Source: a bacterium
GTDB lineage: Bacteria > UBP6 > UBA1177
Direction of reading: 5' to 3'
Length of the DNA stretch: 35,615 nt
Assembly (NCBI GenBank): GCA_017645765.1
Contig: JAGCNV010000064.1
Span: forward strand, 1-35,615
Part shown: piece after piece, positions 1-35,615 of the stretch
How positions within the stretch are numbered: the stretch's first letter is position 1
Layout: each line of letters starts with the position of its first letter
Notes under the pieces: model-generated
Told to the model about the DNA's origin: nothing
The model's database searches: none
What the model saw: the letters and a program-made list of their open reading frames with translations, nothing else
Program-made: the position numbers and the translations under genes

Positions 1-16
1 AAACAAACAAACAAAC
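1..16. repeat. (AAAC)x4 simple repeat
   Basis: Four perfect tandem AAAC units lie at the extreme window edge, upstream of the lipoprotein gene that starts at 133. The rest of 17-120 is AT-rich and shows no gene. The array may continue outside the window, so its full length is unknown. Confidence 0.7.
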
Positions 17-132
17 CTCTTCTAGTTTAATACTACCAAAAAGCCTTGAGTTTTCAAGGAAATTATCAATAAAATTCAATAATTATAACAATTTTTGCAA
101 AAATATTCTGTCAACTTTTTAAGGAGGAAAAG

Positions 133-1447
133 ATGAAAAGATTTTTTGTTTGTTTTGCTGTTTTTGCAGCAATCTTTCTGATGGTTTCATGCGGCGACAT
201 CGGCGAAGTCAATGTCGGCGACATTAATGTAGGAACCGGAACAAAATGACAATGATGCTGATGCAACAACACCGGATAACGGTGATTCCGTATTTGACAA
301 TGATGCAGACACAGATTCTGGAGATTCAACGCCTGATGATGCTGATGCCGTATCAGAACAAACTGATGACGATGCCGACACTTCCGATACATCGGCTCCC
401 GATAATGACACGGACACGGATTCTGGAGATTCTGCACCTGATAATGATAACGACATTGATACGACGCCGGCCAATCCTTGCAATCCTAACCCATGCACGA
501 GTATTGCAGATTCAACTAAAGAATGCTCCGTTTTCGGCGGCACGACTTACAAATGCGAATGCAACTCCGGTTATTATTGGGACGGAAGTGTATGTGGAAC
601 TGCTCAGACACAAACTGCTACCTGCACAGGTTTAACATTGAATGCCGAATGGAACACTGTTTCTGAAATCATTCAGACATGGGATGAAAATTACGGTCAA
701 TGGGTTCCATCAAATGAAGGCAGTTACAATGAAACTGCAAGCACGAACCGATGCAGGTATAAATGCAAAGAAAACTATTTTTGGAATGATTTAGGATGTG
801 TAACTCCTTGTAATTCTGATTCATGCAGCAGTGATCCGAACTTTATGTGTGTCGCAACAAACGTGACGGATTACACTTGTCTATGCAAAACCGGTTCCAC
901 TTGGAACGAATCTGAATCCATGTGCACTGTTGATCCTGCAAATCTTCCGGAATGCAGCCCGACAAGTGCAACACCGTGCTATGATTCTACAAGCCACCTC
1001 ACTTGGTCTAAAAAATCGGTTGACAATATGACCTATGATGTCGCGATGACTTATTGTTCAGGCAGCGAGATGCAGGGTTACGGCGGATTCAGCGACTGGA
1101 GATTGCCGAATATAGATGAGCTGAAAACACTTCTTGTATGGAACATGGCTGATTCCTGCAAAGTTTCAGAGAAAAACGACTGCCTTTCTGATAACGGTTG
1201 CTGGACTTGTAACACCTGCTCCTCATGCGGTAATTGCATTAATCCCCTTTCGTGCCAGTATTATAACGATGGCAGATTCAGCAAATTGGGAGATTCGGCT
1301 AATTGGGGTACTTGGGGAAGATTTTGGTCTTCATCTCTTACTACTACCCCAGACTTCGCATGGTACGTTGATTTTGGTGTCGGGAGCGTTTTGTACAACC
1401 AAATTGACAATAAATTTTATGTCCGCTGCGTCAGAAACGCCGATTAG
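133..1447 (+). pseudogene. DUF1566 (Lcl C-terminal) domain lipoprotein, frameshifted
   Basis: A surface lipoprotein gene split by a single-base shift. It begins with ATG at 133, five bases after AAGGAGG (121-127). Residues 1-20 are a lipoprotein signal peptide ending in lipobox LMVSC (lipidated C20). That frame stops at TGA 247-249. The +1 frame is open from about 242 to 1447 and has no start of its own except TTG 638. It encodes an Asp-rich linker with two copies of a DTDSGDS unit, an EGF-like Cys-rich stretch, a second Cys-rich segment, and a C-terminal DUF1566 domain (SDWRLPNIDELKTLL, then FWSSS and FYVRCVR). Removing one A from the AAAA run at 243-246 gives a continuous protein of about 437 aa. 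The break could be a real mutation, phase variation or an assembly error. Downstream it converges on the ORF6N gene with 9 bp between stops. Function is unknown; the domain is common in extracellular proteins. Confidence 0.75.
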
Positions 1448-1456
1448 CGCACAATT

Positions 1457-2476
1457 TCACAAAACAAGGACTTGATTTTTCAAGAGATTTTCAATTAGCG
1501 GCTCGTAAATTTCATTGTCCGCAGTAGTTGTGATTGAACAGACTCTGCTTCCTGCATCTTTTGACGACGCTCCGCAGTGATAAATAATTTCGTTTTCAGT
1601 GCCAAAATCAATGATGATATATCTGTCGTGAAAAATGCCGTTTGTCCGCTTGAAAGAAATTGCAACATTCGGATATTCCTTGCAAAAATCATCTAATTCC
1701 TTTTGATGCAGACCCTTTTTCAAGTTGTCGGTAAATATCGTAATTTTCACATTTTCAGGTGTTGATTTCAGCAGAACAAGCGTCTTTAAAGCGATATAAT
1801 TGTCAATCACGAAAATTGTCTTTTTCGCCTGTGAATAAATTTCCTGATACGCCAAGTCCGCTTCAACCGACTTTCCGTTGAGAAACAGAAAATCTTTTTT
1901 TATTTCAGTATTGCTGAAATTTTCGATAATTTGCTCCATTTCTGCTTTTGCAGCAATCATGTTTTCTTCAATTTTTGATATTTTGTGATCTATAACAAGA
2001 ATATTTTTAGTATTTTCAGCTATTTCTTTTGTGTTTTGCGAAGTTTGAACAGCAAGCTTTGCAACTTCGTCATACTCGATAAGATGTTCACGTTCAATGA
2101 TAAAATCTTTCATTCCTTTGAAAAGACGAATCAGTATCTTGCTTTGCTGTATAGCCAGATCACCTTTCAGTACCGTCATAAGCATATAAATTCCCTGTTC
2201 GGTAAAAGCATAAGGAAGATATTGCCTGCCACCTCTTGTCTCAGTTTTTGAGGTCGAAAATTTCGACCTCAAAAATGTATGTTCGAACTCATTAAGCCGA
2301 AACATAAAATCATTATCAAATTTTTCAATATTATTCTTAACTTGCTCGTTGAAACGTTTAGTGGAATAGCCATATATTTCAGCCAGATCAAAGTCGAGCA
2401 TCACTTGTACTCCGCGAATCGTATAGATTTTCGACCTCAAATCTGTTTCGCTGTGGATCACTATTTCATTTCCCAT
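1457..2476 (-). CDS. ORF6N-domain protein fused to a phospholipase D-like domain
   Basis: 339 aa. The N-terminal third is an ORF6N domain (KilA-N/Bro superfamily DNA-binding module of phage origin): IRGVQVMLDFDLAEIYG, FNEQVKNN, FDNDFMFRL, GGRQYLPYAFTEQG. The middle (about 130-200) is predicted helical or coiled coil. The C-terminal half resembles a single phospholipase D-like fold, with KKTIFVIDNYI and a degenerate HKD-like HDRYIIIDF; the usual Lys is Tyr, so catalysis is doubtful. I chose ATG at 2476 because TTTGAGG lies six bases upstream; a TTG at 2488 is inside that SD region. Related proteins are often host copies of phage regulators. Antirepressor or DNA-binding activity is inference. 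It sits alone on the reverse strand between a lipoprotein gene and thiH, and upstream sequence 2477-2600 is very AT-rich. Confidence 0.85.
   Translation of the reverse strand: MGNEIVIHSETDLRSKIYTIRGVQVMLDFDLAEIYGYSTKRFNEQVKNNIEKFDNDFMFRLNEFEHTFLRSKFSTSKTETRGGRQYLPYAFTEQGIYMLMTVLKGDLAIQQSKILIRLFKGMKDFIIEREHLIEYDEVAKLAVQTSQNTKEIAENTKNILVIDHKISKIEENMIAAKAEMEQIIENFSNTEIKKDFLFLNGKSVEADLAYQEIYSQAKKTIFVIDNYIALKTLVLLKSTPENVKITIFTDNLKKGLHQKELDDFCKEYPNVAISFKRTNGIFHDRYIIIDFGTENEIIYHCGASSKDAGSRVCSITTTADNEIYEPLIENLLKNQVLVL
2245..2275. repeat. Perfect 15-bp inverted repeat with 1-nt centre inside the ORF6N gene
   Basis: Arms 2245-2259 and 2261-2275 are exact reverse complements around A2260. The core TTTCGACCTCAAA recurs at 2429-2441, and a one-base-longer variant lies at 2476-2489 over the gene's own Shine-Dalgarno. 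On the mRNA the 3' arm could pair with its 5' arm, or with the SD region. Confidence 0.9.
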
Positions 2477-2614
2477 TTCGAACCTCAAAGAAATTTGTTG
2501 ATAAACATGATAAATATTTTAGTTCATAAATCAAATTTATTTATATTTAGTTTATAATTATTTCTAATATTGCGATGATAAAAAATTCCCTCTCGCATTT
2601 TTCCAAAAATTGAG

Positions 2615-2620
2615 TATAAT
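2615..2620 (+). promoter_or_regulatory. Candidate -10 (TATAAT) for thiH
   Basis: A perfect TATAAT lies 64 bases before thiH, in an otherwise geneless 208-bp gap. No good -35 hexamer is seen 16-18 bases upstream. No TPP riboswitch-like motif is visible in 2477-2684. Confidence 0.4.
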
Positions 2621-2684
2621 ATACCGGTTTTTGCTTTTTACGGCTGTTTTTGCCGTGATTTGCTGAAATAAGGAGAAATAAAAA

Positions 2685-3938
2685 ATGGATAACAACTATT
2701 TTGTAGATTCTGCGAAACTTTCAAAAGAGGCTCTTGCTAAAAAGCATGAGCTTGAGACAAATCCGGCAACACGTGCCGATATAATGGAATATCTTCCGGG
2801 AATGGAAAAGATAGATTCCGACATTTCCGCGAAAGTTCTTGCCGAAGTCGATTCTTACGACCCCGATTCATACACGGCGGCAGATGTAAGACGCGCCCTT
2901 GACCACACAAACCGGACGGTTGAGGACTTGAAGGCTCTTCTTTCGCCTGCGGCTGACAGATTTCTTGACGAGGCGGCTCATCTTGCATCAATAGAAACGC
3001 AGAACCACTTCGGCAACACGGTTTACTTTTTCACGCCGCTATATATCGCGAATTACTGCGAAAATTACTGCGTTTACTGCGGTTTCAACTGCTACAACGA
3101 CATCCGCCGCATGAAACTCGACATGGAGCAGATAGAGCACGAAATGAAGATAATTTCTGAAAGCGGAATGGAGGAAGTGCTCATTCTGACAGGCGAAAGC
3201 CGCTCTCAAAGCAGCGTCGAATACATCGGAGAAGCTTGCAAATTAGCAAGAAAATACTTCAGAATGGTTGGAGTTGAGGTTTATCCGCTCAATGTCGATG
3301 AATACAAGTATCTCCACGAATGCGGAGTTGATTACGTCACCGTTTTCCAGGAAACTTACGACAAAGTCCGCTTCGAAAAACTTCATCTGCGCGGCCACAA
3401 AAGGGTATGGCCTTACCGCTTTGATTCGCAGGAACGCGCACTTATGGGCGGAATGAGAGGTGTCGCTTTTGCCGCACTTTTAGGGCTTTCCGATTTCAGG
3501 CATGACGCGCTTGCCACAGCACTTCACGCATATTTCATCCAGAGAAAATATCCGCAGGCCGAGATTTCGCTTTCATGCCCTCGTCTGAGACCGATAATCA
3601 ACAACGAAAAGATAAATCCTCTCGATGTCCACGAGAGACAGCTATGTCAGATTTTGTGCGCATACCGCCTTTTCCTGCCGTTTGCCGGAATCACGGTTTC
3701 ATCGCGTGAAAGCAAGACTTTCAGAAACGGCATCGTGAAAATTGCGGCTACCAAAATTTCGGCCGGAGTTTCGACCGGTATCGGCGACCACGAAAGCAAA
3801 TATACCGGAAAAAGTGCTGAAACCGCCGAAGGCGACGAACAGTTCGAGATCAACGACAGCCGCAGCCTCGAAAAAATGTACGAAGACATGTCGGAAGAGG
3901 GAATGCAGCCGGTACTCAACGATTATATTTATCTGTGA
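2685..3938 (+). CDS. thiH: 2-iminoacetate synthase ThiH (radical SAM tyrosine lyase)
   Basis: 417 aa. Cleaves tyrosine to dehydroglycine (2-iminoacetate) and p-cresol, supplying the glycine-derived part of the thiamine thiazole ring in anaerobes. The radical SAM cluster motif CX3CX2C is at C125, C129 and C132 (YCENYCVYCGF). The biotin/thiamine-synthesis-associated domain follows, and the C-terminus carries the ThiH-like ending with EGMQPVLNDY. It lacks the C-terminal Cys motif of HydG, which argues against hydrogenase maturation. ATG 2685 is preceded by AAGGAG. xseB follows after 23 bp; thiS and thiF lie 2.4 kb downstream beyond a reverse-strand ATPase. thiG is not in the window. Confidence 0.9.
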   Translation: MDNNYFVDSAKLSKEALAKKHELETNPATRADIMEYLPGMEKIDSDISAKVLAEVDSYDPDSYTAADVRRALDHTNRTVEDLKALLSPAADRFLDEAAHLASIETQNHFGNTVYFFTPLYIANYCENYCVYCGFNCYNDIRRMKLDMEQIEHEMKIISESGMEEVLILTGESRSQSSVEYIGEACKLARKYFRMVGVEVYPLNVDEYKYLHECGVDYVTVFQETYDKVRFEKLHLRGHKRVWPYRFDSQERALMGGMRGVAFAALLGLSDFRHDALATALHAYFIQRKYPQAEISLSCPRLRPIINNEKINPLDVHERQLCQILCAYRLFLPFAGITVSSRESKTFRNGIVKIAATKISAGVSTGIGDHESKYTGKSAETAEGDEQFEINDSRSLEKMYEDMSEEGMQPVLNDYIYL

Positions 3939-3961
3939 AATAAGCGGATGCGGAGAGAAAG

Positions 3962-4195
3962 ATGGAAAAAGAGAATAATCTGGCATCGAAGATGAAAAGA
4001 CTTGAAGAAATTGTCGAAAAACTCAATGAAAATCCAGAGATAGAAGAAGCTGTCAAGCTTTACGAAGAAGGTGTCAAACTCTCTGTTTCGATAAAAACCT
4101 ATCTCGAAGACGCCCAGACAAAAATCAGAGTTCTCACCGAGGAAGGTGAAAAAACAGTAGATGCCGATAAACTTGGTAGGAAAGATTTCGAATGA
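3962..4195 (+). CDS. xseB: Exodeoxyribonuclease VII small subunit
   Basis: 77 aa, the usual family size. Small subunit of exonuclease VII, which together with XseA degrades single-stranded DNA to oligonucleotides in the cytoplasm. The signature LEEIVEKLNENPEIEEAVKLYEEG matches the conserved amphipathic two-helix core. ATG 3962 has GGAGAG upstream. The stop overlaps the next start as ATGA (4192-4195), so translation with pgeF is probably coupled. xseA is not in the window. Confidence 0.9.
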   Translation: MEKENNLASKMKRLEEIVEKLNENPEIEEAVKLYEEGVKLSVSIKTYLEDAQTKIRVLTEEGEKTVDADKLGRKDFE

Positions 4196-4797
4196 TATCC
4201 TACGGCTTCATAAAAGAGCGCGACGCAAAGGCTGAAATTGCACAGATCGAGGCTGAACTGAAGCTTGAGTTCGGTTTAAGCACGCTCTGGCGGCCTCATC
4301 AGATCCACAGTGATACGATTTTTGTTGACGGCGAGGGCGAGGGTGACGGCATAATCATCACAAAACCATCGATCGCCCTCATCAGAACAGCCGACTGCAT
4401 CCCTGTCCTCCTTTTTGACAGAACTGCAAATATCGCAGGAGTTTTCCACAGCGGCTGGCGCGGAACCGAGCAGAAAATCGTCTCAAAAGGGGCGAAAATG
4501 ATGGCTGAACTTGGCTGTAAAAATATTGAGGCTATTATTTTCCCTGGAATCGGGCTTTGCTGCTTCGAAATAGGCGAAGAACTTCGCGAAAGATTTGAAA
4601 ATGCAGAGATTCCAATGAGTTATGTTGACGGAAAACTCCACGCCGATTTAAAAACAGCGATAAAAAACGAGCTTATAAAAACCGGGATCACGAAAATCAC
4701 CGATGATTCGCAGTGCACTTTCTGCGGAGAGGGTTACTTCTCATACCGGCGGGACAAAACCGAAAAACGGCACGCCACTTTTGCGGTCGTATCTTAA
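4192..4797 (+). CDS. pgeF: PgeF/YfiH family purine nucleoside phosphorylase-type protein (LACC1 family)
   Basis: 201 aa, somewhat short for the family (about 230-250). Conserved blocks are in order: HQIHS, RTADCIPVLLFD, HSGWRGT, PGIGLCCFEIG and CTFCGEGYFSYRRD. The His/Cys residues of these blocks form the metal site. E. coli YfiH (PgeF) is described as a peptidoglycan-editing factor, and other members as purine nucleoside phosphorylases or adenosine deaminases; which activity applies here cannot be told. Translationally coupled to xseB by a 4-bp overlap. The N-terminus is shortened relative to homologues. Converges with the DUF4143 ATPase, with 41 bp between stops and no clear terminator hairpin. 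Confidence 0.88.
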   Translation: MISYGFIKERDAKAEIAQIEAELKLEFGLSTLWRPHQIHSDTIFVDGEGEGDGIIITKPSIALIRTADCIPVLLFDRTANIAGVFHSGWRGTEQKIVSKGAKMMAELGCKNIEAIIFPGIGLCCFEIGEELRERFENAEIPMSYVDGKLHADLKTAIKNELIKTGITKITDDSQCTFCGEGYFSYRRDKTEKRHATFAVVS

Positions 4798-4838
4798 AAA
4801 TACGCTCAACTTTTGCTATATGGTTAATCTTTCAAAAC

Positions 4839-6188
4839 TTAAAGCAGCGGAGTCATGTAAAGCGGAAGGTATAAAACGCCGTCCTTTTCCTGCAGGTCCG
4901 ATGTGTGAATGACACAAGGATGAGATATCTGCTCCCCATATTTACGGGAGAATTTTTCAAGGGATGAAGTAGTGTATTTTGTGGTTGATTTCACTTCTAT
5001 CGGCGATATATTGTGCATGTTTGTGATATCTGGCTTTTGTATGAGAAAATCTATCTCTATCCGCTCTGAAGATTCTGTTTTGGAGTATGAAGAGTAGAAG
5101 TATAGTTTATGCCCCGATGCACACAGCATTTGAGCGACAATATTTTCAACCAGCATTCCTTTGTTGATCTCCAGTTTGTCAAGCAGCAGTCTGCTGTATA
5201 GTTTTTCAGCAGCGATGATTTTTTCGTCAAAAGTGTGGGAAATAAGCAGACCCGTGTCAGCCATGTAGCATTTGAGTGCGAGTTTGTCCATTCTCATTTT
5301 CAGCCCTGCAGTCGGTTCTGTGGCTGCATAGCAGATGTTGACGATTTTAGCATCAGAAAGCCAGAAAAACGAGCTTTCATAGTTGCGGTATCTGGCTGTT
5401 TCGGATATGTCGGCAAGTTTGAAACGTTTTTCGTGACGCTGCAACTCAGCCGGAATCAAGTCGAAAATACTTTTAACCTTGCTTTCGTAGCCTACAGCAT
5501 ATTTTTCAATATCGGCACGGTAGAGGGCAAGAATATCGCGTTTTACGATGTCGGTTTCTTCAAAATTCCTTGTTTCGGTAAATGCAAGCACAGCCTGCGG
5601 CATACCTCCGACGATCATATACTGCCGGAAAAAATCCATTGTTTTGCGGTGCACAGGTCCGAGCGGCGTTTTGTGTTCAAAACAGTATTTTATGAACGGC
5701 ATAGTCGTTTTGTCTCCCAAAGCCCAGAGAAACTCCTCGAAATCCATGGGATACATCGGGATTCTGTGCTCTTCCGAAGGAATGACAATGTCTTTTACAT
5801 TCCGGTTTATGCTGACAAGCGACCCTGTTTCCAGATAATCGTATCTCCTGTCTGCAACGAGATATTTTATCGCTGCTCTGGCCCGCGGGTAAAGCTGCAC
5901 CTCATCAAAAATAATGATTGAATCCCGTTCATATAGTTTGACCCCGAAATAAGCGGAAATCTGCATGAAAAACATATCAAGATTCTGGAGATAATTGTCA
6001 AAAATCTCAAAAAGACGTTTGTCTGCGTGGTTGAAATCCACAAGAATATAAGATTTATATTCGTTTTTGGCGAACTCTTCGGCGATGTAGCTTTTGCCGA
6101 TACGCCTTGCTCCGTCAATCATTACCGCAGTTTTTCCCTGCCGCTCTTGTTTCCAGCTAACCAATTCATTGTAAATTTTACGTTTCAT
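4839..6188 (-). CDS. AAA ATPase with DUF4143 (restriction-endonuclease-like C-terminus)
   Basis: 449 aa. Walker A GARRIGKS near the N-terminus, Walker B SIIIFDEVQL, then a helical middle and a C-terminal DUF4143 region with a PD-(D/E)XK-like pattern, EIDFLI followed by SPIEVKS. ATG 6188 is chosen because GAGG lies seven bases upstream; GTG 6191 and TTG 6194 are further in-frame alternatives. These ATPases are widespread in anaerobes and archaea, usually as solitary, patchily distributed genes of unknown role. The gene lies in reverse orientation between pgeF and thiS, splitting the thiamine genes, which suggests insertion. A 21-bp direct repeat pair lies just upstream (6199-6252). Confidence 0.88.
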   Translation of the reverse strand: MKRKIYNELVSWKQERQGKTAVMIDGARRIGKSYIAEEFAKNEYKSYILVDFNHADKRLFEIFDNYLQNLDMFFMQISAYFGVKLYERDSIIIFDEVQLYPRARAAIKYLVADRRYDYLETGSLVSINRNVKDIVIPSEEHRIPMYPMDFEEFLWALGDKTTMPFIKYCFEHKTPLGPVHRKTMDFFRQYMIVGGMPQAVLAFTETRNFEETDIVKRDILALYRADIEKYAVGYESKVKSIFDLIPAELQRHEKRFKLADISETARYRNYESSFFWLSDAKIVNICYAATEPTAGLKMRMDKLALKCYMADTGLLISHTFDEKIIAAEKLYSRLLLDKLEINKGMLVENIVAQMLCASGHKLYFYSSYSKTESSERIEIDFLIQKPDITNMHNISPIEVKSTTKYTTSSLEKFSRKYGEQISHPCVIHTSDLQEKDGVLYLPLYMTPLL

Positions 6189-6198
6189 CACCAATCCT

Positions 6199-6252
6199 CA
6201 CGATTCCAAACGATTTTTGTTTGTCTAATCGCACGATTCCAAACGATTTTTG
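6199..6252. repeat. Two perfect 21-bp direct repeats (CGATT array) upstream of the DUF4143 ATPase
   Basis: Identical 21-mers at 6199-6219 and 6232-6252 start 33 bp apart. Each holds two CGATT elements 10 bp apart (6201, 6211, 6234, 6244). This helical phasing fits a multi-site operator. The copy nearer the ATPase abuts its GAGG ribosome-binding site. Confidence 0.85.
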
Positions 6253-6312
6253 CTGAAAATATCGAAAATGTCAATATCAAAATGATAAATTTTATCCCGC
6301 AAGAGAAATATA

Positions 6313-6341
6313 TTGCCAAATCCTAAAAAATAAGTTATAAA
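6313..6341 (+). promoter_or_regulatory. Sigma-70-type promoter for thiSF
   Basis: -35 TTGCCA (6313-6318), a 17-nt spacer, and -10 TATAAA (6336-6341). The expected transcript start near 6348 rules out the upstream TTG 6347 as thiS start and supports ATG 6374. The 5' leader is about 25 nt, too short for a TPP riboswitch. Confidence 0.75.
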
Positions 6342-6373
6342 ACCGCGTGTTGGTTTTTTTACAGAGGTGTTTT

Positions 6374-6568
6374 ATGGTCAAACTGAACGGTCAGACTGCC
6401 GACATCGCGGGAAAAAGCATTGCCGAAATCGTTGAAGAAGGCGGTTACAATCCTGCGAGAGTTGCGGTGGAACTCAACGGGGCGATAGTTCCGAAGGCAA
6501 AATACGCCGAAACTGTCGTCAAGGAAAACGACACGCTTGAAGTCGTAAGTTTCGTGGGAGGCGGTTAG
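6374..6568 (+). CDS. thiS: Sulfur carrier protein ThiS
   Basis: 64 aa, typical length. Ubiquitin-like beta-grasp sulfur carrier for thiamine thiazole synthesis; its C-terminal Gly-Gly is adenylated by ThiF and becomes a thiocarboxylate. Here the protein ends VSFVGGG. Conserved features include VAVELNGAIVPK and the DTLEVV strand before the tail. ATG 6374 has AGAGGTG upstream and lies after the promoter at 6313-6341. The thiS stop TAG (6566-6568) directly abuts the thiF ATG. Confidence 0.92.
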   Translation: MVKLNGQTADIAGKSIAEIVEEGGYNPARVAVELNGAIVPKAKYAETVVKENDTLEVVSFVGGG

Positions 6569-7204
6569 ATGATCCCCTCGAAAGAAGAGTTTTTCAACGC
6601 TCTTGCGGCAAAACACGGCACGGAACTTCAGAAAAAATTCGCGGCTGCTTCAGTTGCTGTCTGCGGTGCGGGCGGGCTCGGCTCGAATATCGCGATCGCT
6701 CTGGCGAGAGCGGGGGTGGGACGGCTTAAAATTATCGACTTTGACAAAATTGAAATCACCAATCTGAACCGTCAGCAGTATTTTGCGGACCAGATCGGTT
6801 TGTTTAAGGCGCTGGCTTTGAAAGAAAATCTCTCAAAAATCGCCCCTTACTGCGAAGTTACGGCTGAAGTTGCGAAAATTACTGAGGAAAATACGACATC
6901 ACTTCTCAAAGATTTTCCGATAGTCTGCGAAGCTTTCGACAAAGCCGAAGCAAAGGCGATGCTTGTGAACGCGGTTCTTGAAAATATGCCTGAAACTTAT
7001 CTTGTTTCGGGTTCGGGAATGGCAAGCCTCAACTCAGCCAATCTCATAAAAACGAGAAAAATTACCGATAAATTCTATCTCTGCGGCGATCTCACGAACG
7101 ATGTCGATGCCGGAAACGGCCTTTTCGGAGCGAGAGTCCTTGTCTGCGCGGCGCATCAGGCGCATGCTATTCTGCGGATTATTGCCGGTAAATTTGAGTG
7201 CTGA
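6569..7204 (+). CDS. thiF: ThiF family sulfur-carrier adenylyltransferase (short form)
   Basis: 211 aa, the short E1-like subfamily of ThiF. Adenylates the ThiS C-terminus at the expense of ATP. Nucleotide-binding GAGGLGSN at about residues 34-41, followed by the acidic KIIDFDKIEITNLNRQ block and the DVDAGNGLFGARV segment near the C-terminus. It lacks the longer C-terminal region of E. coli-type ThiF. Its start is flush with the thiS stop, so the two are co-translated. It converges on the YgiQ-like gene with 3 bp between stops. The last residue is Cys. Confidence 0.9.
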   Translation: MIPSKEEFFNALAAKHGTELQKKFAAASVAVCGAGGLGSNIAIALARAGVGRLKIIDFDKIEITNLNRQQYFADQIGLFKALALKENLSKIAPYCEVTAEVAKITEENTTSLLKDFPIVCEAFDKAEAKAMLVNAVLENMPETYLVSGSGMASLNSANLIKTRKITDKFYLCGDLTNDVDAGNGLFGARVLVCAAHQAHAILRIIAGKFEC

Positions 7205-7207
7205 AAA

Positions 7208-8890
7208 TCAGATTTTTTTCCTTTCGGTAATTATCTCTTTCTGCCGTTTTCTCTTTGAGAAATTCTTTTCTACAAAGATCTTTTTTCCGTCGAAACTTTT
7301 TTCAGTCCAGTAGAGCGCTGTGGCTTCGGTCGAAGGAGTAGGAGTGAAAATCTGGACCTGTTTCGGGTTGGTTTTCAAGATGCTTGAGATGAATTTTTTT
7401 GCTTCGATCTGGTCGCGCTCGGTGCAGCCTGGAAATGCTGCGATGAAGTAGTAGGTGAGGAAAAGCGGACTTTTCAGCTTTCTCACGGTTCTGTCGAAAA
7501 GCTCTTTGAACTCTTTCAAGTTGCGGCCGTCTGGCTTGTTCATGAGGTCTGTAACTTCCTTGATTATATGTTCTGGAGCGATTTTCATCTGACCTGAAAT
7601 GTGGTGCGTAAGAATTTCTGTGAGATATTCAACTCCATGAACTTTGTCGGCTAAAATTAGGTCGTAACGAATTCCTGAAGAAATAAATATGTGCTTGATA
7701 TTCTTGATTTTTCTCACTCTTTTTAGAAGTGCGATCTGACGGGAGTGATCAAGCGGAAGTTTGTCGCATACTTTCGGAAAAAGGCACTCTCTAAGAGCGC
7801 AGTGACCGTTTTCCCCCTTAACGAAATCCATGCCGTACATGTTTGCAGTAGGACCGCCGAGGTCACTTATCACGCCGTTGAAATCAGGCTGTTTTGCCAT
7901 TTTTGTGATTTCACGGATTATCGATTCTTCGCTTCTTGAAATTATGTCGGCTCCCTGATGAGCGGTAATCGAGCAGAATGAGCACGCTCCAAAGCAGCCG
8001 CGGTGAGTCAGAACAGAAGTCTTTATTGTGTCGAGAGCCCTGACTTCGCCCATTGCGGCGTAGTAGGGGTGGACTTTTCTTTCAAAATCGAGTTCGTGGA
8101 TCTCGTCAAGTTCCGCACTTGTGAGCGGTCTAGCAGGCGGATTCTGCACTACAAATCTTCCTGCCTGTTTCTGAAAAATTCCTTTTTTGAGCTTGCACGA
8201 ATTGAAAAAAAGTTTCGACATTTCGAGAAATTTGTCTTTCGAAGCGGCACATTCCTCAAAATCGGGAAGCTGTACAAAACCTTCTGGCGCATTTTTCGCC
8301 ATACGGCATATTCCGCGGATTTCTTCAATATTTCCACCGTTTTTCAGTGTTTCGGCAAGTTCTAAATTGGCTCTTTCGCCCATCCCGAAAACAAGAATGT
8401 CGGCTTTTGAATCTGCAAGGATGGAGCCTCTGATTTTGTCTGTGTGCGAATCGTAATGTGCGAATCGTCTCAGTGACGCTTCGATTCCGCCTATTGTTAT
8501 CAGCTTTTTTTCGGTAAAAGTGCGCTGGATGAGATTTACATACTTCAAAACTGCTCTGTCTGGGCGTTTGTTGTTGATTCCGCCTGGTGTGAGGTCGTCC
8601 TCTTTGCGCCTGAGCCCGAGCGAAGTGTAGTTCGCCACCATGCTGTCCATCGCGCCGCCGCTTACTCCCCAGAAAAGTTCCGGAACACCGAGACGACTGA
8701 TGTCATCGGGCGAATTTATATCAGGCTGACTGATGATCCCGACACGAAATCCGTGTTTTATCAGATACTTACCTAAAAGGGCACAACCGTCGAAATATGT
8801 GTCGATATAGGCGTCACCGCTTATGAAAATGATGTCGCACTTTTCCCAGCCGAGGGCATCGAGCTCTTTTTTTGTAGTCGGTATGAACAT
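7208..8890 (-). CDS. YgiQ family radical SAM protein (UPF0313)
   Basis: 560 aa, close to the family length. N-terminal cobalamin-binding-like region (DIIFISGDAYIDTYFDG), then a radical SAM core with CX3CX2C in RGCFGACSFCS, and the family-specific regions with DLGGPTANMYG and KIAPEH. The reaction of YgiQ proteins is not established. ATG 8890 is chosen because AAGG lies shortly upstream and the conserved N-terminus MFIPTTKKELDALGW begins there; the frame is open further to 9001 but that part overlaps the divergent promoter. It converges on thiF and is divergent from the flippase-like gene. Confidence 0.88.
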   Translation of the reverse strand: MFIPTTKKELDALGWEKCDIIFISGDAYIDTYFDGCALLGKYLIKHGFRVGIISQPDINSPDDISRLGVPELFWGVSGGAMDSMVANYTSLGLRRKEDDLTPGGINNKRPDRAVLKYVNLIQRTFTEKKLITIGGIEASLRRFAHYDSHTDKIRGSILADSKADILVFGMGERANLELAETLKNGGNIEEIRGICRMAKNAPEGFVQLPDFEECAASKDKFLEMSKLFFNSCKLKKGIFQKQAGRFVVQNPPARPLTSAELDEIHELDFERKVHPYYAAMGEVRALDTIKTSVLTHRGCFGACSFCSITAHQGADIISRSEESIIREITKMAKQPDFNGVISDLGGPTANMYGMDFVKGENGHCALRECLFPKVCDKLPLDHSRQIALLKRVRKIKNIKHIFISSGIRYDLILADKVHGVEYLTEILTHHISGQMKIAPEHIIKEVTDLMNKPDGRNLKEFKELFDRTVRKLKSPLFLTYYFIAAFPGCTERDQIEAKKFISSILKTNPKQVQIFTPTPSTEATALYWTEKSFDGKKIFVEKNFSKRKRQKEIITERKKI

Positions 8891-8969
8891 CGAAAACCTT
8901 AAAAAAATCACCAGTCGCAGAAATTTAATGATAAACGGCTGTGAAGCAAATTTTTCCTCTTTTTTCGAA

Positions 8970-8997
8970 TTGACAAGTGTTTGTAAAACTATAATAT
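8970..8997 (+). promoter_or_regulatory. Promoter for the flippase-like gene
   Basis: -35 TTGACA (8970-8975, perfect), a 16-nt spacer, and -10 TAATAT (8992-8997). It lies 35 bp before ATG 9032. Confidence 0.7.
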
Positions 8998-9031
8998 ACA
9001 CCGCTTGTTTTTTGTCGTTTAGAGATTGTCA

Positions 9032-10042
9032 ATGGAAGCTAAAACAAGAACTAAGTTAAAGAATTTATTAAGATTTTTGCTTTTTATAACATCGCTTGTG
9101 ATTCTGTTTTTCCTTCTTAGAGGTATAGGTTTCGACAAGCTTGCCGATGCTTTCGTCAAAGTTGGATGGGGCGGCGCCGTCATTCTGATATGCTGCGGAT
9201 TTTTGGAAAACGGTTCCGATGCATTGGGACTCTATTTTGCATTGCCTAAAAGGAAAAGTTTTCTCTATATATTTTCATCCAACTGCATGGGAGCATTGAC
9301 AAATTATGTTATCCCTTGGGAAGTAGGGGAACTTGTGAAAGTCGGTATGATAAAAAGTGTCGCAGGTTCTGAAAATTCGATAAAAGGAGTTGTCCTTTGG
9401 AACTATGTTTACAAACTTTCAAAAGGGTGCGCTCTCTTTGCGATGGTTCTTCTTTCACTGTTTTTTTCATTAGTGATGCCTGATGTTTCCTATAAGATGG
9501 ATAAATTCTGGCTGATTGCAGCATGTTCGATGCTCGGTTTTCTGCCATATTTCGGCATGATGATCCTTATCAAGTCAAACATATCGGTAAAAATTGTCAA
9601 ATTACTGAAATTGTTAGGTAAAAAGAACTCCGACGAGCTTATAAAAAAAGCGGAACAGATGGATCACGATCTCAAACTTTTCAAAAAAGAACGTCCGTCG
9701 GATTATAGAAAAACCTTTTGGATGCAGTATTTTGCGCGTCATGTATCGCTTCTGACTTTTATTCTCTGTACTTATTTCGCAGGTTTTGACAGTTATGCCA
9801 TCTCTGTTCTTATCCTCATACACTGTGCAATAAATCTTGGGAACTATATATCGGCGTTCATACCGATGAAATTCGGTGTAGGCGAGGGAATAGGATATAT
9901 TATGTTCGCGTTTTTCGGGCTTCCCGGCGAAGTCGGCGGTTTGGTAACCTTTATTTTGCGAATCAAAGCAATAATCGCAATGTCTATTGTTTCGTCACTG
10001 ATAATTATTCCGCAGACAAAAGAGAAAAATGATAAAATTTGA
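9032..10042 (+). CDS. Flippase-like membrane protein (lysylphosphatidylglycerol synthase TM / UPF0104 family)
   Basis: 336 aa with about eight predicted membrane segments. It resembles the integral membrane domain of MprF-type flippases. Supporting segments are PWEVGELVKVGMI after the third helix and the C-terminal block IPMKFGVGEGIGYIMF, where homologues carry P-G-G-lG-E. Such stand-alone proteins are thought to move lipids or lipid-linked sugars across the inner membrane; the substrate is unknown here. ATG 9032 is chosen; the SD (AGAGA) is weak, and TTG 9026 is in frame. It overlaps the threonine aldolase start by 14 bp, suggesting coupled translation. Confidence 0.8.
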   Translation: MEAKTRTKLKNLLRFLLFITSLVILFFLLRGIGFDKLADAFVKVGWGGAVILICCGFLENGSDALGLYFALPKRKSFLYIFSSNCMGALTNYVIPWEVGELVKVGMIKSVAGSENSIKGVVLWNYVYKLSKGCALFAMVLLSLFFSLVMPDVSYKMDKFWLIAACSMLGFLPYFGMMILIKSNISVKIVKLLKLLGKKNSDELIKKAEQMDHDLKLFKKERPSDYRKTFWMQYFARHVSLLTFILCTYFAGFDSYAISVLILIHCAINLGNYISAFIPMKFGVGEGIGYIMFAFFGLPGEVGGLVTFILRIKAIIAMSIVSSLIIIPQTKEKNDKI

Positions 10043-11084
10043 CTGTGACTATCTTGAAGGTTGCCATCCGGCGATACTCGACCTGCTTGTAAAGACAAAC
10101 TTCGATCAGACTGACGGTTACGGCTGTGACAAATACTGCGAACAGGCAAAAAAACTTATTCTTGCAGCCTGCGGATTTGCCGGAAAACGGGGAAAAAACA
10201 TTCCAGAAGTACATTTTTTAGTCGGCGGAACACAGACGAATACGACGGTTATTGCTTCGATCCTTCGTCCTTATCAAGGCGTAATATGCGCCGAAACAGG
10301 ACATATAAATGTTCACGAAACAGGTGCGATAGAATCGACTGGACACAAAGTTTTGGCACTTCCTTCAAAAGACGGAAAACTGACGGCTGAACAGGTCGAA
10401 AAATATGTTGAATCCTGCGTAAATGACTGTAATTACGAGCATATCGTACAGCCGGGAATGGTTTATATTTCGTTCCCGACCGAAAACGGTACTATTTACT
10501 CAAAGAGCGAACTTTCGGCGATTTACGATATATGCCGGAAGAACGGGCTTCCGCTTTTTATCGACGGAGCGCGTCTAGGTTACGGGCTTGCCGCAGAAGA
10601 AAACGACATTACGCTTTCCGATATTGCTTCGCTATGCGATGTCTTTTACATCGGCGGCACTAAAACCGGCGCACTTTTCGGTGAAGCAGTTGTGATAACG
10701 AACAACGCTTTCAAAAAGGATTTCCGCAATATGATAAAGCAGCGCGGAGGAATGCTGGCGAAGGGAAGGCTGCTCGGGATCCAGTTTACGGCGCTTTTTA
10801 CCGATGACCTTTACTTAAGGCTTGCCGAGCACGCGGTTTCAGCGGCAAAAAGGATAAAAACTGCGCTTGAGGCAAAAGGGGTGAAATTCCTTTTTGATTC
10901 GCCCACAAATCAGATATTTCCGATTTTTCCGGATAATGTTCTCGAAGAACTTTCGAAACACTTTTCTTTCGCTTTCTGGGAAAAAACGGATAAACGGCAC
11001 ACGGCTGTGAGAATATGCACAAGTTGGGCGACGAAAGACAAGGATGTGAAAAAACTTATCGGATTTTTGAATAATCGAATTTAA
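10029..11084 (+). CDS. Threonine aldolase (beta-eliminating lyase family, PLP-dependent)
   Basis: 351 aa. Fold-type I PLP enzyme predicted to cleave L-threonine or L-allo-threonine to glycine and acetaldehyde. The Schiff-base lysine is K212 in FYIGGTKTGALFGE. Supporting blocks are FLVGGTQTN, ETGHINVHETGAIE, SFPTENGTIYS and PLFIDGARLGYGL. Start ATG 10029 lies within the end of the flippase-like gene (14-bp overlap). Glycine production could feed one-carbon and purine metabolism, and purA is next, but purA has its own promoter. Low-specificity aldolase is likely; stereopreference is not readable. Confidence 0.85.
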   Translation: MIKFDCDYLEGCHPAILDLLVKTNFDQTDGYGCDKYCEQAKKLILAACGFAGKRGKNIPEVHFLVGGTQTNTTVIASILRPYQGVICAETGHINVHETGAIESTGHKVLALPSKDGKLTAEQVEKYVESCVNDCNYEHIVQPGMVYISFPTENGTIYSKSELSAIYDICRKNGLPLFIDGARLGYGLAAEENDITLSDIASLCDVFYIGGTKTGALFGEAVVITNNAFKKDFRNMIKQRGGMLAKGRLLGIQFTALFTDDLYLRLAEHAVSAAKRIKTALEAKGVKFLFDSPTNQIFPIFPDNVLEELSKHFSFAFWEKTDKRHTAVRICTSWATKDKDVKKLIGFLNNRI

Positions 11085-11108
11085 AAACGGGCAAAAAACT
11101 TGTATATA
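11080..11108 (+). promoter_or_regulatory. Candidate promoter for purA
   Basis: -35 TTTAAA (11080-11085), a 17-nt spacer, and -10 TATATA (11103-11108). The -35 overlaps the end of the aldolase gene. The -35 is only a partial match. Confidence 0.5.
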
Positions 11109-11115
11109 AACGGCT

Positions 11116-11142
11116 GATAAATAAAATCGTCTGTTATTTATC
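11116..11142 (+). promoter_or_regulatory. 9-bp inverted repeat in the purA leader
   Basis: GATAAATAA (11116-11124) and TTATTTATC (11134-11142) are perfect complements with a 9-nt loop. The structure fills the space between the expected transcript start and the GAGGGGG ribosome-binding site of purA. It could be a repressor operator or an mRNA hairpin limiting ribosome access; its AT-rich stem would be weak as RNA. Confidence 0.6.
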
Positions 11143-11153
11143 GAGGGGGTTGA

Positions 11154-12452
<1,299 letters not shown>

Positions 12453-12504
12453 AATTTTCATGCATAAAATATTTAATCAAATCAATAAGTTGAATTAAAA
12501 AGTG

Positions 12505-12532
12505 TTGACATCATGCTTTTGTGTTCTATTAT
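12505..12532 (+). promoter_or_regulatory. Promoter for the sigma-region-4-like gene
   Basis: -35 TTGACA (12505-12510, perfect), a 16-nt spacer, and -10 TATTAT (12527-12532). The leader to ATG 12623 is about 84 nt, poly-T-rich, and shows no clear structure. Confidence 0.7.
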
Positions 12533-12622
12533 TCAGCGCCGTTTTTGTTTTTTTGTGAGTGGGATGACAAAAAATAACCGTTTGAATATACAACATTACC
12601 AACTTTTTTTCAGAGTAAAGCA

Positions 12623-13066
12623 ATGGCATCAAAAGAGAAATCCAAAAAGAAGGAGAAACCCTACACCGAGGTTATCACGGAGCAGAAGGGAAAGCTCGAA
12701 GAGGGTTCTATTTACTGGGATCTGATTGACATCACATCGTATCAGAAGCCGAAAAACCGCTCGGAATGTCTCAAACTCAAGAGACCGTGCCTTTTTGTTT
12801 CGTGCAAGTATCATCTTTTTCTCGATGTAAATCCCGAAACGAAGTCGATAAAGTTCAACTTCCCTGGCAAAGAAGTCTGGGAACTCCGCGAGACATGCGC
12901 TCTTGATGTCGCGGACAAAGGCGGAGTCACGCTCGAAGAGGTCGGAACGATCATGAACCTGACAAGAGAAAGGATCCGTCAGGTCGAAATGAGGGCTTTG
13001 CAGAAGCTCCGTCAGAACAGCTCTCAGTATAATGTTCAGAGCATCAGTTTCCTGAGTGACAGATAG
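12623..13066 (+). CDS. Small sigma-70 region 4-like DNA-binding protein
   Basis: 147 aa. The C-terminal half is a sigma-70 region 4-type helix-turn-helix, [19 protein letters not shown] followed by RALQKLR, as in RpoD. Regions 1-3 of a sigma factor are absent. The N-terminal part is Lys/Glu-rich and then has Cys residues ([18 protein letters not shown]) that could bind metal. Similar orphan proteins are, to my recollection, common in deltaproteobacteria and Myxococcota; their role is not established. ATG 12623 has a poor SD, while the promoter upstream is strong. Six bases separate it from the large membrane protein that follows. Likely a transcription factor contacting -35-like DNA; this is inference. 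Confidence 0.78.
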
Positions 13067-13072
13067 TTTTAA

Positions 13073-15223
13073 ATGAAAGAAAAAATAACCGCTTTTTTCT
13101 TCGCGATTCTTTTTTTCATCCTTTACGTTCTTGTTGCAACTAATTTTAATGTTCATGCTTATTTTACTACTTTTTTTCCTAAACTGCATATTCTCCTGAT
13201 TCCCTTTCTTGTGATTTTTCCGACAGTGTATTGGCTGAAACCGGAAATTTTGAAGAATTCTGCTGAATTTATTGCAAAATATTCAATTTTTGTCCTGCCT
13301 GTGCTTATGTTTCTAACAGCTCTTGCTTTCAACAGGCTTTTTATTTTGACAGAGAATCCTGAAGATTGTATCCATTATGTCTGGCTTGCAAAACTTATCG
13401 CAAACGGCAGGTTTTATCTTGATGTTCCCGATTTTTACGAACATTACCACGCTGCATTTATGTTTGTACGTGACGGAAAATACACTTCTATTTTTCTTCC
13501 CGGATTCAGTCTTTTCATGGCTCCGTTCGCGAAATTCGGTCTGGAATATATGTTCAATCCGTTTCTTGCCGGAGTGAACACATTTTTAGTCGGAATACAC
13601 GCCGAAAAACTGAAAAACAGATATGCCGGTGTTATCGCAATGCTCCTTTTTTCTTTCTCTACGACCCACATTCTTCACGGAGCGCTCTATTTTCCGCACC
13701 ATTTTGGTCTTGCTCTAGTTCTTGTTTCATCGTATGTCCTTCTTTATAAGCCATTGAAACCGTTGAACATTCTGTTTGCAGGTTTGTTGGTTGCGTACTC
13801 ACTTTTTATTCGTCCGCAAAACGCGGTTTATGTATATGTGTCATTTATAACATACATTGTTTTCAAGCACAGGAATCTTAAAACGGCGTTTCTTTTTACT
13901 GTGCCTTTTTTGTTTTTCGGAGGGCTGCTCTGCTGGTACAACTGGTTTTTTACAGGAAATCCTCTGGTTTTCACTCAGGACATTCTTTTTAATTTTCTTG
14001 ATATGAAAGATTTCTGTCACCGTCCCGGATTGGGAAAAGGGTGCTTTTTTACTTCAAATTATGACGGCACTCTTCCTCCAAGCGGAACGACGATTCCTTT
14101 TCTGGCGCACATATCGTTTCTTAGACTAAATAATTTCGTTCATAGGATAACTTTTCACCACGCAATGCTGCTTTTTATATTTCCTGTAATAATTTCAAAA
14201 CCTTATAAATACTTTCCATATTATTTCACACCGCTTTGCGCTCTTGCTTTCTACTTCTGGTTTTTTATCGAGGGCAATTTCGGCGGTCCGCGCTATCTCA
14301 TGGAATCAGGCGCAATGATTCTTATTCTTTCTTCATGCGGATTTGTGGGAACCATTGAATATTTACTTAATAAAAACAATAAATTGGCAAAACTGGCAGC
14401 AATGTCTGTGAACGGACTTTTTGCCGGACTTATAGCTTTTTTCTGCTTTTTTGTTCTCCCTTCTTTCTGCAATAAAGTGCCTTTCGGGGAAAATCCTGAC
14501 GAAGTAAAGAAAATAATTGAGGAAAACAAAATCGAAAACTCTATAGTTTTTACCCATTTTCAGATTCTCTTCCAGCCCGAGTCAATTCTGAAACTTCAGG
14601 ATAATCCGCCGTTCGACAAGCACGGAAACCTTATAATATATTCTTTAGGACAACTGGATGAAAATCTTTTGAAATTCTATTCCGGAAAAGATTTCAAAGA
14701 GGCATGGAGGATAGAAGTTGCATCTGAAATCGACATGAAAAGAACTTATAAAGCCACCAAACTCGATTTTTTGGATAACGACGGCGTTTATTACATCAAT
14801 TTTCTGGCGAAAGATCTGCCGTTAAGCGGTTCTCCGCAGTTTGTTTACGGAATAATCGGGGAGAAGAATAAATTCACTGAGGATTTTTTCGATTATCATC
14901 CGCCTGAAAAGTTCGTTTTCTTGGGAACAGGAATTGTTTTCGGAGAGCCTGGAAACTACTACGGTGTGGAGCACACATTGAAAGAAAGCGGAATGTATGA
15001 TTTAAAGCTGATTTTTGTTCCAACCGGATGCACGACAAAGTTCTATGTAGAAATAAACGGAAAGAAATCAGCAAGTTACAATAATTCAGACAAAGAAAAA
15101 CTGAGTTTGCCAGCGACTTTGGAATTCAATGCGGAAATGTATCAGGGTAAAAATACGATAAAATTCATTCCCGAAGCGAACGGATGTCTGATACTCGGAG
15201 AGATGATTTTGCAGAAAAGATAA
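13073..15223 (+). CDS. Large GT-C-type membrane protein (putative lipid-linked-sugar glycosyltransferase)
   Basis: 716 aa. About 11-12 hydrophobic segments occupy residues 1-470. They are followed by a soluble C-terminal region of about 240 aa that looks beta-rich (for example GMYDLKLIFVPTGCTTKFYVEING). The first large loop has acidic and aromatic residues (ENPEDCIHYVWLAKL, YTSIFLPGFSLFMAPF) in the position expected for GT-C glycosyltransferases of the GT39/ArnT type. No specific family is recognised with confidence, so substrate and product are unknown. It starts 6 bp after the regulator gene and probably shares its transcript. The ATG is preceded by only a weak SD. Confidence 0.6.
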   Translation: MKEKITAFFFAILFFILYVLVATNFNVHAYFTTFFPKLHILLIPFLVIFPTVYWLKPEILKNSAEFIAKYSIFVLPVLMFLTALAFNRLFILTENPEDCIHYVWLAKLIANGRFYLDVPDFYEHYHAAFMFVRDGKYTSIFLPGFSLFMAPFAKFGLEYMFNPFLAGVNTFLVGIHAEKLKNRYAGVIAMLLFSFSTTHILHGALYFPHHFGLALVLVSSYVLLYKPLKPLNILFAGLLVAYSLFIRPQNAVYVYVSFITYIVFKHRNLKTAFLFTVPFLFFGGLLCWYNWFFTGNPLVFTQDILFNFLDMKDFCHRPGLGKGCFFTSNYDGTLPPSGTTIPFLAHISFLRLNNFVHRITFHHAMLLFIFPVIISKPYKYFPYYFTPLCALAFYFWFFIEGNFGGPRYLMESGAMILILSSCGFVGTIEYLLNKNNKLAKLAAMSVNGLFAGLIAFFCFFVLPSFCNKVPFGENPDEVKKIIEENKIENSIVFTHFQILFQPESILKLQDNPPFDKHGNLIIYSLGQLDENLLKFYSGKDFKEAWRIEVASEIDMKRTYKATKLDFLDNDGVYYINFLAKDLPLSGSPQFVYGIIGEKNKFTEDFFDYHPPEKFVFLGTGIVFGEPGNYYGVEHTLKESGMYDLKLIFVPTGCTTKFYVEINGKKSASYNNSDKEKLSLPATLEFNAEMYQGKNTIKFIPEANGCLILGEMILQKR

Positions 15224-15230
15224 AATTTTA

Positions 15231-15257
15231 TTGAATAGTCGGAAACTTTGCTATACA
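15231..15257 (+). promoter_or_regulatory. Candidate promoter for the acyl-CoA ligase
   Basis: -35 TTGAAT (15231-15236), a 15-nt spacer, and -10 TATACA (15252-15257). It sits in the 78-bp gap before ATG 15302. The spacer is short. Confidence 0.45.
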
Positions 15258-15301
15258 TTGCCGCGTCAAATTTTTTGACACAGTTGTTTTGAGAGGAACA
15301 G

Positions 15302-16969
15302 ATGATAAAAGAAAACCTTGTCGCGACCATTGAAAAATCAATTATTAAAAATTGGGACAACCCCTGTTTCAGTGATTACGGCGGAGGGACATGTTCTTAT
15401 GCCGAGGTGGCGGCAAGTATAACCAGAATTCATGAGCTGTTTAAAAGTTTTGGCATAAAAAAAGGTGATAAGATTGCTCTGTGCGGCAGAAATTCATCTA
15501 ACTGGGGTATAGTTTATCTCGCTTCGATTACTTACGGAGCGGTAATCGTTCCGATTCTTGTCGATTTTTCGCCCGATGAGATCGTCCACATTGTCAATCA
15601 TTCAGATTCGAAACTGTTCTTTGCGGCCGATTCTGTTTTTGAGAAGATAAAGGATCGGACTCTAGAAAAGACTGAAGCGGTGGTTTCGCTTGAAAATTTC
15701 GGATTTTTCTTTGTGAAAGACGAAGAAAAAAAGATGCCTGCAGAAAAAAACGATGCTGATTTTGTTGAAAAACTCAAGCAAAATCCGCTTGTTAAAGAGA
15801 ACTTCCATCTCGAAGCAGTTTCAAACGACACTCAGGCTTCTATAGTGTATACTTCGGGAACAACGGGCTTTTCGAAAGGTGTCATGCTGACTCACAATGC
15901 TCTCATGGTGAATGTGAAATTTTTCGTTGACAACCTTATGAAAGATGAGCCCGGAAATGTTCTTGCGTTTCTTCCGCTCGCTCACTGCTTCGGTTGCGCT
16001 TACGACTTTTTGTCTCAGTTTGCGCGCGGCGCCCACATCTATTTCCTTGGAAAAATCCCGACTCCGAAAGTAATTCTTCAGGCTTTTGAAGAGATAAATC
16101 CGGTCATTGTCGTCACGGTCCCCTTGATTCTGGAAAAAATTTACCAGTCTAAAATCGTGCCTCTTCTTGAAAAAGGGCTTTTGGCGACACTTATCAAAAT
16201 CCCGCTTCTTAACAAGGTCATCTATTCAAAAATAGGAAATCAGATAAACAGCGCTTTTGGCAGCAACCATTTTGAACTGCTTATCGGCGGTGCCGCTTTC
16301 AATCCGCAGATCGAAGAGTTTTTTGCGAAGTGCGGCGTCAGATTCACGGTGGGCTACGGCATGACCGAATGTGCTCCGCTCATTGCTTATGCCCACTATT
16401 TTGAAGGTCGTCCGGTCGGCAGCTGCGGAAAAGTTATTGAATATCTGCAACTTAAAATTGATGCTCCCGATGAAAACGGAGTGGGGGAAATCTGCGTAAA
16501 AGGTGAAAATGTCTTCACAGGTTACTACAAAATGGAGAAGGAAACCGCGGAAGCGTTCGAAGGCGAAGGCTGGTTCCACACGGGAGATCTCGGGTTTATT
16601 GACGACAAAGGATTTTTGTTCATAAAAGGGCGCATAAAAAGCATGATTCTTTCAGCTTCGGGGCAGAATATTTATCCTGAAGAGATAGAGGCAAAACTCA
16701 ATACCATGCCTTATGTCGCAGAATCTCTTGTTATCGAAAACAGAGAACACAAACTCTCTGCCTTTGTTTTTCCCGACACGGCAAAAGCCAGAAAAGACGG
16801 CGTGACTGACGAACAGCTTGCTGAAATCATGGAAGAAAACCGCGTTAAATTAAATGCAGTTTCTTCTTCCTTTACAAAAATATCGGAAATAAAAATCCAT
16901 CCGCAGGAATTTGAAAAGACTTCTACAAAAAAGATAAAAAGAAGACTTTATCAGAATTTAGCTGACTAA
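15302..16969 (+). CDS. AMP-dependent synthetase/ligase (long-chain acyl-CoA synthetase-like)
   Basis: 555 aa. Activates a carboxylic acid to an acyl-adenylate, then transfers it to CoA or another thiol. P-loop-like YTSGTTGFSKG at about residues 183-193, LPLAHCFG, GYGMTEC, GWFHTGDLG, the hinge KGRIKSMILSASGQNIYPEEIE, and a C-terminal catalytic Lys in TSTKKIKRR. The overall shape resembles FadD/FAA-type long-chain acyl-CoA ligases, though somewhat shorter. ATG 15302 follows GAGAGGAACAG. It converges on the MFS transporter with 6 bp between stops. Chain-length specificity is not readable from sequence. Confidence 0.88.
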   Translation: MIKENLVATIEKSIIKNWDNPCFSDYGGGTCSYAEVAASITRIHELFKSFGIKKGDKIALCGRNSSNWGIVYLASITYGAVIVPILVDFSPDEIVHIVNHSDSKLFFAADSVFEKIKDRTLEKTEAVVSLENFGFFFVKDEEKKMPAEKNDADFVEKLKQNPLVKENFHLEAVSNDTQASIVYTSGTTGFSKGVMLTHNALMVNVKFFVDNLMKDEPGNVLAFLPLAHCFGCAYDFLSQFARGAHIYFLGKIPTPKVILQAFEEINPVIVVTVPLILEKIYQSKIVPLLEKGLLATLIKIPLLNKVIYSKIGNQINSAFGSNHFELLIGGAAFNPQIEEFFAKCGVRFTVGYGMTECAPLIAYAHYFEGRPVGSCGKVIEYLQLKIDAPDENGVGEICVKGENVFTGYYKMEKETAEAFEGEGWFHTGDLGFIDDKGFLFIKGRIKSMILSASGQNIYPEEIEAKLNTMPYVAESLVIENREHKLSAFVFPDTAKARKDGVTDEQLAEIMEENRVKLNAVSSSFTKISEIKIHPQEFEKTSTKKIKRRLYQNLAD

Positions 16970-16975
16970 AAAATC

Positions 16976-18538
16976 CTATTTTTCCGCTTCCACGGAGAGT
17001 TTTCTCATGAAGAATTTGCCGAAACAGAAGAGTGTTACCGGCGTGAGAAGTGCCATCGCACCGATCCAGAACCAGATCATTGCGTGGTCGGGTGAAGCGG
17101 GAAGGGGGTGACCGTTTTCAAACGGAGTGTAGATCTTGATGAGAAGTCCCGACATCGGGCCTACGAAAAATTTTGCCGCAAACCATGGCAGGATCGAAAG
17201 GGCGATGTAGGTTCCTTCCTTTCCTTTGGGTGCGATCTCAGCAGTAAACTGCATGAGTCTGGGCGACCAGATCGATTCGCCTATCGTGAAAATGAAAATG
17301 AAGAATATCATCGGCCAGTATTCTGCAACAGCTGTTATCCCCGACATTTTTTCAGGAGAATCAACAAGTCCCAGCCATTTTATGAAGACGAGTTCGCCGA
17401 GCGGAGTATTCGTCAGACCTTCAAAGAATGAAGGGGGAATCACCGCAATGAAGCAGGCGAGCGAGGAAACGATCGAGCCGATGATCATCATTTTGTAGGA
17501 TGAAGTCTTTTTCGTGATGTAGGAGACTATCGGAACCGCGAAAATGATGAGGACCGAGTTCAGAAAGCCGTAGATGTTGCCGATCGGAGCGCCTTCGCCG
17601 AGAACGCTGATGCCGTATTTCGGGAAAGTGTAGGAGAAGTGGAAAAATACGCAGCGGACAAAAAGTGTGAGGGCTAAAATCCCGATGTAGATCCAGAAAG
17701 TTTTTTCGACAACGACGTTCCTGAGCATCGTCGCAACGTCTATTGCCGAGTTTTTGACCGATTCGAGACCGCTTCCGAGCTCTTTTTTCGGCGTTTTGAC
17801 GAGTTCGCCTTCATCGTTGATTTCAATGTGATCTCTGATGAAGAATGCAACGATGAGGCTGATGATGGTAAAGCCGAAACCGATGACGAAGACCATCTGG
17901 TAAGTTGTGAAATGGAATCCTAAAAACATTGTTCCGGCGTTCTCGTTGACTGCTCCGGCAGCGTCGGTGACAGAGAAAAAGCCTCTGATTTTGTCAAAAA
18001 GCATCGAGCCTATCGCATAACCCAAGTTCATGAGAACGTAGAAAAGGCCAAATCCCATCGCCGCGGTGTCCTTCGTCGTGTATTTTTTGATAGCGATCGA
18101 AACAAGCGGACCGACAACGGCGAAACCTATCGCCATCGGGATGAAACCGAGGACGAAAATGAGTGCCGGATTGGTGACAAACGACATGAAAAAGCGCGAA
18201 AAAAGAAGGAAAAATATGCTGATAAGAAGCGTTTTCCTGATTCCTATCGTGTCTACAACCGCACCTGTCAGCATGCCGATTATAGAAAGGAGAATCGACC
18301 ATACCATGATGTATGAACCCGCTCCCAAGTCGCTGATCCCGCAGTCAGCCGTGAGCCAGAGCGTGAGAGTGAGGTTCATCGCCATGTAGGCAGTGTATTC
18401 GATTATGTTGTAGATGAAAAGAAGCCACATGTCGCGCGGACTTTTTTTGAGTCCTTTCGCGTAACTCCAGATGATTCCGCCGAACGCGAGAACTGCGCCG
18501 ACAATTAGTGAGTAAGTAATGATTTCAGTTACTTGCAA
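16976..18538 (-). CDS. MFS transporter, possibly oligopeptide/POT-like
   Basis: 520 aa with about 12-14 hydrophobic segments. MFS-type loop between helices 2 and 3 (GAVVDTIGIRKTLL) and an N-terminal-half pattern resembling proton-dependent peptide transporters. Near the C-terminus is GESIWSPRLMQFTAEIAPKG, a POT/PTR-like stretch. Substrate unknown. The start is TTG 18538: AGGAGG (18543-18548) lies five bases upstream, and a strong promoter is at 18583-18611. The frame stays open upstream, but a TTG at 18568 has no SD and would place the real SD inside the coding region. Confidence 0.8.
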   Translation of the reverse strand: MQVTEIITYSLIVGAVLAFGGIIWSYAKGLKKSPRDMWLLFIYNIIEYTAYMAMNLTLTLWLTADCGISDLGAGSYIMVWSILLSIIGMLTGAVVDTIGIRKTLLISIFFLLFSRFFMSFVTNPALIFVLGFIPMAIGFAVVGPLVSIAIKKYTTKDTAAMGFGLFYVLMNLGYAIGSMLFDKIRGFFSVTDAAGAVNENAGTMFLGFHFTTYQMVFVIGFGFTIISLIVAFFIRDHIEINDEGELVKTPKKELGSGLESVKNSAIDVATMLRNVVVEKTFWIYIGILALTLFVRCVFFHFSYTFPKYGISVLGEGAPIGNIYGFLNSVLIIFAVPIVSYITKKTSSYKMMIIGSIVSSLACFIAVIPPSFFEGLTNTPLGELVFIKWLGLVDSPEKMSGITAVAEYWPMIFFIFIFTIGESIWSPRLMQFTAEIAPKGKEGTYIALSILPWFAAKFFVGPMSGLLIKIYTPFENGHPLPASPDHAMIWFWIGAMALLTPVTLFCFGKFFMRKLSVEAEK

Positions 18539-18582
18539 ATTTTCCTCCTGAGCTTGTAACACTCTCAAAAAAGTAACGTAAA

Positions 18583-18611
18583 ATTATATTGAGAATGGTT
18601 TTTAAAAGCAA
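18583..18611 (-). promoter_or_regulatory. Promoter for the MFS transporter
   Basis: On the reverse strand: -35 TTGCTT (18606-18611), a 17-nt spacer, and a perfect -10 TATAAT (18583-18588). The expected start near 18576 leaves a leader of about 38 nt with the AGGAGG site, supporting TTG 18538 as initiator. Confidence 0.75.
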
Positions 18612-18645
18612 GTCGGCGGTATGGAAAAGAATCTTGTTTTTTCCA

Positions 18646-18677
18646 CGGCTTTTTCTTAAAATTAAAGCCGTTTTTTT
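18646..18677 (+). terminator. Intrinsic terminator-like hairpin in the aroA leader
   Basis: CGGCTTT (18646-18652) and AAAGCCG (18664-18670) are perfect complements with an 11-nt loop, followed by seven T. It ends 10 bases before the aroA ATG. No forward gene lies upstream to be terminated, so attenuation of aroA is the natural reading. A 12-codon ORF (ATG 18621, stop TAA 18657-18659) ends in the loop, but its SD is poor. Confidence 0.6.
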
Positions 18678-18687
18678 GCGAGGTATC

Positions 18688-19854
18688 ATGCGACTCACAG
18701 ATTTCATTCCGGTCGATAAAAGTTCAGCAATAAGGGCTTTTCTTTTTTCGCTTCTCACAACTGAAAAAGTTGATATTTTCTGCGGAGAAGAAGAACTTCC
18801 ACAAGATGTTTTATCGGCTTTCAACTGTTTGAAATCATTTGGTAAAATTGTCGAATTGCAAAACGGAAAAATCACGGTTTCGGGAACGGCGAAAACTCCT
18901 GAAAAACCAGTTGACTGCGGAAATTCGGCGACGATGATGCACATTCTTATGGGAATAAGGCAGCATTTCGGCTGGAAATTCGGACTCACAGGCGACGAAT
19001 CGCTGATGTCTCGCAATCACGGAGATTTTGAAGAGGCTGCGGAACTTTATGACGGCAATTTTGTCGAAACGACCCTCTCGAAAGAGAGTGCGCAACTCAA
19101 GTCTTTTCACCTTCTTGCAATGCTGAAAAGCGGCGGAAAACTTCATTTCAAGAGCAGAACGCGCAGAAATACAGAAGATTTTCTGCTGAAAATGGGGGCG
19201 AAAATCGTTGAAAAACCGAACTCCGTCGAAGTTTTTCCGGTTGAGTGTCTGCACGGTTATTCAGTTAAAATCAAACTTGATCCCTCATCCGCTTTCATTG
19301 CCGTATGCACCGCTTTAATTTTTAAGAAATCATTTGTAATCTCAGATATTTACAAAGATGATTCTCGAATGACGCCTTTTCATTTGCTTCAAAATGCGGG
19401 ATTTGACATACAAATTAAAGAAGATAGTGATTCTTTCGAAATCTCGGGAAATCCGATCTGCAAAGAAGTGCACGATATAAATGTCAAAGAAAATCAAATT
19501 GCTGAAATTATTGATGAAATACCGTTCATCGCCTTAATGGTCGCACAAGCAGGCAGAACATTTTCGGTTAGAAACGCCTCTTGGCTCAGAAACAAGGAGA
19601 GCGACCGCATTGCTGAAAGTGTGAAAAGATTTTCGCTTCTCTTTGAAACGGAGGAATTTGCCGACGGATTTACCGTTTACGGCGCGGCAAAACACGCTTT
19701 GAAAGGCGATATCCCGCATAACCTTGATCACAGAATGGAGATGCTTTCAAGTCTGATGGCACAAAATTCAGGTGTCGATTTTAAAATGAATGATTCCTAT
19801 AAAATTTCTTTCCCAAAATTTTACGAACTTACGGAATATTTAAAAAATGACTAA
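18688..19854 (+). CDS. aroA: 3-phosphoshikimate 1-carboxyvinyltransferase (EPSP synthase), divergent
   Basis: 388 aa, shorter than the usual 420-440. Joins shikimate-3-phosphate with PEP in the shikimate pathway. Recognisable blocks are PVDKSSAIR (K11, R16), VDCGNSAT (N79-A81), SAQLKS, IIDEIPFIA, LRNKESDRI, DHRMEM and the late Lys in YKISFPKF. The position equal to E. coli Gly96 is Ala81, as in glyphosate-tolerant class II enzymes. ATG 18688 has GAGG five bases upstream; the frame is open further to 18589, but that segment contains the terminator-like hairpin and is not conserved-looking. The 3' end overlaps aroQ by 8 bp. Divergent from the MFS gene. Confidence 0.88.
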   Translation: MRLTDFIPVDKSSAIRAFLFSLLTTEKVDIFCGEEELPQDVLSAFNCLKSFGKIVELQNGKITVSGTAKTPEKPVDCGNSATMMHILMGIRQHFGWKFGLTGDESLMSRNHGDFEEAAELYDGNFVETTLSKESAQLKSFHLLAMLKSGGKLHFKSRTRRNTEDFLLKMGAKIVEKPNSVEVFPVECLHGYSVKIKLDPSSAFIAVCTALIFKKSFVISDIYKDDSRMTPFHLLQNAGFDIQIKEDSDSFEISGNPICKEVHDINVKENQIAEIIDEIPFIALMVAQAGRTFSVRNASWLRNKESDRIAESVKRFSLLFETEEFADGFTVYGAAKHALKGDIPHNLDHRMEMLSSLMAQNSGVDFKMNDSYKISFPKFYELTEYLKND

Positions 19855-20095
19855 TGAAATCAAAGAATTAAGGAAAGAGCTCGATTTGCTTGACGATACT
19901 ATCGCGGAACTTCTTCTGAAAAGGATCGAGACCGGAAAAAAGATCGTGAAACTGAAAAAAGAAGCCGGAATATCCAAGGACGATCCTGAGCGCGAAAAAG
20001 AGATCCTTGAGAGGATCACTGCCGGAAAAAGTGAGATCGCCGAACTTCTGACAACCCTTTACGGGAGAATATTCGATTGGGTAAAAAATCGATAA
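19847..20095 (+). CDS. Chorismate mutase, AroQ class
   Basis: 82 aa, a stand-alone all-helical AroQ domain. Converts chorismate to prephenate for Phe and Tyr. Key features are LRKELDLLDDTIAELLLKRI (N-terminal Arg and helix 1) and KKIVKLKKEAG with the catalytic Lys, followed by DPEREKEILERI. It overlaps aroA by 8 bp at the 5' end and the PLD gene by 19 bp at the 3' end, giving coupled expression with aroA. No fused prephenate dehydratase or DAHP synthase domain is present. Confidence 0.9.
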   Translation: MTNEIKELRKELDLLDDTIAELLLKRIETGKKIVKLKKEAGISKDDPEREKEILERITAGKSEIAELLTTLYGRIFDWVKNR

Positions 20096-21132
20096 CTAAA
20101 GGAAAATATTTAAGAAAAATCGAATTTCTGACTATAGTCCTGATTTCTTTTTTTCTCTATTTTATACTTAAGGAAGAACCTCGAAAAGAGACTGCTCCGA
20201 AGATTATCGAACCTGAGACAGCTCCCGCTAAACTCGAGCCTGAGAAGCCTGAAATTGAAGAAAAAGTTTCAGTCTATTTTGACAGAGACGTTCAGCCGAT
20301 AGTTGAAAAAATGATAAAAAGTGCCGAAAAAACGATAGATGCGGCGACTTATACCTATTCAAAAAATGAAGTTACCGCTCTGTTGGAAAAACGGGCTGAA
20401 GAAGGTGTTAAAGTGCGTCTTGCGGCGGGAAGAAACAAGGATAAAACGCTTCCGGCGTTCGATTTTTCGCTTGCGAAAACGGATAACGGCATATATCACC
20501 CGAAATTTTTCGTTTTGGACGGGCGTGACGTGCTGATCCTTTCGGCGAATATATCTTCTTCTGCCGATGCTTCGAACAATGCTGTCCTATTCAAGAATGT
20601 TCCCGAAGCTGCGGCGATACTGAAAGCTGAAATTGACGACGTTTTTGCGGGGAATATAGAAAAAAGATGCGCTGACGGGTGCATTACAGAGATCGGAACG
20701 ATAATTTTCAATCCCGGCAAAGGCTGCGTGAAGGTTCGGGACGAATTTCTTGCAGCAGAAAAATCAATAAAAGGGGCTGTTTATACCGTGACACAGAAGA
20801 ATCCCGTTTTAACCGGACTCAAAAAGGCTGTGAAGCGCGGCATCGACACTCGGCTCATCCTCGACAACTGGCGCGGAGACGACGGAAAAATCGTGAATAA
20901 AAAGGCGGCGAACTATCTCGAAAGCATCGGCGTAAACCTCAAATATGACGAGCAGGAAAAGTCAGATGAGCACCTTTTTCACCACAAATTCGCAGAAATC
21001 GATGGCGTTACGGCAATTTTCGGATCAATGAACTGGACAGCTTCGGCGTGTTACAGAAACCGCGAGATAACAGTTATTTCAAAAGATCCGCTGGTTGCAA
21101 CATCTTTTGAAGAATATTTTGACAATTTTTGA
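20077..21132 (+). CDS. Membrane-anchored phospholipase D-like protein (two HKD motifs)
   Basis: 351 aa. One N-terminal membrane segment (about 16-31, FLTIVLISFFLYFIL), then a Pro/Glu-rich linker (about 33-65), then two PLD repeats. Repeat 1 has HPKFFVLDG and repeat 2 has HHKFAEIDG followed by FGSMNWT, both with the expected His-Lys-Asp spacing, so it is probably active. Substrate could be phospholipid or nucleic acid; the layout resembles secreted endonuclease-like PLD proteins. The start is TTG 20077 with GGGAG upstream, inside the end of aroQ; no ATG occurs before the membrane segment. It is the last gene of the aroA-aroQ unit, with no evident functional tie. Confidence 0.8.
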   Translation: MGKKSITKGKYLRKIEFLTIVLISFFLYFILKEEPRKETAPKIIEPETAPAKLEPEKPEIEEKVSVYFDRDVQPIVEKMIKSAEKTIDAATYTYSKNEVTALLEKRAEEGVKVRLAAGRNKDKTLPAFDFSLAKTDNGIYHPKFFVLDGRDVLILSANISSSADASNNAVLFKNVPEAAAILKAEIDDVFAGNIEKRCADGCITEIGTIIFNPGKGCVKVRDEFLAAEKSIKGAVYTVTQKNPVLTGLKKAVKRGIDTRLILDNWRGDDGKIVNKKAANYLESIGVNLKYDEQEKSDEHLFHHKFAEIDGVTAIFGSMNWTASACYRNREITVISKDPLVATSFEEYFDNF

Positions 21133-21191
21133 AGTTGAATCCTTTCTGAATTTTTTCTTTTGCCGATTTCTTTGTAAAAAATTTCAAACAA

Positions 21192-21197
21192 TATAAA
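21192..21197 (+). promoter_or_regulatory. Candidate -10 (TATAAA) for the Lon-like operon
   Basis: TATAAA lies 35 bases before ATG 21232 in the 99-bp gap after the PLD gene. A -35 with good spacing is not evident (TTGTAA at 21172 would give a 14-nt spacer). Confidence 0.3.
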
Positions 21198-21231
21198 GTG
21201 CTCTGTCTTTTAGTAGATTATGGAGGAGGAA

Positions 21232-23613
21232 ATGAAGTCAGCGATCAAAGAACTTAAACCGAAAGATTTAAGATACTATCCCGAACTTGCCAAGTACAAA
21301 GGCAAAACAACCAAAGATATCAAGCCGGTTTCACTATTTTCTTTCCAGAAAAGAGGGTTCGAGGCGCTCGATTTCGGCATGGATGTCCGCAAAAAAGGAT
21401 TTAATATCTATGTCGCCGGCGATCCTGGAAGCGGAAAAACTTCGAATGTTAAGAAATATATCGAGGATATGGCAAAACATCTTCCTGTTCCAGACGATCT
21501 GCTTTATGTCTACAATTTTGAGGACTACGATTCGCCGAATATGCTTTTTATGAAGGCGGGAAGCGGCGAAAAGTTCATCAAAGACATGGACGAGCTTCTT
21601 GACGGGTTCATTGAGCAGATTCCTCGACAGATGGAAAGCGAAAACTTTGAAAGTCTGCGTGCCGAAGTCGCCCAGACATACCGCGACGCTATGCAGAAAA
21701 GCTATAATGAACTTGAAGCGGAAGCGGCAAAACTCGATTTTGCACTGAGTTCAACAGAAAACGGTCTTGTTCTGAATCCGATAGTTGACGGAAAGCCGAT
21801 AGGCAAGGAGCAGTACGAATCTCTCGGCGAAAGTGAAAAAGAAAAAATCAGACAGAACGAAAGTGCTCTTCAGGAAAAACTTATCGCTTACTTTCATCAG
21901 GATCGTAAAACCGAAAAGGAATATAAGGAAAAAATGAGCGATCTTCAGCGGACGACGGTTAAAAAAATAATTTCCGAGCCGCTGAACGATTTGGCGAAAA
22001 AATACGGCAAAAATGAAGGGGTCAGGGAATATCTTGATTCAATCGCAGAGTTTACAATCAACAATTTTTCAGATTTCTTCACTTACCGCGATTTCCTTGA
22101 AGGAAAAGTCGACCCGATGAAAACTCTTATTCCGGATTTCAAGGAATACAAAGTAAATCTGCTCATAAACAACAAGGATCTGAAAGGTGCACCGGTAATT
22201 TATGAAACGAACCCGACTTTCCAAAATATTATCGGTTACTTCGAATATGAAGAAAACCACAATTCGCTTTTCACCGATTTTACTAGACTCAAACCGGGCG
22301 CTCTGCACCGTGCAAACGGCGGATTTCTGATTATCCAGGCCGATGATATTCTGAAAAACTACTATGCTTGGGTTGCTTTGAAGCGCGCTGTCCGCAACAG
22401 ATTCATAAAAATCGAAGATATGGATGCAGACTTCAAATACCGTGTAATTTCGGCACCTAATCCTGAACCTGTTCCGCTTGAAATCAAAATTATACTTATC
22501 GGTGACGAGGAGATCTACCATCTGCTTTACGAGCGTGACCCTGAATTCAGGCGCATTTTTAAAGTCAAAGCCGATTTCGAGTCCGTTGTCGATGTGAACG
22601 CTTCGACCACTGACACTTTGATCGGTTTCATTTCGAGAATCGTCAACGAAGACTGCGAACTTCCGTTTGATTTGTCGGCGATAAGAAGACTTCTTTTTTA
22701 CAGTTCGAGACGCGCCGAAGACCAGACAAAATACAGAGTCCACGCAAGCGATATTGTTGAAATCATTGTTGAAGCTGTTTACTGGGCTCAGCACAAAAAC
22801 AAAAAAGTTGTCTCGGAAGACATGGTCATTACAGCAATAGAAAGCCGTGAAAAGAGGTACGACAGATTCCGCGAGCACTATTTCGAGTCGATCAAGAAAG
22901 GGACGATCCTGATTGATGTCAAAGGGGCAAAAGTAGGGCAGATCAACGGTCTTGCAGTTTATCAGATAGGCGATTTCAGTTTCGGAATCCCGTCAAGGAT
23001 CACGGCGAAAGCGTTTGCAGGTCAGCGCGAAATCGTGAATATCGAGCGCGAGGCAATGCTTTCAGGCGCTATTCACGACAAAGGTTCAATGATCCTGGCT
23101 GGTTATCTCGGAGGACTCTTCGCTGTCAAAAAACCGCTTTCATTCTCGGCTTCTATTGCATTCGAACAGAGTTACGGCGGAGTCGACGGTGACAGCGCAA
23201 GTTCAACAGAGCTTTACGCACTTATGTCAGCTTTGGGCGATGTTCCGATCAAACAGTCGATAGCAGTCACCGGTTCGATCAACCAGATGGGCGAGATCCA
23301 GCCTATCGGTGGCGTAAACGAGAAAATAGAAGGTTTCTTTGAAATCTGCAATCTCAGAGGACTTACGGGTGATCAGGGCGTCATGATCCCGATCCAGAAT
23401 GTAGGCAACCTCAACCTCAGCGATGACGTGGTCAAAGCTGTCGAAAACGGTAAATTCCACATCTACGCGATAAAGAACGTCCTCGAAGGAATCGAGATCC
23501 TCACAGGTGTCCCTGCCGGAACGAGAGGAAAGGACGGCAAATTCACGAAAGGTTCTGTTTTTGAAAAAATAGATGCAAAACTTGAAGCACTCAGAGGAGA
23601 CGGAGAGAAATAA
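21232..23613 (+). CDS. ATP-dependent Lon-like protease (LonB/LonC group, AAA_32)
   Basis: 793 aa. Soluble AAA+ serine protease for damaged or regulatory proteins. Walker A GDPGSGKT (63-70), a long helical insertion (about 110-290), Walker B region GGFLIIQADDI, then the S16 protease domain with catalytic Ser655 in DGDSASSTE and Lys698 in GGVNEKIEGFF. No Lon N-terminal LAN domain and no membrane segment, which separates it from LonA and archaeal LonB. ATG 21232 is preferred: the upstream in-frame ATG 21220 precedes GGAGGAGGAA, which is the ribosome-binding site. Its stop overlaps the next start by one base. First gene of a six-gene forward block. Confidence 0.9.
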   Translation: MKSAIKELKPKDLRYYPELAKYKGKTTKDIKPVSLFSFQKRGFEALDFGMDVRKKGFNIYVAGDPGSGKTSNVKKYIEDMAKHLPVPDDLLYVYNFEDYDSPNMLFMKAGSGEKFIKDMDELLDGFIEQIPRQMESENFESLRAEVAQTYRDAMQKSYNELEAEAAKLDFALSSTENGLVLNPIVDGKPIGKEQYESLGESEKEKIRQNESALQEKLIAYFHQDRKTEKEYKEKMSDLQRTTVKKIISEPLNDLAKKYGKNEGVREYLDSIAEFTINNFSDFFTYRDFLEGKVDPMKTLIPDFKEYKVNLLINNKDLKGAPVIYETNPTFQNIIGYFEYEENHNSLFTDFTRLKPGALHRANGGFLIIQADDILKNYYAWVALKRAVRNRFIKIEDMDADFKYRVISAPNPEPVPLEIKIILIGDEEIYHLLYERDPEFRRIFKVKADFESVVDVNASTTDTLIGFISRIVNEDCELPFDLSAIRRLLFYSSRRAEDQTKYRVHASDIVEIIVEAVYWAQHKNKKVVSEDMVITAIESREKRYDRFREHYFESIKKGTILIDVKGAKVGQINGLAVYQIGDFSFGIPSRITAKAFAGQREIVNIEREAMLSGAIHDKGSMILAGYLGGLFAVKKPLSFSASIAFEQSYGGVDGDSASSTELYALMSALGDVPIKQSIAVTGSINQMGEIQPIGGVNEKIEGFFEICNLRGLTGDQGVMIPIQNVGNLNLSDDVVKAVENGKFHIYAIKNVLEGIEILTGVPAGTRGKDGKFTKGSVFEKIDAKLEALRGDGEK

Positions 23614-23900
23614 TGTCAACCGTAAATATCAGCTACAAACCGGAAAAATCTGAAGAATATGTCTGGAACTGGATCGATGAAAACCTTGAAAAGATGGTCG
23701 CGAAAAAAGTTCCGACCGAAGATATAAAGCTGCTTCTCGACAGAACGAGGGAAGTCGTTGAATTTAAAGGAAAAACGATAAAGGGGCTGATGACCTTCAA
23801 AAACGGCGAGATCAATATCAGCATCGATATTCCGCTCCTTTACAGAATGTTCGGCCAAACGATCAGAACTTCGATCCTCGATATACTTAAATCCATGTAA
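23613..23900 (+). CDS. Small conserved-looking protein of unknown function
   Basis: 95 aa, no signal peptide or membrane segment. Predicted order is helix, helix, beta hairpin (VVEFKGKTIKGLMTFKNGEI), strand INISIDIP, then a C-terminal helix. The second half vaguely resembles the PHA-system granule regulator family (beta hairpin then DIPLLYRMFGQTIR), but I would not assign it. Overlaps the Lon-like stop by one base (TAATG), so it is translationally coupled to the protease; an adaptor or substrate role is speculation. Confidence 0.75.
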   Translation: MSTVNISYKPEKSEEYVWNWIDENLEKMVAKKVPTEDIKLLLDRTREVVEFKGKTIKGLMTFKNGEINISIDIPLLYRMFGQTIRTSILDILKSM

Positions 23901-23915
23901 TTACAGGAGTTTAAA

Positions 23916-24596
23916 ATGAAGAACTGTTTGAAAACCGTTTCCGTTTTTTTGTTACTGGCGACTCTTTTTCTTGCCGTTTCGTGCGGCGAATCTGAAAAAA
24001 AGCCTGATCCCGTTGAAATCACTCACAAAGTCCTGCTTGAAACAAGCGAAGGCAATATTACTTTAGGGCTTTACGGCAACGGAATGCCGGGTACTGTCAA
24101 TAATTTCATCGGATATGTCGACCGCGGTTTTTACAACGGTCTGATTTTTCACAGAGTTGTCAAAGGTTTTGTAATTCAGGGCGGCGGACTTGACGAAAAT
24201 CTTAACGAAAAAGAGACTCTTGCACCGATCAAACTCGAAATGCCGCCGAGTGCCGAAGTAAAGGATGAAAACGGCAGAGTCACAGGCAGAAAACTGCTCA
24301 TAAGCCACGATAAATACACTCTTGCGATGGCGAGAAGACGCGACCCTGATAGTGCGGCAAGCCAGTTTTACATCACTTTGGAAGCAACACACAACCTTGA
24401 TCCGAACCCGAGTTTTGACCAGCCGAACGGTTACGCTCCTTTCGGAAAAGTTCTCGAAGGCTTTGAAGTTGTCGACAAAATCGGCGCAAAACCTGTAACC
24501 ACGAAAAATATGTATCAAGGCGTTCCTGTCGAAAATGTAAAGATTTTGAAAATGAGCGTAGTTGCAAGACCTCAGCCGAAAGAGGAGAAGAAATAA
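23916..24596 (+). CDS. Lipoprotein cyclophilin-type peptidyl-prolyl cis-trans isomerase
   Basis: 226 aa. Signal peptide with lipobox LAVSC (C23), a short linker, then a cyclophilin domain: GNITLGLY, FIGYVDRGFYNGLIFHRVVKGFVIQGG, LAMARRRDPDSAASQFYI and GYAPFGKVLEGFEVVDKI. The catalytic Arg is in FHRV. It should assist folding of exported proteins while tethered to the envelope. ATG 23916 follows AGGAG. The final codon overlaps queD by one base. The charged tail (PQPKEEKK) is unusual but short. Confidence 0.92.
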   Translation: MKNCLKTVSVFLLLATLFLAVSCGESEKKPDPVEITHKVLLETSEGNITLGLYGNGMPGTVNNFIGYVDRGFYNGLIFHRVVKGFVIQGGGLDENLNEKETLAPIKLEMPPSAEVKDENGRVTGRKLLISHDKYTLAMARRRDPDSAASQFYITLEATHNLDPNPSFDQPNGYAPFGKVLEGFEVVDKIGAKPVTTKNMYQGVPVENVKILKMSVVARPQPKEEKK

Positions 24597-24973
24597 TGAA
24601 ACTTGAAGTTTACCGCGAGGTGCAGTTCTCTTCGGCACACAGACTGAGAAACTACCACGGAAAATGCGAAAATCTGCACGGTCACAACTGGCGTGTACGC
24701 CTTTTTGTAACGAGGGCTCAGCTTGACAAAACGGGTTTCGTCATGGATTTCAAGGTGCTTGACGCAGTTTTAAAAAACATTATGGAACTTCTTGACCATA
24801 AGGATTTGAATTCATTGAAAGAATTTGAGATTGTAAATCCTACGGCGGAAAATATAGCTCTTCTCATATTCAGACTTGCCGAAAAAGAAATTTCTGCAAT
24901 TGACAAAGAAGTCAAAGTTTCCAAAGTATGTGTCTGGGAGAGTGATAAATCTTGTGCAATAGTCGAGGCGTAA
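24596..24973 (+). CDS. queD: 6-carboxy-5,6,7,8-tetrahydropterin synthase QueD
   Basis: 125 aa, the usual length. Converts dihydroneopterin triphosphate to 6-carboxytetrahydropterin in queuosine (7-deazaguanine) synthesis. Zinc ligands H15 (FSSAHRL), H28 and H30 (ENLHGHNW), catalytic C24, and the C-terminal VWES motif (Glu binds the pterin). Start overlaps the cyclophilin stop (TAATG). queC, queE and queF are not in the window. Confidence 0.92.
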   Translation: MKLEVYREVQFSSAHRLRNYHGKCENLHGHNWRVRLFVTRAQLDKTGFVMDFKVLDAVLKNIMELLDHKDLNSLKEFEIVNPTAENIALLIFRLAEKEISAIDKEVKVSKVCVWESDKSCAIVEA

Positions 24974-24974
24974 A

Positions 24975-25430
24975 GTGAATTTGAGGCAGAATGCGGCGGC
25001 GGTGATCGAGAACAGTCAGGGATTGATCCTGGCGTGCGAAAGGCGCAATATCAGAGGTGCGTGGCAGGTTCCCCAGGGAGGGATCGATGAAGGTGAAAGT
25101 GCGGAAGAAGCGGTTCTGCGCGAAATCAGGGAAGAAACGGGTATTGAGAGTGAATTTCTTAAAATCATTGCCCGTTCTTCAAAGGTTTCATATCTTTTTC
25201 CCCACACTGTGAGCTGGAAATCGAACAAAGGAAAATATGACGGTCAGGAACAGGTTTATTTTCATCTTAAAATAGCAGATTCCGGATGGAAACTGGCTGA
25301 ATCGACCGAAGAATTCGTCGCTTTTGAGTGGATTACGAAAAAAGAGATAGTGAAACGTATAGTTCCGTTCAAAAAGGATTGTTACGTCAAGGCTTTTAAA
25401 GAGCTTTTCGGAGAAGACTATGAAAACTGA
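24975..25430 (+). CDS. rppH: RNA pyrophosphohydrolase (Nudix, RppH/NudH type)
   Basis: 151 aa. Removes pyrophosphate from the 5' end of primary transcripts to trigger mRNA decay, and also hydrolyses dinucleoside polyphosphates. Nudix box GGIDEGESAEEAVLREIREE preceded by the RppH-typical WQVPQGG. GTG 24975 lies one base after the queD stop, with GAGG upstream in queD. The 3' end overlaps mazG by 11 bp. Confidence 0.9.
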   Translation: MNLRQNAAAVIENSQGLILACERRNIRGAWQVPQGGIDEGESAEEAVLREIREETGIESEFLKIIARSSKVSYLFPHTVSWKSNKGKYDGQEQVYFHLKIADSGWKLAESTEEFVAFEWITKKEIVKRIVPFKKDCYVKAFKELFGEDYEN

Positions 25431-26214
25431 AAAAATAGAGAAACTTCTTGAGGTTATGCGGACTCTCCGCAGCGAAAACGGATGTCCGTGGGATAAAGAA
25501 CAGACTATACAGTCGCTCAGACCTTACATCATCGAAGAGGCTTTTGAGACAGTCGAAGCACTCGACGAATTTGACAGAAATAAGCCTGAAACTCTCGCAG
25601 AACTCAAAAAAGAGCTCGGAGATCTGCTTCTGCAGGTCGTCTTCGTTTCGCAGATCGCAAGCGAAGAGGGGCTTTTCTGCTTTGAAGACGTTGCTGAGGC
25701 AATCACGGCAAAGCTCATAACAAGACACCCGCATGTTTTCGGCGACGAAAAGGTGGCTGACAGTGCTGAAGTGCTTAAAAACTGGAATCTCATCAAGAAA
25801 AACAAGGAGAGCCGCAAACATCTGCTTGACGGAATCCCAAAATCGATGCCATCGGTCCTGATTTCGCAAAGGTATGCGTCACGTGCCGCAAGTGTCGGAT
25901 TTGACTGGAAAAATGCTGAAGATACATGGAAAAAAGTCGAAGAAGAGAATGCAGAACTTGCTGAAGCTGTTCAGAGTGGAGAGGCAGACCACATCGAAGA
26001 AGAGTTCGGAGATCTCATGTTTGCGCTGGTAAACTATGGCAGAAAACTCGGGCTTGACAGTGAAAAGGCTCTCAAAAGGTGCGCAGAAAAGTTCAAAGCG
26101 CGTTTCGATGAAATGGAAAATCTCGATCCGACCTTTGTCGAAGGCGGCAAACCGCTTGAAGAGCTTGAAGAGTTGTGGCTCAAAGCGAAAGCAAATTTAG
26201 GCAAAAATCTCTAA
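25420..26214 (+). CDS. mazG: Nucleoside triphosphate pyrophosphohydrolase MazG
   Basis: 264 aa. Hydrolyses (d)NTPs to monophosphates and lowers abnormal nucleotides. Two MazG repeats: the first with CPWDKEQTIQSLRPYIIEEAFE and ELKKELGDLLLQVVF, the second with KVEEENAELAEAV and IEEEFGDLMFALVN, each with EExxE and ExxD metal-binding helices. ATG 25420 lies inside the end of rppH, so the pair is co-translated. Last gene of the Lon-like block; 15 bp separate it from the converging HgdB-like gene. Confidence 0.93.
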   Translation: MKTEKIEKLLEVMRTLRSENGCPWDKEQTIQSLRPYIIEEAFETVEALDEFDRNKPETLAELKKELGDLLLQVVFVSQIASEEGLFCFEDVAEAITAKLITRHPHVFGDEKVADSAEVLKNWNLIKKNKESRKHLLDGIPKSMPSVLISQRYASRAASVGFDWKNAEDTWKKVEEENAELAEAVQSGEADHIEEEFGDLMFALVNYGRKLGLDSEKALKRCAEKFKARFDEMENLDPTFVEGGKPLEELEELWLKAKANLGKNL

Positions 26215-26229
26215 AAAATATTTGTAAAA

Positions 26230-27243
26230 TCAGATAGTTTCCAGAAAAGCCTCGATCCTTGTCGCGACACGTGCATCGATTTTGTTTGAAGGTTTATCAA
26301 ATTCCAAGGTGAGAAGCGGGATATTGAGTCCTTTGCTTTCAAGGAGTCTGCGGAGGATTATGTCCTCGAGTTGTCTGTGGCAAAAGGACTGGACGTAGTG
26401 GATTATGCCATCGACGTTGCGTTTCCGAATTTCGGCAATTGCCTTTTCGAAGCGGAACGAAGCGGAGTAGGGGTAGGTGTAGTTTGTGTACTGTTCTTCG
26501 ATTGTCGGATATTCGCCGAGCATTGCGAATTCGCGCTGGATCTCATTATAGACGACTGTTGCGTTTCTTTCTTCGAGAAATGCGTGAATGGGGACGATCG
26601 GCGGAACTCCGAGGTATGCTATTTTTTTGCGGTTTGGGTCTGCAAAACGCTTTCTACGAGCCAATTCTTTAATAAAATCATCAACTTTTGCTTCATATTT
26701 TTGGGGGTTACCGCAGAAATCAGAGGATGAAACAAGGAAAAGGTGGTTTTCTTCGCCTGTCACGCTGCCGGGATAGAGGTATGAGGTTTCGTCTATGATC
26801 TTCAGTTTGCGTCTGAGAGAGGAAAGTTCTTTCCAAGTGCGGACGCACGATGCGTAATCAGTTCCCATAAATTCAGCAAAACGGATGATTTCACTGCGCA
26901 TTTTGTCAATTTCACGGAAGTAGGGGAAGTTGAAGATAAAAGTTCTAATTCCTGTTTCGGCAGCTACAATCTGCTCTAAAACCTTTGCGTTCGAGCAGTC
27001 ACCTTCGGTTACGGCGATGAAAATGTCGATATCCTTGTTGCGTTCCGGAGAGACCAGAACCGAATAGAGACCTTTGATCCAGGCGCAGGAACTTCCCGCA
27101 AAACCTGAAAATTCAGCTTTTTCGACAAGATAGGACGGGTTAGGGTCCGAAACAAAAATGTTGTTTAAATCTAACGGTCTGTATCCTGAGGCAAGAACGA
27201 CCTCAACCGGAATCGTCGTTGTGAATGCTGCTATTTTCTGCAT
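26230..27243 (-). CDS. 2-hydroxyacyl-CoA dehydratase D-component family protein (HgdB-like)
   Basis: 337 aa. Resembles the small subunit of 2-hydroxyglutaryl-CoA dehydratases and benzoyl-CoA reductases. Cys residues likely to bind an Fe-S cluster are in AGSSCAWIKG, TEGDCSNAK and VQSFCHRQLEDI, the last being the family hallmark. The large partner subunit and the ATP-dependent activator (HgdC) are not nearby, so a classic dehydratase is unlikely; a solitary member may do another 2-electron reduction. ATG overlaps the tatD stop (TAATG), making it the distal gene of the reverse block. Family assignment fairly sure, reaction unknown. Confidence 0.75.
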   Translation of the reverse strand: MQKIAAFTTTIPVEVVLASGYRPLDLNNIFVSDPNPSYLVEKAEFSGFAGSSCAWIKGLYSVLVSPERNKDIDIFIAVTEGDCSNAKVLEQIVAAETGIRTFIFNFPYFREIDKMRSEIIRFAEFMGTDYASCVRTWKELSSLRRKLKIIDETSYLYPGSVTGEENHLFLVSSSDFCGNPQKYEAKVDDFIKELARRKRFADPNRKKIAYLGVPPIVPIHAFLEERNATVVYNEIQREFAMLGEYPTIEEQYTNYTYPYSASFRFEKAIAEIRKRNVDGIIHYVQSFCHRQLEDIILRRLLESKGLNIPLLTLEFDKPSNKIDARVATRIEAFLETI

Positions 27244-28025
27244 TAAATGTTTAAATTAAAAAATTGGTTGAAATTTTTCCTGACTTGTTTAGCCAGATCA
27301 GCTTGTTTCATATTTAAAAGATTAGCCGCAAAGTCGTAAACGTATCTGACTTTCCCCGGAGTGTTCGGTTTTCCGCGAAACGGCACCGGAGCGAGGAAAG
27401 GCGAGTCGGTTTCAAAAAACATATTGTTTATACTTGTGTGATTGAATATCTCAAGAACATCGGCGGATTTCTTGAAAGTCAGAATTCCCGAAAACGAGAT
27501 CAGCCACCCTTTTTTCAGTATTTTTTGAGCTGTTTCAAGATCGCCTGTATAGCAGTGAAAAAGCACCTTTTTATCGTCAAAACCGTATTCGTTGAGCATG
27601 TCGTAAATTTGGGCTTCGCCACATCTTCCGTGAATTAAAATGGGTTTTTGAAGTTCTATAGTTTGCTTGATCATCTTTCGAAGCATTTTTAGCTGAATTT
27701 CTTTTGGAGAAAAGTCGTAGAAAAAGTCTAATCCGACTTCCCCTATAGCAATTATATTTTCTTTATTTTTTGCTATCCATGAAATATCTGAATCAATAAA
27801 ATTTGATGATTCTTGAGGATGTATTCCAGCGGCAGCGTAGAAATTTATGTTGTTTTTTAGAAACGTTTCCTTAACACTTTGATGATACTCAAGTTCGTGT
27901 TCGCTTCCGCAGATGTCAAGCACCGTATCAACCTGATTTTCGTGGAGTTCTTCAATAATGCTCTCTAGAGAAATGTTCCGCTCTGTAACAGTCATGAAAA
28001 TATGTGCATGAGTGTCAATAAACAT
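27243..28025 (-). CDS. tatD: TatD family metal-dependent hydrolase/DNase
   Basis: 260 aa, family length. TIM-barrel amidohydrolase with two-metal site: DTHAH (H6, H8), GEVGLDFFYD, ILIHGR, LFHCYTG and ETDSPF. Members act as 3'-5' DNA exonucleases or D-aminoacyl-tRNA deacylases. AAGGAAT upstream of ATG 28025; 8 bp after ricT. TatD beside holB (delta prime) and a PSP1 protein is a recurring bacterial arrangement. Confidence 0.92.
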   Translation of the reverse strand: MFIDTHAHIFMTVTERNISLESIIEELHENQVDTVLDICGSEHELEYHQSVKETFLKNNINFYAAAGIHPQESSNFIDSDISWIAKNKENIIAIGEVGLDFFYDFSPKEIQLKMLRKMIKQTIELQKPILIHGRCGEAQIYDMLNEYGFDDKKVLFHCYTGDLETAQKILKKGWLISFSGILTFKKSADVLEIFNHTSINNMFFETDSPFLAPVPFRGKPNTPGKVRYVYDFAANLLNMKQADLAKQVRKNFNQFFNLNI

Positions 28026-28033
28026 TTTGTTTA

Positions 28034-29380
28034 TTATTCCTTATTTATATCCTGATTTTCTTTATTCTCTTTCCTTGGTGGGAATTTTTTGAAATTTTTC
28101 CTGTTCCCGTGCCAGTTCGGATTTCTTTTATTATTCGGATTGTTGGGGTTTGAGGAGTCTTTCGGAGCAGGTTTTCTGCTATTCTGAAACTGCGGTTTTT
28201 CCGGTTTTTCAGAGTTCTCGTCGGGATTTACTGACTCTCTCAAAAGCTCTTTTTCCTTGGCGACTATCGGCGTGATATTGTCGAGATCGTGGTCAGTAGA
28301 ATCGCTCTGAGGAAGGTTTATGAACCAGCCGTTATTGAATTCAAGAGCCGATTTCGGGAATGTTTTTTCCTCGGCTTTCTCTTTTTTCTCGGCGTTTTCG
28401 GGGAAGAATACCGTGATGTTCTGGCCGATGGCATTCACTTTTTTAACGTAGCCTTTGCGGTTCGAAGACCTGTCGAGAATAGCCGTTTCCTCCTGCGGAT
28501 AATCCTTTCTGAGCTTTTCGTAAGTCGCGTTTTCGTAGCCCAGACAGCAGAACAGGCGGCCGCAGATGCCGGAAATTTTGTTCGGATTGAGGCTGAAATT
28601 CTGGTCTTTCGCCATTTTTATCGAAACCGGAATGAAGTTGTGCATGTGCTTGCGGCAGCAGAGAGTTTGTCCGCACGGCCCGAGACCGCCCATGATTTTC
28701 GTTGTGTCGCGGACACCGATCTGACGCATTTCGATGCGGCGTTTGAGCTCGTAGGCAAGGCGTTTGATGAGCTCGCGGAAGTCGACTCTGCCGTTTGCCG
28801 AGAAGTAGAAGATCGCTTTCGTGTCATCGAGAGTGTATTTCACTTTGATGATTTTCATCTTGATGCCGAGCTCTTTGTTTACGCGGAGAATGACCTCTTT
28901 TGCCGACTGCGCCTTGATCTCAAGCTGTTTTTCGCGCTCGAAATCGGCCGGTTCCGCCTTCCTGACAAAGCCGTTTTTGATGAAATTTATCTTGTTCTGG
29001 TGCTTGTAATCGTCCATGCTTTTGTTGAGAACAGTGGCAAGTTCCATGCCGCGCTCGCTGTATGCCACGATGATATCGCCCTGTTTAAGCTCGTTCCCCG
29101 GATTTTTCTGTTCAGGATAGAAATACCAGTAAATTTTTCCGGCAGGCTGGAACTGGATCGCGATAACGTCTTCGAAAGCGGGATATTCGTCGGTGTAATC
29201 AAAGTAAAGCGCGTCTCCGCCGCCGAGCGGTGCGATCGGACTTCCGGCTTTCTTGTATTTAGTGTTTTCCTCGTCCTTGAAACCGTCGTCGTTCCGTTCG
29301 AGTTCCTGCAACGTCTTGAGTTCTTCCTCGGAAACATCGAGATTTCGGTCGAGTTTCGTGAATTTTCTATTGTTATCCAT
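28034..29380 (-). CDS. ricT: PSP1 domain protein, RicT (YaaT)-like
   Basis: 448 aa. The PSP1 core lies in the middle, with MGGLGPCGQTLCCRKH and KISGICGRLFCCLGYE giving the Cys cluster used by Ric proteins for Fe-S binding. In Bacillus, RicT with RicA and RicF promotes RNase Y processing and other events; RicA/F are not seen here. N-terminal extension of about 55 aa is acidic and disordered; the C-terminal 80 aa are Asn/Pro/Lys-rich and likely disordered, perhaps RNA-binding. GGAGG seven bases before ATG 29380. Sits between holB and tatD, the usual PSP1 context. Confidence 0.88.
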   Translation of the reverse strand: MDNNRKFTKLDRNLDVSEEELKTLQELERNDDGFKDEENTKYKKAGSPIAPLGGGDALYFDYTDEYPAFEDVIAIQFQPAGKIYWYFYPEQKNPGNELKQGDIIVAYSERGMELATVLNKSMDDYKHQNKINFIKNGFVRKAEPADFEREKQLEIKAQSAKEVILRVNKELGIKMKIIKVKYTLDDTKAIFYFSANGRVDFRELIKRLAYELKRRIEMRQIGVRDTTKIMGGLGPCGQTLCCRKHMHNFIPVSIKMAKDQNFSLNPNKISGICGRLFCCLGYENATYEKLRKDYPQEETAILDRSSNRKGYVKKVNAIGQNITVFFPENAEKKEKAEEKTFPKSALEFNNGWFINLPQSDSTDHDLDNITPIVAKEKELLRESVNPDENSEKPEKPQFQNSRKPAPKDSSNPNNPNNKRNPNWHGNRKNFKKFPPRKENKENQDINKE

Positions 29381-29395
29381 AAGTTATCCTCCGTT

Positions 29396-30259
29396 TTATA
29401 TTGTAAAAAAGATTGAGGCGTCAGGTGAAAAATACTGCTGGTTCGACAAAAAAACCGTTATTTTCTGCGCGACAGACGGGTTTTTCTCCCTGACGCAGAA
29501 AGCCATGATCGCAAGTCTCATCCGTGTCAGCATTTTTTTAAGGTAATCGGCTTTTTCGGCCGAGACCGAACCGAGAAGTTCCTTTGACAGAATATCGGTG
29601 TCGGTTATCTCGGCATATATTTTATTTATATTGGTTATCGAATTGAAATCGAGGTTGGAGCAAAAATATGAAAGTCTGTTCTTTTCGGCGGAAAAAATCT
29701 CGTCGCCGAGTTCGAAAGCCAAATCAGCCAAAAAAGGATAGTAATCGAAGATCTCCGAAAAACCGGCTTCCGTATTTGCGTTAGGAACGAAAATTGGGAC
29801 TGAACGCGATAGAACAGTCGGGAGAATCGAATTTCGCTTGTTTACGGCCAAAAAGAAAAACGTCCTTGCCGGAGGTTCCTCAATTTTTTTGAGGAGAGCG
29901 TTCTGTGACTGGATCGTCATCGCGGCGGCATCCCGGAAATAAACGATCCGGTTTTCGGATTCAAAAGGCGCATACTGAAGCGAGTCTTCGACGGTGTGAA
30001 CATCTTCGATTTTGATTGATCCGGAGGGGCCTTTGACGACATTGATGAAGTCGGGAAACTGTCCAGTGGAACAAAGCGAAACAAACTTTTCGTCATCGAT
30101 TTCGCGGCGCGGTTTTATAAGTTTCTTCGCAAACGAAAATATTAAAGTATCTATATTTGAGAGAGCAGGTGAATGAAAAAGGATTGTCTGCGGCAGAGAA
30201 TCTTTTTCCATGCAGGAAACAAGTTTTTCAGAGATTGCCGAAATCTGCGACGAAACCAC
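29396..30259 (-). CDS. holB: DNA polymerase III delta-prime subunit
   Basis: 287 aa. Clamp-loader subunit. Recognised by the hallmark AMTIQSQNALLKKIEEPP and the following FFLAV and ILPTVLSRS (the usual SRC is SRS). The N-terminus lacks a Walker A loop, as in nucleotide-free delta-prime subunits. The start is GTG 30259 with AAGGT upstream. It has a candidate promoter of its own (30284-30310). 15 bp from ricT. Confidence 0.85.
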   Translation of the reverse strand: MVSSQISAISEKLVSCMEKDSLPQTILFHSPALSNIDTLIFSFAKKLIKPRREIDDEKFVSLCSTGQFPDFINVVKGPSGSIKIEDVHTVEDSLQYAPFESENRIVYFRDAAAMTIQSQNALLKKIEEPPARTFFFLAVNKRNSILPTVLSRSVPIFVPNANTEAGFSEIFDYYPFLADLAFELGDEIFSAEKNRLSYFCSNLDFNSITNINKIYAEITDTDILSKELLGSVSAEKADYLKKMLTRMRLAIMAFCVREKNPSVAQKITVFLSNQQYFSPDASIFFTI

Positions 30260-30283
30260 CGTTTTTTACCTTTTTTAGTTTAC

Positions 30284-30310
30284 ATAATATATGTTATGCG
30301 AAGTTGTCAG
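30284..30310 (-). promoter_or_regulatory. Candidate internal promoter for holB-ricT-tatD
   Basis: On the reverse strand: -35 CTGACA (30305-30310), a 15-nt spacer, and -10 TATTAT (30284-30289), in the 65-bp gap between the 320-aa gene and holB. The -10 overlaps an imperfect CATAA/TTATG palindrome. Confidence 0.4.
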
Positions 30311-30324
30311 TATAAAAAGAAAAG

Positions 30325-31287
30325 TCATTTCAGATAGTTACCTATTCTCTTCATTGTGGTAAGTTTTTGCGAACCGTCTGATGCTTTTTCCTTTCCGGTT
30401 TGCATGAGCAGCGATTTCGTCTTGAAAAATTCCGGAGTCAGTCCGAAAGAAAAAATTATTTTTTTGTATTCCGGAGAACTTTTTTCAAAAATCGCGTCAG
30501 AGAGATTTTCGCAGACAATTGGATTCAAGTATCGGTCAAGATCCATTTTTCGTCCCTTAATGAAAAATACGCTGTCGAATCTTTTTTTTGCTTTTTCATT
30601 TTTAAGATGGACGTCAATGACCACATTTTCCTTTTCGGCGTAATATGTCAGATTTTTGAAATCGGTCCACATTCCGCGGGCTGTCGTTCTTTTCGGAACC
30701 CACAGAATCCTGCCGGCCGGTTTTTCGGGGATTCCGCCTAAATCGATTACGAGTTTTTCCTCTTTTTCGACTTCTTCTTCAGTCTGCTCGGCAAATTCAG
30801 CCGGAATATCGGCATAACTTGTCGTTCTGTAGACAAAACGTCCGTTCTCTTTTTCGGGATCGTTAAAAAAGCACGGAGCGGTCTTTTTCAGACTTCCGAA
30901 AGCTTCTTTTTTGTATCCTGCTTCGGCAAAAAACAGCGAAAAAAGGCTTTTTCCGCATATCGCACAGCCTGCATGAGAAAAGAAAACTATAGTCTTTGAA
31001 TGTGCGTTGTTGCAGAAGTCAATTATGCACGATGGTTTTGCCTTCTGGATGAAGCGAAGAAGCTCGAAAAACGAGTATTCGTCTTCGAACATGGCAGCTT
31101 TTCCGTTTTCAAGAGAAAACATTCTGACTCTGTTTCTGTCGCAGTCTGCCAGGTAGACCTTGCCCTGGGGATTGAACGAATCGCTTTCGCACCACTCTTT
31201 TATCTGAGCCGTCAAATCTTCATACTTATCTATTCTTGCAAGTATTACTGTGCAGAACGGAACAAGTCTTTCAGTGTTAAGTTTCAT
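30325..31287 (-). CDS. Hypothetical protein between nusB and holB
   Basis: 320 aa, not recognised. Apparently soluble, no signal peptide. The N-terminal half is alpha/beta-like with SCIIDFCNNAH, then a CX2C in HAGCAICGKSL. An acidic linker (EQTEEEVEKEEK, about 165-177) separates it from a second alpha/beta half with RILWVPKRTTARGMW and KRFDSVFFIKGRKMDLD. The start overlaps the nusB stop as ATGA, so it is coupled to nusB; a 65-bp gap with a promoter follows. Seven Cys residues, four of them between about 86 and 139, could bind metal. Function unknown. Confidence 0.75.
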   Translation of the reverse strand: MKLNTERLVPFCTVILARIDKYEDLTAQIKEWCESDSFNPQGKVYLADCDRNRVRMFSLENGKAAMFEDEYSFFELLRFIQKAKPSCIIDFCNNAHSKTIVFFSHAGCAICGKSLFSLFFAEAGYKKEAFGSLKKTAPCFFNDPEKENGRFVYRTTSYADIPAEFAEQTEEEVEKEEKLVIDLGGIPEKPAGRILWVPKRTTARGMWTDFKNLTYYAEKENVVIDVHLKNEKAKKRFDSVFFIKGRKMDLDRYLNPIVCENLSDAIFEKSSPEYKKIIFSFGLTPEFFKTKSLLMQTGKEKASDGSQKLTTMKRIGNYLK

Positions 31288-31766
31288 AATTTTTTGTTTT
31301 TAATGTCGATAATATCTGCAACTTTGTTGATGATGCCGTTGACGAACGAACTTGATTCCTTGCTGCCGAATTTCTTAGCAATATCAATAGCTTCGTTTAT
31401 CGTAGCCTTGAACGGAACTCCGTTGTTTTCGTCGATAAGTTCCGCTACCGACATTCTGAGAATATTGCGCTCGATGAGGGCGATACGCTCGATTCTCCAG
31501 TTTATCGCAGCCTCTTCAATAAGTCTTTCGATCTCTTTGAGGTTGGTTTTCACTGTAGTCAGAAGATACGTTATAAAAACGCTTTCTTCTTCGGACGACT
31601 CATTGTTGTTGTTCTGGGTTTCATTTTTATCGCTCCATTTCATCGAGGCGATGTTGAAATAAGTCAGATAAGATTCAACAGCTTCCTGTATCGTCTGATT
31701 TTTGTTGAACTCCATGCTGTAGAGAATCTGGAGCGTTTTTTCTCTTGAACGTCTTCTAAGTCCCAT
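31284..31766 (-). CDS. nusB: Transcription antitermination factor NusB
   Basis: 160 aa. RNA-binding helical protein that with NusE binds boxA of rRNA leaders. RRRSREKTLQILYSMEF at the N-terminus (Arg-rich) and ILRMSVAELIDENNGVPFKATINEAIDIAKKFG with SSSFVNGIINKV near the C-terminus are diagnostic. An Asn/Glu-rich insertion (NETQNNNNESSEEE, about 47-60) is longer than usual. It lies 12 bp after ribH, the classic ribBA-ribH-nusB order. Confidence 0.94.
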   Translation of the reverse strand: MGLRRRSREKTLQILYSMEFNKNQTIQEAVESYLTYFNIASMKWSDKNETQNNNNESSEEESVFITYLLTTVKTNLKEIERLIEEAAINWRIERIALIERNILRMSVAELIDENNGVPFKATINEAIDIAKKFGSKESSSFVNGIINKVADIIDIKNKKL

Positions 31767-31778
31767 AACTTTTCCCGC

Positions 31779-32243
31779 TTATTTCAATTTATCTGATAAA
31801 TTAAGCATCTCTATTGCTGCAAGCGCCGCGTCGAACCCTTTGTTGCCCGCTTTTGTTCCAGCTCTCTCGATCCCCTGCTCGATTGAATCGACCGTGAGAA
31901 CGCCGAAAGACATGTAAACGCCTGTTTCAAGCGAAGCCTGAGCGATTCCCTTGCTCGTTTCGGCCGCGATAAAGTCAAAATGCGGTGTGCTGCCGCGGAT
32001 GATGACGCCGAGACAAACTATCGCGTCGTATTTTTTGGAAAGAGCCGCTTTTTTTGCCGCGAAAGGAATTTCAAAAGCGCCTGGAACTTTGATCACTTCA
32101 ACGCTTTCAGCATAGTGACGCTCGAGGCAGTCGATCGCACCTTTCAGAAGCGATTCCGAAAGAAGGCTGTTGAATCTCGAAACGATTACCGCGAATTTTT
32201 TCCCTTTTGCGCTAAGATCGCCTGAAAAAGTTTTTACTTCCAT
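31779..32243 (-). CDS. ribH: 6,7-dimethyl-8-ribityllumazine synthase
   Basis: 154 aa, standard length. Condenses the ribityl-pyrimidine with dihydroxybutanone phosphate, the penultimate step to riboflavin. Conserved: [43 protein letters not shown] (catalytic His), [23 protein letters not shown] before ATG 32243; 14 bp after ribBA. Confidence 0.96.
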
Positions 32244-32257
32244 TTCAATCTCCGTAG

Positions 32258-33496
32258 TTAATTCTTTTTATCTGACGTGAAAATTGTATGTCCCATCTTT
32301 TTTTGTTTGGTTTCAAGATATCTTCTGTTCTCTTTCTGCACGCCGCAGACATTCGGAACATGCTCGGTTATTTCAAGTCCGTAGCCGGTCAAACCTTTGA
32401 TTTTCTTGGGATTATTGGTGAGAAGTCTGATTTTTTTGACGCCGATTTCAGACAAGATCTGAGCTCCGATGCCGTAATCTCTGAGGTCAGCCGGGAAACC
32501 GAGCGCGATATTCGCTTCGACCGTGTCCAGACCTTCGTCCTGAAGATGGTAAGCTTTGATCTTGTTTCCGAGACCTATACCCCTGCCCTCCTGGCGCAGA
32601 TAAAGGATGACACCCCTGCCCTCAGCCTTGATGAGTTCCATCGCGTTCTGAAGCTGGTATCCGCAGTCGCAGCGGATGCTTCCCAGAGCGTCGCCTGTCA
32701 GACATTCCGAGTGGACTCTCGTGAGGACCGGTTTTCCGTCGGCGATGTCGCCTTTTATCAGAGCGACATGCTCGAGACCGTCAAGTTTGTTGCGAAAAAC
32801 TTTGATCTTGAATTCACCGCCCCAGCGTGTCGGGAGGACCGCGTCCGCGACCTGCTCGATCAGAGACTCGGTCATAAGCCTGTAAGCGATGATATTTTCT
32901 ATCGTAAGGATCGGGAAATCATACTTTTTTGCGATTTCGATAAGCTGCGGCATCCTCGCCATCGTGCCGTCGTCGTTGATTATTTCAATTAGTGCGCCTG
33001 CCGGTTTGAGCCCAGCGAGCTTGGCCAGATCTACTGTCGCTTCGGTGTGCCCTGCTCTCACAAGAACTCCGCCGTTTCTTGCTCGAAGCGGATTGATGTG
33101 ACCGGGCCTGCCCAAGTCTTCGGGACGGGTCGATTCGTCTGCAAGAGCGCGGATCGTCGAAGCTCTGTCAAACATCGAAACGCCTGTCGTGCAACCGTGT
33201 CCGAGCAGATCCACTGTTACCGTGAAAGGAGTTCCGAGGAGCGAAGTATTGTTATTCACCTGCATTTCAAGACCTAAAGCCTTGCAGCGTTCCTCGGTTA
33301 TTGTCGTGCAGAGAACTCCGCGGCCGTTCTTTATCATAAAATTGACAGTTTCAGGGGTTATTTTTTCTGCCGCGACAACAAAATCGCCTTCATTCTCGCG
33401 GTTTTCGTCATCGACAACTATTACGATCCCGCCGTTTCTGAACTGCTCGACGGCTCTTTCAACATTCTTTTTTACATTTTCGGAATCAACACTCAC
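32258..33496 (-). CDS. ribBA: Bifunctional DHBP synthase / GTP cyclohydrolase II
   Basis: 412 aa, typical fusion length. N-terminal RibB domain (about 1-205): [27 protein letters not shown] and [20 protein letters not shown], making dihydroxybutanone phosphate from ribulose-5-phosphate. C-terminal RibA domain: [18 protein letters not shown] (three zinc Cys), [10 protein letters not shown] and DYGIGAQIL, opening GTP. Together they supply both riboflavin precursors. GTG 33496 follows AAGGAG by seven bases. ribD and ribE are not in the window. No FMN riboswitch is recognisable in the 140-bp leader, which instead holds an inverted repeat. Confidence 0.95.
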
Positions 33497-33525
33497 TTGA
33501 GATCTCCTTATACAATACTAATACG

Positions 33526-33539
33526 CGGGATAAATCCCG
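33526..33539. promoter_or_regulatory. Inverted repeat in the ribBA leader
   Basis: CGGGAT and ATCCCG flank an AA centre, 30 bp before the ribBA GTG start. It may be an operator, or a short RNA hairpin close to the SD. Elsewhere in 33497-33636 AATATCGCG occurs twice on the reverse strand; no clear terminator for the upstream lipoprotein gene is seen. Confidence 0.5.
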
Positions 33540-33636
33540 TTTAGTGCGCTTTCCTACACCAACTCCGCGATATTGTCCAGTTTTAACAGCATTTTTCGCG
33601 ATATTTTCTTAAAAATCAGACAAACAGCTTTGCTTT

Positions 33637-34560
33637 TTATTTCAGAGCATTGGTATTGACTATAACAAAATTAAAAATGCCGTAATTCGGATCAGGCATT
33701 TCACTCTCCTCCCTGTGGTAAAGCTTGTGATCCGGATCATCAGGACTTATGGTTTCGCTGCCGTAAACATAATATTCGTAACCTTCAGAATCCACGACCT
33801 GACCGTTGCTTACGAGCACAGGCGCATTTTCTCCGATCGTAAATTCAACAGGAGGATAGTAGACATAATCGTAATAAGGTTCATCCATCCACGATTCGTT
33901 CGTTTCAATACAAACATTTTCACAGGTCGGTATTATTTTCAGATCGGCTTTAATTTCCGGGGCCAGTTCGCTTATCCATGTCCCGTTTTTCACGGCAGCT
34001 AACAGAGTGCCGTCTTTGAGTCTTGCAACAGAACAGGTACCTGTCGGCTCGGAGCAGGATTTTGCAACGATCTCTCTTTCCAAAGGAAAAGCTTCAAAAA
34101 GCTCTTTGTCATAATCACGAAATTCAATAGAGCATCTGCCTTCACCGCATTCTCCGGAAAGAATGCACTTGTTCTCATCGTCACAAGAGACGTTATCGAC
34201 TTTGAAAGAGTCGCATCCGCAATTGATTTCGACATGTCTTGTCGGGTCGTCTTTTATACGGTAGCGGCATCCTTCTCCGCCGAGAGTTTCCTTCGATTCC
34301 TGAGTGCAGATCAGACTATCCTGATTCACCTCTTCGTCAGTTGTTTCCTGATTTTCAATATTTTCAGAATCGCCGTCAGTCGGCTCGGCATCGTCAGTCG
34401 GCTCGGTATTTGAACTGTCTACATCCTCTGTTTCCTGATTTTCTGCTATGTCACTATTAGTTTTTTCCGGCTCCTGCTCCGTTTTGCTCTCCTTCTTGTC
34501 TCCGCAGGCAACAAAAAGAAAAAGTGCAGCAACCAGCGCCAATAACAACGATTTTTTCAT
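33637..34560 (-). CDS. Cys-containing lipoprotein with acidic Glu/Asp/Thr linker
   Basis: 307 aa. Signal peptide and lipobox FVACG (C19), then a disordered acidic linker (about 20-85) with tandem EPTDDAEPTDGD, encoded by a short direct repeat near 34370-34410. Then a Cys-rich globular part (INCGCDSFKVDNVSCDD, CILSGECGEGRCSIEF, SCSEPTGTCSV) and a beta-rich C-terminus. The start is ATG 34560 with GGAGG 5 bases upstream; the frame extends four codons further. Architecture matches the lipoprotein at 133: signal peptide, low-complexity acidic linker, Cys-rich modules. Function unknown; likely outer-membrane or surface. Confidence 0.8.
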   Translation of the reverse strand: MKKSLLLALVAALFLFVACGDKKESKTEQEPEKTNSDIAENQETEDVDSSNTEPTDDAEPTDGDSENIENQETTDEEVNQDSLICTQESKETLGGEGCRYRIKDDPTRHVEINCGCDSFKVDNVSCDDENKCILSGECGEGRCSIEFRDYDKELFEAFPLEREIVAKSCSEPTGTCSVARLKDGTLLAAVKNGTWISELAPEIKADLKIIPTCENVCIETNESWMDEPYYDYVYYPPVEFTIGENAPVLVSNGQVVDSEGYEYYVYGSETISPDDPDHKLYHREESEMPDPNYGIFNFVIVNTNALK

Positions 34561-34644
34561 AATAACCTCCAAAAGTTAAAAAACCGAACAAACATATATT
34601 TAGTTACACAAAGTGCCAATTTTTCTGACTCAAAACAAAAATTT

Positions 34645-34885
34645 TTTCGGCAGGTCCGCACAATTTGGGACAAAGAAAAAGAGGAATGGTATTTTTCAGT
34701 GGTTGATGTCATCGCTGTTTTGACTGATTCAGACAGACCGAGAAAATACTGGAATGACTTGAAAAACAAACTAATTGCTGAAGGAAGTGAGTTGTCCGAA
34801 AAAATCGGACAACTGAAAATGTTGTCATCTGACGGTAAATTTTACAAGACAGACTGCATGACAACGGAGCAGTTGTTCGATTTGC
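34645..34885 (+). pseudogene. Bro-N domain (phage antirepressor-type) remnant
   Basis: An in-frame stretch without a proper start reads VRTIWDKEKEEWYFSVVDV, then LTDSDRPRKYWNDLKNKL, LKMLSSDGKFYKTD and MTTEQLF. This is the N-terminal core of Bro-N proteins found in phage antirepressors and bacterial DNA-damage/antirepressor genes. The match ends at about 34880, where the family would continue with a RLIQSIPSPKAEPFK-like block. The frame stays open to 35037, but that part is antisense to a lipoprotein signal peptide. Both ends are therefore lost, and the only usable start is an internal GTG (34699). The 5' side lies in the promoter region of the lipoprotein ending at 33637. Confidence 0.75.
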
Positions 34886-34952
34886 TGTTTGACGAACACG
34901 ATACAAAGAAAACAAACATTAAAGTTGCTATAATTATTGAATATTTTTTCAT
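34842..34952 (-). pseudogene. Decapitated lipoprotein: intact promoter, SD and signal peptide, body lost
   Basis: A 36-codon reverse ORF. ATG 34952 has GGAGG five bases upstream and a strong promoter (35000-35027). Residues 1-19 are a lipoprotein signal (KKY n-region, IIIATLMFVFF core, lipobox FVSC with C19), then SSNSKSNN. From about residue 24 onward the reading is simply antisense Bro-N sequence, and it stops at 34842-34844. The gene body has been replaced at about 34880. It may still be transcribed and make a tiny lipopeptide. Confidence 0.75.
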
Positions 34953-34999
34953 ATTGACCTCCATTAAAAGAAGTAAACTCCGTCTCAAAAAACCCGAGA

Positions 35000-35027
35000 A
35001 TTATAGCAGAAAAACGCTTGAAAACAA
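35000..35027 (-). promoter_or_regulatory. Strong extended -10 promoter for the truncated lipoprotein
   Basis: On the reverse strand: -35 TTGTTT (35022-35027), a 16-nt spacer, and perfect -10 TATAAT (35000-35005) preceded by TGC (extended -10). It reads leftward into the truncated lipoprotein ORF and on towards the 33637 lipoprotein gene. Together with the two remnants, this accounts for the 34561-35055 gap. Confidence 0.7.
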
Positions 35028-35055
35028 GGGATTGTGAATTTAGAAATTCGGGAAA

Positions 35056-35615
35056 TTAGATGAACAGCATCGAACAGCCGTCGGATTTGCTTTCTTCTTT
35101 TTCAGCAGGAGCTTCTGAATCGGTTGCGGGTGCGGAATCGCCGTCAGCAGTACCTTCCGGGGTAGTTCCGGTTGTCGGAGCTTCGGTATTTGCAGCGTCT
35201 TCTTTGTCCTCTTCTGCAGAATCTTCGCCGCCGACATTGCAAGCACTGCAACATTCCTTGTTTTCACAGCTTTCAGCCGCTTCAATGCACTCAAAAGAAG
35301 CCTTTTTCTCGTTTCTCATACTCTCATCCTGACAGCACCATGAGATTTCTCTTGCTGTTACATCGCTTTCAACCGGAACATCAAGAAGAGCGTCAATTTC
35401 TTCATCGCTAAGCGGTTCAAAGCAGGTGTTTGCGAAAGTTTTTTCGTATGAAACACAAGCATTGAAAATTTCAGAATCGGTGCAGATTGTTTTTAATGTA
35501 GCAGCTTCGGTTCCGCAGTTTTCTTCAAGAATATCCTTGCATCCGTTTTCGCCGAAAATTCCTGTTCCGCTGCTCAAATCATCAATTCCGATGCAGCTGC
35601 ACTGGTATTCGCCGT
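35056..35615 (-). CDS. Cys-rich protein, 5' end outside the window
   Basis: At least 186 codons, open to the window edge with no start needed inside. The visible N-terminal part begins GEYQCSCIGIDD, an EGF-like pattern, followed by Cys-rich helical-looking segments (KDILEENCGTE, TICTDSEIFNACVSYE, SWCCQDES, SCENKECCSACNVGG). The C-terminal 60 residues are a Ser/Thr/Glu/Ala/Pro-rich low-complexity tail ending DGCSMLFI. A TTG at 35577 is possible but has no SD; the true start most likely lies upstream. Composition matches the other lipoproteins in this window, so a secreted or surface protein is likely. No specific family recognised. Confidence 0.7.
   Translation of the reverse strand, partial: GEYQCSCIGIDDLSSGTGIFGENGCKDILEENCGTEAATLKTICTDSEIFNACVSYEKTFANTCFEPLSDEEIDALLDVPVESDVTAREISWCCQDESMRNEKKASFECIEAAESCENKECCSACNVGGEDSAEEDKEDAANTEAPTTGTTPEGTADGDSAPATDSEAPAEKEESKSDGCSMLFI

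Follow-up and report, generated by a model that had tools for sequence, protein, structure and literature searches.

A short, divergent EPSP synthase with alanine at the Gly96 position in one family of candidate phylum UBP6

Introduction

EPSP synthase (EPSPS), the product of aroA, is the target of glyphosate, and SAQxK is a class mark of its class II members. The Agrobacterium CP4 enzyme (PDB 2gg4, 2gg6 and 2gga) is a glyphosate-insensitive class II EPSPS with Ala at the position of E. coli Gly96. The S. pneumoniae enzyme (1rf4), also of class II, has Gly there, as does the class I AroA of E. coli, which carries SSQ in place of SAQ. AroA also occurs in fused shikimate enzymes, such as those modelled in NCBIfam as TyrA-AroA and AroA-cytidylate kinase and the fungal AROM.

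According to PMC8983318, glyphosate is bound by CP4 in a condensed pose and the A100G change restores sensitivity. The E. coli G96A change raises the glyphosate Ki over 1000-fold and the PEP Km 23-fold in PMC3411725, and a 100-fold tolerance is stated in PMC4709569. The latter also describes a Janibacter class I enzyme that becomes almost inactive with G96A, so Ala by itself predicts neither activity nor tolerance. It further calls the XLGNAGTAXRXL region critical for PEP binding and describes RxHxE and NxTR as marking class II, while RPMxR is so presented in the title of a reference that it cites.

Here, we analyse an aroA gene in a DNA stretch of 35,615 nucleotides (the window hereafter; contig JAGCNV010000064.1 of assembly GCA_017645765.1). 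Its genome, 2.65 Mb and 99% complete, belongs to the candidate phylum UBP6, whose genus UBA1177 is listed among rumen genomes in PMC7820578. Among open-licence papers searched by titles and the starts of abstracts, nothing was found on the EPSPS subgroup described below or on a fusion of AroA with the AroQ chorismate mutase.

Results

The window's aroA spans 18688–19854 on the forward strand and encodes 388 amino acids, with its stop codon at 19852–19854. The ATG at 18688 is favoured as the start over a possible in-frame TTG upstream at 18589, because the alignments of the relatives begin at the ATG. The protein matches PF00275 at 6.9e-42 (144 bits; cut-off 22.8) and the NCBIfam aroA model TIGR01356 at 2.2e-47 (161.8 bits), the latter below the naming cut-off of 287.25 bits. 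At this length, and identical to CP4 in 25.7% and to E. coli AroA in 21.0% of aligned columns, it is indeed short and divergent, as an earlier note on the sequence had described it.

No second EPSPS was found in the window's genome, where the one further PF00275 place is MurA on another contig. AroC, AroB, AroE and AroK are all present there, and aroC, aroK and aroB are clustered on its contig C34.

The GNSAT loop (residues 78–82; 18919–18933, forward strand) contains Ala81, encoded by the GCG codon at 18928–18930. The earlier note was right to assign this Ala to the Gly96 position. Ala81 stands opposite E. coli Gly96 and CP4 Ala100 free of gaps in the MAFFT alignments of 42 and 57 rows, where its flanks also match Asn94 and Thr97 in E. 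coli numbering. The HMMER alignments to the solved class II-type chains 1rf4, 3rmt and 3roi give the identical register with Ala81 against Gly, so that no alignment of either kind shifts it off the Gly96 column. The CP4 sequence was verified against PDB 2gg4, and PDB 2pqd has Gly where CP4 has Ala.

We call the short divergent form of the window gene and its relatives mini AroA, found in 16 UBP6 genomes. Among 28 UBP6 genomes, these 16 belong to the genera g1, g2 and g4 of a single family, seven others carry an AroA above the naming cut-off, and five have only MurA-type places or a fragment. TIGR01356 recognises all 16 mini proteins with E-values of 0.001 or lower, and the lowest identity of any of them to the window protein is 43%. 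A profile of the family run over 290 genomes gives them 582–705 bits and the next best place 159.5, and by this profile the mini form is confined to UBP6 within the 290-genome sample. There are 19 next-best places, of which 15 were fetched, three were already in the set and one (G274) was skipped. All 15 fetched proteins fall with the class II-type: position 96 is Gly and position 100 Arg, position 388 is Ala except for one Ile, and the variable interval spans 42–45 residues.

The records of five of the nine close loci mention a ruminant: reindeer, water buffalo, goat, yak or red deer. The closest named relative, L035 (CACYHH010000001.1), is titled as an uncultured Spirochaetales and two of the other close loci as UBP6 (UBA1177 and UBA1196), so one of these titles is probably wrong.

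The mini proteins form a single clade with 100/100 support on a stem of 2.38 changes per column in the 42-row tree and 2.94 in the 50-row tree, the latter omitting seven of the 16 mini rows. Another 100/100 branch groups them with the class II-type sequences and splits off the class I-type ones, which include E. coli AroA, the other UBP6 AroA and others; both labels are ours and follow from where a sequence falls in the tree with respect to E. coli and CP4. A tree with class II minus the mini clade as one side is unrejected (p-AU 0.311, 50-row tree). The distinct subgroup proposed earlier is borne out as a clade, one that may lie either within class II or beside it. The multi-domain fusion L045 was excluded from the trees and residue tables, and the fusion tails of L016, L018 and L019 and the extra parts of L028 and L107 were trimmed before the alignments and trees.

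The other UBP6 AroA (L048–L054) share the phylum with the mini ones, and L050 even the family. They are nonetheless class I-type, lie above the TIGR01356 cut-off and are not the closest relatives. Vertical descent of the mini form from them is therefore unsupported.

In comparison rows drawn mostly from similarity-picked genomes rather than a random sample, position 96 is Ala in all 16 mini proteins, in two of the 31 class II-type sequences (CP4 and L022) and in three of the ten class I-type ones (L046, L050 and L052). The other 29 class II-type sequences have Gly, and the S. pneumoniae enzyme, of class II according to PMC3411725, reads GNSGT. The earlier note took Ala at 96 as characteristic of glyphosate-tolerant class II enzymes such as CP4, but these counts do not support it as a mark of class II.

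Two further positions set the mini proteins apart from the 41 other EPSPS examined. The position of E. coli Arg100 and CP4 Arg104 is taken in the MAFFT alignments by His85 in the window (18940–18942, forward strand), and it is His in 15 and Arg in one of the mini proteins but Arg in all 41 others. Position 388 is Glu in every mini protein and in none of the others (Ala in 37, Ile in three and a gap in one).

Seventeen active-site positions, catalytic or ligand-binding, are invariant in all 16: in E. coli numbering, K22, S23, R27, D49, N94, T97, R124, S169, Q171, D242, S244, D313, K340, E341, R344, H385 and R386. E. coli S170, S197, Y200, N336 and K411 are changed in the mini proteins, and the class II-type rows differ there too.

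The class II motifs are retained in part. SAQxK, at Ser134-Ala-Gln-Leu-Lys138 in the window (19087–19101, forward strand), occurs in all 16 mini proteins and all 16 class II-type controls but in none of the ten class I-type sequences; the class I SSQ is absent from the mini proteins, all of which have SAQ. An Asp precedes Lys22 in all 16, and CP4 has the same Asp-Lys-Ser in its Lys22 loop. RPMxR, in contrast, is found in none of the mini proteins and in 15 of the 16 controls. At its site the window has Arg109-Asn-His-Gly-Asp113 (19012–19026, forward strand), where the first Arg alone, E. coli Arg124, is retained. NxTR is likewise absent from all mini proteins and present in 13 controls, although Arg227 is retained in all 16 mini proteins. 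The RxHxE pattern appears in one mini protein, off its site, against all 16 controls. The site itself, Arg159-Arg-Asn-Thr-Glu163 in the window (19162–19176, forward strand), has Asn in place of His and lacks His in every mini protein, reading RRNTE in 15, the window included, and RNSTE in one. CP4, unlike these, carries Arg104, RPMxR, RDHTE and NPTR. We guess from the alignment that Asp113 and Arg160 of the window protein might replace CP4 Arg132 and Asp201 as a pair with its members swapped.

Around an approximate deletion junction at residues 121–124 (19048–19059, forward strand), the window protein is some 20 residues shorter than other EPSPS. The interval from Arg124 to Ser169 in E. coli numbers is 24 residues in the window and 24–25 in 14 mini proteins, as against 41–42 in the two g4 members, 44 in CP4 and 40–45 in the 41 others. 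The AlphaFold2 model of the window protein (pLDDT 91.6, pTM 0.91) passes from a helix at 112–118 through a single strand at 126–129 to a helix at 135–148. The model of the class II-type L044 (mean pLDDT 91.5) has a helix at 123–131, strands at 135–136, 145–148 and 156–158, and a helix at 164–174. A β-hairpin of the N-terminal domain is thus predicted to be missing: the model indicates this for the window protein, and the interval length for 14 of the 16 mini proteins.

The predicted model supports the two-domain EPSPS fold. Its top match by Z is the tetrahedral-intermediate-bound S. pneumoniae EPSPS 1rf4 (Z 45.7, 380 of 388 residues, 2.0 Å), an enzyme that differs in having Gly at 96 and Arg at 100. 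CP4 2gg6 follows at Z 43.3, E. coli AroA at about 38 and MurA at 32–34, and CP4 2gg6 and 1rf4 take the top ranks in Foldseek.

The hairpin-bearing genus g4 falls inside the mini clade in both trees, and this arrangement needs either a regain of the hairpin or its repeated loss. We distrust that rooting because of the long stem. Our guess is a single loss with g4 basal.

Downstream of aroA lies aroQ (19847–20095, forward strand), encoding a type II chorismate mutase of 82 amino acids (PF01817, 3.8e-15 over 81 of 82 residues), whose start overlaps the aroA stop by eight bases. It is followed by a gene for a phospholipase D-like protein (PLD; 20077–21132, forward strand; PF13091, 4.3e-36), whose start codon is uncertain and whose product contains two PLDc_2 stretches. 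The trio is conserved, with aroQ immediately downstream of mini aroA and PLD adjoining aroQ in all 16 genomes. In three of them AroA and AroQ make one open reading frame of 468–496 amino acids with both Pfam domains (L016 in G010, L018 in G018 and L019 in G017). This likens them to the known fused shikimate enzymes, although the partner here is AroQ chorismate mutase, and none of the NCBIfam models matched by these three proteins joins AroA to chorismate mutase.

Over ten pairs, the aroA dN/dS is 0.15–0.27 against five relatives and 0.15–0.23 in five further pairs. It is 0.15–0.24 for aroQ, 0.10–0.16 for PLD and 0.01–0.08 for the acyl-CoA ligase, MFS, Lon-like, PPIase and 6PTPS genes where present. 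Hence, aroA is under purifying selection yet evolves faster than most of its neighbours.

The gap between MFS and aroA is only about 120 bases in the window, and in two relatives (L035:4233–5906, reverse strand, and L039:2500–5888) it holds a gene whose lipoprotein-like product carries repeats of GDPIMAGDPIM, along with two WRLP-type regions, and an additional gene in one relative. Elsewhere in the window, a stretch that looks repetitive comes before 638–1447, whose Lcl_C-domain product has a Cys-rich region. The 716-residue protein encoded at 13073–15223 looks membrane-embedded by eye and matches no Pfam family at 0.001.

In two congeneric genomes, G001 and G013, neither aroA nor aroQ was found, whereas aroB and aroC are kept; a search for PLD, run without a positive control, also came back empty. 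The region beside MFS has no aroA in G013, and the contig ends about 1.6 kb beyond MFS in G001. Because MFS is sometimes not beside aroA, the two being on different contigs in G003, the MFS regions cannot separate loss from gap. Either a loss of the cassette or an assembly gap is possible.

Two observations concern other shikimate genes of UBP6. In two genomes of family f4, chorismate mutase and chorismate synthase are close neighbours whose open frames come out equally long (448 amino acids at G025:C3 and 454 at G027:C196), so they look fused, and UBP6 seems to join chorismate mutase to various shikimate enzymes. The aroC genes of g1, g2 and g4 score 243–272 bits (e.g. G000:C34:62041–62997) against 306–382 elsewhere in UBP6, which suggests that the late shikimate genes may have an unusual common origin.

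Discussion

Judged from sequence and model, the window gene most likely encodes a functional, divergent EPSPS, the sole one found in the genome. Taken as a whole, it is very likely a lineage-specific, slimmed and fast-evolving EPSPS that comes from the class II side and has Ala fixed at 96. It would move the enolpyruvyl group of PEP onto shikimate-3-phosphate, very probably through the usual closed-domain addition-elimination, because the conserved residue set is kept and the model fits the liganded closed structures best. With E. coli AroA it has in common the 17 conserved positions and the fold, while E. coli has SSQ and Gly96 and stands on the opposite side of the 100/100 branch. With CP4 it shares the fold, Ala at 96, SAQxK and Asp-Lys-Ser.

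One alternative, in line with the earlier note, is an ordinary class II EPSPS that shares the Ala of CP4. SAQxK and the Asp before Lys22 in 16 of 16, the 100/100 grouping with class II apart from the class I-type and the class II enzymes as closest structures all agree with it. It is unlikely all the same, as RPMxR, NxTR and on-site RxHxE are found in none of the 16 against 15, 13 and 16 of the 16 controls, the deletion is present in 14 and Arg100His in 15, the stem is long, and a tree that keeps the clade out of class II is not rejected (p-AU 0.311). We also reject class II membership argued from the Ala, since three motifs are broken and Ala is rare among the class II-type sequences.

A decaying or neofunctionalised relative that no longer makes EPSP would suit the fast evolution, the lost motifs and hairpin, Arg100His and the possible absence in two congeners. 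Indeed, the His at position 100, inside the PEP-binding region described in PMC4709569, counts against normal function, as do an aroA dN/dS above that of five neighbours and the two genomes that show no aroA. Such a decay is nevertheless quite improbable: the 17 active-site positions are identical in all 16, internal stops occur in none of the 16 matches, selection is purifying, the linkage to aroQ is kept, and AroB, AroC, AroE and AroK are maintained in a genome where no other EPSPS was found. The chance that a MurA-type enolpyruvyl transferase was mistaken for AroA is negligible. The superfamily is common to both and a MurA model matches weakly at 1.9e-4, but the AroA model is far better at 2.2e-47, EPSPS structures are closer (Z 45.7 against 32–34) and a separate MurA is encoded on another contig of the genome. 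MurA identity is rejected.

As to glyphosate, the methyl of Ala81 would narrow the pocket and make the herbicide bind poorly, as in CP4. By this analogy, such a narrowing and hence glyphosate tolerance are plausible and somewhat favoured. Because Ala at 96 is common to the three genera g1, g2 and g4, it is more likely older than glyphosate use than a response to the herbicide.

A bolder reading, which we offer tentatively and rate below even chance, is that the mini proteins constitute a separate structural lineage of EPSPS, held by one UBP6 family as sampled. It would work without the hairpin, Arg100 and the second Arg of RPMxR, be intrinsically insensitive to glyphosate and be coupled physically or translationally to chorismate mutase.

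For the enzyme family, equating Ala at 96 with class II leads to misclassification. The NCBI naming cut-off for aroA misses the mini lineage, so its genomes risk being miscalled as aromatic auxotrophs and could also be left unclassified for herbicide sensitivity. Having the shared active-site set without three of the class II motifs and, in all but one member, without the Arg100 common to both classes, mini AroA tests what is needed for PEP use and for the exclusion of glyphosate. If it is truly a separate lineage, the minimal architecture of the glyphosate target could be defined.
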